From Dermatophilaceae bacterium Soc4.6 (GTDB taxonomy: Bacteria > Actinomycetota > Actinomycetes > Actinomycetales > Dermatophilaceae), in NCBI GenBank assembly GCA_039889245.1, contig JAZGVH010000002.1, forward strand, positions 434,001 to 498,000: a DNA stretch of 64,000 nucleotides. The letters run 5' to 3'. Each line of letters starts with the position of its first letter. Position 1 is the first letter of the stretch. Below the pieces are notes generated by a model that searched no databases, was not told the DNA's origin, and worked only from the letters and a program-made list of their open reading frames with translations. Position numbers and translations under genes: made by a program. Of this stretch, positions 1 through 64,000 are shown piece by piece.

Positions 1-2
1 CT

Positions 3-1172
3 CCGACCCCGTCCAACCAGGCCGACTGCCCGCAGTACGTCAACGTGGCCCCGGGGCTCCCGGCCCCCGACGGGCAGACGTTCGCCTCCTCCGGCTGCGT
101 CTACCCGCGCCAGACCAAGACGCTGTTCGACCAGCTGGACAGCGTCGGGAAGAGCTGGAAGATCTACGCCCAGGACATGGGCAACGACCCCGCCCGCGAG
201 CAGGTCTACCAGTGCGGGATCCCGGGCAACCCCGCCGGCGCCGGCGTGCCCGACCCGGGGGGCGCCACGCCCACCGACCAGTACGTGCCGAAGCACAACC
301 CGGCACCCTGGTTCCACTCGCTGATCGACTCGCACAAGGACTGTCAGAACGTCGTCCCCCTCGACGGTTACCCCGCCACCCCGGGGCACGCCGCCATCCC
401 CAGCATGGCGAAGGACCTCGAGTCCGTCAGCACGACGCCGTCGTACTCGTGGATCTCACCCAACAACTGCTCGGACGCCCACGACGCGACCTGCGTGGGC
501 GACAACCTGTCGGGCGACCCGACCAACCACCAGGGCGGCCTCTACGCCGCAGACCGCTTCCTGGAGAAGTGGATTCCCACGATCATGGCCTCCCCAGCCT
601 TCCAGGAGGACGGGATGATCCAGGTGCTCTTCGACGAGGCCTTCCCGCCCTACAAGATGTACAACAATTCCATCGCGGACCTAACTTACGCCGGTGACGC
701 CCGGCTCGGCACGGACTCCGCCACGGGTGGCTCGGTCCAGGCCGAGGCCAACACCGCCCAGTCGGTCGTCGCCTGCTGCAACGAGCTCCCCGGCCCCAAC
801 ACGAGCCAGCCGGGCTTCCAGGCCTTCAACCAGGACACGACTCCCGGCGGGGGCGTCACGGGGGCGGTGTTCATCAGCCGCTTCATCACTCCCGGCTCGG
901 TGTCGGACCAGCCGTACAACCACTACAGCTGGTTGCGCAGCATGGAGGACCTCTACGGGGTGACCGAGGGCGGGAGCGACGGACAGGGCCACCTGGGCTA
1001 CGCCGGCGCGGACGGCCTGCGACCCTTCGGGGCGGACGTCTACAACAACCACCCGGGGAGAGCCCTCCAGGCGGCCCCGTCGGGCAGCTCGGTCTACCCG
1101 GCCACGGCCCGGGCGGCCGACCTGCCGCAGGCCGTCGTCCGGCGTGCGCCGGTCCCGGTGGTGTCGCGCTGA
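3..1172 (+). CDS. phosphoesterase (acid phosphatase / phospholipase C-like), 5' end outside window
   Basis: The open frame enters from before the window, so the N-terminus and the first metal ligands are missing; the GTG at 45 is internal. About 389 residues are visible. Sequence features typical of the PF04185 phosphoesterase family are the stretch VLFDEAF near residue 208, then NHYSWLRSMEDLYG about 100 residues later, near the end of the catalytic domain. Members hydrolyse phosphate esters and are usually secreted; any signal peptide would lie upstream. The last 60 residues are a low-complexity Ala/Pro/Val tail. The next gene starts shortly downstream on the same strand and is a lipoprotein, so both may act outside the membrane. 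Substrate cannot be read from sequence. Confidence 0.8.
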   Translation, partial: PTPSNQADCPQYVNVAPGLPAPDGQTFASSGCVYPRQTKTLFDQLDSVGKSWKIYAQDMGNDPAREQVYQCGIPGNPAGAGVPDPGGATPTDQYVPKHNPAPWFHSLIDSHKDCQNVVPLDGYPATPGHAAIPSMAKDLESVSTTPSYSWISPNNCSDAHDATCVGDNLSGDPTNHQGGLYAADRFLEKWIPTIMASPAFQEDGMIQVLFDEAFPPYKMYNNSIADLTYAGDARLGTDSATGGSVQAEANTAQSVVACCNELPGPNTSQPGFQAFNQDTTPGGGVTGAVFISRFITPGSVSDQPYNHYSWLRSMEDLYGVTEGGSDGQGHLGYAGADGLRPFGADVYNNHPGRALQAAPSGSSVYPATARAADLPQAVVRRAPVPVVSR

Positions 1173-1234
1173 CCGGTTACCACGCCGTCCTGCTCGGCCC
1201 CGGGCGCCTGCGCGCCCGGGGCCGGCGGGCGGCG

Positions 1235-1807
1235 GTGGCCCTTCCCCTGGCCCTGGCTCTCGGCCTCGGCGCAGCCGCCTGCACCGGCGGCAGCACCGGC
1301 GCCACCCCGGGGGCCACCTCGACGACGGACGACCTCGACGTCGCGGCGCTCGGGGCGGTGCCCATCCCCACCCCACCCCCCACCCCGCCCGTGCCCACCG
1401 CGTCGGGCGCGAGGCTGCAGCTGCTGGCGATGGGTGAGCCGGTGCTCGTCGTCCTGGCCGACGGCTCCCGCGCGACGGTCACCGCCAACGGGCCACGGCA
1501 GGACCACCAGGGCGTGGTGGTCCCCACCCCGGGGCAGCCGCCCCCACGCACGAAGGCCACGATGACCGTCTCCGCCCGAGGTGAGACCGGCACGACGGTC
1601 CTGTCCGCGTCGGACCTGAGCTGTCGCGACGACTCGGGAGCCTCCATCCGGCTCACCCCGCTCGGCCCGGCCTCGCGCCGGGTGGCCGCTGGGTCGACGG
1701 GGCAGCTCGAGGTCTCCGGCGTCTTCCGCAGCGGCTCGGCGCAGCTGACCTGGGCGCCGGGTGGTCACGTGATGGCCGTGTGGGATTTCACCATCGAGCT
1801 GGACTGA
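1235..1807 (+). CDS. putative lipoprotein
   Basis: No family was recognised. The protein (about 190 residues from GTG 1235) begins with a hydrophobic stretch ending in a lipobox, LGAAAC, so the mature protein should be lipid-anchored at Cys16. A low-complexity Thr/Pro linker follows (PTPPPTPP near residue 45) and then a beta-rich domain of about 130 residues. The chosen start lacks positive charges, while the frame stays open upstream and encodes RARGRRAA just before it. The true start may therefore be an unusual codon nearer the end of the preceding phosphoesterase gene, giving a normal basic n-region. Same-strand location right after that gene suggests co-transcription. Confidence 0.65.
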   Translation: MALPLALALGLGAAACTGGSTGATPGATSTTDDLDVAALGAVPIPTPPPTPPVPTASGARLQLLAMGEPVLVVLADGSRATVTANGPRQDHQGVVVPTPGQPPPRTKATMTVSARGETGTTVLSASDLSCRDDSGASIRLTPLGPASRRVAAGSTGQLEVSGVFRSGSAQLTWAPGGHVMAVWDFTIELD

Positions 1808-1814
1808 CGGGGCC

Positions 1815-1830
1815 GGCCCCGTGCGGGGCC
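1815..1830 (+). terminator. short GC hairpin after the lipoprotein gene
   Basis: GGCCCC and GGGGCC form a perfect 6-bp stem around a GTGC loop, eight bases after the lipoprotein stop codon. There is no T-run, which is common for terminators in GC-rich actinobacteria. Assignment as a terminator is inference. Confidence 0.4.
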
Positions 1831-1869
1831 ACGCGCGCCCCTCCCGGTGCCGGGTGAGAGCCTAAGGGC

Positions 1870-3105
1870 ATGGTGCAGCGGGCGGACGTGGTCGTGGTGG
1901 GCGCCGGGCTGGCGGGACTGGTCTGTGCGGCGACGCTCCAGCGGCGCGGTCTCGACGTGCGGCTGCTGGAGGCGGCCGACGAGGTCGGGGGCCGGGTCCG
2001 CACCGAGGTGGTCGACGGGCACCTGTGCGACGTCGGCTTTCAGCTGCTCAACCCCGCCTACCCGGCCGTGGGTCGGCTGGTCGACGTCGACGCGCTGCGG
2101 TTGCAGCCCTTCGCGGCCGGGGTGCGGGTGCGGCGAAGCGACAGGTCGGTCACGCTCGCCGACCCGCGTCGCGAGCCGGGTCTGCTGCTGGCCACCCTGC
2201 GCAGCCGCCTGCTCGACCCGCGCGAGATCGCGGGCCTGGCCCGGTGGGCGGCGCCGGTGCTGGTCGACGCGAAGCGCACGATGCGGGGCGACGACCTGAC
2301 GCTCGACCAGTCGCTCGACGCCGCCGGTGTGCGCGGGCCGCTGCGCCGACACGTGCTCGAGCCGTTCCTCGCCGGGGTGCTCGCCGACGACACCGGCCAG
2401 ACCTCAGCGACGTTCGTGCGCCTGCTGATCCGCTCCTTCCTGCTCGGCACGCCCGCCCTGCCCCACGACGGGATGCGCGCGCTCCCCGCCCAGCTCGCCA
2501 CCCACCTGCTGCGCCCCGCCGAGACCGGGGTGCGCGTCCTGGGCATCGACCCCGCACCCACCGGGGCCACCGTGCGCACCGCCTCGGGGTCGATCGGCGC
2601 TCGAGCCGTGGTGGTCGCGACCGACGGGCACGACGCCGCCGACCTGGGAGCGCTGCCCGACGCGGCGCCCATGGGCGGCCTCGTCACCTGGTGGTTCAGC
2701 ACCCCCTCAGGCATGCCGCACGACCGGCTGCTGGTCGTCGACGGCGACCGCGGGCCGGTCGTCAACACGGCCGTCGTCTCGGCCGCCGCCCCGAGCTATG
2801 CCCCCGCCGGCCGCGACCTCGTGCAGGTGACGACCCTGGCCGCAGCCGGACTGTCCGACAGCGCCGCTCGGGCTGAGGGCGGGAGGCTGTGGCAGGTCGG
2901 CGCCGACGGCTGGGACCTGCTCGTGCGCCACGACGTGACCCGGGCCCTGCCTCGCTCCGGTCCGCCACTGGACGCACGGGCGCCGGTCGACCTCGGTGAC
3001 GGGCGCTTCGTGTGCGGTGACCACCGCGACACCCCCTCGATCCAGGGGGCGCTGGTGTCGGGACGGCGTACGGCCCGGGCAGTCGCCCAGGTGCTCGGCG
3101 CCTGA
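1870..3105 (+). CDS. NAD(P)/FAD-dependent amine oxidase-like oxidoreductase
   Basis: A 411-residue flavoprotein of the protoporphyrinogen-oxidase / phytoene-desaturase-like superfamily. The N-terminus carries a Rossmann dinucleotide motif VVVGAGLAGLVCA (residues 8-20), an acidic residue ending beta-2 (LLEAADEVGGRVRTE, about 34-48) and the GGR flavin motif. The C-terminus has FVCGDHRDTPSIQGALVSGRR, the usual second FAD contact with a GD pair and a G-A-L-SG helix. No signal peptide or membrane segment is visible, so it should be cytosolic. The substrate is unknown. It reads away from the convergent LuxR-type regulator gene (14-base gap), so it is probably a single-gene unit. Confidence 0.85.
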   Translation: MVQRADVVVVGAGLAGLVCAATLQRRGLDVRLLEAADEVGGRVRTEVVDGHLCDVGFQLLNPAYPAVGRLVDVDALRLQPFAAGVRVRRSDRSVTLADPRREPGLLLATLRSRLLDPREIAGLARWAAPVLVDAKRTMRGDDLTLDQSLDAAGVRGPLRRHVLEPFLAGVLADDTGQTSATFVRLLIRSFLLGTPALPHDGMRALPAQLATHLLRPAETGVRVLGIDPAPTGATVRTASGSIGARAVVVATDGHDAADLGALPDAAPMGGLVTWWFSTPSGMPHDRLLVVDGDRGPVVNTAVVSAAAPSYAPAGRDLVQVTTLAAAGLSDSAARAEGGRLWQVGADGWDLLVRHDVTRALPRSGPPLDARAPVDLGDGRFVCGDHRDTPSIQGALVSGRRTARAVAQVLGA

Positions 3106-3119
3106 GCGGGCTCCCGCCC

Positions 3120-3779
3120 TCAGGGCCCGCCGCGCCAGTGGTCGATGCGGTGGTGGTCGGGGGTGAAGCCGTGGGCCACGCCCCAGAGCACGGCCTGGGT
3201 GCGGCTGCCCGCGCCGATCTTGCGGTAGACCGTGCGGATGTAGGTCTTGACGGTGTTGGGGCTGAGGAAGGTCAGCGCCGCGACCTCGGCGTTGCTCTTC
3301 CCCTGGGTGATGAGCGCGAGGATCTCGGCCTCCCGGTCCGAGAGCCCCTCGCCGCGCCCGGGCCAGTCGAGCCCGTTGGCGGAGCCCGCGCGCCGGGGCG
3401 GCTCGCTGACCACCTGCTCCCCCGCGTGCACCGCCTCGAGGGCCTCGACGAGCTGCGCCGCAGGGAGCGACTTGGCGAGGTAGCCGTGCGCCCCCTGCGA
3501 GCGGGCGTTCTCGACCAGGTCGGGGTGGAAGTTCCAGGTGTAGACCACCACGCGGCGAGCGGCGGGGTTGTCGACGAGCACCCCGATCTCGTGGTGGTCG
3601 GACTCCGGCTGTGCGAACGAGTCGTAGAGCGCGATGTCGACCTCGTCGTGCAGGGCGGTGGTCGCGTCGATCTCGGCCACGAGCACCCGGTGCCGATAGG
3701 GGTCGAGCATCGATGCGACCCCCTTGAGCACGACGTCGTAGTCGTCGACGAGCGCGATCGTCAGCGGGGCGGGGCTCAT
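3120..3779 (-). CDS. LuxR/NarL-family response regulator
   Basis: A 219-residue two-domain regulator. The receiver domain (about 1-120) shows the acidic pair VDDYD near residue 12, a candidate phospho-acceptor Asp in ALYDSF near 54, a Thr in VVYTWN and the Lys in GYLAKSL. The C-terminal LuxR helix-turn-helix (about 145-205) contains LSDREAEILALITQGKSNAE and SPNTVKTYIRTVYRKIG. Phosphorylation by a histidine kinase is expected from the family, but no kinase gene lies in the window. It is transcribed away from the YeaQ-like gene at 3907, and the shared intergenic DNA holds two tandem palindromes that are good candidate binding sites for it. Confidence 0.9.
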   Translation of the reverse strand: MSPAPLTIALVDDYDVVLKGVASMLDPYRHRVLVAEIDATTALHDEVDIALYDSFAQPESDHHEIGVLVDNPAARRVVVYTWNFHPDLVENARSQGAHGYLAKSLPAAQLVEALEAVHAGEQVVSEPPRRAGSANGLDWPGRGEGLSDREAEILALITQGKSNAEVAALTFLSPNTVKTYIRTVYRKIGAGSRTQAVLWGVAHGFTPDHHRIDHWRGGP

Positions 3780-3792
3780 AGGAGGACTCTAA

Positions 3793-3831
3793 CCACCCCC
3801 AGGGGTGTGGTGGACCCACCCCAGGGGGTGG
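3793..3831. promoter_or_regulatory. tandem CCACCCC-AGGGG palindromes between divergent genes
   Basis: Two imperfect palindromes lie between the divergent regulator (start 3779) and the stress membrane protein (start 3907). Site 1 is CCACCCCCAGGGGTGTGG at 3793-3810; site 2 is CCACCCCAGGGGGTGG at 3816-3831. Their centres are about 22 bases apart, close to two helical turns, which suits cooperative binding by a dimeric LuxR-type protein. Site 1 sits 14 bases upstream of the regulator start codon, so autoregulation is likely. This is inference from position and symmetry. Confidence 0.55.
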
Positions 3832-3906
3832 TTGTCTCGAGGACGACGGCGCGAGGTGCCCCCACCGGGACGCGACCGCCGTCACCTGACGAAAGGTCAC
3901 CTCACC

Positions 3907-4185
3907 ATGCTCGGACTCATCCTCACCATCCTCGTCGTCGGCCTCGTGGCGGGCTTCGTCGCCCGCCTGCTCGTGCCCGGCAAGCAGGACCTGTCGATCG
4001 CGATGACCATCGTCATCGGCATCCTCGGCTCGCTCGTCGGCGGGTTCCTCGGCTACGTGCTCTTCCACAAGGACGCCGCCGACGGCTTCCTGCAGCCGTC
4101 CGGGATCATCGGCTCCATCATCGGAGCGGTCATCGTGCTCCTGGTGTGGACCCGTGTCGGAGGACGTCGCTCGGTCCGCTCCTGA
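3907..4185 (+). CDS. GlsB/YeaQ/YmgE-family stress response membrane protein
   Basis: A 92-residue hydrophobic protein with three membrane segments (about 2-20, 29-50, 66-84) and glycine-rich helices such as GILGSLVGGFLGY, the hallmark of the transglycosylase-associated (YeaQ/GlsB) family. These proteins sit in the cytoplasmic membrane and are often stress-induced; molecular function is unknown. The ATG at 3907 is preceded by GAAAGG at a good distance, which decides it over upstream in-frame codons. The gene is divergent from the LuxR response regulator, which probably controls it through the palindromes in between. Confidence 0.85.
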   Translation: MLGLILTILVVGLVAGFVARLLVPGKQDLSIAMTIVIGILGSLVGGFLGYVLFHKDAADGFLQPSGIIGSIIGAVIVLLVWTRVGGRRSVRS

Positions 4186-4347
4186 CCACGCCCGTCGGGG
4201 CCCGTCCCCGGCAGTCAGCACCCCGCGTCGCGCGGCCGGTGCGCCGGATCCACAGCTCGGGGGTGGGTCCGGTGCATCGACCGGGCGCCGCGGGGTGCCG
4301 TGCTCACGGCCTGCGCAGCACCCGCTCCGGAGATGGCGGGCGGGGCC

Positions 4348-4609
4348 TCAGCCGCATGTCAGGCTCGCGGCGTGGTCGAGTCCGATGGCGACCCACCGCC
4401 GGAGGTCCACGTCGTCCTCGACCGCCTCCGGCGCCACGTGCAGCCAGCCGTTCGTGCTCCGGCCGCGCGTCTCGTACCGCTCCACGCCGGGGGCCCGCGC
4501 GAGCTCCTGGGTGTGCCGGGTCGCAGCGCAGGAGCAGGCCGCCCAGGTTGCCGGCCGCGACGGCCATCGAGCCGCCGACCAAGGAGGCGAGCTCACGGTC
4601 GTACGCCAT
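4348..4609 (-). pseudogene. decayed TfoX/Sxy N-terminal domain protein
   Basis: Two overlapping minus frames together make one damaged gene. From ATG 4609 the first frame gives MAYDRELASLVGGSMAVAAG and continues NLGGLLLRCDPAH; the second frame then gives QELARAPGVERYETRG, NGWLHVAPEAVEDDVDLRRW and ends after HAASLTCG at 4348. Intact TfoX N-terminal proteins of about 110 residues have some 25-30 residues between MAYDEELA and the GG-x-MAVA segment; these are missing here. A one-base loss near 4509-4514 shifts the frame as well. Two independent lesions argue for genuine decay rather than a single sequencing error. The family is linked to competence regulation in proteobacteria; its actinobacterial role is unclear. 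Confidence 0.75.
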
Positions 4610-4639
4610 GGCCCCAGCATGCCGTCGCGCCGTCTCCGC

Positions 4640-7444
4640 TCAGTCGCGGTCGGTCAGGCTCCAGGCGTCCTCGGAGCCCTCGTCCCCGTCGATTTCGGCG
4701 TGGCCCTCGGGAGCGAGCGAGTCCTTGGTCTCCCAGCGCGGGGCCGGAGGCGGCGGCTCGTCGCCCGGGAGCGCGGCGGCGACCGGCGGCGGGTCGATCG
4801 GGATGTCGTCTCCGCGCAGCAGCGCGAGCGTGGCCGGCAGGTCGTCGGGCTTGACCAGCACGTCACGAGCCTTGGAGCCCTCGGACGGGCCGACGATGCC
4901 CCGCGACTCGAGCAGGTCCATCAGGCGCCCGGCCTTGGCGAAGCCGACGCGCAGCTTGCGCTGCAGCATCGACGTCGAGCCGAACTGCGTCGTGACCACG
5001 AGCTCGGTGGCCTGCAGCAGCACGTCGAGGTCGTCGCCGATGTCGTCGTCGACCAGCTTGCTCGCGGCGACGACGGTGACGTCCTCGCGGTAGCTGGGCT
5101 TCAGCTGCTCGGTCACCATCTTGACGACCGCGTTGACCTCGGACTCGGTGACCCAGGCCCCCTGCACGCGCATGGTCTTGCTCGACCCCATGGGCAGGAA
5201 GAGCGCGTCACCCTGGCCGATGAGCTTCTCGGCGCCGGGCTGGTCGAGCACGACCCGCGAGTCGGCCAGGGACGAGGTGGCGAAGGCCAGACGGGACGGC
5301 ACGTTGGCCTTGATCAGGCCGGTGACGACGTCGACCGAGGGCCGCTGGGTCGCCAGCACGAGGTGGATCCCCGCCGCGCGCGCGAGCTGGGTGATCCGCA
5401 CGATCGACTCCTCGACGTCGCGCGGCGCCACCATCATCAGGTCGGCGAGCTCGTCGACGACGACGAGCAGGTAGGGGTAGGGCGTGAGCACCCGCTCCGA
5501 CCCCGGCAGCGGCTTGAGCTTGCCCGACTTGACGGCCTTGTTGAAGTCGTCGACGTGCTTGAAGCCGAATGCCGCGAGGTCGTCGTACCTCGTGTCCATC
5601 TCGCGCACGACCCAGGCCAGCGCCTCGGCCGCCTTCTTGGGGTTGGTGATGATCGGGGTGATGAGGTGCGGGATGCCCTCGTAGGCCGTGAGCTCGACCC
5701 GCTTCGGGTCGACGAGCACCATCCGCACCTCGTCGGGCGTGGCCCGCATCAGGATCGAGGTGATCATCGAGTTGACGAACGACGACTTGCCCGCGCCGGT
5801 CGCCCCGGCGACGAGCAGGTGCGGCATCTTGGCGAGGTTGGCGATGACGTAGCCGCCCTCGACGTCCTTGCCGACCCCCATGACCATCGGGTGCTCGTTG
5901 CTGCGTGCCACCTGGCTGCGCAGCACGTCGCCGAGCGAGACCGTCTCGCGGTCGGTGTTGGGGATCTCGATGCCGATGGCCGACTTGCCGGGGATCGGGC
6001 TCAGGATGCGCACGTCGGCGGAGGCGACGGCGTACGCGATGTTCTTGGAGAGAGCGGTGACCCGCTCGACCTTGGTGCCGAGGCCGAGCTCGACCTCGTA
6101 GCGGGTCACCGTGGGACCGCGGGAGAAGCCGGTGACGGCGGCATCGATCTCGAACTGCTCGAAGACCTGCGTCAGCGAGTCGACCACCTTGTCGTTGGCG
6201 GCGCTGCGGGTCTTGTGCGGGGCGCCGGGGGCCAGCAGGGCCTGGTCGGGCAGGGTGTAGGTGATGTCTCCCGACAGCTGGAGCTGCTCGACCCGGGCCG
6301 GCAGGCTCGTGGTCGGCGGCGGGACCAGGATCTCCCGCGGGCCGACAGCCGCCGCTCCCCCGGGTGTGGGCGCCGGCACCGAGGCCGCGACGCGAGCCAC
6401 CGGTGGCGTGGGCCCGGCCGCCGGGGCGGGACCCACCGGCTGCGTGTCGTCGTGGGCCGGTCGTCGCTCGCCGGGACGCGGCCGACGGCCGCTCCGGGCC
6501 CCCTTGGGCGCGCCGACGACGGCCGCCTGCTCGAAGGCCTCGTCACCCACCCGCTCACCCAGCTCGTCGAGCTCGTGCTCGGGGTCACGGCTGCGACGGC
6601 CGCCCCGACGGGCTCGCGGCTCCTGCTCCTGCTCCTGCTCCTCGTGGAAGCCGTCATGGTGCTCGCCGACGACCCGGTCGTGCAGCTGGCGGAAGCGGTC
6701 GGGGATGGCCCGCACCGGCGTCGCCGTCACCACGAGCAGGCCGAAGACCCCCACGAGCGCGAGGATGACGACCGCGCCGTAGACGGTCACGGCCGACGCG
6801 AGCGGGCTCGCCGCAAGGAAGCCGATGATGCCCCCGGCCGCCCGCATGGGCAGGGCCCCGTCGGGGGGCACGGGGATGCCGTCGGCCACGTGGGCCAGGC
6901 CGCTGGCCGAGAAGGTCAGGGCGCCGAGCCCGACGATGATGCGGTTGGTCGCGGCGGAGTCCCCCGGGGTGCGCAGGAGCCGCAGGCCGAGGCCGAGCAG
7001 CACGAGGGGCACGGCGTAGCCCACCCGTCCGAGGGTGCCGGCGACCACGGCGTGCACCACGGTGCCGACCGGGCCCTCGACCCCCCACCACTCGCGGGCG
7101 GCGACGAGGACCGCGAGGGCGAGGAGGGTGAAGCCCACCCCGTCGCGGCGGTGCTCCGGCTCGAGGTCGCGGGCGGAGGAGCCCATGCGGCGGACGGCAC
7201 CGCCGGCCAGGTGGCTGACGCCCATCCACGTGCCGCGCACCGCGCGCAGGGGCAACGGAAGACCGCCGGAGCGCGCACCCGAGCGGGAGCGGGCGGCGGA
7301 GACGCGGCCCGACGAGCCCGACTGGCCGGCCCGTCCGGTCCCCCCCGCCCGTGCGGTCCCGCCGGAGCGGGCGGTCGTGGGGCGCGTCGTCGGTGTCGCG
7401 CGGGCCGGGCCCGGGCGCGGCGTGGAGGACGGACGTGTGGCCAT
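4640..7444 (-). CDS. ftsK: FtsK/SpoIIIE DNA translocase
   Basis: A 934-residue septal DNA pump that clears chromosomes from the division site. A basic Arg/Thr/Pro-rich N-tail (about 1-75) precedes a membrane domain with four or five hydrophobic segments (about 115-290). A long charged linker follows, then the motor: Walker A GATGAGKSS near residue 548 and Walker B VVVDELADLMM near 660. The C-terminal gamma domain (RKLRVGFAKAGRLMDLLESR) would read KOPS sites. The frame is open to 7513, but ATG 7444 is chosen because it starts the basic tail and the upstream peptide is atypical. The FtsK motor order is complete. Confidence 0.95.
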   Translation of the reverse strand: MATRPSSTPRPGPARATPTTRPTTARSGGTARAGGTGRAGQSGSSGRVSAARSRSGARSGGLPLPLRAVRGTWMGVSHLAGGAVRRMGSSARDLEPEHRRDGVGFTLLALAVLVAAREWWGVEGPVGTVVHAVVAGTLGRVGYAVPLVLLGLGLRLLRTPGDSAATNRIIVGLGALTFSASGLAHVADGIPVPPDGALPMRAAGGIIGFLAASPLASAVTVYGAVVILALVGVFGLLVVTATPVRAIPDRFRQLHDRVVGEHHDGFHEEQEQEQEPRARRGGRRSRDPEHELDELGERVGDEAFEQAAVVGAPKGARSGRRPRPGERRPAHDDTQPVGPAPAAGPTPPVARVAASVPAPTPGGAAAVGPREILVPPPTTSLPARVEQLQLSGDITYTLPDQALLAPGAPHKTRSAANDKVVDSLTQVFEQFEIDAAVTGFSRGPTVTRYEVELGLGTKVERVTALSKNIAYAVASADVRILSPIPGKSAIGIEIPNTDRETVSLGDVLRSQVARSNEHPMVMGVGKDVEGGYVIANLAKMPHLLVAGATGAGKSSFVNSMITSILMRATPDEVRMVLVDPKRVELTAYEGIPHLITPIITNPKKAAEALAWVVREMDTRYDDLAAFGFKHVDDFNKAVKSGKLKPLPGSERVLTPYPYLLVVVDELADLMMVAPRDVEESIVRITQLARAAGIHLVLATQRPSVDVVTGLIKANVPSRLAFATSSLADSRVVLDQPGAEKLIGQGDALFLPMGSSKTMRVQGAWVTESEVNAVVKMVTEQLKPSYREDVTVVAASKLVDDDIGDDLDVLLQATELVVTTQFGSTSMLQRKLRVGFAKAGRLMDLLESRGIVGPSEGSKARDVLVKPDDLPATLALLRGDDIPIDPPPVAAALPGDEPPPPAPRWETKDSLAPEGHAEIDGDEGSEDAWSLTDRD

Positions 7445-7503
7445 GCTGAGACCGTACGGCATCGGTCCCACCAGACCCATGAACCACACGCGTGACACGA
7501 GCA

Positions 7504-7534
7504 CAGGGCCCACAGGTTTGTCGGATGGGCCCTG
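7504..7534. repeat. CAGGGCCC/GGGCCCTG inverted repeat between divergent genes
   Basis: A perfect 8-bp inverted repeat (7504-7511 and 7527-7534) with a 15-base loop lies between divergent ftsK and the metallopeptidase gene. It could be an operator or an RNA hairpin in either leader. No protein partner is evident. Confidence 0.4.
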
Positions 7535-7589
7535 CGGAGGCGCCGCGGCCTCTAATCTCTGGTAGCACCCCCCAGCAAAGGATCTCCCT

Positions 7590-9122
7590 GTGTCTCAGGC
7601 TCGCTCGCACCGCCGACTCGCCGTCACCGTCGCCGTGGCGGCCGGGGCCGCTCTCCTCGTCGGGAGCACCTCGCCCCTCGTGGCCTCGGCTGTCACGACC
7701 GGCACCACCGCACCATCCGCCGCCGTGCCGCCCGGACTGACCGCGGTCCGCACCCTCTCGTCACTCCTCGGCACGCACGCCTGGTATGCCCAGACCTACC
7801 GTGGGCTCCCGGTGCTCGAGGGCTACTACGCCGTCCACACCGACCGTCTCGGGGCCGTCCGCGTCGACGACGGTCGGCTGGCCGTGCCCGACACGCTCGG
7901 CACGATCCCGACCCTGTCGTCGGCGACGGCCGTCGTGACCGGCGTGAGCGCCCGAAAGGCCGCCGTGGCACCGTCGCTCTCGACCCGACCGCGCAAGGAC
8001 GTGGCGCTCCTCCCTGCCGCCGCCGGCACGTCGACCGCCACCCTCTCGGTGGTCGGTGGAGCCGCTCCCGCTCTCGTGTGGAGCGTCGTCACCACCGCCG
8101 CCGACGGCGAGACGCGCACCCTCGTCGACGCGACCACGGGCGCGGTCCGCGAGGTCCGCGCCCTGTCGAAGAACGAGCGAGCGTCCGGCGGGACCTCGGC
8201 GCGGGCCGCCGCCGTGACGGGCACGGCGACGGTCTTCGACCCGAACCCGGTCGTCGGTCTCGGACTGCAGACGCTCAAGGACCGCAACGACTCGGCCACC
8301 GCGGTGCCGCAGGCGGCCTACCGCAGCGTGACCCTGCACAACCTGCTCCCGGGGGACCGTCTGAGCGGTCGCTGGGCCACGGTGGTGTCCGCAGCCGGTG
8401 GGCTCGCGCAGAGCGCCAACCGCACCTTCGTCTACAACCGGGCCGACGACCGCTTCGAGCAGGCCAACGCCTACTACGGGATCGACCGCGCCCAGACCTA
8501 CATCCGCTCACTGGGGTTCACCGACGTCAACGCCGAGGCCCAGAAGCTGAGCATCAACACGATCCCGGACGACAACTCGTTCTACTCCCCCGGCGCTGAC
8601 CTGATCACCTACGGCACTGGTGGCGTCGACGACGCCGAGGACCTCGAGGTCGTGTGGCACGAGTACGGTCACGCGATCCAGGACGCCCAGGTGCCCGGCT
8701 TCGGTGCCTCGGAGCAGGCCGGGGCCATCGGTGAGGGGTTCGGCGACTGGTGGGCCGTCACCATGGGCCAACCGCTGGGCAAGGGCCTCGACACGCCCTG
8801 CGTGATGGACTGGGACTCCACCAGCTACACCACGACCGTGCCGCACTGCCTGCGTCGCACCGACACCGGCAAGACCGTCGCCGACCTCGACGGCGAGGTG
8901 CACGACGACGGCGAGATCTGGTCGAACGCGCTGTGGGACGTCACCCAGGCGCTCGGTCGCGAGAAGGCCGCCACCCTGGTGCTGGAGTCGCAGTTCGGCT
9001 ACGCCCCGCGCACGAGCTTCGCGTCCGCCGCCCGGGTGACCGTGTCGACGGCGACGACCCTCTACGGGGCAGCCGCCTCACGGCAGGTCAAGGCGGCCTT
9101 CGTGGCCCGCGGCATCCTCTAG
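7590..9122 (+). CDS. secreted HExxH zinc metallopeptidase (M36/M4-like)
   Basis: A 510-residue exported protease. GTG 7590 is preceded by AAAGGA. The signal peptide has RSHRRLAVTVAVAAGAALLV and a likely cleavage near ASA at residue 33. Residues 40-190 look like an FTP/PepSY-type propeptide (AWYAQTYRGLPVLEGYYAV; ATTGAVREVR). The catalytic domain has HEYGH at 357-361 and a downstream GEGFGDWW with Glu382, the arrangement of gluzincins of the fungalysin/thermolysin group. No C-terminal PPC or P-domain is seen, so the protein ends with the catalytic fold. It probably degrades external protein; the exact clan assignment needs a profile search. Confidence 0.8.
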   Translation: MSQARSHRRLAVTVAVAAGAALLVGSTSPLVASAVTTGTTAPSAAVPPGLTAVRTLSSLLGTHAWYAQTYRGLPVLEGYYAVHTDRLGAVRVDDGRLAVPDTLGTIPTLSSATAVVTGVSARKAAVAPSLSTRPRKDVALLPAAAGTSTATLSVVGGAAPALVWSVVTTAADGETRTLVDATTGAVREVRALSKNERASGGTSARAAAVTGTATVFDPNPVVGLGLQTLKDRNDSATAVPQAAYRSVTLHNLLPGDRLSGRWATVVSAAGGLAQSANRTFVYNRADDRFEQANAYYGIDRAQTYIRSLGFTDVNAEAQKLSINTIPDDNSFYSPGADLITYGTGGVDDAEDLEVVWHEYGHAIQDAQVPGFGASEQAGAIGEGFGDWWAVTMGQPLGKGLDTPCVMDWDSTSYTTTVPHCLRRTDTGKTVADLDGEVHDDGEIWSNALWDVTQALGREKAATLVLESQFGYAPRTSFASAARVTVSTATTLYGAAASRQVKAAFVARGIL

Positions 9123-9189
9123 CCGTCTCGCATACCGAGAGCGTCGCCCCTTCTGCTGGACCGGAGGGGCGCGCTGTCGATATCTTCCT

Positions 9190-9330
9190 CAACGGTCATG
9201 AGTGCCAGCGTCAAGCCCCGGCTCGCTGGCCAGCAACCCTCTTTCGCGGTGGGGTGCTCCGGATGACGACCAGGCCCGTATGCCGTCCGGCGCGGGCAAG
9301 CGCGGACCGCCCTGCGGGGTCGGTCCTCCC
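9190..9330 (+). promoter_or_regulatory. SAM-IV riboswitch
   Basis: The leader of the class V aminotransferase gene matches the actinobacterial SAM-IV pattern. P1 pairs GGTCAT (9194-9199) with ATGACGACC near 9263-9271. P2 is GCCAGCG pairing with CGCTGGC around the SAM-I-like core AAGCCCCGG. P3 contains CAGCAACCC and GGTGGGGTG. A downstream GC-rich stem and GGCAAGCGCGG element, typical of SAM-IV pseudoknotting, follows at 9290-9310. SAM binding normally lowers expression. No clear U-run terminator is seen before the gene, so control may act at translation; the GGAGG Shine-Dalgarno lies near 9337-9342. Confidence 0.85.
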
Positions 9331-9348
9331 CGTCTCGGAGGCTCACCC

Positions 9349-10692
9349 ATGTCGACCACCTCGCTCGTCCCCACTGCTCCCCCTGCTCCCACTGTCTCCT
9401 GCCTGCCGGCCGTCGTGGGGGCCGACCTGCTCGCGCCGACGCTGAACGGGACGCGGGGCTACGCCAACCTCGACCACGCCGCCTCGACCCCGGCTCTCGT
9501 CGCCGTGCGCGATGCCGTCGACACCGTGCTCCAGACCTACTCCTCGGTCCACCGGGGCAACGGCTACGCCAGCCGGGTGACGAGCGCGTGGTACGAGCAG
9601 GCCCGAGAGGAGGTCGCGCGCTTCGTCGGGGCCCGCCCGGACGACACAGTGGTCTTCACGCGCAACACCACGGACTCGCTCAACCTGCTGGCCCGCTGCC
9701 TGCCGAACGACACGACCGTCGTCGTCTTCGGCAGCGAGCACCACGCGGCCCTGCTGCCGTGGGCCGACTCGACCTGCGTGACGCTGCCCGTGCCCACCGG
9801 CGTCGACCGGGCCCTGGCCGACCTCGACGCCGCCCTCACCGGCGTGACGACGCAGCACCGGCTCGTCGTCGTCGCCGGCGCCTCCAACGTGACGGGCGAG
9901 GTCTGGCCGATCGACCGCGTCGGGCAGGTCGCCCGTCGGCACGGCGCCCGGGTCGCCCTCGACGCGGCCCAGCTCGCACCCCACCGCGCGCTCGACCTGC
10001 GCCGGCTCGACGTCGACTACGTCGCCTTCTCGGGTCACAAGCTCTATGCGCCGTATGGCGTCGGGGTCCTCGTCGGGCGCTCCGACTGGCTCGACGAGGC
10101 GGCGCCCTACCTGCGCGGCGGCGGCGCGACCGCGCAGGTCACGACGACCGGCGCCACCTGGACCACCGGCGCCGCCCGCCACGAAGGCGGCAGCCCCAAC
10201 GTCGTCGGCGCCGTCGCGCTCGCGGCGGCCTGTGCCACCCTGACCCGCCACCGGGCCGCGGTCGAGGCGCACGAGCGCACCCTGCTGGCCGAGCTGCGAG
10301 CGGGACTGGCGGCCATCCCCGGGGTGGGGCTGCACTCCTTCTTCGGTCACGACCACGACCGGGTCGGGGTCGTCGCCTTCACCGTCGCCGGGCTCGACAG
10401 CTCGCTGGTCTCTGCCGTGCTGTCGGCCGAGCACGGCATCGGTGTGCGCGACGGCAAGTTCTGTGCCCACGTGCTGGTCGACGCCCTGCTCCGCGAGCCG
10501 TCCGGGCAGGCCCCGGCGACGGCGGTGCGCGCCAGCCTCGGGCTCGGCACGACGCCCGAGCACGTCACCCGTCTCGTCGCCGCCGTGGCCGCCCTCGCCG
10601 CCGACGGACCGACCCGCCCCTACGTGCGCACGCACGGGGCGTGGGAGCCGCGCGACGACACCCGCGTGCTCGCCCTGCCCCGACCCTGGTGA
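9349..10692 (+). CDS. class V aminotransferase (cysteine desulfurase-like fold)
   Basis: A 447-residue PLP enzyme. ATG 9349 follows GGAGG at a good spacing and lies just after the riboswitch. Visible features: NLDHAASTPAL near residue 38, the start common to NifS-like enzymes; NTTDSLNLLARCL; ALDAAQLAPHRALDL with the PLP-pyridine Asp near 205; and the PLP lysine in AFSGHKLYAPYGVGVLVG near residue 230. The C-terminus has GVRDGKFCAHVLVD, placing a Cys near the position used in some desulfurases. Control by a SAM-IV riboswitch links it to sulfur amino-acid metabolism. It could be a cysteine desulfurase/lyase or a related C-S or C-N enzyme; substrate is unresolved. Confidence 0.85.
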   Translation: MSTTSLVPTAPPAPTVSCLPAVVGADLLAPTLNGTRGYANLDHAASTPALVAVRDAVDTVLQTYSSVHRGNGYASRVTSAWYEQAREEVARFVGARPDDTVVFTRNTTDSLNLLARCLPNDTTVVVFGSEHHAALLPWADSTCVTLPVPTGVDRALADLDAALTGVTTQHRLVVVAGASNVTGEVWPIDRVGQVARRHGARVALDAAQLAPHRALDLRRLDVDYVAFSGHKLYAPYGVGVLVGRSDWLDEAAPYLRGGGATAQVTTTGATWTTGAARHEGGSPNVVGAVALAAACATLTRHRAAVEAHERTLLAELRAGLAAIPGVGLHSFFGHDHDRVGVVAFTVAGLDSSLVSAVLSAEHGIGVRDGKFCAHVLVDALLREPSGQAPATAVRASLGLGTTPEHVTRLVAAVAALAADGPTRPYVRTHGAWEPRDDTRVLALPRPW

Positions 10693-10861
10693 CCGGAGCG
10701 GGCTGGGCTGGGCGGGACCGCGCGTGGCCCGCGGGTCCGGCCTCCGTCCGATACCGAATCGACAGCGGAGCCTGACCGTCCTCGAACATCGCTCTCGCAC
10801 ACTGGCGTCCGAGCCGCTGAAGCGGCCCGTCACCTCGTTCTCACGAAGCAGGAGCCGCACC

Positions 10862-11434
10862 ATGTGGACCACTCGCACCCGCTCGGTCGTCATCGGAGGC
10901 GGCGCCGCCGCCCTCATCGCCGCTGCCGGCGCCGTGGGTGGGTTCGCGGCCGCACACGCGGCCAACACCACCCCCGCCACCTCCGTCGCGGTCGGCACCA
11001 GCACGGCCGGCCCCTCCGCCACCACCGCGCCATCCGGGCCGGCCGGCGCCAAGGCCGACCGCAAGCACGCCAAGGGTGACCTCGTCACCCGGCTCAAGGG
11101 CCTGCAGCACGCGCAGTGGGTCGTCGCCGACAAGGACGGGGCCTTCGTCACCCGCGACGCGATCCGCGGCACCGTCACCGCGGTCTCGGCGACGTCGCTC
11201 ACCGTCAAGGCGAAGGACGGCGTGAGCCAGACCTACACCGTGGGCGCCTCGACGAAGGTCACCCTCCGGCCCGCCAAGGGCAGGGCGACCGGAGCGACCG
11301 CGAGCCCGGCGGCCGGTGCGGCCGGTGCGGCGAGGGGGAGCATCTCCGACGTCACGAGCGGCGCCGAGGTCGTGGTCTCGGGCACGGGCACCACGAGCCT
11401 GACCGCCGACCGCGTCCTCGTCCCCGCGAGCTGA
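10862..11434 (+). CDS. secreted or membrane-anchored DUF5666-like protein
   Basis: A 190-residue protein from ATG 10862 with CAGGAG upstream. The N-terminus MWTTRTRSVVIGGGAAALIA followed by an Ala/Gly-rich stretch to about residue 36 is a signal peptide or membrane anchor. A Thr/Ala/Pro linker leads to a small beta domain (about 80-190) with two repeats of a fold like IRGTVTAVSATSLTVKAKDG and DVTSGAEVVVSGTG, which resembles the OB-like DUF5666 domain. Function is unknown. It converges with the EEP remnant, with a strong hairpin between them. Confidence 0.65.
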   Translation: MWTTRTRSVVIGGGAAALIAAAGAVGGFAAAHAANTTPATSVAVGTSTAGPSATTAPSGPAGAKADRKHAKGDLVTRLKGLQHAQWVVADKDGAFVTRDAIRGTVTAVSATSLTVKAKDGVSQTYTVGASTKVTLRPAKGRATGATASPAAGAAGAARGSISDVTSGAEVVVSGTGTTSLTADRVLVPAS

Positions 11435-11467
11435 CCCCCCGGTCGCCGCGTGGGGCCCGCGAGGCCA

Positions 11468-11495
11468 TGGGGCGCCGTCAGCGCACGGCGCCCCA
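11468..11495. terminator. bidirectional hairpin terminator
   Basis: TGGGGCGCCGT (11468-11478) and ACGGCGCCCCA (11485-11495) form a perfect 11-bp stem with a 6-base loop. It lies between the DUF5666-like gene and the convergent EEP remnant, and overlaps the remnant's stop codon at 11478-11480. Confidence 0.65.
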
Positions 11496-12076
11496 GACCG
11501 CCGCGTGGTCGGTGTCGTCGAGGTGCACGGTGCCGGCATCGACCACGGAGAAGCCCCGGACCGGCACGTGGTCGAGTTCCACCGACGCGTTGACGTCGCC
11601 GGTCGGTGGCAGCGGGTGCACGGCCTTGACCACGAACGGCGCAGACCGTTCGGCCCCTCTCCGGTGCTCAGCAGGTCGCGGGGGTAGCCACTGCGCACCA
11701 TCGTGCCGGAGACGTCCTGTCCGGGTGACCCGGCGGCATACGGCAAGCAGCCGACCCAGGCCGGCGTCGGCCGGGCCGAACTCGAGGTCGGAGGCCATGA
11801 CCGTGACGTCGCCGGGGCCGCTCGGCACGGAGTGGGGCAGGAAGGGGGCCACACCAGCAGACCCGCGCTGACCAGGGCGGGCACGAGGGCCAGCCGGCGG
11901 TGACGCCACACGCACAGCAGCGCGACGACGACGACGGTGACCTCCCAGGCCGGGACCACCGACTGCACCACCGCCAGCGCGCGCTGGCCCAGATCGACCC
12001 GGCGCGACGCCACACCAGCGCCCGACCCGACGAGCGCGAGCGCCAGCAGCCCCCCGGAGGCTCGTCGGGAGGTCAT
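11478..12076 (-). pseudogene. remnant of an endonuclease/exonuclease/phosphatase (EEP) membrane protein
   Basis: The parts of one gene are spread over two minus frames. From ATG 12076 one frame encodes an N-terminal membrane anchor (ALVGSGAGVASRR, WEVTVVVVALLCVWRHRRLA). A second frame then carries VMASDLEFGPADAGLGRLLA, the opening strand and helix of an EEP domain (normally VMTxNLxFG). After a large gap its end appears as VELDHVPVRGFSVVDAG and DTDHAAVWGAVR, the metal/phosphate-binding DH end of the fold. An intact protein of this type is about 320 residues; less than 200 codons remain and the catalytic middle, including the N-G/E-E and D-x-N motifs, is gone. It is non-functional as a phosphodiesterase. 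Confidence 0.7.
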
Positions 12077-12092
12077 CTCGTCACCGCCCTGC

Positions 12093-13799
12093 TCAGGCCT
12101 CGATGACGACGGGGATGATCATGGGTCGGCGGCGGATCTTGCCGCCGACCCAGCCCCCGATGGTGCGCCGGATGACCTGCTGCAGCTGGTACTCGTCGCG
12201 GACGCCGTTGCTCGTCGCCTCGATGAGGGCCCGCTCGACCCGCGGGATCACCTCGTCGAAGATGTGGGTGTCCTCGGCGAAGCCCCGAGCCGTGATCTCG
12301 GGACCGGCGGCGATCTTGCCCGTGGCCAGGTCGATCACCGCGATGCAGGTGATGAAGCCCTCGTCGCGCAGGATCCTCCGGTCCTTCAACAGCGCCTCGG
12401 TGGTCTCACCGACCGACGACCCGTCGACGTAGATGTAGCCGCACGAGACCTCGCCCACCTGCGTCGCCAACCCGTCGACGAGGTCGACGACCCCGCCGTC
12501 GGTGGTCACGATGACCCTCTCCCGCGGGACGCCCGTCTTGATCGCGAGCTCGGCGTTGGCCACGAGGTGGCGCCACTCGCCGTGGACGGGCATGACGTTC
12601 TTCGGCTTGACGATGTTGTAGCAGTAGAGCAGCTCGCCCGCGCTGGCGTGACCCGAGACGTGCACCTGGGCGTTGCCCTTGTGCACGACGTCGGCGCCGA
12701 GCCTCATCAGGCCGTTGATCACGCGGTAGACGGCGTTCTCGTTGCCCGGGATGAGCGAGCTGGCCATCAGGACGGTGTCGCCCGGGCCCACCTCGATCCG
12801 GTGGTCGCGGTTGGCCATGCGCGACAGAGCGGCCATCGGCTCGCCCTGGCTGCCCGTGCAGATGAGCACGACCTCGTCGTCGGGCAGGGTGTCGAGCTTC
12901 TTGACGTCGACGAGCACGCCGTCCGGCACGTGCAGGTAGCCGAGCTCGGCGGCGATCCCCATGTTGCGCACCATCGAGCGGCCGACCATGGCGACCTTGC
13001 GCCCCGACGTCTGCGCGGCGTCGAGCACCTGCTGCACCCGGTGCACGTGCGACGAGAAGCAGGCCACGATCACGCGGCGCCGCGCGTTGCGGAAGACGGT
13101 GTCGATGGCCGGAGCGATGTCGCGCTCCGGCGTGGTGAAGCCGGGCACCTCGGCGTTGGTCGAGTCGGTGAGGAAGAGGTCGACGCCCTCCTCGCCGAGC
13201 CGGGCGAAGGCGCGCAGGTCGGTGAGGCGCCCGTCGAGCGGCAGCTGGTCCATCTTGAAGTCGCCGGTGTGCAGGATCGTGCCGGCCGGGGTGCGCACGA
13301 AGACGGCGAGCGCGTCGGGGATCGAGTGGTTGACTGCGACGAACTCGAGGTCGAAGGCCCCCACCCGCTCGCGCTGCCCCTCCGCGACGGTCAGCGTGTA
13401 GGGCTTGATGCGGTGCTCCTTGAGCTTGGCCTCGACCAGGGCGAGGGTCAGCTGGGAGCCGATGAGGGGCAGGTCGGGCTTGCGCCGCAGCAGGAAGGGC
13501 ACGGCACCGATGTGGTCCTCGTGACCGTGCGTGAGCACGATGGCCTCGATGTCGTCGAGACGTCCGTCGAGGTACTCGAAGTCGGGCAGGATCAGGTCGA
13601 TGCCGGGGTGGTGGTCCTCCGGGAAGAGCACGCCGCAGTCGATGACCAGCAGCCTGCCCCGGGTCTCGAGGACCGTCATGTTGCGGCCCACCTCGCCGAG
13701 CCCGCCCAGCGCGATGACGCGCAGCCCGTTGTCCGGCAGCGGGGGTGGCGGCGGAGGGGTGACGAGCGCGGCGGACGGGTCGGCAGACGCGGTGGTCAC
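12093..13799 (-). CDS. rnj: ribonuclease J
   Basis: A 568-residue metallo-beta-lactamase/beta-CASP ribonuclease with 5'-exo and endonuclease activity in mRNA decay. The zinc motif HGHEDHIGA lies near residue 90, NHSIPDA, HTGDFKMDQ near 180, the beta-CASP region with CTGSQGEP near 355, and the C-terminal VSGHASAGEL and MPVHGEWRHL motifs. The start is GTG 13799, whose TGA overlap with dapA (GTGA) implies translational coupling; the frame is open further upstream inside dapA but that would be antagonistic overlap. dapA-rnj is a conserved actinobacterial pair. Confidence 0.95.
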   Translation of the reverse strand: MTTASADPSAALVTPPPPPPLPDNGLRVIALGGLGEVGRNMTVLETRGRLLVIDCGVLFPEDHHPGIDLILPDFEYLDGRLDDIEAIVLTHGHEDHIGAVPFLLRRKPDLPLIGSQLTLALVEAKLKEHRIKPYTLTVAEGQRERVGAFDLEFVAVNHSIPDALAVFVRTPAGTILHTGDFKMDQLPLDGRLTDLRAFARLGEEGVDLFLTDSTNAEVPGFTTPERDIAPAIDTVFRNARRRVIVACFSSHVHRVQQVLDAAQTSGRKVAMVGRSMVRNMGIAAELGYLHVPDGVLVDVKKLDTLPDDEVVLICTGSQGEPMAALSRMANRDHRIEVGPGDTVLMASSLIPGNENAVYRVINGLMRLGADVVHKGNAQVHVSGHASAGELLYCYNIVKPKNVMPVHGEWRHLVANAELAIKTGVPRERVIVTTDGGVVDLVDGLATQVGEVSCGYIYVDGSSVGETTEALLKDRRILRDEGFITCIAVIDLATGKIAAGPEITARGFAEDTHIFDEVIPRVERALIEATSNGVRDEYQLQQVIRRTIGGWVGGKIRRRPMIIPVVIEA

Positions 13800-14686
13800 C
13801 GGGCTCCTGCGGGTGAGAGGGCTGCTCGCAGCAGGGCGAGGTGCTCGGGGGGCGACTCGAGCAGGGGCAGGCGCACCGCAGCCGACTCGATGACGCCCTC
13901 CTCGTGGAGCGCGGCCTTGGCCATGATCGCTCCCTGCGAGGTGGTCATGATCGCGTCGACCACCGGCACCGAGCGCCGGTGGATCGCGATGGCCTCGGCG
14001 AGGTCGCCCCGGTCGACCGCAGCGAGCATCGCGGCATACGACAGGCCGAGCAGGTGCGTGGCCACCCCGACGTAGCCCACCGCCCCCTGGGTCAGGTGCG
14101 CCAGCGTCAGCGCGTCGTCGCCGGAGTAGTAGAGCAGGTCGGTGGCCGCGAGGACGTGCGTCGCCGCCCACAGGTCGCCCTTGGCGTCCTTGACCGCGAG
14201 GATGCGGGGGTGCTCGGCGAGGCGCACGAGGCTGTCGGTCGTGATCGGGGTGCCCGTGCGGTGCGGCACGTCGTAGACCATCACCGGCAGGTCGGCGGCG
14301 TCGGCCACTGCCTCCATGTGGGCCACGACACCGGCCTGGGTCGGGCGGTTGTAGTAGGGCGTCACGACCAGCAGCCCGTGGGCACCGGCGCGCTGCGCCT
14401 CGCGGGCGCTGCTCACGGAGTGTGCGGTGTCGTTGGTCCCGACCCCGGCCACGACGGCGGCGCGGTCGCCGACCACCTCGAGCGCGGCTCGCAGCAGGAC
14501 GACCTTCTCGTCGTCGCTCGTCGTCGACGCCTCCCCGGTGGTGCCGTTGACCACGACCCCGTCGTGCCCCGTCGCGAGCAGGTGCTCGAGCACCGCCCGG
14601 AATCCCTCGAGGTCGAGGCTCCCGTCGGGGTGCATCGGCGTGACGACAGCGGTCAGGGCGCGACCGAAGGGGGGCGGCGAAGGCAT
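13796..14686 (-). CDS. dapA: 4-hydroxy-tetrahydrodipicolinate synthase
   Basis: A 296-residue class I aldolase that condenses pyruvate with aspartate semialdehyde in the lysine/diaminopimelate route. Motifs: [17 protein letters not shown] with the Thr-Thr pair near residue 48, [14 protein letters not shown] with the catalytic Tyr near 140, YDVPHRTG, and the Schiff-base Lys in [10 protein letters not shown] near 170. It ends by overlapping rnj by four bases. dapB is 9 kb away on the same strand, so the pathway genes are split. Confidence 0.95.
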
Positions 14687-14941
14687 GGCCTGAGGATATC
14701 GGGGCCAGGGCTCTCGTCCGGACAGGGGTCGTGGCGCTGCCCGCTCGGGGGTTCAGGCAGCGCCACGACTTCGTCCATTGTTGCACGACACGTGCCGCGA
14801 GCGAAATGGAAACCACGAAATTCGTCGCCTCCAGACCCCAAAACCCCGAAACAGACCGACTCAAATGGGTATCCACGACGCATTCGTGTGATTCAGGACC
14901 ACGGCGTGGGCGGGTCGCCCGGCGGTGCTAGCGTGCCCAGC
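14687..14941. promoter_or_regulatory. divergent dapA/thyA intergenic region
   Basis: A 255-base non-coding stretch between divergent dapA and thyA. Its centre (about 14775-14895) is noticeably poorer in G+C than the flanking genes, as expected of promoter DNA. It contains a perfect GCACG-ACA-CGTGC inverted repeat (14783-14795) and an ACGAAATTCGT near-palindrome (14815-14825). No gene is supported here. Confidence 0.5.
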
Positions 14942-15751
14942 GTGCGCCAGTACCTCGACCTGATCGACCGCGTGCTCGCCGAGGGCCAGCGCAAGAGCGA
15001 CCGCACCGGCACCGGCACGCTCAGCGTCTTCGGCCATCAGATGCGCTTCGACCTGGCCGAGGGCTTCCCCGTGCTGACCACCAAGCGGCTGCACCTGCGC
15101 TCGATCATCGGTGAGCTGCTGTGGTTCCTGCGGGGAGACACCAACGTGCGCTGGCTGCAGGAGCGGGGCATCAACATCTGGGACGAGTGGGCCGACGAGT
15201 CGGGCGACCTCGGCCCGGTCTACGGCCACCAGTGGCGCTCGTGGCCGACCCCTGACGGTCGTCACGTCGACCAGATCGCCCGGGTCGTCGAGTCGATCCG
15301 CTCCAACCCCGACTCCCGCCGCCACATCGTCTCGGCGTGGAACGTCGCCGACGTCGACGACATGGCGCTCCCGCCGTGCCACACGCTCTTCCAGTTCTAC
15401 GTCGCCCCGGCCCGCGACGGCGGGCGGGCCCGCCTGTCCTGCCAGCTCTACCAGCGCTCGGCCGACGTCTTCCTCGGGGTGCCGTTCAACATCGCGTCCT
15501 ACGCCCTGCTGACGATGATGGTGGCGCAGGTGTGTGACCTCGAGGTCGGCGAGCTGGTGCACACCCTCGGCGACGCCCACCTCTACCTCAACCACCTCGA
15601 GCAGGCCCGCCTCCAGCTCACCCGCGAGCCTCGCGACCTGCCGCGGATGACCATCACCGCGGGCAAGCAGCTCGACGACTTCGACCTCGACGACTTCGAG
15701 CTCGTCGGCTACGACCCGCACCCGGGCATCAAGGCCCCCATCGCCGTCTGA
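14942..15751 (+). CDS. thyA: thymidylate synthase
   Basis: A 269-residue ThyA that methylates dUMP to dTMP with methylene-tetrahydrofolate. GTG 14942 starts [12 protein letters not shown]. Visible: [12 protein letters not shown] with the phosphate-binding Arg near 21, [15 protein letters not shown], the catalytic Cys in [12 protein letters not shown] near residue 145, [20 protein letters not shown], and the end KAPIAV. It is followed 10 bases later by folA, which recycles the dihydrofolate it makes. Confidence 0.97.
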
Positions 15752-15761
15752 GGAGCTCAGC

Positions 15762-16250
15762 ATGACCCAACCCACCCTCATCGCCGCCGTCGCCCGCAAC
15801 GGTGTCATCGGAGCCGACAACCAGCTGCCCTGGCACCTGCCCGCCGACCTCGCCTTCTTCAAGCGCACCACGATGGGTCACACGATGGTCATGGGGCGCA
15901 AGACCTTCGACTCCGTCGGGAGGGTGCTGCCCGGGCGCCGGACCATCGTCGTGACCCGCCAGATGGGGTGGCGCCACGCCGACGTCGAGACGGCCCACTC
16001 GCTGGATGCCGCCCTGGCCCTCGCCGGCCCCACGGGCGAGGTCTTCGTGTGCGGCGGGGGCGAGCTCTATGCCGCGGCGATGCCGGTCGCCGGCCGACTG
16101 CTGGTGACAGAGGTCGACCAGTCGCCTCCGGGCGACGTGCGCTTCCCCGCCATCGACATGGCGGTCTGGCACGAGACGAGCCGCGAGCCCCACGACGGGT
16201 TCGCCTTCGTCGCCTACGAGCGGCAGCGCCAGGGCTTCGTGCTCGCCTGA
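15762..16250 (+). CDS. folA: dihydrofolate reductase
   Basis: A 162-residue DHFR that reduces dihydrofolate with NADPH. Key features: LIAAVARNGVIGADNQLPWH near the N-terminus, the acidic Asp of LPADLAFFKRTTMGH near residue 30, MVMGRKTFDSVGRVLPGRR for NADPH binding, and VFVCGGGELYAAAMP near 92. The AGGAG upstream of ATG 15762 gives a strong ribosome site. It forms the usual thyA-folA operon. Confidence 0.96.
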   Translation: MTQPTLIAAVARNGVIGADNQLPWHLPADLAFFKRTTMGHTMVMGRKTFDSVGRVLPGRRTIVVTRQMGWRHADVETAHSLDAALALAGPTGEVFVCGGGELYAAAMPVAGRLLVTEVDQSPPGDVRFPAIDMAVWHETSREPHDGFAFVAYERQRQGFVLA

Positions 16251-16268
16251 CGTCCCCGGGCCGCCGGC

Positions 16269-17399
16269 TCAGGCGTCGTAGTCCAGGCGGACCCGGTCGG
16301 TGACCGGGTGCGCCTGGCAGGCCAGCACGATGCCGGCCGCCAGCTCCTCCGGCTCGAGGGCGTAGTTGCGGTCCATCGTCACCTCACCCTCGACGACCCG
16401 GGCGCGGCAGGTGCCGCACACCCCACCCGCGCAGCTGTACGGCGCGTCGGGGCGCACCCGCAGCGTCGCCGCCAGCACCGACTCGTCCCGCGTGCGCATC
16501 GGGACCTCGGTCGTGCGCCCGTCGAGGGTCACCGTCACCACCGCAGCGGCAGGAGCCGACGAGTCGGTGGGGGTGAAGGGGGCGGCGGGCCGCGGGGCTC
16601 TGTCGTCCTCGACGTGGAAGATCTCGTGGTGGACGTGCTCGGCCGGGACCCCCCGCTCGCGCAGCAGCGCCTGGGCGCCCGTCACCATGCCGAAGGGACC
16701 GCAGAGGTAGAACTCGTCGACCGTCGCCACGGGAGCGAGGGCATCCAGGATCGTCTCGAGTCGCTCGCGGTCGAGCCGCCCGTGGAAGAGCTCGACGTCG
16801 GGGGCCTCGCGCGACAGCACGTGCACGAGCTGGAAGCGGCCGGGGTGGGCGTTCTTGAGGTCCTCGAGCTCCTCGAGGAACATGATCGAGCTGGTGCGGC
16901 GGTTGCCGTAGAGCAGGGTCACCCGGCTGTGCGGCTCCTGCACCAGCAGCGACGACACCATCGAGAGCACCGGGGTGATGCCGGAGCCGGCAGCGACCGC
17001 GAGGTGGTGGCGCGCCTCGTCGGGGCGGACGGTCACCACGAAGGTACCCATCGGGGTCATCACCTCGATCTCGTCGCCGGGCCGCACCGACTCGTTCAGC
17101 CAGGTCGACATGCGCCCGCCCTCCACGCGCGCCGCGGCCACCCGCAGCAGCTGGCCCTGGCCGAGCCGGGTCTGCGGCACCTGCGCCACGCAGATCGAGT
17201 ACGACTGACGCACCTCCTCGCCACCGATGGTGGACCGCAGGGTCAGGTGCTGACCGGGCTCGAAACCGTAGGCTCCCCACAGTTCTGGCGGCACGGCGAA
17301 GGTCAGCGCGACCGACTCGTCGGTCAGGTGCTCGACCTGCACGACGCGCAGGGGGTGGAAGGCCACCCGGGTCCGAGCAGGCTTGGTGATCAACGGCAT
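16269..17399 (-). CDS. paaE: phenylacetyl-CoA epoxidase reductase subunit PaaE
   Basis: A 376-residue electron-transfer subunit. The N-terminal FAD domain (about 10-115) has RQSYSIC; the NAD(P) domain has AAGSGITPVLSMVSSLL near 145 and YLCGPFGMV near 260. The C-terminal plant-type 2Fe-2S ferredoxin domain has YSCAGGVCGTCRARV near 325 with a final Cys in IVLACQAHP. It passes electrons from NADPH to the PaaABC oxygenase. ATG 17399 is chosen because the homology begins there; the frame is open further up inside paaD. It is last in the paaABCDE operon, 8 bases after paaD. Confidence 0.95.
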   Translation of the reverse strand: MPLITKPARTRVAFHPLRVVQVEHLTDESVALTFAVPPELWGAYGFEPGQHLTLRSTIGGEEVRQSYSICVAQVPQTRLGQGQLLRVAAARVEGGRMSTWLNESVRPGDEIEVMTPMGTFVVTVRPDEARHHLAVAAGSGITPVLSMVSSLLVQEPHSRVTLLYGNRRTSSIMFLEELEDLKNAHPGRFQLVHVLSREAPDVELFHGRLDRERLETILDALAPVATVDEFYLCGPFGMVTGAQALLRERGVPAEHVHHEIFHVEDDRAPRPAAPFTPTDSSAPAAAVVTVTLDGRTTEVPMRTRDESVLAATLRVRPDAPYSCAGGVCGTCRARVVEGEVTMDRNYALEPEELAAGIVLACQAHPVTDRVRLDYDA

Positions 17400-17407
17400 T
17401 CGCGTCC

Positions 17408-17926
17408 TCAGATCGCCTTGAACTCGTCGAACGGCTCGCGGCAGACCAGGCACCGGCGCAGTGCCTTGCACGCTGTGGAGCCGAAGCGGGACACCTCCTG
17501 GGTGTCGTCGGAGCCGCACTGGGGGCAGGTGACGACGTGCGCCTGCAGGGTCAGCGCGACGGGGCCACCGGCGGACGACGGGGCCGCCCCGGGTGGCGCG
17601 ATACCGAACTCCCGCAACCGCATCCGGCCCCGCGACGTCATCCAGTCGGTCGTCCACGGCGGAGAGAGCCGCAGGCTGACCACCGGCTGCCAGCCCTGCT
17701 GGCGGCAGACGTGCTCGACGTGGGTGCGGATGACGTCCATGGCTGGGCACCCGGAGTAGGTCGGCGTGATCGTCACCCTGGCCTCGCCGGTGCGCTCGTC
17801 GAGCACCACCTCGCGCAGGATGCCGAGGTCGGCGATGCTGACGACCGGCACCTCCGGGTCAGGCACCTCGCGCAGGGCTGCGTCGAGCACGGCGGCGGGC
17901 GTGCGGGTGACGGCGAGCCGCGTCAC
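17408..17926 (-). CDS. paaD: phenylacetyl-CoA epoxidase maturation subunit PaaD
   Basis: A 172-residue protein with an N-terminal DUF59/MIP18-like domain (PEVPVVSIADLGILREV near 20; TYSGCPAMDVI near 55) and a C-terminal zinc-ribbon-like end with CPQCGS near 135 and CLVCREPFDEF near 160. PaaD is required for the epoxidase and is thought to help Fe-S assembly. GTG 17926 overlaps the paaC stop as GTGA. Confidence 0.93.
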   Translation of the reverse strand: MTRLAVTRTPAAVLDAALREVPDPEVPVVSIADLGILREVVLDERTGEARVTITPTYSGCPAMDVIRTHVEHVCRQQGWQPVVSLRLSPPWTTDWMTSRGRMRLREFGIAPPGAAPSSAGGPVALTLQAHVVTCPQCGSDDTQEVSRFGSTACKALRRCLVCREPFDEFKAI

Positions 17927-18675
17927 CAGGACGCCCCGGGGTGCGACCGGGCGAGATACTGCATCTCGGCCAGCAGTGAGCCCATCGGGCGGGAGTGGAC
18001 CCCCTGCCGACCACCCCGCGAGCGCCAGGAGTCCGCCTCCGGCAGGGTGAGACCCGCGGCGGCCAGCACGCGCTCGACGGCCGCCACCGCAGGCGGGCGG
18101 GTCTCGGAGGGCAGCGGCCCGCGCACCTCGGGAGCCACGGCGAGGCTGACGGGGTCGTCCTCGAAGAGCTCGTCGACATAGGGCGTGACCCGGCTCAGCG
18201 CCGCCTGCATGCGCTGGTGCGACGTCTCGGTGCCGTCACCGAGACGCACCACCCACTGGGCTGCGTGGTCCAGGTGGTAGGTGACCTCCTTGGCCCCCTT
18301 GCCCATCACGCCGTCCAGCACCGGGTCGCCCGACCCCGCGACGAGCACCTGCAGGCGAGCGGCGGAGAACCACAGCAGCCGGGCCATCTCGTCGGCGAAC
18401 TCGCCACGGGGCTGCTCCACGAGCAGCACGTTGCACCAAGCGCGCTCGTCGCGCAGCATCGCGTAGTCGTCCTCGCCGCGGCCGGTGCCGTCGAGGTCGC
18501 CGACGCGCGGGTAGAGCGCTCGGGCCTGGCCCAGCAGGTCAAGGGCGATGTTGGCCAGCGCCATGTCCTCCTCGATCTGGGGGGCATGGGTCAGCCACTC
18601 CCCCAGCCGCTGCGCGTAGACCATGGCGTCGTCGGCGAGGCCGAGCAGGTAGGCGGCGGCGAGCTCGTCGCTCAC
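17923..18675 (-). CDS. paaC: phenylacetyl-CoA epoxidase structural subunit PaaC
   Basis: A 250-residue ferritin-like helical subunit that pairs with PaaA. It starts [20 protein letters not shown] and includes EDMALANIALDLLGQARALY, EDDYAMLRDERAWCN and EVTYHLDHAAQWVVRLGDGT, all characteristic of PaaC. The family keeps the diiron fold but is not catalytic. GTG 18675 overlaps paaB as GTGA. Confidence 0.95.
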   Translation of the reverse strand: MSDELAAAYLLGLADDAMVYAQRLGEWLTHAPQIEEDMALANIALDLLGQARALYPRVGDLDGTGRGEDDYAMLRDERAWCNVLLVEQPRGEFADEMARLLWFSAARLQVLVAGSGDPVLDGVMGKGAKEVTYHLDHAAQWVVRLGDGTETSHQRMQAALSRVTPYVDELFEDDPVSLAVAPEVRGPLPSETRPPAVAAVERVLAAAGLTLPEADSWRSRGGRQGVHSRPMGSLLAEMQYLARSHPGASW

Positions 18676-18959
18676 AGGTACTCCACGTCGTCGGGGACGT
18701 CGTAGAACGACGGGTGGCGGTAGACCTTGTCGGCGGCCGGGTCGAAGAAGCTGTCCTTCTCGCCCGGGCTGCTCGCGGTGATGTCGTCGGAGCGGACGAC
18801 CCAGAGCGAGACCCCCTCCTGCCTGCGGGTGTAGACGTCACGGGCGTTGCGCAGCGCCATCGTCGGGTCCGGGGCGTGCAGCGACCCGACGTGCACGTGC
18901 GACAGGCCACGCTTGGCGCGCACGAACACCTCGAAGAGCGGCCAGCTCCGCTCGCTCAC
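18672..18959 (-). CDS. paaB: phenylacetyl-CoA epoxidase subunit PaaB
   Basis: A 95-residue subunit, the normal size. Motifs: [50 protein letters not shown]. PaaB bridges PaaAC dimers in the multi-subunit epoxidase. The start GTG overlaps the paaA stop (GTGA), giving tight translational coupling. Confidence 0.95.
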
Positions 18960-20044
18960 GCGGCTGGCTCCCGCTGGCGGCTCGGGCGCGCGTGCTTCGC
19001 GGCATGCGCCGTCGCCGCCTCACGCACCCAGGCGCCCTCCTCGTGGGCCCCCCGCCGGTGCGCGAGGCGCTCGGCGTTGCACGGGCCGTCACCGGAGAGC
19101 ACACGGCGGAACTCAGCCCAGTCGACGGGGCCGAAGTCCCAGTGGCCACGCTCCTCGTTCCACCGCAGGTCGGGGTCGGGCAGGGTGAGCCCGAGCCGGT
19201 CGGCCTGCGCCACCATGGTGTCGACGAAGCGCTGGCGCAGCTCGTCGTTGCTGAAGCGCTTGATGCCCCAGGCCATCGACTGGTCGGTGTGACCGCCACC
19301 CCGGGCCGCGTCACCGGTGTCGGGGGGACCGAACATCATCAGCGACGGCCCCCACCAGCGGTCGACGGCGTCCTGGGCCATGGCCCGCTGCGCATCGGTG
19401 CCGCGGGTGAGCGTCCACAGGATCTCGAAGCCCTGTCGCTGGTGGAAGGACTCCTCCTTGCAGACGCGGATCATCGCGCGGGCGTACGGGCCGTAGGAGC
19501 AGCGGCACAGGGGCACCTGGTTCATGATCGCCGCGCCGTCGACGAGCCAGCCGATGGTGCCGCAGTCGGCCCAGGTCAAGGTGGGGTAGTTGAAGATCGA
19601 GGAGTACTTCTGCCGGCCCTCGTGCAGCTGGTCGAGCAGGTCGGCGCGGTCGACACCGAGGGTCTCGGCGGCGCTGTAGAGGTAGAGCCCGTGCCCGGCC
19701 TCGTCCTGCACCTTGGCGATGAGGATCGCCTTGCGCCGCAGCGACGGAGCACGGGTGATCCACGCCCCCTCCGGCTGCATGCCGATGATCTCGGAGTGTG
19801 CGTGCTGGGCGATCTGGCGCACCAGCGTGCGGCGGTAGGCGTCGGGCATCTCGTCACGCGGCTCGACCCGCAGGTCGGCCTGGAGCAGGGCGTCGAAGGA
19901 GGTCGGGCCCAGACCGGACCGGTCGGCCGTGGCCACGGCCCCGGCGACGGCAGCGTCGTAGTCAGCGGACTCCGACGCGTTGAGCGGCACGTCGGGCCCG
20001 ATCGGGTCGTCGTGATCCTCGCTGACCATCTCGGTGCCGTACAT
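18956..20044 (-). CDS. paaA: phenylacetyl-CoA epoxidase catalytic subunit PaaA
   Basis: A 362-residue diiron oxygenase that epoxidises the ring of phenylacetyl-CoA. Iron-ligand motifs are present: [15 protein letters not shown] near 90, [17 protein letters not shown] near 118 (ExxH) and [17 protein letters not shown] near 200 (ExxH). First gene of paaABCDE. ATG 20044 is only a few bases from a possible -10, so the message may be nearly leaderless; ATG 20029 is an alternative. The rest of the phenylacetate pathway (ligase, isomerase, hydrolase, beta-oxidation) and a PaaR/PaaX regulator are not in the window. Confidence 0.96.
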
Positions 20045-20049
20045 GCCCT

Positions 20050-20076
20050 TCAGTATCGCCCTTTCCCGCGCGTCAA
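20050..20076 (-). promoter_or_regulatory. possible paaA promoter
   Basis: On the minus strand TTGACG (20076-20071) is followed after a short 15-base spacer by TACTGA (20055-20050). The -35 sits inside a small CGCG-N7-CGCG symmetry that may bind a regulator. The short spacer makes this a weak call. Confidence 0.3.
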
Positions 20077-20104
20077 GCGCGACCCGTGGGGTCAGCCGGT
20101 CGGG

Positions 20105-20566
20105 TCAGCCCGTCGGGTCGGCCGAGGGCGGGTCGGCGGCGGACGGTGAGTCGATGTACCACCGCCCGTCCAGTCGCACGAGGTCGATGTCGTTCTGGAA
20201 GCCGTCGGGCACCGAGGTGATCTGGGCCTGGCGCACCGTGGCGCGGTCACCGGTGACCTGCGCACCGCTGACCCGGGCCCCGGACAGCGCCGCGATGTCG
20301 CGCTGGTCGGCGAGGCTGGCCAGCACCTTGTCGAAGCCGACCTGACACTGCTGCAACCCCACTCCCTCCAGGGCCTTGCCCTGCGTGGAGATGACGGCGC
20401 AGGCACCGGTGCTGTCCTTCGCCCCGAGGGCGTGGAAGAAGGTCACCACCGCCGTCTGCGGTGAGTCGGCACCCTCGGCGGTGCCGCTGCTGCACCCGGC
20501 CAGCAGCACCCCCGCAGCCAGCGCCGCCGCGGCCGTGAGGGGCGGCGCGGTCGGTCGGGGGCTCAC
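20105..20566 (-). CDS. putative lipoprotein, NTF2-like (DUF4878 type)
   Basis: A 153-residue lipoprotein with signal peptide and lipobox LLAGCSSG, Cys25. The mature part (DSPQTAVVTFFHALGAKDST, GACAVIS, ATVRQAQI, DIDLVRLDGRWYIDSP) has the pattern of NTF2-like DUF4878 domains: a helix with paired short helices, then strands ending with a GxWYID strand. These proteins are surface-exposed and of unknown function. It follows a gap after paaA and is divergent from the GNAT gene at 20602. Confidence 0.7.
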   Translation of the reverse strand: MSPRPTAPPLTAAAALAAGVLLAGCSSGTAEGADSPQTAVVTFFHALGAKDSTGACAVISTQGKALEGVGLQQCQVGFDKVLASLADQRDIAALSGARVSGAQVTGDRATVRQAQITSVPDGFQNDIDLVRLDGRWYIDSPSAADPPSADPTG

Positions 20567-20601
20567 CGCCCTATCCCATCACGCCCTGCGAGGATGGGCG
20601 C

Positions 20602-21198
20602 ATGGCTGATCATCACGGGCACGACCACGGATCCGGGCAGGCCGTCGTCGCCGACGCGAGCGTGCGCCTCGCACGGGTGAGCGACGCCCCTGCCGTGGGC
20701 GTCGTCCAGGCGGCGTTGTGGACCGGTGCGTATGCCGCGCACGTGCCGAACGACGTCCTCGCCGGCTTCCAGCCCCCGGCGTTCGCGTCGGTGTGGCGCG
20801 AGTCGCTGACCAACCCTCCGACCCGGGCCCACCGGCTGCTGGTGGGGTGCGCCGGCGAGCAGGTGGTGGCGATGGCGGCGGTCGGGCCCTCCGGTGACCC
20901 CGACGCGACCGCGACCGACGCGGAGATCCTCGTGCTGGGCGTCCATCCGGGCGCCCGCCAGCAGGGTCACGGGTCACGCCTGCTGCACGCTGCGGTCGAC
21001 ACGGTGCGAGGCTCCGGGGCGACTGCGCTGCGGGTCTGGGTGCCGCACGACGATCGGGTCCTCCGCCAGTTCCTCGAGGCCGCGGGCTTCGGCACCGACG
21101 GCGCCGTGCGCGACCGCGAGGTCGGTCCGCAGCGGGTGCTGCACGAGGTGCGGCTGTCGACGGCCGTCACCGACGCGCCGGCGGCCGGGGAGGGCTGA
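20602..21198 (+). CDS. GNAT family N-acetyltransferase
   Basis: A 198-residue acetyltransferase. A short His-rich N-tail (DHHGHDHG) precedes the domain; acetyl-CoA-binding motif A is ILVLGVHPGARQQGHGSRLL near 105-125, and motif B ends with VLRQFLEAAGFGTDG. Substrate is unknown. The His-rich start could bind metal but has no clear precedent. It is 36 bases from the divergent lipoprotein gene. Confidence 0.85.
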   Translation: MADHHGHDHGSGQAVVADASVRLARVSDAPAVGVVQAALWTGAYAAHVPNDVLAGFQPPAFASVWRESLTNPPTRAHRLLVGCAGEQVVAMAAVGPSGDPDATATDAEILVLGVHPGARQQGHGSRLLHAAVDTVRGSGATALRVWVPHDDRVLRQFLEAAGFGTDGAVRDREVGPQRVLHEVRLSTAVTDAPAAGEG

Positions 21199-21298
21199 GG
21201 GCCCGGCGTCTCGCCGCGACGGAGCAGGCGAGCGCGGCGAGCGCGGCGCCCGTAGGGTTCGTCGGTACCCTCGTCCCCCTGCTGCAGGAGCCTCGCCC

Positions 21299-21994
21299 AT
21301 GGATCTCGCCGGTGCCCGTGTCCTCGTGTGCGGGGCCTCAGGAGTCCTGGGCGCCGCCCTGTCGGACGCCCTCCACGCTGCGGGAGCGCGGGTGGTCGCG
21401 GCTGGGCGCGACCAGGAGCGCACCGCGGCGGTGGCGGGGCGGTGCGGCACGACGCCCCTGACCTTCGACGTCATCGACGTGCGCTCGTGCCGTCAGGTCG
21501 TCGACGCGGCCGCCGAACAGCTCGGGGGGCTCGACGTGCTGGTCGTGACCACCGGGGTCGCCGCGTTCGGCCCGGCGGTCTCCGCCGACGCGGCGGTCGT
21601 CGAGGAGCTGTTCGCCGTCAACACGCTGGGCCCGATGGCCCTCGTGCGGGCCGCCGCCGCCCACCTGCCACCGGGAGGCGCCGTGGTGGTGGTCTCGGCC
21701 ATCCTCGCTGACTCGCCCACGACCGGGATGGCGGAGTACTCCGCCACCAAGAGCGCCCTCGCCGCCTGGCTCAGCGTGCTGCGTCGGGAGCAGCGTCGTG
21801 CGTTCACCGTGCTCGACGTGCGGCCACCGCACATGGACACCGGGCTGGCCGACCACCCGCTCGCGGGGCAGGCACCGGCCCTGCCAGGTGGTCACCCGCT
21901 CGACGACACCGTCACCACGACCCTGGACGCCTTGCGCGCCGGGAAGCGCGAGGTCGTCTGGGACGCCTCCGCCAAGGCCCTCGTCATCCGCTGA
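21299..21994 (+). CDS. short-chain dehydrogenase/reductase
   Basis: A 231-residue classical SDR with NAD(P) motif VLVCGASGVLGAALSDAL (TGxxxGxG variant), NTLGPMALVRAA, catalytic Ser in VVVSAILADSP and YSATKSAL with Tyr-x3-Lys near 150. ATG 21299 has GCAGGAG upstream. The NNAG motif is replaced by VTTGVAAF. Substrate is unknown. Its 3' end overlaps the convergent DUF6314 gene by 11 bases. Confidence 0.9.
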   Translation: MDLAGARVLVCGASGVLGAALSDALHAAGARVVAAGRDQERTAAVAGRCGTTPLTFDVIDVRSCRQVVDAAAEQLGGLDVLVVTTGVAAFGPAVSADAAVVEELFAVNTLGPMALVRAAAAHLPPGGAVVVVSAILADSPTTGMAEYSATKSALAAWLSVLRREQRRAFTVLDVRPPHMDTGLADHPLAGQAPALPGGHPLDDTVTTTLDALRAGKREVVWDASAKALVIR

Positions 21995-22463
21995 CGTGCC
22001 CTGGGGCAGCCGGGCGCAGCAGGGTGGTCATCGAGTAGTCCTTGGCCGGCCCCGTGCACTCCCACATGACCGACCAGCCCCGGGTTCCGGCGACCGGGCC
22101 GTGGACCAGTCCGCGGTAGAGGTCCGGCCCGCAGGGGTGCTCGACCACCTCGCCCGGGCGCCAGGGATGGAAGTCGCGACCGTCGGAGAAGGTCACCATC
22201 CAGCCGTCGTCGCGGGGGGCGGCGTACAGGGTGCGGGTGACGGGCAGCGGCTCGGCACCGGGCCAGCTCAGGGCACCCTCCTCGTCCCACCGCACCCTGC
22301 CGTCGACCTCGAGCACCAGCCGCATCCGCCCGGCGACGGTGCCCCGTCGGCTGGCCGCGCGGTCGTCGATGCGCCGGGTGAAGAGCCACTCGCCCAGCAG
22401 GTCGGTCGGTGCGGTGGAGGGCGTGGACACGGCGGCAAGTCTGGCACGGGTCTCTGCCACCAT
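21984..22463 (-). CDS. DUF6314 family protein
   Basis: A 159-residue cytosolic beta-barrel-like protein with LLGEWLFTRRIDDR, GRMRLVLEVDGRVRWDEEG, LPVTRTLYAAPRDDGWMVTF, FHPW and GWSVMWECTGPAKDYSMTT, the conserved features of DUF6314. The family resembles lipocalin-like proteins and has no assigned function. ATG 22463 is chosen; a start at the GTG of VSTPST is possible. It converges with the SDR gene and diverges from azlC. Confidence 0.8.
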   Translation of the reverse strand: MVAETRARLAAVSTPSTAPTDLLGEWLFTRRIDDRAASRRGTVAGRMRLVLEVDGRVRWDEEGALSWPGAEPLPVTRTLYAAPRDDGWMVTFSDGRDFHPWRPGEVVEHPCGPDLYRGLVHGPVAGTRGWSVMWECTGPAKDYSMTTLLRPAAPGHVSG

Positions 22464-22499
22464 GCCTCGGGTGACGAGGCAGACGACCCGGGGGCGGCG

Positions 22500-23207
22500 G
22501 TGACCGACGACACCGTGCACCCGGCTGAGCGCCGTGCCGTCCTGCGGCAGTCGCTCTCGGTCGGGCTCGCGACCAGCGCGTACGGCGTGAGCTTCGGGGC
22601 GCTGTCGGTCGCCTCGGGGCTCGACCTGGGCCAGACCCTGTGCCTGTCGCTGCTGCTCTTCTCGGGGGGATCGCAGTTCGCCCTCATCGGGATCGTCGCC
22701 GCCGGGGGCAGTGGCGCGGCCGCCGTCGCCACCTCGACGCTGCTCGGCGTGAGGAACGGGCTCTACGGCCTCCAGGTGAGGAACCTGCTCGAGGTTCGAG
22801 GCGCCCGGCGGGCGCTGGCGGCCCACCTGACCATCGACGAGTCGACCGACGTCGCGATCGGTCAGTCCACGCCCGAGGGGCGACGGCTGGGCTTCTGGGT
22901 TACCGGAGCCGTGGTCTTCGTCGGGTGGAACCTCACGACCCTGCTCGGCGCCCTGCTGGGCGACGCCCTCGGCGACCCACGCACCTACGGTCTCGACGCT
23001 GCTGCGGCGGCGGCCTTCCTCGCCCTGCTCTGGCCGCGCCTCCGCTCGCGCGAGGCTGCGGCCACGGGCGTCGCGGCGGCGGTGCTGGCCGCCGCCCTCT
23101 CCCCCGCCGCCCCGCCGGGGGTGCCGGTCCTGGTCGCCGCCCTCGCCGCGATCGGGGTGGGCTGGTGGGGGCACCGCAGGTCCGGCCGGCAGGACCGTGC
23201 CCGGTGA
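22500..23207 (+). CDS. azlC: branched-chain amino acid exporter large subunit (AzlC)
   Basis: A 235-residue membrane protein with about five to six hydrophobic segments. SYGVSFGALSVASG-like opening (SAYGVSFGALSVASGLD), LLLFSGGSQFALIGIVAAGG and LLGVRNGLYGLQV are AzlC signatures. AzlC/AzlD pairs export branched-chain amino acids. GTG 22500 starts 36 bases from the divergent DUF6314 gene. The stop overlaps azlD as GTGA. Confidence 0.9.
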   Translation: MTDDTVHPAERRAVLRQSLSVGLATSAYGVSFGALSVASGLDLGQTLCLSLLLFSGGSQFALIGIVAAGGSGAAAVATSTLLGVRNGLYGLQVRNLLEVRGARRALAAHLTIDESTDVAIGQSTPEGRRLGFWVTGAVVFVGWNLTTLLGALLGDALGDPRTYGLDAAAAAAFLALLWPRLRSREAAATGVAAAVLAAALSPAAPPGVPVLVAALAAIGVGWWGHRRSGRQDRAR

Positions 23208-23518
23208 GCCTCTGGGTCACGGTCCTCGCCGCCTGCGCCGCCGCCTACCTGCTCAAGCTGGTGGGGCACCTGGTGCCACGACGCTGGCTCGACGGGGCGC
23301 TGCTGCGCCGCACCACGGCGCTGCTCCCGGTCGCGCTGCTCTCGGCCCTGGTCGTGGTGCAGGCCCTCGTCGCACACCAGCGGCTGGTCCTCGACGCCCG
23401 GGCGCTCGGGCTCGCCGTGGCTGCGCTGGCGCTGCTCCTGCGGGCGCCCTTCGTCGTCGTGGTGGTGCTGGCCGCGGCCACCGCCGCCCTGGCCCGCCAC
23501 CTCGGCTGGGCGGTCTGA
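23204..23518 (+). CDS. azlD: branched-chain amino acid transport small subunit (AzlD)
   Basis: A 104-residue protein with three to four membrane segments, LLKLVGHLVPRRWLDG near 20 and RAPFVVVVVLAAATAALAR at the end, typical of AzlD. GTG 23204 overlaps the azlC stop codon, so both subunits should be made together. Confidence 0.88.
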   Translation: MSLWVTVLAACAAAYLLKLVGHLVPRRWLDGALLRRTTALLPVALLSALVVVQALVAHQRLVLDARALGLAVAALALLLRAPFVVVVVLAAATAALARHLGWAV

Positions 23519-23594
23519 CGGCCACCCCATCCGCCGGGCCGGGCGCCTCCGAACCAGTGGTGCCGACCCGCTCCCCGTCCGACAGGATGTCTCC

Positions 23595-24083
23595 ATGACC
23601 GACAGCACCCTGCACGACTTCTCCGCCCGCTCCATCGACGGCCGCGACGTGCCGCTCGCCGACTTCGACGGCGAGGTCGTCCTGGTCGTCAACACCGCCT
23701 CGCAGTGCGGCTTCACCCCGCAGTACGAGGGCCTCCAGGCGCTCCACGACGAGTTCAAGGCCCAGGGCTTCAGCGTCCTCGGATTTCCCTGCGACCAGTT
23801 CGGCGGGCAGGAGCCCGGCGCCGACGACGAGATCGCGGCCTTCTGCCAGAAGAACTTCGGCGTCGACTTCCCCCTCTTCTCCAAGGTCGAGGTCAACGGC
23901 GACGGTGCCCACCCGGTCTACCAGTGGCTGCGCGAGCAGAAGGGCGGGCTCCTCGGGAGCAAGATCAAGTGGAACTTCACGAAGTTCCTCGTGGGCAAGG
24001 ACGGCCAGGTGATCGAGCGCTACGCCCCGACGACCAAGCCGGAGAAGCTCTCGGCCGACATCGAGAAGGCGCTCTCGGCCTGA
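23595..24083 (+). CDS. glutathione peroxidase-family thiol peroxidase
   Basis: A 162-residue GPx-fold protein. The peroxidatic Cys lies in NTASQCGFTPQYEGLQ near residue 36, the Gln in GFPCDQFGGQEPG near 72, and the Trp in KWNFTKFLVG near 130, giving the catalytic tetrad. Cys70 of GFPCDQF may act as resolving Cys. Actinobacteria lack glutathione, so the reductant is probably thioredoxin-like. The protein is cytosolic. Confidence 0.92.
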   Translation: MTDSTLHDFSARSIDGRDVPLADFDGEVVLVVNTASQCGFTPQYEGLQALHDEFKAQGFSVLGFPCDQFGGQEPGADDEIAAFCQKNFGVDFPLFSKVEVNGDGAHPVYQWLREQKGGLLGSKIKWNFTKFLVGKDGQVIERYAPTTKPEKLSADIEKALSA

Positions 24084-24089
24084 CCGGGG

Positions 24090-24953
<864 letters not shown>

Positions 24954-24955
24954 TC

Positions 24956-27157
24956 ATGCCCCCCCTGCTCCCGGCCACCGTCGGCCCGGTCGTCCACCTC
25001 CGTGCCGGCGGCGTCAGCCTCCTGCTCGACACCACGGACGGACGGCTCCCGTCGATCGTGCACTGGGGTCCGGAGCTCACCGGGCTCGACGAGGAGACGG
25101 CCCGCTCCCTCGTCGTCGGCGCCGTGCCCTTGGTGGGCCAGAACAACGTCGACGTGCCGCTGCGGCCCACCGTCCTCGCGGAGGCCTCGTCCGGGTGGTC
25201 GGGGCGCCCGGGTCTCCGGGCCTCGCGCGACGGGCGCTCGTGGTCGACCCGCTTCGTCGTCTCCGAGGTCGCCGTGGACGGCACCTGCGTCACCGGGTGG
25301 ACCGACGCCGGCGTGGCGATGGTGGTCGTGAGCGCCAGCGACACCGACGCCCGCATCGACCTGAGGCTCGAGATCGAGCTGCTCCCCACCGGGCTGGCCC
25401 GTCAGCGGGCGACGGTGACCAACCGCGACGCCGAGGTGCTGACGGTCGACGACGTCACCCTCGGCTACCCGCTGCCGCCCGAGGCCGACGAGCTGCTGGA
25501 CTTCACCGGCCGCTGGGGCCGCGAGCGCCTGCCGCAGCGCTCACCGCTCGTCGCCGGGCAGCACCTGCGCGAGAACCGCAAGGGCCGCACCGGCAACGAC
25601 TCCGCCTACGTGCTGCACGCCGGCACGCCCGGCTTCGGCTTCGCCTCCGGTGAGGTGTATGCCGTGCACACGGCGTGGAGCGGCAACCACACCCACCTCG
25701 CCGAGCGGGTCTTCACCGGCGAGTCCTTCCTCAGCGGCGGTGAGCTGCTGATGAGCGGCGAGGTGCGTCTCTCCGAGGGCGCCTCCTACACCACCCCGTG
25801 GGTCTTCGGCGCCCACGGCACCGGCCTCGACGACGTCGCCCACCGCTTCCACCGCCACCAGCGCTCACGCCAGCCGCAGGTGAGCCCGGACCGACCCGTC
25901 ACCCTCAACGTCTGGGAGGCCGTCTACTTCGACCACGACCGCGACCGGCTCCTCGACCTCGCCGACCGCGCCGCCGCCCTCGGGGTGGAGCGCTACGTGC
26001 TCGACGACGGGTGGTTCGGCTCCCGGCGCGACGACCACTCCGGGCTCGGCGACTGGGTCGTGTCGCAGGAGGTGTGGCCCGACGGGCTGCACCCGCTAGT
26101 CGACCGGGTGCGCGGGCTGGGCATGCAGTTCGGCCTCTGGTTCGAGCCCGAGATGGTCAACGCCGACTCCGACGTGGCCCGCGCCCACCCCGAGTGGGTC
26201 ATGGCCGCACGCTCGCAGTGGCCGGTCGAGTCGCGCTACCAGCAGGTGCTCAACCTCGGCATCGAGGGCGCCTACGCTCACGTCCGCGACCAGATGATGG
26301 CGCTGCTCGCCGAGTACGACATCGGCTACCTCAAGTGGGACCACAACCGCGACCTCGTCGAGGCGGGCGACCAGACCGACGGTGGTCGTGCGGGGGTGCA
26401 CGCGCAGACCGAGGCCTTCTACCGCCTGCTCGACGAGCTGCGGGCGGCACACCCCGGTCTCGAGATCGAGTCGTGCTCGTCCGGTGGGTCGCGGGTCGAC
26501 CTCGGCGTGCTCGAGCACACCGACCGGGTCTGGGTCTCCGACAACATCGACCCGCACGACCGCCAGCACATGCTGCGGTGGACCACCCAGCTCATCCCCC
26601 CGGAGTACATGGGGTCGCACATCGCCTCGGGTCGCTCGCACACCACGGGACGGGTGCACGACCTCGGGTTCCGCGCTGCCACAGCCGTGTTCGGCCACCT
26701 GGGCATCGAGTGGGACCTCGCCCAGGCCACTGACGGAGAGCTGGCCGAGCTGCGACCGTGGCTCGACTTCTACAAGGAGCACCGCGGCCTGCTGCTCGGC
26801 GGCGACGTGGTGCGCATGGACTCCTCCGACAGCTCCGTGTGGGTGCACGGGGTCGTCGCCCCCGACCGCTCCGCCGCCGTCTTCGCTCAGGTCGTGCTCG
26901 ACAGCCCGCGGCACCAGCCGGTCACCCGCCTGCGCTTCCGCGGTCTCGACCCCGCCGGCCGGTATGCCGTGCGCCCGGCTCTGGTCGGCGCTCCCCCCTC
27001 GGGGCTCAACCCGCCGCTGTGGTGGGGGGAGGCGCCGGCCGACGGGACGGCCTACCCGGGGGTGGTCGTGACCGGGGCCGGGCTGGAGCACGTCGGGCTG
27101 GCGAGCCCGTCCCTGCACCCCGACCAAGCCGTGCTCTACCTGGCGACCGCCCTCTAG
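24956..27157 (+). CDS. alpha-galactosidase, glycoside hydrolase family 36
   Basis: A 733-residue enzyme of normal GH36 length. An N-terminal beta-supersandwich (about 1-320) is followed by the TIM barrel with YVLDDGWFGSRRDDHSGLGD near 350, LWFEPEMVN near 395, the nucleophile Asp in YLKWDHNRD near 465, ESCSSGGSRVDLG near 505 and the acid/base Asp in VWVSDNIDPHDRQ near 525. The C-terminal beta domain follows. It releases alpha-linked galactose from raffinose-type sugars. No signal peptide is seen, so it is cytosolic. No sugar transporter or regulator is adjacent, which is unusual for this family. Confidence 0.93.
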   Translation: MPPLLPATVGPVVHLRAGGVSLLLDTTDGRLPSIVHWGPELTGLDEETARSLVVGAVPLVGQNNVDVPLRPTVLAEASSGWSGRPGLRASRDGRSWSTRFVVSEVAVDGTCVTGWTDAGVAMVVVSASDTDARIDLRLEIELLPTGLARQRATVTNRDAEVLTVDDVTLGYPLPPEADELLDFTGRWGRERLPQRSPLVAGQHLRENRKGRTGNDSAYVLHAGTPGFGFASGEVYAVHTAWSGNHTHLAERVFTGESFLSGGELLMSGEVRLSEGASYTTPWVFGAHGTGLDDVAHRFHRHQRSRQPQVSPDRPVTLNVWEAVYFDHDRDRLLDLADRAAALGVERYVLDDGWFGSRRDDHSGLGDWVVSQEVWPDGLHPLVDRVRGLGMQFGLWFEPEMVNADSDVARAHPEWVMAARSQWPVESRYQQVLNLGIEGAYAHVRDQMMALLAEYDIGYLKWDHNRDLVEAGDQTDGGRAGVHAQTEAFYRLLDELRAAHPGLEIESCSSGGSRVDLGVLEHTDRVWVSDNIDPHDRQHMLRWTTQLIPPEYMGSHIASGRSHTTGRVHDLGFRAATAVFGHLGIEWDLAQATDGELAELRPWLDFYKEHRGLLLGGDVVRMDSSDSSVWVHGVVAPDRSAAVFAQVVLDSPRHQPVTRLRFRGLDPAGRYAVRPALVGAPPSGLNPPLWWGEAPADGTAYPGVVVTGAGLEHVGLASPSLHPDQAVLYLATAL

Positions 27158-27197
27158 ACGACGTGGTGCCCCGGGTGGTCCGTGCCACGATGGCGGG

Positions 27198-28112
27198 GTG
27201 GACCTCGACAGCGCCGTGACCGAGCTCTACGGGCAACACCCCGACGCCTTCATGGGGGCGCGCACCGCGCTCGTGGCCCAGGTGCGTGCCGACGGTGACG
27301 TCGGCCTGGCCAAGGCGGTGGCCTCCGTGCGCAAGCCCACGGTCGCCGCGTGGGCGGTCAACCAGCTCGTCCGGCAGCGGCCCGCGCAGCTGGAGTCTCT
27401 GCTCGACCTCGCCGGGCGGCTGCAGAACGCGTCCGAGCGCATGGACGGCGGCGCCCTGCGCGACCTCGGACGTGAGCGCACCGCCCTCGTCGACACCCTG
27501 CTCCGCGCCACCCGCGAGGTGGTGGTCGACGCAGGCACCACGCTCACCGGCCCGACGCTGGAGCAGGTGCGCGAGACGTACGTCGCGGCCCTGGCCTCCC
27601 CGCCGGCCGCCGGGGCCGTCGCATCGGGACAGCTGACGCGGGCCCTGTCCTACGCCGGGTTCGGTGACGTCGACCTGTCGGAGGCCCTGGCCTCGCCCGC
27701 CCCGGCCCGGCGACCGGCGCTGACCGTGCTGCGGGGCGAGAAGGGCAGCGCGCCCGACGACGACGACGCGGACGACAAGGCGGACGACGAGGCTGCGCAG
27801 GACGAGGAGACCGGGCCCGACCCCGCGCTGGTGGAGCGGGTGGAGGCCGCGCGACGCCGTACTCGGGAGACGACGGCGCAGGCCGCCGCCGCCGGCACCC
27901 GCCTCGAGGAGGCGACGGACGCGCTCGCCGCCCTCGACACCCGCATCAGCGACCTCGAGGCGGCCCTGCGTGACGCCCGCACCGCACGAGACGGCCTGCT
28001 GACCGCCAGGGCCGAGGCGGCGACGGCTGACAAGGTGGCCCAGCGCACGCTGAGGGCCTCCTTCGCCGAGCTGGACTCGGTGCGCGAGCTGCTCGGCGAC
28101 TCGGACGACTGA
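27198..28112 (+). CDS. conserved actinobacterial coiled-coil protein of unknown function
   Basis: No family function was recognised. The 304-residue product has an alpha-helical N-half (AVTELYGQHPDAFMGARTAL, RKPTVAAWAVNQLVRQRPAQ) that is seen in many actinobacterial hypothetical proteins, then an acidic patch (DDDDADDKADDE near 187) and a predicted coiled coil at 220-300 (LEEATDALAALDTRISDLEA). It has no signal peptide. It starts 40 bases after the GH36 gene and could share its transcript. Confidence 0.75.
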   Translation: MDLDSAVTELYGQHPDAFMGARTALVAQVRADGDVGLAKAVASVRKPTVAAWAVNQLVRQRPAQLESLLDLAGRLQNASERMDGGALRDLGRERTALVDTLLRATREVVVDAGTTLTGPTLEQVRETYVAALASPPAAGAVASGQLTRALSYAGFGDVDLSEALASPAPARRPALTVLRGEKGSAPDDDDADDKADDEAAQDEETGPDPALVERVEAARRRTRETTAQAAAAGTRLEEATDALAALDTRISDLEAALRDARTARDGLLTARAEAATADKVAQRTLRASFAELDSVRELLGDSDD

Positions 28113-28121
28113 CTCAGCTCG

Positions 28122-29126
28122 TCAGGCCGGCGGTCTCACCGGCCGCACCGGGCTCACGGTCGTCCCGACCACGATGGCCCGCCCCCTGGTCGGGCGGCTC
28201 ACGGCGAGCGTGACCTCGAAGTCCTGCGTGAGGGTCGCCGCGGGTGCGTCGGCGACGCCCAGCGCTGCCGCGTATCCCGCGGGCCGCCTCACCGTGCCGT
28301 CCGCCACGGCGACACGCGTCTCGACACACCTGAGGGTCATCAGGGCCAGGACCCCGGAGGGGCTGCGGACGACCCGCAGGGTCTGCGGAAGGGCATCGCC
28401 GGGTGCCGCGGCGGGATACGCACGACACGTCGCGCTCCTGGCCCGCTCGCCCGACTGGGGCTCGGAGAACTGCGTCCTGACGGCCGACAGGTAGGGAGTG
28501 ACGTAGACATCGGGGGTGTCGCCCGTCTCGAGGTAGCGCGCGATCGCCAGACGGGTCTCCTGGGCGCGGGCGACGTCGGCCGGGGTCGTGGTGCCCGGCC
28601 GGTCGTCGGAGTCGTTCGGCACGACCTCGACGCGGACGATCATCTCGTCCCTCCATCGGGCGGTGGCCGAGTCGCGGCGGACGACCAGGAGGTAGTCGTC
28701 AGGCCCCCCGGAGCCCTGCGGGGGCTCGGCGACCACCGAGGTGCGCACGATCGCCCAGATGGGGTAGGACGTGAAGCCGTTGGCCCAGGTCGCCGTGGCG
28801 GTGAACGTGAGGGTGAGCGGCGTGCTGTGGCCGCTGACCGCCTGCGACACGGCCGAGTCGAAGCGGTCGGCGTCGAGGAGCGGCCCATCATCGACAGCGT
28901 CCCACGCGTGCTCGCTGTAGGTCGTCGTCAGGGTGGCGAGCACGGCGTTGTTGCGCCGGGAGTAGTCGGTCACCACCGACGGCGCGGTGACCATGGTGAG
29001 CGCTGCGGCGGGTGGCGCCGATGCGTGCCCCGAAGGAGGCAGGGGGCCCTGAGCGGCGGTCCCGGTGCAGGCCGCGAGGAGGAGGACGACACCGATGACC
29101 CCGATGAGACCGTCTCGACGCATCAT
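28122..29126 (-). CDS. putative lipoprotein of unknown function
   Basis: A 334-residue lipoprotein with MMRRDGLIGVIGVVLLLAAC at the N-terminus; Cys20 is the lipidation site. Mature protein features: VVTDYSRRNNAVLATLTTTY, an all-beta middle, and YVTPYLSAVRTQF near 200. No known domain is identified. The upstream GGGAG fits best with the second of two tandem ATGs (29123). It converges with the coiled-coil gene 9 bases away and lies downstream of pnp on the same strand, beyond a strong hairpin. Confidence 0.7.
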   Translation of the reverse strand: MMRRDGLIGVIGVVLLLAACTGTAAQGPLPPSGHASAPPAAALTMVTAPSVVTDYSRRNNAVLATLTTTYSEHAWDAVDDGPLLDADRFDSAVSQAVSGHSTPLTLTFTATATWANGFTSYPIWAIVRTSVVAEPPQGSGGPDDYLLVVRRDSATARWRDEMIVRVEVVPNDSDDRPGTTTPADVARAQETRLAIARYLETGDTPDVYVTPYLSAVRTQFSEPQSGERARSATCRAYPAAAPGDALPQTLRVVRSPSGVLALMTLRCVETRVAVADGTVRRPAGYAAALGVADAPAATLTQDFEVTLAVSRPTRGRAIVVGTTVSPVRPVRPPA

Positions 29127-29214
29127 CACTCCCACAGGCCCCCCTGCGAATGACCGATCCGCAGACCCTACGCCGGCAGGCATCCGACCGGAAGGCCCTA
29201 CCACCGCACGACAA

Positions 29215-29249
29215 CGGCCCGGCACCCCCCGCGAGAGGGTGCCGGGCCG
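29215..29249 (-). terminator. pnp terminator hairpin
   Basis: CGGCCCGGCACCC (29215-29227) and GGGTGCCGGGCCG (29237-29249) make a perfect 13-bp stem with a 9-base loop, about 30 bases past the pnp stop on the minus strand. No U-tract follows. Confidence 0.7.
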
Positions 29250-29280
29250 CGTCGTCAGGACGTACGACGAGCCGTCAGGC

Positions 29281-31527
29281 TCAGGCGTCGACGGACTCCG
29301 CCGCGGTTGCGTCGGCGGCCGCGTCACCCTCACCGTCGGGCATGACCGCACCGAGCGAGAGCTTGCCGCGCGGGTCGATCTCCTTGAGCTCGACCTGCAC
29401 CTTCTGGCCGACCTTGAGGACGTCGTCGACGTTGTCGATCCGCTTCCCACCGACGAGCTTGCGCACCTCGGAGATGTGCAGCAGACCGTCCTTGCCCGGG
29501 AGCAGGGAGACGAACGCACCGAAGGTGGTCGTCTTGACGACCGTGCCCATGAAGCGCTCACCGATCTCGGGCATCTGCGGGTTGGCGATCGCGTTGACCG
29601 CCGCCCGCGCCGCCTCGGCCGACGGGCCGTCGACGGCACCGATGTAGACCGTGCCGTCGTCCTCGATCGAGATGTCGGCGCCGGTGTCGTCCTGGATCTG
29701 GTTGATCATCTTGCCCTTCGGGCCGATGACCTCGCCGATCTTGTCGACGGGGACCTTCACCGTGATGATCCGCGGGGCGTACTGCGACATCTCGTCCGGC
29801 ACGTCGATGGCCTCGGCCATGACGTCGAGGATGTGCAGGCGGGCCTCGCGGGCCTGGGTCAGCGCGCTGGCCAGGACCGACGCGGGGATGCCGTCGAGCT
29901 TGGTGTCGAGCTGGATGGCCGTGACGAACTCCTTGGTGCCGGCGACCTTGAAGTCCATGTCACCGAAGGCGTCCTCGGCCCCGAGGATGTCGGTCAGCGC
30001 GGCGTAGCGGGTCTCACCGTCGACCTGGTCCGAGACCAGGCCCATCGCGATGCCCGCGACCGGGGCGCGCAGCGGCACACCGGCATTGAGCATCGACAGG
30101 GTCGAGGCACAGACCGATCCCATCGACGTCGAGCCGTTCGAGGACAGGGCCTCGGACACCTGGCGGATCGCGTAGGGGAAGTCCTCGCGGCTCGGCAGGA
30201 CCGGCATGAGCGCACGCTCGGCGAGCGCCCCGTGACCGATCTCGCGACGCTTCGGGGAGCCCACGCGGCCGGTCTCACCGGTGCTGTAGGGCGGGAAGTT
30301 GTAGTTGTGCATGTAGCGCTTGCGCGTCACCGGCGACAGGGTGTCGAGCTGCTGCTCCATCTTGAGCATGTTGAGCGTGGTGACGCCCATGATCTGGGTC
30401 TCGCCCCGCTCGAAGATCGCCGAGCCGTGCACCCGCGGGAGCACCTCGACCTCGGCCGACAGCGCGCGGATGTCCCGCAGACCGCGACCGTCGATGCGGA
30501 CGCCGTCCGTGAGGATGCGCTGCCGGATGAGCTTCTTCTGCACCGCGCGGTAGGCCGCCGAGAGCTCCTTGTCGCGACCGGCGAACTCGGAGCCGTCGGA
30601 GCCGAGGGCGCCCTTCATGGCGTCCTTGATGTCGTCGATGCGAGTCTCGCGCTCGGCCTTGCCCGCGATCTGCAGGGCAGCGGTCAGGTCGGCGAGCACG
30701 TGGCCCTCGACCGCGGCGTAGGCGTCGTCCTGGTAGTCGAGGAAGAACGGGAACTCCTCGACCGGCTTGGCCGCCTTGGACGCCAGCTCGGACTGCGCCG
30801 CGCACAGCTGCGCGATGAACGCCTTGGAGGCCTCGAGGCCCTGGGCCACGACCTCCTCGGTGGGGGCGCCGGCGCCCTGGTTCTTGACCAGGTCCCAGGT
30901 GTAGTCGGTGGCCTCGGCCTCGACCATCATGATGGCGACGTCGCCGGTGTCGGTGACGCGACCCGCGACGACCATGTCGAAGACGGACTTCGGGGTGTCG
31001 GAGAAGTTCGGGAAGGCGACCCACTGGCCGTCGATGAGGGAGACGCGCACCGCACCGACCGGGCCGGAGAACGGCAGGCCCGAGATCTGGGTGGACGCGC
31101 TCGCGGCGTTGATCGCGAGGACGTCGTACTGGTGGTCGGGGTTCAGCGCGAAGACCGAGATGACGACCTGGACCTCGTTGCGCAGACCCTTCTTGAAGGT
31201 CGGACGCAGCGGCCGGTCGATCAGGCGGCAGGTGAGGATCGCGTCGGTGGACGGGCGACCCTCACGACGGAAGAACGAGCCGGGGATCTTGCCGATGGCG
31301 TACATGCGCTCTTCGACGTCGACCGTCAGGGGGAAGAAGTCGAACCCGTCGCGCGGCTGCTTGCCGGCGGCGGTCGTGCTGAGGAGCATCGTGTCGTCGT
31401 CGAGGTAGGCGGTGACTGCGCCACCGGCCTGCTTGGCGAGGCGACCGGTCTCGAACCGGACCGTGCGGGTGCCGTGCTTGCCGTTGTCGATGACAGCTTC
31501 GGCGAACGTGATCTCTGGACCCTCCAT
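29281..31527 (-). CDS. pnp: polynucleotide phosphorylase / guanosine pentaphosphate synthetase
   Basis: A 748-residue 3'-5' phosphorolytic exoribonuclease. Domain order is RNase PH 1 (about 15-160), helical domain, RNase PH 2 (about 335-560, with GERAL-like [20 protein letters not shown] and [19 protein letters not shown] holding the catalytic acids), KH ([15 protein letters not shown] near 605) and S1 ([19 protein letters not shown] near 670). AAAAGGAGG just upstream of ATG 31527 is a near-perfect ribosome site. In actinobacteria the enzyme also polyadenylates RNA. It follows rpsO, the conserved rpsO-pnp order. Confidence 0.97.
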
Positions 31528-31631
31528 GGGTCCTCCTTTTCTTCGTCAGTCCTCGCGCATCGTCGTTGTGCGCGGGCGTCTTTCGGGGCGACCCCGGGCC
31601 CGGAATGAGCCAAAGGGCCGCATCATGCGAA

Positions 31632-31670
31632 ATGGCGGCCTCCGCGGAGAGCTCCAGCGGTGGCCGCCAT
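31632..31670 (-). terminator. rpsO-pnp intergenic hairpin
   Basis: ATGGCGGCC (31632-31640) pairs with GGCCGCCAT (31662-31670), with an inner CCGC/GCGG stem. It lies 12 bases after rpsO on the minus strand and 105 bases before pnp. In other bacteria this position holds an attenuator and an RNase III site that controls pnp; that role here is inference. Confidence 0.6.
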
Positions 31671-31682
31671 GTCACATGACGT

Positions 31683-31952
31683 TTATCGGCGCAGGCCGAG
31701 GCGCTTGATCAGCGAGCGGTAGCGCTCGACGTCGACGTTCTCCAGGTAGCGCAGGAGTCGGCGGCGACGCCCGACCAGCAGCAGCAGGCCGCGACGGCTG
31801 TGGTGGTCGTGCTTGTGGGCCCGCGAGTGCTCGGTCAGGTCCTTGATGCGCTGCGTGAGCAACGCGACCTGCACCTCGGGGGAGCCGGTGTCGCCCTCGA
31901 CGGTGGCGTACTCGGTCATGATCTGCTTCTTGACATCCAAGGCCAACGGCAT
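31683..31952 (-). CDS. rpsO: 30S ribosomal protein S15
   Basis: An 89-residue S15, exactly family length. [39 protein letters not shown] and [19 protein letters not shown] are diagnostic, with the 16S-binding [10 protein letters not shown] loop. ATG 31952 follows AAGGAG. A GTATAC element at about 32028-32033 could be the -10 of its promoter on the minus strand. Confidence 0.98.
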
Positions 31953-32247
31953 GGGTGACGGGCTCCTTATGGTGAGGGTGCGCGGTGCTCCAGGGCTGAT
32001 CCACTGGGCTCTCTCGGTCCGCGGCCGGTATACGGCACCTCGCAGGCTACCAGCCGGCGGCGTAGGCGCCTGCATCGCGACGCCCGGAACCGACCCCGGA
32101 GACCGACCCCCCCGGGACCGACCCGGTCTCGGACGCGTGTCGGAGCGCCCTCGCCCCCACCACGGGTGTAGACCTGCGTTTCCAGCCGCCCACCGGGTGG
32201 GTGCCGTCACTGCGGACGTCGCAGGACGCCAGACTCAAGGAGAGCAC

Positions 32248-32406
32248 ATGATCATCCTCGGCATCATCCTCGTCATCGTCGGCCTCGTCGTGGCCAGTCT
32301 GAAGATCCTCGTGACCATCGGGATCATCCTGCTCGTGGTGGGCGCCGTCCTCGCAGTGCTGGGCGCCACGGGCCGCGCCATCGGGGGGCGCAAGCACTTC
32401 TACTGA
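32248..32406 (+). CDS. small two-helix membrane protein (DUF6131-like)
   Basis: A 52-residue protein: MIILGIILVIVGLVVASL forms one hydrophobic helix, ILVTIGIILLVVGAVLAVLG a second, and the tail is GRAIGGRKHFY. It matches the short actinobacterial DUF6131 type of unknown function. AAGGAG lies 7 bases before ATG 32248. An imperfect CCCACCGGGTGGG palindrome sits at 32189-32201, upstream. Confidence 0.75.
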   Translation: MIILGIILVIVGLVVASLKILVTIGIILLVVGAVLAVLGATGRAIGGRKHFY

Positions 32407-32512
32407 CCGGCCCCGGTGGGCGGGCCCTCGACGCAGGGGGCCCGCCCACCGGCGTGTCCGGTACCTCGGGTCGTGCAGCTGGAGCCTGCCGACGGGCCCG
32501 GTGGTGCGGGGC

Positions 32513-33280
32513 TCAGGGCACGACACCGGTCGCGACCCACGCGACGGCCTCCACCTCGATGTCCCTCTCCGGCAGCAGCTCCCGGCAGCGCCCCCGCAGA
32601 CGCTCCCGACCGACGTCGTCGAGGCGCCGGACGTGGTCACCGGCCGGACCGACCCCCAGCGTGTAGGGCTGCCACCAGTCGTCGAAGAAGGCGTAGTGAC
32701 GTCGCACCGAGAGCGTGCCGCCGGCCACGTCACGCAAGCCGGCCTCGGTGAGCAGACGGACGAGGTCGCCCTCGGCAACCCCGGCGAGCCCGGACTCGGT
32801 GTGCGTGGCCGGCTCGACGTCGACGGCCGCCCGCCAGAAGGTCGACAGCGGGGCGCGCCCTCCCGCGAGATCCCAGACGCAGGCCGCGACCACGCAACCG
32901 GGGCGGGTGACCCGCGCCATCTCGGCGAGGCCGGCGGCCGGGTCGGCCGTGAACTGCACGACGAGCTGGGCCAGGGCGGCGTCGACGCTGCCGTCCACGA
33001 GGGGCAGCCGCTCGGCCGCGGCGACGCGCACGTCCACATCGGGCAGACGCTGCCTCGCCGCCGCGACGAAAGGGCCGGAGGGGTCGAGGCCCACGACCCG
33101 GGCCGGTCCCAGCCGGTCGACGAGGACCGAGGTCAGCGCGCCGGTCCCGCAGCCGACGTCCACGACGTGGGCCCCACTGCCGGCCGACACCCCCGCACGG
33201 TCAGCGAAGAGCACCGACAGGGGATCGCTGTAGACCCCCATGAAGCGCTGGTAGGCATCCCCCGCGACGTCGAAGGTCAT
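32513..33280 (-). CDS. class I SAM-dependent methyltransferase
   Basis: A 255-residue methyltransferase. Motif I is VVDVGCGTGALTSVL near residue 41, acidic residue after motif II in VVGLDPSGPFVAAA, and AERLPLVDGSVDAALAQLVV as motif IV. The region YQRFMGVYSDPLSVLFADRAG at the start resembles UbiE/type-11 enzymes. Substrate is unknown. The same frame is open upstream through the HAAS remnant, but ATG 33280 is the proper start because the conserved domain begins there. Confidence 0.9.
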   Translation of the reverse strand: MTFDVAGDAYQRFMGVYSDPLSVLFADRAGVSAGSGAHVVDVGCGTGALTSVLVDRLGPARVVGLDPSGPFVAAARQRLPDVDVRVAAAERLPLVDGSVDAALAQLVVQFTADPAAGLAEMARVTRPGCVVAACVWDLAGGRAPLSTFWRAAVDVEPATHTESGLAGVAEGDLVRLLTEAGLRDVAGGTLSVRRHYAFFDDWWQPYTLGVGPAGDHVRRLDDVGRERLRGRCRELLPERDIEVEAVAWVATGVVP

Positions 33281-33308
33281 AGCCGGCAGCGTAGGCGGGG
33301 GAGCGCCG

Positions 33309-34021
33309 TCAGGGGGTCGTTGGCGTCGTCCGACCCGTGGAGGTGGTCGGTGCCGTCGATGCCTGGGGTCGGCCTCGGGGCTGCCGGCGTACGGCGCGCC
33401 GCCCACGGTCCACGCGCGGGGGTAGACGTTGGTCCACCACTGGCCGTAGACGTCACTGACCCCAGGGAGGGTGACGTCCGGGTTCATGGGGTCGGAGGTG
33501 CGCTGCAGGACGAGGGAGCGGCCCTGGGCGTCGAAGAGGCGCACGTCCTCGAGGCGGCGGCCGTCCCGGTCGTAGACGTAGATGTTGTCGACCGGCTGCC
33601 CCGCGAACGACAGCTCGTCGGCCGGCGGCGCCGCCGTGTCGACGTAGTCCACCTCGCGCGCGACGACCGGGTAGGAGAGCAGGGCCACGACGGCCACCAC
33701 CCCGAGGTCGGTACGAAGTAGGTCGGGTGGTTGTTGCCGGTCAGCCCGAAGAGCAGGGCGCCGAGGCCCAGCCCTCGCAGCACCCACCACACGGCGCGCA
33801 GCGAGACGAGGAACGTCCACACCGAGGCCAGCCCGCGATGTCGGTCGCGCACCGCGGCCACCCCGGTCGTCAGACGCGTCCAGCCCGCCCGCAGGTCGAT
33901 GGTGCGCACCGAGGTCGCGCTCAGCCTCCATCCCCCCGGTGAGGTCGTCGACCTCGTCCTCGGGCCGGTCCGCGAGCGCCGCCCGGACCGCGGTCACGTA
34001 GCGGGTGACCTCCGACGCCAC
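33309..34021 (-). pseudogene. broken HAAS/DUF1700-type membrane signalling protein
   Basis: One gene is spread over three minus frames. From GTG 34021: ASEVTRYVTAVRAALADRPE and DEVDDLTGG, the HAAS domain start. A second frame from 33909 has RTIDLRAGWTRLTTGVAAVR and VWWVLRGLGLGALLFGLTG, a basic linker and first membrane helix. The first frame then resumes with GVVAVVALLSYPVVAREV and NIYVYDRDGRRLEDVRLFD, ending YGQWWTNVYPRAWT. A third frame change near 33380 would reach a stop at 33309. About 80 residues of the HAAS-to-linker part and much of the membrane domain are missing. It sits directly after padR, its usual partner. Confidence 0.75.
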
Positions 34022-34070
34022 CCCGTCCCCGCGCTGCCCGGTGCACCCGACGCCACGCCTGTCGTCGTCC

Positions 34071-34406
34071 TCATCGCCCTGCCCCCTCCGCTGTCGTCAC
34101 CAGGTCCTCCATCACCGCGGCGAAGGTCCGCCACGTCTTGCCCTCGAGCTCGAGCTGCGAGCGCCCTTGAGCGTTCAGCCCGTAGTACTTGCGGTGCGGG
34201 CCCTCCTCGCTCGGCACGACGTACGACGTCAGGGCGCCGGCGTTGAAGAGCCGGCGCAGGGTGCCGTAGACCGAGGCGTCACCGACGTCCTCCAGCCCCG
34301 CCGCGCGCAGGCGCCGCACGATGTCGTAGCCGTAGCCGTCCTCCTGGGCGACGACGGCCAGCACGGCCAGGTCGAGCACCCCTTTGACCAGCTGGGTCGT
34401 CTCCAC
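34071..34406 (-). CDS. PadR-family transcriptional regulator
   Basis: A 111-residue winged-helix repressor. ETTQLVKGVLDLAVLAVVAQ, DGYGYDIVRRLRAAGLEDV and DASVYGTLRRLFNAGALTSY form the PadR helix-turn-helix, RKYYGLNAQGRSQLELEG the wing, and the C-terminal helix dimerises. GTG 34406 follows GAGGGAGG. PadR genes of this type are commonly paired with a HAAS/DUF1700 membrane protein; here that partner is broken. The regulator itself looks intact. Confidence 0.9.
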   Translation of the reverse strand: METTQLVKGVLDLAVLAVVAQEDGYGYDIVRRLRAAGLEDVGDASVYGTLRRLFNAGALTSYVVPSEEGPHRKYYGLNAQGRSQLELEGKTWRTFAAVMEDLVTTAEGAGR

Positions 34407-34490
34407 GAACCCTCCCTCGAGTGCGGTTGCTGTTACGGACCGGACACTACTACGGATTGCACACTAGCGGTGAGACCCGAGCCGGGCACG

Positions 34491-34529
34491 CCGATGGGCG
34501 GCTCCTCCGGTGGAGGTGCCGCCCATCGG
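34491..34529 (-). terminator. lpd terminator hairpin
   Basis: CCGATGGGCGGC (34491-34502) and GCCGCCCATCGG (34518-34529) form a 12-bp stem, extended by an inner CTCC/GGAG pairing. It starts 13 bases after the lpd stop on the minus strand. Confidence 0.7.
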
Positions 34530-34542
34530 GCAGGAGGTGGGG

Positions 34543-35940
34543 TCAGAGGTTGATCATGTGGCCGGCGATTCCCTCGACGGCCTCCTTCATCGCCTCGGAC
34601 AGGGTGGGGTGCGCGAAGACGTTGCGGGCGACCTCGTCGGCCGTCAGGTCCCACTTCTGGGCCAGGGTGAGGGCCGGGAGCAGCTCGGTGACCTCGGGGC
34701 CGATCAGGTGGGCGCCGACGATCTCGTTGTGGGCCGCGTCGGCGATGATCTTGACGAAGCCGACACCCTCGGCCATGCCGCGGGCCTTGCCGTTGGCCGA
34801 GAAGGGGAACTGGGCGACCTTGACGTCGTAGCCCCTCTCCCTGGCCTGCGCCTCGGTGTAGCCGAAGGAGGCGATCTGCGGCTGGCAGAAGGTCGCTCGC
34901 GGGATCATGTCGAAGTCGATCTCGACCGTCTCGGCGCCGGCGATGGTCTCGGCCGCGATGACGCCCATGGCCTCGGCCGTGTGGGCGAGCATCAGCTTGG
35001 CCGTCACGTCGCCGATCGCGTAGACGCCCGGCACGTTGGTGCGGCCACGGGCGTCGACCGCGATCGCGCCGCGCTCGGTGAGCTCGACGCCGGTCGTCTC
35101 GAGGCCGTAGCCCTCGACGCGGGCAGCGAAGCCGATGGCCTGCATGACCTTGTCAGCCTCGAGCACCTGCTGGTCACCGCCTGCGGCGGGGCTGACCGTC
35201 ACCCTGACCGTGTCGCCGGTGTCGTCGATCGACTCGACCTTGGTCGAGAGCATGACCTTGACGCCCAGCTTCTTGTACTGCTTGAGCAGCTCCTTGGACA
35301 CGTCGGCGTCCTCGGTCGGCACCATCCGGTCGAGGAACTCGACGATGGTCACGTCGACCCCGAAGTTCTTCAGCACGTAGGCGAACTCGACGCCGATGGC
35401 ACCGGAGCCAGCGATGATGATCGAGCCGGGGAGCTGGTCGGTGAGGATCTGCTCCTCGTAGGTCACGACCCGCTCGGAGAGCGAGGTCCCGGGGATGAGC
35501 CGCGTGGTCGCGCCGGTCGCGATGATCAAGGACTCACCGGTCACCGAGCGGCGCGACCCATCGGTCAGCACGACGTCGAGCGACGTGGGGCCGGTGAGCG
35601 TGGCCTTGCCCTCGATCTCCTGGATCTTGTTCTTCTTCATCAGGTAGTGCACGCCCTTGGCGCTCGCGTCGGCGACCTGACGGCTGCGCGCGTGGGTCGG
35701 GCCGAACGCCATCGTGGCGTCACCCTCGATCCCGAAGGTCTTCTTCTCGTGGGTGATGATGTGCGAGATCTCGGCATTGCGCAGGAGCGCCTTGCTGGGG
35801 ATGCACCCGACGTTGAGGCACACCCCGCCCCAGTACTTCTCCTCGACGATCACCACGGACTTACCGAGCTGGGCCGCCCGGATCGCCGCGACGTAACCAC
35901 CGGGACCTGCACCGAGCACCACGACATCGAAATCAGCCAT
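34543..35940 (-). CDS. lpdA: dihydrolipoyl dehydrogenase
   Basis: A 465-residue E3 subunit of 2-oxo acid dehydrogenases. FAD motif [20 protein letters not shown] near residue 6, redox disulfide [16 protein letters not shown] near 40-45, NAD motif [16 protein letters not shown] near 175, [18 protein letters not shown] near 305, and the C-terminal [15 protein letters not shown] with the catalytic His. ATG 35940 (MADFDVV) is chosen over GTG 35949 because homology begins at once. No E1/E2 genes are adjacent, so it probably serves several complexes. Confidence 0.96.
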
Positions 35941-35983
35941 GTCCTCCACCCTAGAGGACCGCGACGACCCGACCTGACGGGGC

Positions 35984-36796
35984 TCAGCGGCTGGTCGCCC
36001 GCCGGTACTGCCAGCTCGCCAGCGGGACGAAGACGACGAGGATCGCCACCGCCCAGAGCAGCGTGTAGAGCTCGGGGTGGACCAGCGCCCAGGCGTCGGT
36101 CGGGGGTGCGTTGGGATTGGGATCGGGGTTGCCGAAGAGCTGGCGGGCGGCCAGCGTGACGGCGGAGACGGGATTCCACTCGGCGAAGGCCTGCAGCGGG
36201 CCGGGCAGCGACGAGAGCGGCACGAAGGTGTTCGCGACGAAGGTCAGCGGGAAGATCACGATGAACGAGGCGTTGTTGACCACCTCGGGACTCGGCACCA
36301 GCATGCCGATCCAGGCCATGATCCAGCTGAACGCGTAGGCGAAGAGCAGGAGCAGCAGGAACCCGAGCAGGGCCTCCGCGACCGAGGTGCGGATCCTCCA
36401 CCCCACCACCAGCCCGGTCAGGCTCATGACCACCAGGACGATGACGTTGTTGACGACGTCGGACAGGGTGCGGCCGAAGAGCACCGCCGACCCCGACATC
36501 GGCAGCGACCGGAAGCGGTCGATGATCCCCTTCTTGACGTCCTCGGCCAGTCCGGCGCCGGTGATGGTGGCCCCGAACACCACCGTCTGGGCGAAGATCC
36601 CCGCGATGAGGAACTCACGGTAGGCCGCTCCCCCGTCCGCGGTCGAGATGGCCCCCCCGAAGACGTAGGAGAAGAGCAGCACGAACATGATCGGCTGGAG
36701 CGTGGTGAACACCAGCAGGTCGGGCACCCGCTTGATCTTGATCAGGTTGCGCTTGGCAACGACGAGTCCGTCGGCCACGGCGTCGAGGGCGCTCAT
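35984..36796 (-). CDS. ABC-2 type exporter permease (DrrB-like)
   Basis: A 270-residue membrane protein with six hydrophobic segments and the ABC-2 signature region [20 protein letters not shown] near 105. [27 protein letters not shown] (about 205-230) is typical of DrrB-type drug exporters. ATG overlaps the stop of the ATPase gene as ATGA, so the two subunits are coupled. Confidence 0.9.
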
Positions 36797-37824
36797 CGGC
36801 TCTGCTCCTTGGTGGTGGCCCGGTTGGCCGGGGCGGCCGGGTCGGCCGGGGAGGCCTCGGCCTCGTGCCCGGTCAGGGTGAGGAACACGTCGTCGAGGGT
36901 GGGGCGGCGCAGCCCGACGTCGTCGACACCGATGCCGGCGGCGTCGAGCCGCCGGAGACCGTCCATGAGGACCGCCGGGCCGCCGGAGACGGGCACCATC
37001 ACCCGTCGCACCTGCGTGTCGACGCTGGCCCTCGCGCCGGTCGCCGCCAGGGCCCCGAGCAGCTGCCTCGCCTCGTCGAGCCGGGAGGGGTCGCTGACGG
37101 TGACCTCCAGCCGCTCTCCCCCGACCTGGCTCTTGAGCTCGTCAGCCGTGCCCTGCGCGATCACCTTGCCGTGGTCGATGACCACGATGGAGTCACAGAG
37201 CCGGTCGGCCTCCTCGAGGTACTGGGTCGTCAGCAGCAGCGTGGTGCCGCCAGCGACCAGACCCGCGATGACGTCCCACATGTCAGTGCGGCTGCGGGGG
37301 TCGAGCCCCGTCGTCGGCTCGTCGAGGAAGAGGACCGGCGGGTCGGCGACCAGCGCGCCGGCCAGGTCGAGGCGGCGGCGCATGCCCCCCGAGTAGGTCT
37401 TGGACGGCCGGTCGCCCGCGTCCTCGAGGTTGAACTGGGCCAGCAGCTCGCGAGCCCGCTCGCGGGCCCGACGGCGCCCGAGGTGGTAGAGCCGGCCGAT
37501 CATGTCGAGGTTCTCGAAGCCCGTGAGGTACTCGTCGACCGCGGCGTACTGGCCCGACAGCCCGATCTTGCGGCGGACCCCGCGCGGGTCAGCCAGGACG
37601 TCGATGCCGGCCACGCTGGCCTCCCCCGAGTCGGGGCGCAGGAGCGTCGTCAGCACCCGCACGGTGGTCGTCTTGCCGGCCCCGTTGGGCCCGAGCAGAC
37701 CGAGGACCGTGCCGGTCGGCACGCTGAGGTCGACCCCGTCGAGGGCGGTGACGGCGCCATACTTCTTGACGAGGCCACGGGCCTGCACCGCCGGCACGGC
37801 GGTGGGGCTGGTCTGAGGGGACAT
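36793..37824 (-). CDS. ABC exporter ATPase (DrrA-like)
   Basis: A 343-residue ATP-binding subunit. Walker A is LLGPNGAGKTTTVRVLTTLL near 47, Q-loop GLSGQYAAVDE near 90, signature YSGGMRRRLDLAGAL near 147, Walker B PVLFLDEPTTGLDP near 168 and H-loop replaced by Gln in LLTTQYLEEADRL, which is normal for DrrA proteins. A C-terminal extension of about 110 residues (DUF4162-like) ends the protein. With the permease it should export a hydrophobic compound, possibly a drug. Confidence 0.92.
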   Translation of the reverse strand: MSPQTSPTAVPAVQARGLVKKYGAVTALDGVDLSVPTGTVLGLLGPNGAGKTTTVRVLTTLLRPDSGEASVAGIDVLADPRGVRRKIGLSGQYAAVDEYLTGFENLDMIGRLYHLGRRRARERARELLAQFNLEDAGDRPSKTYSGGMRRRLDLAGALVADPPVLFLDEPTTGLDPRSRTDMWDVIAGLVAGGTTLLLTTQYLEEADRLCDSIVVIDHGKVIAQGTADELKSQVGGERLEVTVSDPSRLDEARQLLGALAATGARASVDTQVRRVMVPVSGGPAVLMDGLRRLDAAGIGVDDVGLRRPTLDDVFLTLTGHEAEASPADPAAPANRATTKEQSR

Positions 37825-37959
37825 GCGGGAACCGTATCGGTCACCCCCGACACCGGCATCGGGATGCTTTCTGGCCGCACGACGCGGCGAGTCGGGAGTA
37901 TGTTTCGGTCTCGACGGTCACGACGACGTGTCCCGTCACCCGAACGGAAGGTCCCCCTG

Positions 37960-38280
37960 ATGTCCCCTGCCGCCCCCGCCGGGCGCCCGAGCGCACACGA
38001 GGCGCCTCCGGCGAACCGGAAGCTGCTCGCCGTCGCCGGTGTGCTCCTCGCGCTGCCCGTGATCGCCCTGCTGCTCGTCGGCACCTACGCCCGCAAGGAC
38101 CCGACGCTCTTCGGCTTCCCCTTCTTCATCTGGTACCAGTTCCTCTGGGTCTTCCTCTGCTCCGGATGCACGTACGCCGCCTACCGGATCGGTCTGGTCG
38201 CGCGTCCGCACCGGCCGATGACGCCGGACGGCACCGCCTTCGTCGACGGACCCACGGCCACGGACGGGGGCCGGCGATGA
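37960..38280 (+). CDS. DUF3311 family small subunit of a solute symporter
   Basis: A 106-residue protein with two hydrophobic segments: KLLAVAGVLLALPVIALLLVG and GFPFFIWYQFLWVFLCSG. This two-helix form with FPFFIWYQF is the DUF3311 mark. These proteins are almost always encoded beside a sodium:solute symporter, as here, and are thought to be an accessory subunit. The stop overlaps the symporter start (ATGA). Confidence 0.88.
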   Translation: MSPAAPAGRPSAHEAPPANRKLLAVAGVLLALPVIALLLVGTYARKDPTLFGFPFFIWYQFLWVFLCSGCTYAAYRIGLVARPHRPMTPDGTAFVDGPTATDGGRR

Positions 38281-39938
38281 AGACGGGCGTCAACGTCGTC
38301 GCGCTGACCGTGCTCATCGTCCTGTTCGTCATCGTCGCGGTGATGGGCTTCTACGCCTCCCGCTGGCGACGGCCGACGAGCATGGAGAGCCTCGACGAGT
38401 GGGGCCTCGGTGGCCGCAGCTTCGGCACCTGGGTGACATGGTTCCTCCTCGGAGGCGACCTCTACACGGCCTACACGTTCATCGCCGTGCCCGCGGCGAT
38501 GTTCAGCGCCGGAGCGGTCAGCGGCTTCTTCGCCGTGCCCTACACGATCGTCCTCTACCCGATCATCTTCGTCTTCATGGCGCGGCTGTGGTCGGTCAGC
38601 CACCGGCACGGCTACGTCACACCGGCCGACTTCGTCTCCGGCCGACACGGCTCGCGGGCGCTGTCGCTCGCGGTGGCCGTGACGGGCTTCGTGGCGACGA
38701 TGCCCTACATCGCGCTGCAGCTCGTCGGCATCCAGGCGGTGCTCGAGGTCTCGGGCGTCGGCGGCACCGGCAACCTGGTGGCGCGCGACCTGCCGATCTT
38801 CATCGCCTTCCTCGTGCTGGCCCTCTACACCTACACCTCGGGGCTGCGGGCGCCGGCGATCATCGCCTTCGTCAAGGACATCCTCATCTACATCGTCATC
38901 ATCGTCGCCGTGATCTACCTGCCGTCGAAGGTCGGCGGCTGGAGCCACATCTTCGACGCGGCGCAACAGAAGATGGCGACCCCCAGCAAGGCCACCGGCA
39001 AGCCCACCGGGTCCTTCATCCCGACGTCGGCACAGTTCTGGTCCTACGCCTCGCTGGCCCTGGGCTCGGCGATGGCGCTGTTCATGTACCCCCACTCGAT
39101 CACCGCGACCCTGTCGTCCAAGAGCCGCAACACGATCCGCCGCAACGCCGCGATCCTGCCCGCCTACTCCTTCGTGCTCGGCTTGCTCGCCCTGCTCGGC
39201 TGGGTGGCGATCGCGGCCGGCACCAAGCCGATCGGGCTCGACGGCAAGCCCAACGCGCAGCTCGTGATCCCCCAGCTCTTCGAGGACATGTTCCCGGCCT
39301 GGTTCGCGGGAGTCGCCTTCGCGGCCGTCGCCATCGGCGCCCTCGTGCCGGCGGCGATCATGTCGATCGCCGCCGCCAACACCTTCACCCGCAACATCTA
39401 CAAGGAGTGGATCAACCCGTCGGCGACCGTGAAGGAGGAGGCGCGCGTCTCGAAGCTCGCGTCGCTGGGGGTCAAGGCCTTCGCCCTGGTCTTCGTGCTG
39501 CTGCTCGACAAGCAGAACGCCATCAACTTCCAGCTGCTGGGCGGCATCTGGATCCTCCAGACCTTCCCGGCCATCGTCTTCAGCCTCTACACGCGGTGGT
39601 TCCACCGCTACGCCCTGCTCACCGGCTGGGCCATCGGCATGGTCTACGGCACGGTCAAGGCGTACGGCGTCTCGTCCGCCACCACCGCGCACTTCGGCGG
39701 CTCGCTCGCTGCGGTCGACGGCTGGGGCCAGCTGGGCTACATCGCGGTCACCGCCTTCGCCCTCAACGTCGTCGTCGCGGTCGTCGTCACCCTGGTGCTG
39801 CGAGCGACCGGGGCGTCGGCAGGCACCGACGAGACGATCCCTGCCGACTACTTCGCCGACGAGGGTGACCCCCGGGTCGACAAGACGGCGGGGTCGGGCG
39901 CGGCTGCTGGGTCGACGGAGAGGGCGGCCAGGACGTAG
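38277..39938 (+). CDS. sodium:solute symporter, MctP-like monocarboxylate transporter
   Basis: A 553-residue SSS-family membrane protein with about 13 hydrophobic segments. LDEWGLGGRSFGTWVTWFLLGGD near residue 40-60 and RHGYVTPADFVSGRHGSRALS near 110-130 resemble MctP monocarboxylate permeases. AAAIMSIAAANTFTRNIYKE-like text (ALVPAAIMSIAAANTFTRNI near 365) is a family signature. It probably imports small organic acids with sodium or protons. It works with the DUF3311 protein. The soluble C-tail (about 520-553) is Ala/Gly-rich. Confidence 0.9.
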   Translation: MKTGVNVVALTVLIVLFVIVAVMGFYASRWRRPTSMESLDEWGLGGRSFGTWVTWFLLGGDLYTAYTFIAVPAAMFSAGAVSGFFAVPYTIVLYPIIFVFMARLWSVSHRHGYVTPADFVSGRHGSRALSLAVAVTGFVATMPYIALQLVGIQAVLEVSGVGGTGNLVARDLPIFIAFLVLALYTYTSGLRAPAIIAFVKDILIYIVIIVAVIYLPSKVGGWSHIFDAAQQKMATPSKATGKPTGSFIPTSAQFWSYASLALGSAMALFMYPHSITATLSSKSRNTIRRNAAILPAYSFVLGLLALLGWVAIAAGTKPIGLDGKPNAQLVIPQLFEDMFPAWFAGVAFAAVAIGALVPAAIMSIAAANTFTRNIYKEWINPSATVKEEARVSKLASLGVKAFALVFVLLLDKQNAINFQLLGGIWILQTFPAIVFSLYTRWFHRYALLTGWAIGMVYGTVKAYGVSSATTAHFGGSLAAVDGWGQLGYIAVTAFALNVVVAVVVTLVLRATGASAGTDETIPADYFADEGDPRVDKTAGSGAAAGSTERAART

Positions 39939-39987
39939 CCGCGCGCCACACCGGCGGGGTGTCGGTCGCTCGGGCTAGCGTGTGGCC

Positions 39988-41466
39988 ATGGCGACGACTC
40001 TCCCCACCTCGACAGCCCCCGCCCCGCGGGCGACCGTCGTCGAGACCAACGGTCTCGACGTCATCGCCGAGTCGGAACGGCGCGGCACGCCGCGCACCCT
40101 GTTCTGGCCGTGGTTCGCCTCCAACATCTCGGTCCTCGGCATCCCCTACGGGGCCTACGTCCTCGGCTTCGGGCTGTCGTTCTGGCAGGCCGTGGGTGCC
40201 TCGGTCGTCGGCATCGTGGCGTCGTTCCTGCTCTGTGGCTTCGTCTCGCTCGCGGGCAAGCGGGGATCGGCGCCCACGATGGTGCTGTCGCGGGCATCGT
40301 TCGGGCTGCAGGGAAACAAGCTGCCGTCGCTCGTCTCGTGGTTGCTGACGGTCGGGTGGGAGACGGTGCTCGTCGTGCTCGCGACGCTGGCGACCTCGAC
40401 GATCTTCGAGCGGCTGGGGGTCGGCGGGGGCACGGGCACCAAGGTGCTCGCGCTGCTGGTGATCGTGGCCGTGACGGTCACGGCCGGCATCTTCGGCTTC
40501 GACCTCATCATGCGGCTCCAGACCGGCATCACCGTGGCCACAGCGGTGCTCACGGTGGCCTACATGGCCCTGGCGGCCCCGCACATCCACTGGTCGACCG
40601 TCTCCGCGCTGCCCGGTGCGGCGCTGCCCGAGGTGGTCGGCGCCGTGGTGCTGCTCGTCACCGCCCTGGGCCTGGGGTGGGTCAACTGCGCCGCCGACTA
40701 CTCGCGCTACCTACCGCGGGGAGCGTCCAGCCGGGGCGTCGTCGGGTGGACCACCGTCGGCGCGTCGGTCGGCCCCGTCGTGCTGGTGGTCTTCGGGCTG
40801 CTGCTCACCGGCTCGGACGCCGACCTGTCGACCGCCGTGCAGAGCGACCCGATCGGGGCCTTGACCACCATCCTGCCCACGTGGTTCCTCGTGCCCTTCG
40901 CGGTCGTGGCCATCCTCGGGCTGCTCGGCGGCATCGTGCTCGACATCTACTCCTCGGGACTGTCCCTGCTCAGCCTGGGCGTGCCGGTCAGCCGGCCGGT
41001 GGCCGCGACGATCGACGGGGCCCTGATGACGGTCGGCGCCGTCGTCGTCGTCTTCTTCGCGAAGGACTTCGTCACGCCGTTCACCGGCTTCCTGATCACC
41101 ATGGGCGTGCCGATCGCCGCGTGGTGCGGCATCTTCCTCGCCGATCTCGCGCTGCGCCGCCGTGACTACGAGCAGCGCGACCTCGCCGACCCTCACGGCC
41201 GCTACGGCGCGGTCCGCTGGGAGTCGGTGGCGCTGATGGTCGTGGGCACCGCCGTGGGCTGGGGCCTGGTCGTCAACACCTACGCCGGGTGGCTGTCCTG
41301 GCAGGGCTTCCTGCTGGGACCGATCGGTGGCAAGGAGGGCACCTGGGCCTACGCCGGCCTGGGCGTGCTCGTCGCCCTGGCGATCGGCTTCGTCGGCACG
41401 CTGGTCGTCTCCCGGGGCGCCGTCCGTCGTCAGGAGCGACCGGCCGAGTCGTTCGTCGATGCCTGA
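39988..41466 (+). CDS. NCS1-family purine/cytosine permease
   Basis: A 492-residue transporter with about 12 hydrophobic segments. TLFWPWFASNISVLGIPYGA near residue 38 and GKRGSAPTMVLSRASFGLQG near 92 are NCS1 marks, as is NCAADYSRYLPRGAS near 230. The family imports cytosine, purines, allantoin, hydantoins or thiamine. ATG 39988 is preferred to GTG 39982. Its stop is overlapped by 8 bases by the next gene, so the hydrolase product may act on the imported substrate. Confidence 0.9.
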   Translation: MATTLPTSTAPAPRATVVETNGLDVIAESERRGTPRTLFWPWFASNISVLGIPYGAYVLGFGLSFWQAVGASVVGIVASFLLCGFVSLAGKRGSAPTMVLSRASFGLQGNKLPSLVSWLLTVGWETVLVVLATLATSTIFERLGVGGGTGTKVLALLVIVAVTVTAGIFGFDLIMRLQTGITVATAVLTVAYMALAAPHIHWSTVSALPGAALPEVVGAVVLLVTALGLGWVNCAADYSRYLPRGASSRGVVGWTTVGASVGPVVLVVFGLLLTGSDADLSTAVQSDPIGALTTILPTWFLVPFAVVAILGLLGGIVLDIYSSGLSLLSLGVPVSRPVAATIDGALMTVGAVVVVFFAKDFVTPFTGFLITMGVPIAAWCGIFLADLALRRRDYEQRDLADPHGRYGAVRWESVALMVVGTAVGWGLVVNTYAGWLSWQGFLLGPIGGKEGTWAYAGLGVLVALAIGFVGTLVVSRGAVRRQERPAESFVDA

Positions 41467-42025
41467 ACCCGTGGCGGCCGGAGGCTGCGAGGCCCTCGTG
41501 GTGGTCGACGCCCAGCACGTCTTCACCGACCCCGGCTCCGCGTGGGGCTCTCCCATGTGGGCCGCGGCGCGACCGCACCTGCTCAGCCGCCTGGCCGCCT
41601 ACGGCGAGCGGGCGGTGCTCACCCGCTACGTCGCGCCGTCGGCGCCCGCCGGTGCCTGGGTGGATTACTTCACCGACTGGCCCTGGGCCCTCGTGCCGCC
41701 TGACCACCCCCTCTACGCCCTGGCCCCGGAGGTCGCGCAGGTGGTGGATGGCCGACCGGTCGTCGAGCTGACGACCTTCGGCAAGTGGGGGCCCGAGCTG
41801 GCGGGGGCCCTGCGACAGGTCGGCGGGCGCGAACCGGTCCGCAGCGTCGAGGTGGTCGGTCTGGCGACCGACTGCTGCGTGGTCTCGACGGTGCTCGCGA
41901 TGGCCGACGCCGGCATCGCGGTCACCGTCACCGCGGAGGCCTGTGGTGGGTCGACTCCAAGCAACCACGAGCGGGCCCTGGCCCTCATGGAGCTCTACGC
42001 GCCACTCGTGACGGTCGTGCGCTGA
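41459..42025 (+). CDS. isochorismatase-family cysteine hydrolase
   Basis: A 188-residue hydrolase. The catalytic triad is visible: Asp in LVVVDAQHVFTD near 17, Lys in TTFGKWGPEL near 104, and Cys in VGLATDCCVVSTVLAMADAG near 140. Relatives act on nicotinamide, N-carbamoyl compounds, ureidoacrylate or isochorismate. Overlap with the NCS1 permease (ATGCCTGA) strongly suggests use of a nitrogenous compound brought in by that permease. Confidence 0.88.
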   Translation: MPEPVAAGGCEALVVVDAQHVFTDPGSAWGSPMWAAARPHLLSRLAAYGERAVLTRYVAPSAPAGAWVDYFTDWPWALVPPDHPLYALAPEVAQVVDGRPVVELTTFGKWGPELAGALRQVGGREPVRSVEVVGLATDCCVVSTVLAMADAGIAVTVTAEACGGSTPSNHERALALMELYAPLVTVVR

Positions 42026-42082
42026 GCACGGGCTCAGGGATGGCTGGGACGGACGTGACCCGGCCCCGGCCGGGATGGTGAG

Positions 42083-42115
42083 GTGACAGGACCTCATACA
42101 GTCCTGTAACTTACA
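42083..42115 (+). promoter_or_regulatory. candidate gntR promoter with embedded operator
   Basis: GTGACA (42083-42088) and TGTAAC (42105-42110), 16 bases apart, form a plausible -35/-10. The -10 lies inside a perfect 11-base palindrome TGTAACTTACA (42105-42115), typical of GntR-family operators. The ATG is at 42121, about where transcription would begin, so the message may be leaderless. The regulator would block its own polymerase. Inference only. Confidence 0.5.
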
Positions 42116-42120
42116 AGTTG

Positions 42121-43943
<1,823 letters not shown>

Positions 43944-43948
43944 TCCCC

Positions 43949-43978
43949 GGCCCCACTCGACGCAGGTGTCGCGGGGCC
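43949..43978 (+). terminator. rfbB terminator hairpin
   Basis: GGCCCC (43949-43954) pairs with GGGGCC (43973-43978), with an inner CGAC/GTCG pairing, shortly after the rfbB stop. From here to 44164 nothing else is recognised. Confidence 0.5.
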
Positions 43979-44164
43979 AGGCCTGTCAGCTGCAGGTGGT
44001 CGACGACGACCGAGCGCAGCTGCGCCGGGAGCACCGGCCCACTCTCGCGGGCCGGGGACCCACCCGCCCGATCCGCTTTTCCCCCCTTCTCCCGCGCGGG
44101 GGCGGCGACGTCCCTACGCTGGTGGGTGCCCCCCGTCCACCCCCCCCTCACGAGGACCGCCCCG

Positions 44165-44629
44165 ATGATCACGTTCGACCTCGACATCGACGCGCCGCTC
44201 GAGCGGGTGTGGGCTGTCTGGACCGACGCCGTGTCATGGCCCCGGTGGAACCCCACCGTCACCCGGGTCAAGCCCTTGGGCGGAGCGGCCGCCCTCGATC
44301 TGGGCTCGAGAGCCCGCCTCAAGCAGCCGCAGCTGCCCGCGAGCACCTGGACCGTGACCGTGTGGGAGCCGTTCAGCCAGTGGGAGTGGCAGGCCCGCAG
44401 CGCCGGGGTGACCACCGCCGCCCTGCACGAGCTGACCGACCTGGGTGGCGGACGGACCCACGTCGTGGCGACCGTGCTGCACACGGGCTTGCTCGCCGGT
44501 GCCGTCGGACGCCTCAGCGAGGGTCTGACCCGGCAGTACGTCGAGCGCGAGGTCGCCGCACTGGCTCGACGCTGCGAGGGCGGCTCCGACCTCGACCGCC
44601 GGATCCCGCCCGACGGCCTGCGCCGCTGA
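44165..44629 (+). CDS. SRPBCC (START-like) family protein
   Basis: A 154-residue helix-grip protein. ITFDLDIDAPLERVWAVWTD, SWPRWNPTVTRVKPLG and the C-terminal helix region RLSEGLTRQYVEREVAALAR follow the polyketide cyclase/SRPBCC layout, which binds hydrophobic ligands in a pocket. No catalytic residues can be assigned. ATG 44165 is chosen from the start of the first strand. Confidence 0.8.
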   Translation: MITFDLDIDAPLERVWAVWTDAVSWPRWNPTVTRVKPLGGAAALDLGSRARLKQPQLPASTWTVTVWEPFSQWEWQARSAGVTTAALHELTDLGGGRTHVVATVLHTGLLAGAVGRLSEGLTRQYVEREVAALARRCEGGSDLDRRIPPDGLRR

Positions 44630-44716
44630 GACCGCAGAGCCGAGCTGCACGGCCCCGGCCGGGTCAGCCGGCCTGCGCTGCGGCCACGGCGCGCGCGATC
44701 CGTTCCTGCTCGGGGC

Positions 44717-45139
44717 TCAGAGCTGGGGGAACCAGATGTCGATCTCGCGGGCAGCCGAGTCGGGAGAGTCGGAGCCGTGGACGATGTTCTGCTGCACCTT
44801 CAGGCCCCAGTCGCGGCCGAGGTCGCCCCGGATCGAGCCGGGAGCGGCGGCGGTCGGGTCGGTCGCTCCCGCGATGGCCCGGAAGCCCTCGATGCAGCGC
44901 TCGCCCTCGATGACGACGGCCGTCACCGGGCCGGAGGCCATGAAGTCGACGAGCGGCTCGTAGAAGGGCTTTCCCTCGTGCTCGGCGTAGTGCTGCGCGA
45001 GCCGCTCCCGGTCGGGGGTGAAGATGTCGAGGGCCACGAGCGTGTAGCCCTTGGCCTCGATGCGGCTGAGCACCTGGCCGGTGAGGCCACGGCGGAAGCC
45101 ATCGGGCTTGACGAGGACGAGCGAGCGTTCGGTGGTCAC
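44717..45139 (-). CDS. ndk: nucleoside diphosphate kinase
   Basis: A 140-residue NDK that transfers the gamma phosphate between nucleotides. ERSLVLVKPDGFRRGLTGQV, RIEAKGYTLVALDIF, SGPVTAVVIEGERCI, GSIRGDLGRDWGL, and the catalytic His in QNIVHGSDSPDSAAREI near residue 118. It follows DUF4233 by 22 bases, as in other actinobacteria (folC-DUF4233-ndk). Confidence 0.97.
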   Translation of the reverse strand: MTTERSLVLVKPDGFRRGLTGQVLSRIEAKGYTLVALDIFTPDRERLAQHYAEHEGKPFYEPLVDFMASGPVTAVVIEGERCIEGFRAIAGATDPTAAAPGSIRGDLGRDWGLKVQQNIVHGSDSPDSAAREIDIWFPQL

Positions 45140-45161
45140 CCGACAACCCTAGCGGCGGGGC

Positions 45162-45575
45162 TCAGGCTCCGGCGCCGCCGGGCTCGGCACCAGCGGCCTC
45201 GGCTCGCCGCCGCGCGTCCGTCACGTCGATCTTCGCGCCCTGCACGAGGCAGGTGACCCACATAGCCAGGAAGATCGCCCCCACGACGACCATCATCGGG
45301 AGCACGGCGCCGGCGACGAAGGTGCCGACCTGCACGAGCCAGCCGAGGGTCACGCCGTACGGACGGCGCATGGTGCCCGCCGCGAGCACGGCGAGCACGG
45401 CGAGCCCGACCCCCACCCAGAGGTACGCCGCACCGCGGGTGTCGCCCTGGGCGACCGCGATGCCGCGCGCGACGAGTGCCCCGAAGAAGACCGCGAGCGA
45501 CTGGCCGACGAGCACCGTCATGAGCATGCGAGAGGTGAACTTGCCGGTCTGCCCGTAGAGCGTCAGGCCCCGCAC
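45162..45575 (-). CDS. DUF4233 membrane protein
   Basis: A 137-residue protein with four hydrophobic segments: LMTVLVGQSLAVFFGALVA, YLWVGVGLAVLAVLAAGTM, LVQVGTFVAGAVLPMMVVVG and IFLAMWVTCLVQGAKI. DUF4233 proteins normally follow folC and precede ndk; their role is unknown. GTG 45575 has GGTGGAG at 6 bases. Here folC is separated from it by an amidase gene on the other strand, so it must have its own promoter. Confidence 0.85.
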   Translation of the reverse strand: MRGLTLYGQTGKFTSRMLMTVLVGQSLAVFFGALVARGIAVAQGDTRGAAYLWVGVGLAVLAVLAAGTMRRPYGVTLGWLVQVGTFVAGAVLPMMVVVGAIFLAMWVTCLVQGAKIDVTDARRRAEAAGAEPGGAGA

Positions 45576-45725
45576 GGTCGCTCCACCTCGCCAGTGTCCA
45601 TGCCATCGAGCGTATGCCGCCGGGCCCTCCTCCGCTGCGCGGGGTCGGAGCAGTGGCGCAGTGGACCGCAGATCGTCGGCGCGACTGCTTTCCGGACCGG
45701 GCCGGCCGTGTGCCACAGTCCCCCC

Positions 45726-47132
45726 ATGGCCTCTCATGACGACACCGACCTCGCGCAGGCCCTGCAGTGGGCCACCGCCACGGAGACGGCACGACGCGTG
45801 CGTTCCGGCGAGTTGACGCCCCGCCAGGTCGTGGCCGCGGCCCTGAACCGGATCGACGCCGCACAGGACCGACTCAACGCCTTCCAGCGCGTGACCCACG
45901 AGCGCGCCCTCGCGGACGCCGACCGGGTGGCGCAGCGGCTGGCCGCCGGGGAGGACATGCCCCTCGCCGGGGTCCCGGTCGCGGCGAAGGACGAGGTCCA
46001 CATCACCGGTGACGTGATGACCAAGGGATCGCGCGCGCTCACCAGCGTCTCGGCGCAGGATGCCGCGAGCATCCGCCTCGTCCGTGCCGCTGGGGCGATC
46101 GTGGTGGGGGCCACCCGCACACCGGAGCTGTGCCTCACGCCCTACACCGAGAGCCTTCTCGGCGGCGTGACCGCCAACCCCTGGGACACCTCCCGCACGC
46201 CGGGAGGCAGCAGCGGTGGCTCCGCCGCAGCCGTCGCGGCCGGACTGGTGCCGCTTGCGCTGGCCGGAGACGGGGGCGGCTCCATCCGGGGGCCCGGGGC
46301 GTGGTGCGGCCTGCCGGGGCTCTTCGTGACACCGGGCGCGATCTCGACCGCCCCCGACATCGCCCCGTGGACGGGGATGGTCTCGCCGGGGGGCTTCGGC
46401 CGCACCCTGGCCGACACCGCCCTGCTCTACGACGTGCTGCTCACGACGGCGCAGGGGCTCGTGGCCGCCGTGGCAGACGACCCGGCCCCGGTCAGGGTGA
46501 TGGTCACGACCGACCGGGCGATGGACCGGCCGATCCCCCAGGGCGGATCGCTCGACCCCGCGTGGGCGCAGGCGGCGCAGGTGACGGCGGCTCGGCTGCG
46601 CGGGCTCGGGCACACCGTCCGTGCGGGGCACGTGCGCTTCGCGGCGGCGTCGACGAAGTTCAGCGTGCGCTACACCGCCTCCGCGACGGCCGACACTGCC
46701 GCGACCGACTACCCCGAGCTGGTCGAACCGCTGACCCGCTTCGCTGCCCGGGTCGGCTCGGTGACCCGGCGGGCCCTGCCGTGGGCGCTCGACGTCAGCG
46801 ACGAGCGAGCCGCGGTCGAGCAGTCGTTGGCCGACGTCGACGTGCTCCTCACCCCGACGATGCCGTGCGCCCCACCCCCGGTCGGCGAGCGAGACGGCGT
46901 GCGGACGGTCGTCACGTTGCTGCGGGCGTCGCGCCGCGTCGGCTTCCTCAACCCCTGGAACCTGCTCGGCTGGCCCGGCCTGACCGTGCCCGCTGGTCTG
47001 GACGCCGACGGGCTACCGATTGCCGCCCTCCTGACGGCGCGGCCCGGGCAGGAGCGGCTGCTGCTGCAGCTCGGGGCACAGCTCGAGCGGACCCACCCGT
47101 GGCGAATCGGCGCCGGAGCGCCACACCCGTGA
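45726..47132 (+). CDS. amidase signature family protein
   Basis: A 468-residue amidohydrolase. The Ser-cisSer-Lys triad is intact: Lys in VPVAAKDEVHITG near 85, and TPGGSSGGSAAAVAAGLVPL with the cis-Ser near 165; the nucleophile Ser is in DGGGSIRGPGAW near 188. Substrates of this family are diverse amides. The gene is inverted relative to folC, DUF4233 and ndk and splits the conserved trio. A large inverted repeat lies between it and folC. Confidence 0.9.
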   Translation: MASHDDTDLAQALQWATATETARRVRSGELTPRQVVAAALNRIDAAQDRLNAFQRVTHERALADADRVAQRLAAGEDMPLAGVPVAAKDEVHITGDVMTKGSRALTSVSAQDAASIRLVRAAGAIVVGATRTPELCLTPYTESLLGGVTANPWDTSRTPGGSSGGSAAAVAAGLVPLALAGDGGGSIRGPGAWCGLPGLFVTPGAISTAPDIAPWTGMVSPGGFGRTLADTALLYDVLLTTAQGLVAAVADDPAPVRVMVTTDRAMDRPIPQGGSLDPAWAQAAQVTAARLRGLGHTVRAGHVRFAAASTKFSVRYTASATADTAATDYPELVEPLTRFAARVGSVTRRALPWALDVSDERAAVEQSLADVDVLLTPTMPCAPPPVGERDGVRTVVTLLRASRRVGFLNPWNLLGWPGLTVPAGLDADGLPIAALLTARPGQERLLLQLGAQLERTHPWRIGAGAPHP

Positions 47133-47155
47133 CCCTCCCCCCTCCCCCCGCTCCT

Positions 47156-47232
47156 GCGTTCCGAACGAGATAAACCCTTCACTTCGCCGGCCCGGAGGAC
47201 ACGGAACGACGGGTTTCTCTCGTTCGGAACGC
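47156..47232. repeat. 22-bp inverted repeat with 33-base loop between amidase and folC
   Basis: The left arm GCGTTCCGAACGAGATAAAC plus CC (47156-47177) matches the reverse complement of the right arm (47211-47232) at 21 of 22 positions. The arms are flanked by a C-rich tract on the left and a G-rich tract on the right that could extend pairing. The loop reads TTCACTTCGCCGG and onwards. It lies between convergent genes, so it may be a bidirectional terminator, but its length, long loop and AT-containing inner ends also suit a small mobile element or protein site. Confidence 0.7.
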
Positions 47233-47250
47233 GGGGGGGCGGGGGGCGGG

Positions 47251-48657
47251 TCAGGTGGAGGTGACGCCGAGGAGCATGCGGGCGTCGGCGGCGGTGACGA
47301 CCGAGCCCGTCACCAGGACGCCGGACCCCATGCCGCTGGCGTCGCCGGACGACTCGGCGATGCCGGCCGCGCGGTCGAGGGCGTCGGGCAGGTCACGCAC
47401 GACGGTGACCCGGTCGTCGCCGAAGACCTCGCGCGCGATGGCGCCGAGGTCGTCGGGGCGGATCGAGCGCGACGAGGTGTTGCGCGTGACGACGACGTGG
47501 TCGAGCACCGGCTCGAGCTCCTCGAGCATCTCGAGCGGCTCCTTGTCGGCGAAGATCGCGACGACGCCCACGAGCCGGGTGAAGGTGAAGGCGTCCTCGA
47601 GCGCCGCGACCAGGGCGCGAATCCCGGCGGGGTTGTGCGCCGCGTCGACGAGCACCGTGGGCGAGCGGCGCACGATCTCGAGGCGCCCCGGTGACGTGAC
47701 GGCGGCGAAGCCGGCCCGCACGACCTCCGGATCGAGCGCCTGCTCGCCACCGCCGAGGAAGGCCTCGACCGCGGCCAGGGCGGTGGCGGCATTGCTGGCC
47801 ATGTGTTCGCCGTGCAGGGGCAGGAAGACCTCGGTGTACTCCCCCGCCAGACCCTTGAGCGTCAGCAGCTGACCCCCGAGCGCGACCTCACGAGAGACCA
47901 CGCCGAAGTCGACGCCCTCGAAGACGATGCGGGCACCAACCTCCTCGGCTCGTTCGACGAGGATCTCGGCGACGTCGCGCTCCTGCACCGCCGAGACTGC
48001 GATGGCCCCGGGCTTGATGATGCCGGACTTCTCGGTGGCGATCTGCTCGATCGTCGACCCGAGCAGCCGGGTGTGGTCGATCGCGACGCGGGTGATGACC
48101 GCGACCTGACCGTCGGCGACGTTGGTGGCGTCCCAGCGGCCGCCGAGGCCGACCTCGACGACGGCGACGTCGACGGGGGCGTCGGCGAAGGCGGCATACG
48201 CCAGCACCACCGAGAGCATGAAGAAGTTGAGCCGTCCACCGCCCTGCTCGACCGACCTGGCGTCGGCCAGCTCGACCATCGGCAGGACCTCGTCGTAGAC
48301 CGCGATGAGCTGCTCGGCCGTGAGGGAGTCGCCTCCGATCGCGATCCGCTCGCGGAACGAGTGCAGGTGAGGCGACGTGAATCTGCCTGTCGTCAGGCCC
48401 AGCTCGCGCAGGAGCGACTCGACCATCCGGGTCGTCGAGGTCTTGCCGTTGGTGCCGGTGAGGTGGATGACGGGAAAGCTGTGCTGCGGCTCACCGAGCA
48501 GCTCCATGACCGCGGCGACCTCGTCGAGGCTCGGATCGACGTGCGTCTCGGGGGCTCTGGCCAGGATGGCCGCCTCGACCTCACGCACCCGCTTCTCGAC
48601 GTCGAGGCGGCGTCCCGCCTCGACCTGGGCAGCATCGGGTCGACCACTGGGGCTCAT
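47251..48657 (-). CDS. folC: dihydrofolate synthase / folylpolyglutamate synthase
   Basis: A 468-residue Mur-ligase-type enzyme that adds glutamate to folates. ATP loop VIHLTGTNGKTSTTRMVESL near 63, FTSPHLHSFRERI near 93, VVEVGLGGRWDATNVADGQV near 160, KSGIIKPGAIAVSAVQ near 210 and DAAHNPAGIRAL near 330. ATG 48657 overlaps the GNAT stop as ATGA, so ileS-GNAT-folC form a coupled operon. It complements folA/thyA elsewhere in the window. Confidence 0.95.
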   Translation of the reverse strand: MSPSGRPDAAQVEAGRRLDVEKRVREVEAAILARAPETHVDPSLDEVAAVMELLGEPQHSFPVIHLTGTNGKTSTTRMVESLLRELGLTTGRFTSPHLHSFRERIAIGGDSLTAEQLIAVYDEVLPMVELADARSVEQGGGRLNFFMLSVVLAYAAFADAPVDVAVVEVGLGGRWDATNVADGQVAVITRVAIDHTRLLGSTIEQIATEKSGIIKPGAIAVSAVQERDVAEILVERAEEVGARIVFEGVDFGVVSREVALGGQLLTLKGLAGEYTEVFLPLHGEHMASNAATALAAVEAFLGGGEQALDPEVVRAGFAAVTSPGRLEIVRRSPTVLVDAAHNPAGIRALVAALEDAFTFTRLVGVVAIFADKEPLEMLEELEPVLDHVVVTRNTSSRSIRPDDLGAIAREVFGDDRVTVVRDLPDALDRAAGIAESSGDASGMGSGVLVTGSVVTAADARMLLGVTST

Positions 48658-49229
48658 CGGGGGTCCTCGGGCTCGTGCGGGTGCGGGGGCTGGTGCGGGG
48701 GCGGGTGCGGCTCGCGTGGACGCGCCGGGGGCGGGGCGGCGACTTCCGGCTCCCCGAGCGCCCGCGACATCCAGACCTGGTCGGGTATGCCGGTGCCGCC
48801 GGCCTCGCGCTCGAGCTCGACGAAGCCGTGGTGGTGGTAGAACGACGCCGCGCGATCGTTGCCGTCGAGGTAGGCGAGGCGGATCTCGTCGTAGGTCTCG
48901 GCAGCCGTGGCGAGGACGGCCCGCATCAGCGCGCCCCCGGCTCCGTGGCCCTGCGACTGCGGCAGGACGTAGAGCTTCCACAGCACCAGCCGCCCGTCGA
49001 GGGGGCCCGTGCACGACATCCCCACGACCTCACCGTCGACCTCGGCGACGAGCACCCGCCCTGCGCGCAGGGCCGGCTCCGTCGCCTGGGCGGTCCACCA
49101 CTTGGCCAGGCCCATCGCGACGTAGTCGGACCCGGCGATGGGGCCGTAGGTCGCCGGCCACGTGCGACGGCCCACGTCGAGGACGTCGGCCAGGTCGTCG
49201 AGCACCCCGGGCCGCACCAGCAGGGTCAC
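48654..49229 (-). CDS. GNAT family N-acetyltransferase
   Basis: A 191-residue acetyltransferase with motif [21 protein letters not shown] near 90 and [15 protein letters not shown] near 140. The last 30 residues are a Pro/His-rich tail ([19 protein letters not shown]). GTG 49229 overlaps the ileS stop as GTGA, and its own stop overlaps folC. Substrate is unknown; the position in an operon with ileS may be incidental. Confidence 0.88.
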
Positions 49230-52200
49230 GTCGACCGCTTCACGAGGATGCGCACCGCGTCACCGTCGCCCACCGTGGCCGTCGTGAGGTGCGCCCCCTC
49301 GACGGCGGGCAGCTCGCGGTCGCCACCGGCCGCGCCGAACTGCACGGCCAGCGTCTCGCCCATGATGAGCGACTGGTGCGCGACCACTGACTGCCAGACG
49401 GCGTCAGAACCGCTCAGCGTCAACGAGATCCGGTCACTGACGTCGAAACCGGCGTCCTTGCGGGCCTGCTGCACGGCGCGGACGACATCGCGCGCCAGCC
49501 CCTCGGCCGCGAGCTCGGGAGTGATGCTGGTGTCGAGCACGACGAAGCCGCCACCGGGCAGCATCGCGACGGCGCGACCCGAGCCGGGCCCGGTGTCGTC
49601 GGCGGCGACGACGGTCTCGAGGGTGTACTCGCCCTCGGCCAGCGCGAGGCCGCCCGAGGTGACCGCTCCGTCGGCGGCCACCGACCAGTCACCCGCCTTG
49701 GCACCCTTGATCGCCGTCTGCACATCCTTGCCCAGTCGCGGACCGGCCGCCCGCGCGTTGACGCTGAGACGCTGCGAGACGCCGAAGTCCTCCTCGCTCG
49801 CCGACTCGAGGTCGACCAGGGTCACGTCCTTGACGTTCACCTCGTCACGCACGACAGCCGCGAAGGCCTCGAGCGCGCCGGACCGAGCCGCGACGACGGT
49901 CAGGCCGGCCAGGGGCAGGCGGGCCCGCAGCTTCTCGCCCTTGCGCAAGGACGACGCGACCGAGCAGATGTCGCGGGCCCGGTCCATCGCCGCCACGAGC
50001 ACCTCGTCCTGAGGGAGGTCGCCCGCCACCGGCCAGTCCGTCAGGTGCACGGAGCGGCCACCGGTCAGTCCCCGCCAGATCTCCTCGGTGGTGAGCGGCA
50101 GCAGGGGCGCGACCACGCGGCACACGGTCTCGAGGGTCGTGTAGAGGGTGTCGAAGGCCGCCTCGGCGTCGGCGTCCTCACCGCCCCAGAAGCGCGAGCG
50201 CGAGCGCCGGATGTACCAGTTGGTGAGCGCGTCGAGGAAGCCACGCGTGGTCTCGCACGCATCGGCGATCTCGTAGGCGTCGAGCTGGGTCTCGACCTCG
50301 CTGACGAAGTCGCGCAGCTTGGCCAGCAGGTAGCGGTCGAGGACGTCGGTCGAGGACGTCGACCAGCGCGCCGTATAGCCTTCACCACCGCGCGCCGAGT
50401 TGGCGTAGAGCGCGAAGAACGACCAGGCGTTCCACAGCGGAAGGAGCACCTGGCGCACACCGTCGCGGATGCCCTGCTCGGTGACGACGAGGTTGCCCCC
50501 GCGCAGGATCGGGCTGCTCATCAGGAACCACCGCATCGCGTCGGCGCCGTCCCGGTCGAAGACCTCGCGCACGTCGGGGTAGTTCTTCAGGCTCTTGCTC
50601 ATCTTCTGGCCGTCGGAGCCCAGGACGATGCCGTGGCTGACGCAGGAGGAGAAGGCCGGGCGGTCGAAGAGCGCCGTCGCGAGCACGTGCAGGGTGTAGA
50701 ACCAGCCTCGGGTCTGCCCGATGTACTCGACGATGAAGTCGCCCGGGAAGTGGTGCTCGAACCAGTCGGCGTTCTCGAACGGGTAGTGCACCTGGGCGAA
50801 GCTCATCGAGCCGGAGTCGAACCAGACGTCGAGGACGTCCTCGACCCGGCGCATCGTCGACTGCCCCTCCTGCGGGGTGCGGGGGTCGTCGGGGTTGGGC
50901 CGCGTGAGCCGGTCGACGAACGGCCGGTGCAGGTCGGTCACCGCGACCCCGAAGTCGGCCTCGAGGTCAGCGAAGGAGCCGTAGACGTCGATGCGGGGGT
51001 AGCGGGCGTCGTCGGACTTCCACACGGGAACGGGGCTGCCCCAGAAGCGGTTCCGCGTGATCGACCAGTCGCGGGCGTTCTCGAGCCACCGACCGAACTG
51101 GCCGTGCTGGATGTGGTCGGGCGTCCACGCGATCTGCTCGTTGAGCTCGAGCATGCGGTCCTTGATCTTGGTGACCTCGACGAACCAGCTCGAGACGGCC
51201 ATGTAGATCAGCGGCTGCCGGCAGCGCCAGCAGTGCGGATAGGAGTGGTCGTAGGTCTCGCGGCGCAGCAGGACGGTGCCCTCGGTCGCCGCCCCGTGCG
51301 ACCCCTCGCCGCGGGTCACCGCCCGCAGGTCGTCGATGACGTGGCTGTTGGCGTCGAAGACCTGCATCCCCTCGTAGTCGGTGACCGGGAAGACGAACCG
51401 GCCGTCGGGACCGACGGGGATGACGGGCTCGATGCCCTCACGGTCGGTGACGACCTTGTCCTCCTCTCCGAAGGCCCCAGCCGTGTGCACGAGGCCCGTG
51501 CCGTCCTCGGTGGTGACGAAGTCGGCCGAGAACACGCGGTGGGCCCGCTCGTGCCCGAGGTAGTAGGAGAAGGGTGGGGTGAACGACCGCCCCAGCAGGT
51601 CGGTGCCCGTCAGGCGCTCGACGACGCGGGTCGTGGGGTCGAAGGCCTGGTCAGCCGCCTCCGCGGGGAACAGGTCCTTGGCGTAGGCGGCGAGCCGAGC
51701 GGCGCCGATGACGTAGCGCTCCGTCCGGCCGGTGACGTCGGACTCCACCACGACGTAGTCGATGTCGGGCCCCACCATGATGCCGAGGTTGGCCGGCAGG
51801 GTCCACGGCGTCGTGGTCCAGACCAGGGCCAGCTCGCCCGTCTCGAGCCGGAGACCGACCGTGACGGCCGGGTCCGGGCGCTGCTGGTAGACGTCGTCGT
51901 CCATCCGCAGCTCGTGGCTCGACAGCGGCGTCTGGTCGTTCCAGCAGTAGGGCAGCACCCGGAAGCCCTCGTAGACCAGACCCTTCTCGTGCAGCTGCTT
52001 GAACGCCCAGATGACGCTCTCCATGTAGTCGGGGTTGAGCGTCTTGTAGTCGTGGTCGAAGTCGACCCAGCGCGCCTGGCGCGTGACGTACTCGCGCCAG
52101 TCCCCCGTGTAGCGCAGCACCGACTCGCGGCAGGCTGCGTTGAAGGTCTCGATGCCGATCTCGAGGATCTCGTCCTTGGTCTTGATGCCGAGCTGGCTCA

Positions 52201-52567
52201 TCGCCTCGAGCTCGGCCGGCAGCCCGTGGGTGTCCCAGCCGAAGCGGCGCTCCACGCGGCGCCCCCGCATGGTCTGGTAGCGCGGGACGATGTCCTTGAC
52301 GTAACCGGTGAGCAGGTGCCCGTAGTGGGGTAGGCCGTTGGCGAACGGCGGCCCGTCGTAGAAGACGAACTCGTTCGACCCGTCGACGCCCGCCTCCCGC
52401 TGCTCGACCGAGGCGACGAAGGTGCCGTCCTCGTCCCAGTAGCGCAGCACCCGCTCCTCGATCTGCGGAAAGCGGGGGGCGGTGGGGACCCCCTGCCGGG
52501 TCGCCGGGGGGGAGTCGGACGCCGACGCCTCGTCGCTCGTGCCGGTGCTCACCTGGGGATAGGCCAT
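49226..52567 (-). CDS. ileS: isoleucyl-tRNA synthetase
   Basis: A 1113-residue class I synthetase, the length of the eukaryote-like long IleRS form. The HIGH-type motif is [11 protein letters not shown] near 55, the editing domain (about 190-400) has [24 protein letters not shown]-loop is [15 protein letters not shown] near 645, and the anticodon-binding and C-terminal domains follow. ATG 52567 with CAGGAGACC upstream is chosen over upstream codons. A T-box leader ahead of it senses uncharged tRNA-Ile. Confidence 0.97.
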
Positions 52568-52636
52568 GGACGGTCTCCTGCTCGTGCTCGTCGTCGCTGT
52601 CGTCACTCGGGTCGGTCACCCACGAGGACGACGCCT

Positions 52637-52842
52637 ACCGGGCCCTGGCCCGGTCCGCACCGCGGTACCACCTCGCTTGCCGTGCTCCTCCGGCCTCGGG
52701 GCGATCGGAGCACAACCACTCGTGTCGGGCGCTGACGGGCCCACCCGTCCGGCTCTACTGAGCCCTCGCGGCCCACGACGGGCGTGGGTCGCTCGGGCCG
52801 TTCTTCCGGAGACTCACCGCTGATGACGGCTCGAACGTCGGT
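52637..52842 (-). promoter_or_regulatory. T-box riboswitch of ileS (actinobacterial type)
   Basis: On the minus strand the conserved T-box AGGTGGTACCGCGG spans about 52673-52660. A short stem I of CCG-loop-CGG lies upstream with loop TCATCAG, giving specifier ATC (52824-52822) for Ile; this is the ultrashort stem-I class. A GC-rich hairpin, ACCGGGCC/GGCCCGGT (52637-52644 with 52647-52654), follows the T-box with no U-run. Actinobacterial ileS T-boxes usually control translation. The motif is 94 bases from the start codon. Confidence 0.85.
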
Positions 52843-53011
52843 GTAGCCAGACTACCGGCATCCGCGACGGTCGAGCACGCACATATCGGTGGTATAGCCA
52901 CACACCGGGCGCCAACTTCCCGGATTGGGTAAAGCCTGCTGCACCATGAGCACCGCCCGCCCCGTCATGAGACACCATGACCCACAACCGGACGAAGAAA
53001 AGGTCGTGCCC

Positions 53012-54874
53012 ATGTCACAGCTTCTCCCCCAGCCCACCTCGCCGCTCTCGCGCCGCACCCTCCTGGGGTCGGCAGGGGCCGCGGGTGCGTCGGTCGTCGC
53101 AGCCCCCCTGCTGGCCACGTCGGCCTCGGCGGTCACCGACCCCGCTCCGCGGATCACGCGCTCAGTCGGGCTGGACCACGTGGTCCTCGGCGCCGCGTAC
53201 GCCGACATGTACCCCACCGACGTCGTCGCGGACCCGAACTACTGGTACGTCAACGACAACGGTCGCTACCGCCTCATCGCCGTCAACCGCAAGACCGGCG
53301 TCATCGACTACGAGTTCGCCAAGGCACGGGTGCCGGGCACCGACGACCTGGCGACGGGTCGCGGCATGGGCATCGACGCGGCCGGCTACCTCTACGTCAC
53401 CGACACGATCAACAACCGCATCACCAAGATGACCAAGCGCTTCCGCACGGTCACCTCGTTCGGCGGGCGCGGCGACGGCGACGGACAGTTCCGCGGCATC
53501 ACGGACGTGGCCGTCGGCCCCGGTCTCGACGACACCGGGGCTCCGGCCGAGGTCGTCTATGCGACCGACAAGACCGGCCACCAGAACAACACCCGCATCA
53601 ACAAGTTCACGACCGACGGGCGCTCCATCGGGACGATGGGCGACATGATCGGCCTGCACTACGGCCAGCTGGTCGTCGACCCCGACAACGGCAACGTCAT
53701 CGTCTGCGACGCCATCGTCCAGGGCTTCGTCATCTTCGACAAGGCGGGCACGGTGCTCAAGAAGGTCGGGGGACGGGGCGGCGGCCCCGGTCAGTTCCTC
53801 GGCCTCCCCCGCGGGATCGACATCTACAAAGGCAAGATCTGGGTCACCGACTCGGACAACCGACGCATCCAGGTCTTCGACACCACGGGCACCTACCTCT
53901 TCGGCTTCGGCAGCTTGGGAACCGGCCAGGGCCAGTTCATCGGGCCCAAGGGCATCTCGGTCAGCAACGGGCGGGTGCTGGTGTGTGACCTCTACGGCTA
54001 CGGCCTCGACGAGTTCGACCTCCAGGGGCGCTCCACGCGCAGCTTCTTCGGGGGGGTCCCGCCGATCAACGGGGTCAACAAGCCCAAGGGTCTCGACATC
54101 GACTCGTCGGGCAAGGTGCACGTCATCGACTGGTGGCGCCAGGCCATCGTGCGGTGCGACCTGGACGGCACCAACCCCCAGCAGGTGGGCCAGACCGGTG
54201 ACCGCAAGACCCCCGGGGCGCTCACCTTCCCGACCGACGTCCGCGTGCAGCCCGGCACCGGGGTGATCTACGTCTGCAACCGGGAGAGCAACGACATCGA
54301 GGTCCTCAACCCCGACGGCACCTCGCACAAGAAGGCCTTCTTCGGCGTCCAGGACGTCCACCACCCGGTGGGGCTGGCCTTCGCCCCGAACGGCGACCTC
54401 CTGGTCTCCGACAGCCCGGCCAAGCGCATCGTGCGCTTCACCCTCGACGCGAACGGCCACGGCACCTTCGCCGACGCCGACGACGCCGCGGCGATCGGCG
54501 GGCTGCGCTACTGCTCCGGCCTGGACGTCGCCCCCGACGGCACGGTCTGGGTCGCCGACAACCTCGGCCTGTGCCGCCGCACCCCGGCCGGCGTGTGGAC
54601 GCGCTTCGAGCAGGCCACGGGCAGTGCGATGCCGTTCAAGACCCCGTGGGGGGTGCGCGTCGGACCCGACGGACTCATCTACGCGACCGACTCCGGCAAC
54701 AACCGGGTCGTGGTCATGCGGGCCAACGGCCGGCTCGTCGCCGAGACCGCGCCGAGCGACGTGTTCGACGGCCGGGCGCTCTACGGCCCGCAGGGCATTG
54801 CGATCGGGCCGGACGGCCTGGTCTACGTCGCCGACACGAGCAACGACCGGGTGCTCGCCCTCAGGGTCCGGTGA
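53012..54874 (+). CDS. Tat-exported 12-repeat NHL beta-propeller protein, copy 1
   Basis: A 620-residue exported protein. SRRTLLGSAGAAGASVV is a twin-arginine signal, with cleavage near ASA at about residue 38. Twelve NHL-type repeats can be counted, each with a V-x-D-x(2)NxRI-x-V/K-F core, for example YVTDTINNRITKM, WVTDSDNRRIQVF, VYVADTSNDRVLAL. Twelve repeats would fold as two six-blade propellers. There is no membrane anchor or catalytic motif. ATG 53012 has GAAGAAAAGG upstream. A close paralog lies at 57411. Function is unknown; NHL propellers bind ligands or act as lactonase-like enzymes. Confidence 0.85.
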   Translation: MSQLLPQPTSPLSRRTLLGSAGAAGASVVAAPLLATSASAVTDPAPRITRSVGLDHVVLGAAYADMYPTDVVADPNYWYVNDNGRYRLIAVNRKTGVIDYEFAKARVPGTDDLATGRGMGIDAAGYLYVTDTINNRITKMTKRFRTVTSFGGRGDGDGQFRGITDVAVGPGLDDTGAPAEVVYATDKTGHQNNTRINKFTTDGRSIGTMGDMIGLHYGQLVVDPDNGNVIVCDAIVQGFVIFDKAGTVLKKVGGRGGGPGQFLGLPRGIDIYKGKIWVTDSDNRRIQVFDTTGTYLFGFGSLGTGQGQFIGPKGISVSNGRVLVCDLYGYGLDEFDLQGRSTRSFFGGVPPINGVNKPKGLDIDSSGKVHVIDWWRQAIVRCDLDGTNPQQVGQTGDRKTPGALTFPTDVRVQPGTGVIYVCNRESNDIEVLNPDGTSHKKAFFGVQDVHHPVGLAFAPNGDLLVSDSPAKRIVRFTLDANGHGTFADADDAAAIGGLRYCSGLDVAPDGTVWVADNLGLCRRTPAGVWTRFEQATGSAMPFKTPWGVRVGPDGLIYATDSGNNRVVVMRANGRLVAETAPSDVFDGRALYGPQGIAIGPDGLVYVADTSNDRVLALRVR

Positions 54875-54880
54875 CCACGG

Positions 54881-54910
54881 CACCGGCACCCCCAGCCGGG
54901 GGTGCCGGTG
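54881..54910 (+). terminator. terminator hairpin after NHL copy 1
   Basis: CACCGGCACCCCC (54881-54893) and GGGGGTGCCGGTG (54898-54910) form a perfect 13-bp stem with a 4-base loop, seven bases after the stop codon. Confidence 0.75.
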
Positions 54911-54977
54911 GGCACGGTGAGGGCGACCGGCCATCCCGACCGGGGAGAGACCCCGGCCTGCTGGTAGAAACGACGGC

Positions 54978-55511
54978 ATGACCGAGACCGATACCCAGGG
55001 TTCGTGGTTGACCGCCGAGCAGCTGCGCGACGCCCGCGACCGGCTACCCATCCTGTATGTCGACGCGGTGCCGGTGCGGCTGGACGAGCGGGGTGCGCTC
55101 ACCGGCATCGGTCTGCTGCTGCGCGCCACCAGCGAGGGTGCGATCAACCACGAGCTCGTCTCCGGGCGGGTGCTCTACCACGAGCGCATCCGCGACGCCC
55201 TGATGCGTCACCTCGAGAAGGACCTCGGGCCGCTCGCCATGCCGCACATCCCCGTGTCGCCGGTGCCCTTCACCGTCGCCGAGTACTTCCCCACCCCGGG
55301 CATCACACCCTTCCACGACCCCCGCCAGCACGCGGTGTCGCTGGCCTTCGTGGTGCCGGTGGCCGGTGACTGCGCCCCCCAGCAGGACGCGCTCGACTTC
55401 TCGTGGGTCACGCCCGAAGAGGCCGGCCGGCTCGCCTCGCTCGGCGAGATGGAGAACGGCCACGGCGTGCTCCTGCGTCAGGCGCTGGCCCACCTCGGCT
55501 TCGCGGTCTGA
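54978..55511 (+). CDS. NUDIX-fold protein (DUF4916 family)
   Basis: A 177-residue protein with SWLTAEQLRDARDRLPILYV, GLLLRATSEGAINHELVSGR, IRDALMRHLEKDLGPLAMP and FHDPRQHAVSLAFVVPV, the layout of DUF4916. It has a NUDIX-like fold but the canonical GX5EX7REUXEEXGU box is degenerate: ERIRDALMRHLEKDLG keeps the spacing with one Glu, so catalysis is uncertain. It is encoded between NHL copy 1 and the photolyase. Confidence 0.8.
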   Translation: MTETDTQGSWLTAEQLRDARDRLPILYVDAVPVRLDERGALTGIGLLLRATSEGAINHELVSGRVLYHERIRDALMRHLEKDLGPLAMPHIPVSPVPFTVAEYFPTPGITPFHDPRQHAVSLAFVVPVAGDCAPQQDALDFSWVTPEEAGRLASLGEMENGHGVLLRQALAHLGFAV

Positions 55512-55529
55512 GGTCTCGCCGCCCAGAGG

Positions 55530-57032
55530 TCACGGCGGGTCGGACCCACGGCGCTCCTCCTGGGCCACCAGCTGCTCGCGGTCGCGCAGCCGCTCCAGCC
55601 CCTTGACGGGCTGCGCCATCCGGAAGTTGCCCGCCAGCTCGCTCTTGGTGCGGTCGAGGAACCACCAGTAGCCGGCCGTGACGGGGCAGGCCTTCTCGCC
55701 CACCCGCACCTTGGGGTCGAAGGGACAGGCGCGGCAGTGGTCGGTCATCCGGGAGATGTAGGCACCGCCGGCGGCATACGGCTTGGTGGCCATGATCCCG
55801 CCGTCGGCGTACTGCGACATGCCGACGACGTTGGGCACCATGACCCAGTCGTATCCGTCGACGAAGGCGCGGTGGAACCAGTCGGTGAGCTCGTCCGGGC
55901 GCCAACCACGCTGGAGAGCATAGTTTCCCAAGATCATGAGTCTCGGGATGTGGTGTGCCCAGCCGTGGTCACGCACACCAGCGAGGGCGTGCGAGATGCA
56001 ACGCGCATTCGTCGCCTCGGCGTCCAGGTTGGCGAACCAGTCGGGGAGGGGCTCGCGCTGGTCCAGCCGGTTGAGGTGCCGGTAGTCGTCGCCGAGGTGC
56101 CAGTAGAGGTGCCAGACGTAGTCGCGCCAGCCCATCACCTGCCGGATGAAACCCTCGGCCGACGCGAGGGGGACGTCGCCGTCCCGGAAGGCCTGCTCGG
56201 CCCGGGAGACGACCTCGAGGGGGTCGAGCAGACCGAGGTTCATCGGTGCCGAGAGCAGGGAGTGGGCCATCCAGTCATCGCCCTCGAGCACGACGTCCTC
56301 GTGGGGGCCGAACTCCGGCAGGCGGTGGACCACGAAGTCGTCGAGCACCGCCAGGGCCTCGTCACGGGTGGCGGCGAACCGTCGCGGGGCGTCGACACCG
56401 AGGAAGGTGACGTCTCCGTCGGCCTCCCACCGGTCGAGATCGGCGCGCACCTGCTCGTCGATCTCGTCCTCGACCGGCCACCAGGGCTGCGCCACACCGA
56501 GGGTCGTGCGACCCTTCGGGGCCGGCTCGCGGTTGTCGTGGTCGAGGTTCCACCGACCACCGACCGGCTCCCCGTCACCCTCGAGGAGCACGTGGTGGCG
56601 ACGACGGGCATCACGGTAGAAGTCCTCCATGAGCAGGCGACGCTCCCCGCGTGAGCGGGCCCAGGCCGTGAAGTCCTCGCGGGAGGTCACGAACCCCCTG
56701 GCCGGGAGCCGCTCGAGGTCGCGCTCCTCCGACAGCCGCCGCACCAGGCCGACTGCGGCCCGGCTCGTCGGCTGCACCACCTGCAGCGGGCCGTCGACCC
56801 GGGCCAGCGCGTCCCGGTAGGTGCCATCGGCCACGTGCAGCACCCGCCCCTCGAGCTCGCGGGCCCGGTGCCGCATGGCCGAGAGCACCAGGTGGGCCTT
56901 CTGGCGGTGGAACCGTCGGCGGGCGAAGACCCGCTTCGACTCGACGAGCAGCACCCGTCCGTCGTGGTCGTCAAGGAAGTGGGGCCCGAGCTGGTCTCCG
57001 AAGAGCCACCGGGTCGCGGGTTGGGTCGGCAC
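55530..57032 (-). CDS. Fe-S cryptochrome/photolyase (FeS-BCP / PhrB-like)
   Basis: A 500-residue flavoprotein of the prokaryotic (6-4) photolyase family. WLFGDQLGPHFLDD at the N-terminus is the start of the antenna domain; GFIRQVMGWRDYVWHLYWHL near 330 and MPNVVGMSQYADGG-like WVMVPNVVGMSQYADGGIMA near 420 bind FAD. Four Cys for a 4Fe-4S cluster are in NARCISHAL, CRACPFDPKV and GEKACPVTAGYWW. It repairs UV photoproducts or acts as a light sensor. GTG 57032 is the only start consistent with homology. It is convergent with the NUDIX gene and divergent from NHL copy 2. Confidence 0.92.
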   Translation of the reverse strand: MPTQPATRWLFGDQLGPHFLDDHDGRVLLVESKRVFARRRFHRQKAHLVLSAMRHRARELEGRVLHVADGTYRDALARVDGPLQVVQPTSRAAVGLVRRLSEERDLERLPARGFVTSREDFTAWARSRGERRLLMEDFYRDARRRHHVLLEGDGEPVGGRWNLDHDNREPAPKGRTTLGVAQPWWPVEDEIDEQVRADLDRWEADGDVTFLGVDAPRRFAATRDEALAVLDDFVVHRLPEFGPHEDVVLEGDDWMAHSLLSAPMNLGLLDPLEVVSRAEQAFRDGDVPLASAEGFIRQVMGWRDYVWHLYWHLGDDYRHLNRLDQREPLPDWFANLDAEATNARCISHALAGVRDHGWAHHIPRLMILGNYALQRGWRPDELTDWFHRAFVDGYDWVMVPNVVGMSQYADGGIMATKPYAAGGAYISRMTDHCRACPFDPKVRVGEKACPVTAGYWWFLDRTKSELAGNFRMAQPVKGLERLRDREQLVAQEERRGSDPP

Positions 57033-57410
57033 CCTGCGACCGTATGCCGCGAGCCCACCCCGCGCAGCCCGGCACCGAGTGGACGTCGGGGGCCTTGGGC
57101 GCGCCACCAGCGCGTGACTGCGGTCCCCCCTCGGGACCCGGCTGGCCGTCTCGCCCGCCGCCGGGCCGGGGACCGCAGGCACCACCTCCTGGTGGACCTG
57201 CCGGACCGGGCCCCAGCGTGCCGGCCCGGGCGACTGATCTGCGTGCGCGTCCTGTCCAGGGGCTGACCCCACGTGCGCACACCGCCATCTCGCGTGCAAC
57301 ACCGGCTCACGGCGGCGGACCGTGGTGCAGGATGGGCAGGCGGGAGGCCTCAGCCGTCGCTCGCACCTCGGGGTTCGACGGCGAGCCCCGCCAGCACGGG
57401 AGGAACCTCG
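57033..57410. promoter_or_regulatory. photolyase/NHL-2 intergenic region
   Basis: 378 bases between divergent genes with no supported gene. It holds an 11-bp inverted repeat CTGCGGTCCCC / GGGGACCGCAG (57118-57128, 57168-57178) and a CCACC-TCCT-GGTGG hairpin (57182-57195). GGGAGG at about 57398-57403 is the ribosome site of NHL copy 2. Confidence 0.5.
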
Positions 57411-59276
57411 ATGTCCACCTCGCCCCGCAGCCCCCGGCCACGCCTGACCCGACGCGCCCTCCTCGGCGCCGCCGGCACCGTCACCGCAGGTGCTGCCGTG
57501 CTCCCCGCCTCCGCAGCGTCGGCCAGCGCCGCGTCCGGCCGCCCTTCCGGTGCGGTTCAGGCCCCGGCGCTCGCCCTGGACCACGTCGTTCTCGGGGCGG
57601 CCTACGCGGACATGTATCCCACTGACGTCGTGGCCGACGACCGCTACTGGTACGTCAACGACAACGGGCGCTACCGGCTCGTCGCGGTCAACCGGGTGAC
57701 CGGGCAGATCGACTACGAGCAGTCCAAGGCGAGGGTGCCCGGCATCGACGACCTCGCAACCGGTCGCGGCATGGGCATGGACGCCGCCGGCAACCTCTAC
57801 GTCACCGACACCATCAACAACCGCATCGCCAAGCTGGACAAGCGCTTCGGCGCCATCCTGTCGTTCGGCGGGCGCGGCACGGGCCCCGGCCAGTTCAAGG
57901 GGGTCACCGACGTCGCGGTGGGGCCGGGGGTCGACGACACCGGCGCGAGCGTCGAGGTGGTCTACGCGACCGACAAGGCTGCTCACCTGAACAACACCCG
58001 CATCAACAAGTTCACCACCGACGGCCGGTTCATCGGCACCCTCGGTGAGAACCTGCACCTGCACTACGGGCAGCTCGTCGTCGACCCGGACAGCCACCAC
58101 GTGATCGTCTGCGACGCCATCGTGCAGGGCTTCGTCATCTTCGACGAGCTCGGCACGATCCTGCGGAAGGTCGGAGGCCGCGGGTCGGCTCCCGGACAGT
58201 TCAAGGGTCTCCCCCGCGGCATCGACGTCGCCGAGGGCAAGATCTGGGTCACCGACTCAGACAACCGCCGCATCCAGGTCTTCGACCTCGCGGGCAACTA
58301 CCTGTTCGCCTTCGGCAGCAGCGGCACCGGTCTGGGGCAGTTCATCGGGCCCAAGGGGATCGCGGTCAACGGCGGACGGGTCATCGTCTGCGACCTCTAC
58401 GGCTACGGGCTCGACGAGTTCGACCTGACCGGCAGCCCGACCCGCAGCTTCTTCGGTGCGGTCCCCCCGATCGACGGGGTCAACAAGCCCAAGGGTCTCG
58501 ACATCGACGCCTCGGGCAAGGTCAACGTCATCGACTGGTGGCGCCAGGCCATCGTGCGCTGCGACCTCGACGGCACCAACGCCGAGCAGGTCGGCATGAC
58601 AGGTGACCGCACGACCCCCGGAGCCCTCACCTTCCCCACCGACGTGCGGGTGGAGCGGTCCGGCCTGATCTACGTCGCCAACCGCGAGAGCAACGACATC
58701 GAGGTGCTCGATCCCGACGGGTCGTCGCACCGGGCCGCCGCGTTCGGCACGCGGGAGCTGCACCACCCCGTCGGTCTCGCCTTCACCCCCGCCGGCGACG
58801 TCGTGGTCACCGACAGCCCCAACAAGCGCATCGTGCGCTACGTGCTCGACGGCTCGGGTCACGGAACGGTTGCCGAAACCGACTCGGCCAGCAGCATCGG
58901 TGGCCTGCGCTACTGCTCGGGGATCGACGTCGCCCCCGACGGCACGGTGTGGGTTGCCGACAACCTCGGCCTCTGCCGACGCACGACCGGTGGCGTATGG
59001 AGACGCTTCCTGCAGGCCACGGGCAGCGCCCGCCCCTTCCGCAGCCCCTGGGGTGTGCGGGTCGGTCCCGACGGCCTGATCTACGCCACCGACGCCGGCA
59101 ACAACCGGATCGTCGTCATGGACGACCAGGGTGTCCTGGTGGCGGAGACCACCCCGACCGACGTGTGGGACGGTCGTCCGCTCTACGACCCCCAGGGCCT
59201 GGCGGTCGGCCCCGACGGGCTGCTCTACGTCGCCGACACCAACAACGACCGGGTGCTCGCCTTCTCGCTGGCGTAG
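57411..59276 (+). CDS. Tat-exported 12-repeat NHL beta-propeller protein, copy 2
   Basis: A 621-residue paralog of the protein at 53012, aligning from end to end with few gaps and clearly more similar than chance: DHVVLGAAYADMYPTDVVAD, YWYVNDNGRYRL, SDNRRIQVFD, KPKGLDID and WWRQAIVRCDLDGTN are shared. The twin-arginine signal is TRRALLGAAGTVTAGAAV, with a probable AxA cleavage near residue 43. The same 12 repeats are present. Differences cluster in the signal peptide and linker. ATG 57411 has GGGAGG upstream. It ends 16 bases before the convergent radical SAM gene. Confidence 0.85.
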   Translation: MSTSPRSPRPRLTRRALLGAAGTVTAGAAVLPASAASASAASGRPSGAVQAPALALDHVVLGAAYADMYPTDVVADDRYWYVNDNGRYRLVAVNRVTGQIDYEQSKARVPGIDDLATGRGMGMDAAGNLYVTDTINNRIAKLDKRFGAILSFGGRGTGPGQFKGVTDVAVGPGVDDTGASVEVVYATDKAAHLNNTRINKFTTDGRFIGTLGENLHLHYGQLVVDPDSHHVIVCDAIVQGFVIFDELGTILRKVGGRGSAPGQFKGLPRGIDVAEGKIWVTDSDNRRIQVFDLAGNYLFAFGSSGTGLGQFIGPKGIAVNGGRVIVCDLYGYGLDEFDLTGSPTRSFFGAVPPIDGVNKPKGLDIDASGKVNVIDWWRQAIVRCDLDGTNAEQVGMTGDRTTPGALTFPTDVRVERSGLIYVANRESNDIEVLDPDGSSHRAAAFGTRELHHPVGLAFTPAGDVVVTDSPNKRIVRYVLDGSGHGTVAETDSASSIGGLRYCSGIDVAPDGTVWVADNLGLCRRTTGGVWRRFLQATGSARPFRSPWGVRVGPDGLIYATDAGNNRIVVMDDQGVLVAETTPTDVWDGRPLYDPQGLAVGPDGLLYVADTNNDRVLAFSLA

Positions 59277-59292
59277 CACCCGGCCGGGGCGG

Positions 59293-61305
59293 CTAGGACT
59301 CGAGCATCTGCGTGCGCCCGGCCCCGAGGACGGTGACGGGGAGCAGGGTCTTGCCCGTGGGCCCGACCTCGATCTCGGTCCCCATCTGCGGGCACACGCC
59401 GCAGTCGAAGCACGGGGTCCAACGGCAGTCCTCGACCTCGGTCTCGTCGAGGGCCTCCTGCCAGTCCTCCCAGAGCCAGTCCTTGTCGAGACCGGAGTCG
59501 AGGTGGTCCCACGGGAGCACCTCGGCCTGCTCGCGCTCGCGCGTGGTGTACCAGGCCACGTCGACGGCCTCGCAGTCCGGCGCGGAGGCGAACACCTCGG
59601 TGGCACAGCGCATCCAGCGCTCGTAGGAGAAGTGCTCGCTCCAGCCGTCGAAGCGCCCGCCGTCGCGCCAGACCGCCTCGATGACCCTGCCGACCCGACG
59701 GTCGCCGCGCGAGAGCAGTCCCTCGACGAGACCGGGCTGTCCGTCGTGGTAGCGGAAGCCGATCGAGCTGGCGTAGCGCTTGTCGGAGCGGATGGCGTCG
59801 CGCAGCTTGTGCAGCCGCGCGTCGGTCTCCTCGACGCCGAGCTGCGAGGCCCACTGGAACGGAGTGTGCGGCTTGGGCACGAACCCTCCGATGGACACGG
59901 TGCACCGGATGTCGCGTCGCCCCGAGACCTTGCGACCGGTCTCGATGACCCGCTTCGCGACCTCGGCGATCTGCAGCACGTCCTCGTCGGTCTCGGTGGG
60001 CAGACCGCACATGAAGTAGAGCTTGACCTGCCGCCAGCCGGCGCCGTAGGCCGCCGAGACCGTGCGGATGAGGTCTTCCTCGGTCACCATCTTGTTGATG
60101 ACCTTGCGGATCCGCTCCGAGCCGCCCTCGGGGGCGAAGGTCAGCCCGGATCGTCGTCCGTTGCGGGTCAGCTCGTTGGCGAGGTCGATGTTGAAGGCGT
60201 CCACCCGGGTGGACGGCAGCGAGAGCCCGGTCTGGGTGCCCTCGTAGCGGTCGGCCAGACCCTTGGTGAGCTCGGCGATCTCGGAGTGGTCGGCGGAGGA
60301 GAGCGAGAGCAGACCCACTTCCTCGAATCCCGTTGCGGCCAGACCACGCTCGATCATCCCGCCGATACCCGTGATCGAGCGCTCGCGCACCGGGCGGGTA
60401 ATCATGCCCGCCTGGCAGAAGCGGCACCCACGCGTGCAGCCGCGGAAGATCTCGACCGACATCCGCTCGTGCACGGACTCGGCGAGCGGGACCAGCGGCT
60501 GCTTGGGGTACGGCCAGGCATCGAGGTCCATGATCGTGTGCTTCGAGACCCGCCACGGCACCCCGGACGCGCTGGGCTTGGGCGCGACGCGCTGGATGCG
60601 CCCGTCAGCGAGGTAGGACACGTCGTACAGCGACGGGACGTAGACCCCGCCCGTGCGGGCGAGGCGCAGCAGCAGCTCGTGGCGACCGCCGGGGCGACCC
60701 TGCGCCTTCCACTCGTGGATGACGTCGGTGATGGTGAGCACGGCCTGCTCGCCGTCGCCGACGACCGCGGCGTCGATGAAGTCGGAGACCGGCTCGGGGT
60801 TGAAGGCGGCGTGGCCACCGGCGAGGACGATGGGGTCGTCGTCGCCACGGTCGGCCGCGTGCAGGGGGATGCCCGCGAGGTCGAGGGCCGTGAGCATGTT
60901 GGTGTAGCCCAGCTCGGTCGCGAAGGAGACCCCGAGCACGTCGACGTCGCGCACGCTGCGGTGGCCGTCGACGGTGAACTGCGGCACGCCGTGCTCGCGC
61001 ATCAGCGCCTCCAGGTCGGGCCACACGGCATACGTGCGCTCGGCGAGGGCGTCGGGGCGCTCGTTGAGGACCTCGTAGAGGATCATGACGCCCTGGTTCG
61101 GGACGCCGACCTCGTAGGCGTCGGGATACATCAGGGCCCAGCGAGTGGTCAGCTCCTGGCCATCGGGGCCGTGGCCGCCGCAGTTCCAGTCCTTGACGGT
61201 GGAGTTGAGCTCACCGCCGACGTACTGGATCGGCTTGCTCACGCGCTCGAGCAGCGGCTCGAGGTCGGTGAAGAGCGAGTCTCCGGGGCGGCGGGTGGTG
61301 AGCAT
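59293..61305 (-). CDS. B12-binding-type radical SAM protein (TIGR03960 family)
   Basis: A 670-residue protein. An N-terminal B12-binding-like domain (about 30-210; GVSFATELGYTNMLTALDLA, VLAGGHAAFNPEP) is followed by the radical SAM core with FRGCTRGCRFCQAGMITRP near 285, the Cx3Cx2C iron-sulfur motif, SLSSADHSEI and LTFAPEGGSERIRKVINK. A C-terminal Cys cluster (CFDCGVCPQMG) is present. In other bacteria it is followed by a TIGR03936/DUF2344 protein and RNase E/G; that partner is absent here. The reaction is unknown. Confidence 0.88.
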   Translation of the reverse strand: MLTTRRPGDSLFTDLEPLLERVSKPIQYVGGELNSTVKDWNCGGHGPDGQELTTRWALMYPDAYEVGVPNQGVMILYEVLNERPDALAERTYAVWPDLEALMREHGVPQFTVDGHRSVRDVDVLGVSFATELGYTNMLTALDLAGIPLHAADRGDDDPIVLAGGHAAFNPEPVSDFIDAAVVGDGEQAVLTITDVIHEWKAQGRPGGRHELLLRLARTGGVYVPSLYDVSYLADGRIQRVAPKPSASGVPWRVSKHTIMDLDAWPYPKQPLVPLAESVHERMSVEIFRGCTRGCRFCQAGMITRPVRERSITGIGGMIERGLAATGFEEVGLLSLSSADHSEIAELTKGLADRYEGTQTGLSLPSTRVDAFNIDLANELTRNGRRSGLTFAPEGGSERIRKVINKMVTEEDLIRTVSAAYGAGWRQVKLYFMCGLPTETDEDVLQIAEVAKRVIETGRKVSGRRDIRCTVSIGGFVPKPHTPFQWASQLGVEETDARLHKLRDAIRSDKRYASSIGFRYHDGQPGLVEGLLSRGDRRVGRVIEAVWRDGGRFDGWSEHFSYERWMRCATEVFASAPDCEAVDVAWYTTREREQAEVLPWDHLDSGLDKDWLWEDWQEALDETEVEDCRWTPCFDCGVCPQMGTEIEVGPTGKTLLPVTVLGAGRTQMLES

Positions 61306-61375
61306 GGCCCAAGGGTAGGCCGACCCCGTCGCCGCACCAACCCGCATCCGCAGGTCGGCGGCGGGTCGTGGGTGC

Positions 61376-63028
61376 TCAGACGGCGCCGACGGTGCGCACC
61401 ACGGCGGCCCGGCGCACCGGGTCGAGCCAGAGACGGCGGGTGCGGCGCAGGCTGAGCACCGACGGCACCACCAGCAGCCCGCTCAGGCCGACCGTGACCG
61501 GAAGGGCCCAGGCCCAGTGCGCCGAGATCGCACTGAGGGCCGCGAAGAGCGTGCCGTAGAGGACACCGTGCACCGTGAGCCTCAGCGAGTAGAGGAGCAT
61601 CGCCCCCGCCGGGGCCGGGGTGGCTCGGGGCCGGCGCAGGTCTGCGGCGTAGGGACGGGTGACCGACCACCGCATGACCGACGCCAGCACCCGCGCCACG
61701 ACGACGAGGGTGCACCCCAGGACGGCCAGGACCGCGGTGGGTCCCGGCGGGGGGCCGGAGCGCACCCCACCGACGATCAGCGTGGCGACCGAGGGGAGGA
61801 GCACCACCTCGAGCACGACCCTGGTCCGCACCCGCAGGAGCACGTCCGGCGGCACCGGCAGCGACTCGCGCCACCAGGCACCGGCCGCGTCGAGGCTGAG
61901 CGCGTTGACCCCGAAGAGCAGCGCGCCGCCGAGGCCGAAGAAGCCCGGCAGCAACGGCAGGGACCCCCACTGGACCCGGCCGGTGACGGCGACGACGACC
62001 GGGATGAGGGCGAGCAGGCCCAGGCCCCGGCGCAACGGGACCGAGCGCCAGACGCCGGCCCGGTCGAGGCGGCGCAGGGCCCCTTCGGTCGTGCGTGCGG
62101 GGCGCAAGGGGTGTCGTCTGGTCTCGAGTGCGGCCTGGGCCCGCGGCGCGCGGCGGGCGGCTGCGGCGGCCGCGCGGTCGCCGAGGCGCACGGCGCCGAG
62201 CAGCACCACGGCGAGTGCGGCGACACCGAGGGACCACACTGCCCAGTGGCCGTCGTCGCCCGCGCTCACCAGGGCGGCGAGGAGGTCGCCCCCCACGGCG
62301 CGGACGACGGTGTGGGCGTGTCCCTGCCAGAAGGTCACCGCCACGACAAGCACCACCGCTGCCGTGACGAGGCGCACCGCCAGCGGCCCGTGGCGGGTGC
62401 TGCGCAGGCTCTCGACCAGCCAGGCGAGCAGCTGAGCGGCCGCGGTCACAGCCAGGAGCCACAACACGACGACCGCCTCGCCCGCGACGACGTCGTGTCG
62501 GGCGGCGAAGGACACCGAGGCCGCCAAAGCGGTTGCGGGCACGACCCACGCCAGCGTCAGCGGGGCCCAGCCGAGGGCGGCGAGGTGGTCGGTCGAGGAG
62601 CCGATCGGCAGGGCGACAGCCTGGTCGGCCGGCAGGGTCTCACGCCCGCCCCCGGACCCCAGGGCTGCCGCGGTGACGGTCAGCAGGAAGGCCGCGAAGG
62701 TCAGGGGCAGGGTGGCGACGAGGGTCTGCGCCGAGAAGCCGGCGCTGGTCAGGGAGGTCACGGAGGTCAGGGTGCCCGGGTCGGACCGCAGGCGGTGAGC
62801 GCCCACCACCAGCAGGACCTCGAGGGACAGGGCGATGACGCCGACGAGCAGCCCCAGCACCTGCACCGGGCCCGGAAGCATCGCCCACCGGAAGCGCGCC
62901 AGCACCCCGAGGGCCCGGAGCGGGCTCGGTGGAGACGGGTGCTGCTGCGGCGGCAGCCCGACGAGCGGGCCCCCGCGGGGCGGGGGCGGCACCAGACCGA
63001 GGTCAGCTGAGGAGCTCGCGGTAGGCAC
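61376..63028 (-). CDS. large ABC transporter permease-like membrane protein
   Basis: A 550-residue protein with about 12 hydrophobic segments, including LGLLVGVIALSLEVLLVVGA, WVVPATALAASVSF and VLYGTLFAALSAISAHWAWA near the end. It has no clear known family; the neighbouring ATPase implies it is the membrane half of an exporter. GTG 63028 lies within the end of that ATPase gene (26-base overlap), with GAGGAGGGGG upstream, which decides the start. Confidence 0.75.
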   Translation of the reverse strand: MPTASSSADLGLVPPPPRGGPLVGLPPQQHPSPPSPLRALGVLARFRWAMLPGPVQVLGLLVGVIALSLEVLLVVGAHRLRSDPGTLTSVTSLTSAGFSAQTLVATLPLTFAAFLLTVTAAALGSGGGRETLPADQAVALPIGSSTDHLAALGWAPLTLAWVVPATALAASVSFAARHDVVAGEAVVVLWLLAVTAAAQLLAWLVESLRSTRHGPLAVRLVTAAVVLVVAVTFWQGHAHTVVRAVGGDLLAALVSAGDDGHWAVWSLGVAALAVVLLGAVRLGDRAAAAAARRAPRAQAALETRRHPLRPARTTEGALRRLDRAGVWRSVPLRRGLGLLALIPVVVAVTGRVQWGSLPLLPGFFGLGGALLFGVNALSLDAAGAWWRESLPVPPDVLLRVRTRVVLEVVLLPSVATLIVGGVRSGPPPGPTAVLAVLGCTLVVVARVLASVMRWSVTRPYAADLRRPRATPAPAGAMLLYSLRLTVHGVLYGTLFAALSAISAHWAWALPVTVGLSGLLVVPSVLSLRRTRRLWLDPVRRAAVVRTVGAV

Positions 63029-63761
63029 GTTCCCCCTCCTCGCCCTCGAGCTCGTCGGCCCCGACCAGGGCCACGACCCGCCCTGCGCGCATGACGATCG
63101 CGTCGTCGCACGCTCGCACGGCCAGGTCGCGCAGGTGCGTCGAGACGACCACCGTCGCTCCACGGCCGCGAGCCTCGGCGATCACGTCGAGGGTGGCGTC
63201 GACCCCGGTCGGGTCGACCCCGTCGAAGGGCTCGTCGAGGAGCAGCACCCGGGGCTCGTGCAGCGCGGCCAGCACCACCGAGGTGCGGCGCCCCATCCCG
63301 TGGCTGAAACCGCCGGTGACGCGGTCAGCCACCTCGAGCAGGTCGAAGCGGTCGAGCAGGTCGCGCGCGCGGGGTTCCCAGCCGCTCAGCCCACGCAGGC
63401 GGGCGCTCAGCTCCAGGTGCTCCCAGGGAGTGGCGCGGGGCACGAGGCCGCCGACGTCGGGGCAGTAGCCGACGAGGTGCTTGACGCCCAGCGGATCGGC
63501 CGTCACGTCGACGCCCGACACGCTGACCCGACCCCCGCTCGGTGGCACGACCGCGGCAGCGACCCGCAGGGTGGTGGACTTGCCGGCGCCGTTGCGGCCG
63601 AGCAGCGCCGTCGCCCGGCCGGCCGAGGCCGACAGCGTGACGTCGTCGACCGCGACCACGGACCCGAATCGCACGACGAGGTGCACCACGTCGAGGCCCT
63701 GGGGGCCGTCGGGGGTGGGGCCCGGCGGGCCCGCGGTGCCCCCGCCGCTGCGCCTGCCCAC
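63003..63761 (-). CDS. ABC transporter ATP-binding protein
   Basis: A 252-residue ATPase. Walker A is LLGRNGAGKSTTLRVAAAVV near 53, Q-loop VGYCPDVGGLVPRAT near 97, a variant signature FSHGMGRRTSVVLAAL near 152 (in place of LSGGQ), Walker B RVLLLDEPFDGVDPTG near 172 and H-loop VVSTHLRDLA. It is the partner of the permease whose gene it overlaps. Transport direction is probably export; substrate is unknown. Confidence 0.9.
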   Translation of the reverse strand: MGRRSGGGTAGPPGPTPDGPQGLDVVHLVVRFGSVVAVDDVTLSASAGRATALLGRNGAGKSTTLRVAAAVVPPSGGRVSVSGVDVTADPLGVKHLVGYCPDVGGLVPRATPWEHLELSARLRGLSGWEPRARDLLDRFDLLEVADRVTGGFSHGMGRRTSVVLAALHEPRVLLLDEPFDGVDPTGVDATLDVIAEARGRGATVVVSTHLRDLAVRACDDAIVMRAGRVVALVGADELEGEEGERAYRELLS

Positions 63762-63838
63762 CCGTGCAGTCTGTCAGACGGGAACCCGGTGAGGGCCGAT
63801 TTGACCCCCTTCTCCCCCAGGAGACGGCGGCCAGCGCC

Positions 63839-64000
63839 TCAGCGGTAGAGCGCGTCGAGCTCGTCGCGGAACTTGTCGACCACGACCCGTCGACGCAGCT
63901 TGAGGCTGGGCGTGAGGTCGCCGTCCTCGACCGAGAGGTCCCGAGGGAGGATGACGAACTTCTTGATCGTCTCCCAGCGGTTGAGCCCGGCGTTGAGCTC
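63839..64000 (-). CDS. long-chain acyl-CoA synthetase (AMP-binding), 3' end only
   Basis: Only the C-terminal 53 residues lie in the window, ending KFRDELDALYR. The visible ELNAGLNRWETIKKFVILPR, DGDLTPSLKLRRRVV and the final residues match FadD15-type acyl-CoA synthetases; the Lys of SLKLRRR is where such enzymes place the catalytic lysine. The rest continues beyond base 64000. Confidence 0.85.
   Translation of the reverse strand, partial: ELNAGLNRWETIKKFVILPRDLSVEDGDLTPSLKLRRRVVVDKFRDELDALYR

Follow-up and report, generated by a model that had tools for sequence, protein, structure and literature searches.

A duplicated gene pair encoding putative secreted NHL double-propeller proteins in Dermatophilaceae bacterium Soc4.6

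Two genes for NHL-repeat proteins were recognized in a 64,000-nucleotide stretch of contig JAZGVH010000002.1 (assembly GCA_039889245.1), which is designated as the window. NHL1 (53012..54874, + strand) encodes 620 amino acids and NHL2 (57411..59276, + strand) 621; BLASTP, Pfam and structure models characterize both as probably exported proteins with twelve NHL blades. In the BLASTP alignment, residues 1-619 of NHL1 correspond to residues 1-620 of NHL2, with 461 of 627 positions identical (74%, E 0). Between them lie a NUDIX-like gene (54978..55511, + strand), which Pfam assigns to PF16262 (DUF4916) with an additional NUDIX match, and a deoxyribodipyrimidine photolyase-related gene (55530..57032, - strand; PF04244 DPRP; GTG start chosen by eye), whose translation shows four cysteines, presumably of the type expected in Fe-S photolyases. 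The initial annotation had placed the pair at these positions, aligned over the full length and flanking a NUDIX and a photolyase gene, and this arrangement is confirmed.

Both intervening genes are probably bystanders. The neighboring genes (ileS, DUF4916, photolyase and radical-SAM) also occur where NHL is lacking, in the genus-mate G001 or in genomes of the family, and in G001 the DUF4916 and photolyase genes adjoin each other, likewise with no NHL (locus L063). The NUDIX/photolyase setting of the pair looks incidental, because NHL was found there in 0 of 7 other family stretches compared. A functional tie between NHL and the NUDIX/photolyase genes was considered and is thought unlikely, given the arrangement in G001. 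NHL1 and the DUF4916 gene are on the same strand about 100 bp apart, and their joint transcription is therefore possible. No regulatory RNA was detected ahead of NHL1 in 52500-53100 (Rfam, E<=1). The sole Rfam match in the window is a SAM-IV riboswitch.

The strict twin-arginine motif [ST]RRx[FL]L lies at residue 13 in both proteins; when the first 50 residues are shuffled 5000 times, it arises by chance at a rate of 0.06-0.12%. The putative Tat-type leader of NHL1 (53012..53131, + strand) contains SRRTLL, with cleavage placed by eye after ATSASA; that of NHL2 (57411..57530, + strand) contains TRRALL, with cleavage placed by eye after AASASA. TatC is encoded in the same genome. Neither LPxTG nor a lipobox was found in either protein, and the mature parts contain no strongly hydrophobic stretch (best 19-residue mean 1.4-1.5). 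Separate twin-arginine signals without an anchor, as proposed earlier, are thus seen in both copies, and the leaders suggest that NHL1 and NHL2 are soluble proteins leaving the cell, probably by Tat. The further suggestion that Tat use implies metal binding is weak: the 15 family sequences share no invariant His or Cys, and the motif is absent in 6 of 6 Dormibacterota relatives having their own N-terminus.

The Pfam NHL model scores 127.8 bits with NHL1 and 155.4 bits with NHL2 (cut-off 20). Four NHL stretches pass the E-value limit singly in each protein, and a rough regular expression finds 9 blades in NHL1 and 8 in NHL2, the remainder being read by eye. The strand lists of both AlphaFold models (pLDDT 84, pTM 0.81-0.82) contain twelve A-B-C strand sets, in agreement with the twelve repeats originally counted. 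The whole-chain superpositions by Foldseek are poor (TM by query <=0.39 among the 50 matches listed), and a single twelve-blade ring was weighed on that account; it is rejected because VIA-align gives a six-blade match for each half of NHL2. Both models match the NHL domain of TRIM3 (7qrw; Z 36.8 and 37.0, 267 aligned residues, 2.1 A) and the PknD sensor (1rwl; Z 30.9 and 30.8). The predicted fold of each protein is thus a pair of six-bladed NHL propellers, as the initial annotation had suggested; the structure prediction indicates this directly for NHL2 and less directly for NHL1.

In NHL2, propeller 1 (blades 1-6, residues 66-348; 57606..58454, + strand) is delimited by two SOQ1 matches (both 66..348) and two NHLRC2 matches (64..350 and 65..350), with 270-274 aligned residues. 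Propeller 2 (blades 7-12, residues 357-621; 58479..59273, + strand), which carries the loops DWWxQ, NRES and PWG, is defined by the model and the alignment. Many other matches span 55..621 with about 267 aligned residues. A first strand that joins the last blades would produce such ranges, of which only the end points are given, and together with the strand list they fit a chain in which the N-terminal strand (residues 54-63; 57570..57599, + strand) completes the last blade. This strand therefore appears to close the second propeller in the NHL2 model, and the two propellers would be interlocked by it. The corresponding strand of NHL1 (residues 52-61; 53165..53194, + strand) probably has the same role, judging from the model and the structure matches. 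Propeller 1 of NHL1 (blades 1-6, approximately residues 64-346; 53201..54049, + strand) is placed by the strand list and the 74% identity with NHL2, and no structure match is confined to this half; the matches (352..620 and 355..620) show propeller 2 (blades 7-12, approximately residues 355-620; 54074..54871, + strand), in accordance with the model.

Relatives with 31-40% identity were found from Tetrasphaera-type genomes, Dormibacterota, and one contig each of Armatimonadota and Chloroflexota. A scan of genome contigs with NHL2 alone confirmed 0 of 29 pattern matches, while a scan with a five-row alignment revealed at least 15 loci from 38 matches; this number is a lower bound because the scan matched two short patterns. 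The plasmid search returned one distant record, from Candidatus Chlorohelix (29.5% over 80%). Relatives are often accompanied by further NHL genes: 11 related genes are contained in the stretches taken from one Tetrasphaera-type genome, and several Dormibacterota loci contain them in groups. The family alignment (A2) has 15 rows, namely NHL1, NHL2 and 13 of the 15 loci of the second scan, and some rows share a genome. It leaves out L054, which is cut at a contig end, and L056, and the rows L044, L047, L048 and L049 are trimmed to the matching part. The genus-mate protein P0005 is outside the folded alignments and was used in other comparisons, including the dN/dS analysis, which it entered as DNA. 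A literature search, which covered few subscription journals, returned no paper joining NHL repeat with Tetrasphaera, or with Dormibacter and secreted.

Among three genomes of the genus, the copy number is two (this genome), one (beside ileS) and zero. NHL1 and NHL2 probably split after the single-copy genus-mate diverged. For the two copies dN is 0.19 and dS 0.57, and at this ratio (dN/dS 0.34) both copies are judged to be constrained by purifying selection. The second copy would thus be a duplicate that arose in the lineage of the species and was kept by such selection. The initial annotation was right about a duplication with the export signal retained, as the strict Tat motif is present in both copies, but its two specialised versions of one function did not find support. 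That the copies serve different ligands is quite unlikely in our estimation. Both are kept and are 26% diverged, and their D-A loops, with 33 differences in 130 positions, slightly exceed the average of 126/568; the B-C loops, however, are the least changed class (6/50), the predicted top (ligand) loops as a whole show no enrichment (39/180, versus 87/388 elsewhere), and in 12 of 12 blades the two copies have the same residue immediately ahead of the conserved Gly/Asp of strand A. Specialisation is unsupported because the copies probably split after the genus-mate diverged, dN/dS is 0.34, and the predicted ligand faces are no more diverged than other parts. Divergence is higher in the leader region (35 of 53 positions) than in the remainder (126 of 568), and the 330-bp stretches around the two starts show no mutual BLASTN match. 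Since the cup-entry residues are the same while the leader and upstream DNA differ, more product or separate regulation would fit the pair better than a new specificity.

The SMP-30/gluconolactonase model SGL (PF08450) scores 39.9 bits with NHL1 and 44.2 bits with NHL2, above its cut-off of 26.3, and both proteins also pass the cut-off of DUF5128. All 15 family members match SGL and all 15 match NHL (E<=0.001). An enzyme using other residues is therefore conceivable, for example a secreted six-bladed-propeller lactonase, lyase or esterase, perhaps with a metal in the pore; the rat amidating lyase structure 3fvz matches both models (Z 29.7 and 29.8). This too has a low probability. The PNG and PDG motifs of the SMP-30-type protein of the same genome, whose Asn and Asp we take to be metal-binding residues of SMP-30/gluconolactonase, align with PVG and CSG of NHL2 in hhalign (110 columns, 24% identity); NHL1 also has PVG and CSG, and the family consensus reads PQG and PTG. 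Thus, unlike in SMP-30/gluconolactonase, the metal Asn and Asp motifs are replaced in proteins that score above the Pfam cut-off. The SGL search of the whole genome lists one gene, which is neither NHL1 nor NHL2. Peptidyl-hydroxyglycine amidating lyase (PAL) has Zn-binding histidines, and no His is invariant in the 15 sequences, as judged from the alignment and not from superposition on 3fvz. The 8 Dormibacterota rows all retain one His and one Cys column (8/15 each), and part of the family could therefore hold a site that NHL1 and NHL2 lack. The virginiamycin B lyase model PF24684 gives 39.6 and 36.8 bits, below the curated cut-off of 50, and no NCBIfam model reached its cut-off with either protein. 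The earlier view that no known family applies agrees with the NCBIfam result, but Pfam speaks against it, the SGL cut-off being passed although the metal residues are replaced.

The best NCBIfam match is ScyF (NF035926; 163.8 bits for NHL1 and 177 for NHL2, short of the cut-off of 350), and the ScyD/ScyE family (NF033206) is also among the best. NHL1 and NHL2 may accordingly be helpers of a secreted or envelope pathway, steadying an exported enzyme or intermediate. Deletion of scyF is reported to reduce but not abolish the pigment, and the authors of that study propose an adjuvant or chaperone role (PMC4870267). No pathway is found beside the NHL genes, however, and their neighbors occur elsewhere without them; a helper role is unlikely, though less so than catalysis or distinct ligands. 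The reading preferred here, to which we assign an even chance, is that NHL1 and NHL2 are secreted, interlocked double-propeller binding proteins without enzymatic activity, the second copy being a lineage duplicate for amount or regulation. Most likely they would bind something outside the cell through a top-face cup on each propeller. The second cup would present unusual loops that different phyla have in common: D[WY]W in blade 7, NRE in blade 8 and PWG in blade 11. Speaking against this reading, invariant cup positions are only modestly more frequent in propeller 2 (19/58) than in propeller 1 (15/64). The ligand might be a surface glycan or a cell-envelope or matrix protein. At L047, a long Tetrasphaera-type relative adjoins a sulfotransferase, a MurJ/O-antigen-ligase protein and two glycosyltransferases, which is a hint of a glycan ligand from relatives that are 37-39% identical and belong to another genus; other relatives adjoin exonuclease, helicase or (by eye) ATP synthase genes.

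NHL1 and NHL2 represent an uncharacterised subfamily of a well-known kind, the NHL propellers, and the family looks rare and unstudied. The finding itself is mostly an ordinary gene duplication. A wider view, which we regard as possible but rather doubtful, is that an unnamed family of secreted interlocked double propellers, found in a few Intrasporangiaceae-type actinobacteria, Dormibacterota, Armatimonadota and Chloroflexota, multiplied into clusters and longer fusions (perhaps of four propellers) as a modular glycan- or matrix-binding set on the cell surface, with the window as a recent two-copy outpost. Tetrasphaera is important in wastewater phosphorus removal. The two genes offer a small, testable case of a secreted NHL family without an assigned role, and the identity of its ligand would aid the annotation of proteins labelled just "NHL repeat" or "6-bladed beta-propeller".

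TRIM/Brat NHL proteins are cytoplasmic RNA binders. Their NHL domains and the PknD sensor share the six-bladed NHL propeller with NHL1 and NHL2 (Z about 31-37) but have one propeller, whereas NHL1 and NHL2 are predicted to have two, free and exported; the propeller of PknD sits in a membrane kinase. ScyF and ScyD/ScyE of the cyanobacterial scytonemin cluster are likewise NHL/propeller proteins and are thought to be extracytoplasmic. NHL1 and NHL2 reach about half of the curated ScyF cut-off, and they differ in having neither a PEP-CTERM-like tail (by eye) nor pathway genes nearby. The topology proposed for NHL2 from its model, tandem propellers with the N-terminal strand closing the last one, is described for Utp21 and Aip1 (PMC3897721); these are eukaryotic, intracellular proteins with WD repeats, and each propeller of Utp21 has seven blades.

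NHL1 (window 53012-54874, + strand, 620 aa) and NHL2 (57411-59276, +, 621 aa) are 74% identical from end to end by BLASTP (74.3% as the pairwise figure), and both starts are preceded, by eye, by purine-rich ribosome-binding stretches. A DUF4916/NUDIX gene (54978-55511, +) and a DPRP-type photolyase gene (55530-57032, -) lie between them. Both outer neighbors, ileS upstream of NHL1 (named by eye) and a radical-SAM gene downstream of NHL2, are on the minus strand. The usual pairs of the NUDIX box are RE and EE. By eye, the box of the DUF4916 protein departs from them, with RH and KD, and nucleotide hydrolysis by this NUDIX-like protein may not be of the usual type. Upstream of ileS, GGTGGTACCGCGG (52659-52673, -) was recognized by eye as what we take to resemble a T-box core; a similar sequence precedes ileS in the genus-mate G002, also by eye, and Rfam returned no match for it. 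Rfam reports a SAM-IV riboswitch at 9194-9308 (+) with 104.8 bits.

The proposal of the initial annotation, a tandem of two six-blade propellers, agrees with the predicted structures, less directly for the first half of NHL1. NHL2 was folded from an alignment of NHL1, NHL2, and 13 relatives (A2), and NHL1 from the same rows with NHL1 first (A3). The models are confident except for the leader (pLDDT 84.2 and 84.4, pTM 0.81 and 0.82), and both strand lists contain twelve A-B-C sets. In VIA-align 2, both match six-bladed NHL domains, such as TRIM3 (7qrw; Z 36.8 and 37.0, 267 residues, 2.1 A). Most of the 50 rows for NHL2 begin around residue 50 and finish around 620, with only 238-274 residues aligned. 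Two SOQ1 rows (66..348) and the NHLRC2 rows (64..350 and 65..350) align 270-274 residues; two other SOQ1 rows extend over 66..563 and 85..621, and a permuted Pizza row covers 357..621. The simple reading is that propeller 1 of NHL2 would comprise residues 66-348, and propeller 2 residues 357-621 plus the strand 54-63. Because these ranges give first and last residues only, we infer the closure of propeller 2 by this strand; the two propellers would thereby interlock. No row for NHL1 is confined to the first half, the SOQ1 and NHLRC2 rows ending at 562 or 620, and its propeller 1 is therefore based on the strand list and the identity with NHL2.

Among three genomes of the genus, the source genome has two copies, G002 has one, located between DUF4916 and ileS, and G001 has none at E<=0.001. 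In G001, a draft with 91% completeness whose ileS-DUF4916 interval is on one contig, an FAD-linked oxidase and a Na/H exchanger are found in place of NHL. NHL is absent from this interval in all seven family stretches fetched, G001 included. Four of them (L063-L066) contain an oxidase-like gene of ~460 aa, profiled in L063 and recognized in the rest by likeness of starts, while other genes occupy the interval in the remaining three (L067-L069). The interval is a variable spot in the family (L063-L069 and L041), with an oxidase-like gene, a Na/H exchanger, an NHL gene, or others. An orthologue of the oxidase is probably absent from the source genome and G002, because their best matches to it are 45% and 46% identical.

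NHL1 and NHL2 are 68.6% and 67.8% identical to the G002 copy. Across 611 shared columns, 86 group NHL1 with NHL2, and the two alternative pairings get 45 and 40; the tree joins NHL1 and NHL2 with support 93/91, slightly under its starred level. The deeper position of the genus clade in this tree is tentative, since long branches meet and the G002 row has an odd composition. The dN/dS between NHL1 and NHL2 is 0.34. The pair is a lineage-specific duplicate in an uncharacterized NHL subfamily, a real and mostly ordinary finding: constrained, patchily distributed, duplicated proteins with a predicted fold.

A relative at E<=1e-30 was found in 5 of 186 family genomes, two of them from the source genus and the remaining three from a single further genus. 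At E<=1e-40, only the source genome matched among 396 sampled order genomes and 396 phylum genomes, figures that indicate rarity rather than absence because the samples evidently left out known carriers. The 15 relative loci, some from one genome, belong to Actinomycetota (five, Tetrasphaera-type), Dormibacterota (eight), Armatimonadota (one), and Chloroflexota (one). At seven of the 15, a further NHL-like gene lies within the fetched stretch, with L039 and L040 representing L047 and L045 in this count. The Tetrasphaera-type genome G013 has 11 NHL-like genes by BLASTP likeness across the four stretches fetched. Two stretches of this genome, L039 (G013:C30:6001-26000) and L043, contain nine, including a 1199-aa frame, and a DUF1565 protein is encoded near those in L039. 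Three relatives (L044, L047, and L049) lie in frames of 1199-1331 aa, and the extra half of the long frame in the genome of L047 also matches NHL2. After the L047 frame come genes for a sulfotransferase, for a MurJ/O-antigen-ligase protein, and for two glycosyltransferases. Other relatives are in unrelated settings, such as L046 by exonuclease, helicase, and tatC genes, and thus NHL genes of this family seem to move singly.

The pair had been suggested to be two specialized versions, and the distribution of differences on the predicted strands does not support this: 39 of 180 top-loop positions differ versus 87 of 388 elsewhere. By loop, the counts are 6/50 (B-C), 33/130 (D-A), 21/54 (C-D), and 15/52 (A-B), and by strand 10/76 (A), 9/67 (B), 10/69 (C), and 22/70 (D); the rates peak in the C-D loops and D strands, at the outer edge. 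The leaders are unlike at 35 of 53 positions, and BLASTN found no match between the stretches upstream of the two genes. Because the top loops are not enriched and the leaders and upstream DNA differ, dosage or regulation is favored over new specificity, with room for a few decisive changes.

Secretion of NHL1 and NHL2 by Tat is suggested by their leaders. Four of the 16 rows in a motif census are trimmed; among the other 12, which retain their own N-terminus, the strict twin-arginine motif is present in three, all from the source genus, and a looser one in five, these three included. The pattern is not matched by the RR pair of L046, L052, and L055, nor by any of the six Dormibacterota sequences with their own N-terminus. 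Tat export thus seems characteristic of the host lineage rather than required by the fold. The idea that Tat use implies metal binding before export is further weakened by the residues, as none of the His or Cys columns is fully conserved across the 15 sequences of A2. At the His and Cys positions of NHL2, the fullest columns reach 3/15 and 2/15. At other positions, a His column and a Cys column each reach 8/15, consisting of the eight Dormibacterota rows and not the window proteins, hinting at a phylum-specific site.

Invariant residues include D375, W377, N424, R425, E426, and W547; they lie in blades 7 and 8, at the B-C loops, and in blade 11, at the strand-A entry. By convention, B-C and D-A loops form the "cup", a common seat of binding or active sites (PMC6107167). 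Invariant positions in B-C loops and strand-A entries number 19/58 in propeller 2 and 15/64 in propeller 1, a modest difference. The cups may bind a ligand, possibly a glycan or matrix component.

In Pfam, NHL is far over the cut-off in both proteins, SGL and DUF5128 are also over theirs, and the teneurin NHL model is over it in NHL1 only. The NCBIfam ScyF and ScyE-type models match under the cut-off. SGL matches all 15 family members at E<=0.001. When the SGL-type protein of the same genome (L071) was aligned to A2 with hhalign over 110 columns, its PNG and PDG fell on PVG and CSG of NHL2, respectively, a difference from the SGL type at both positions.
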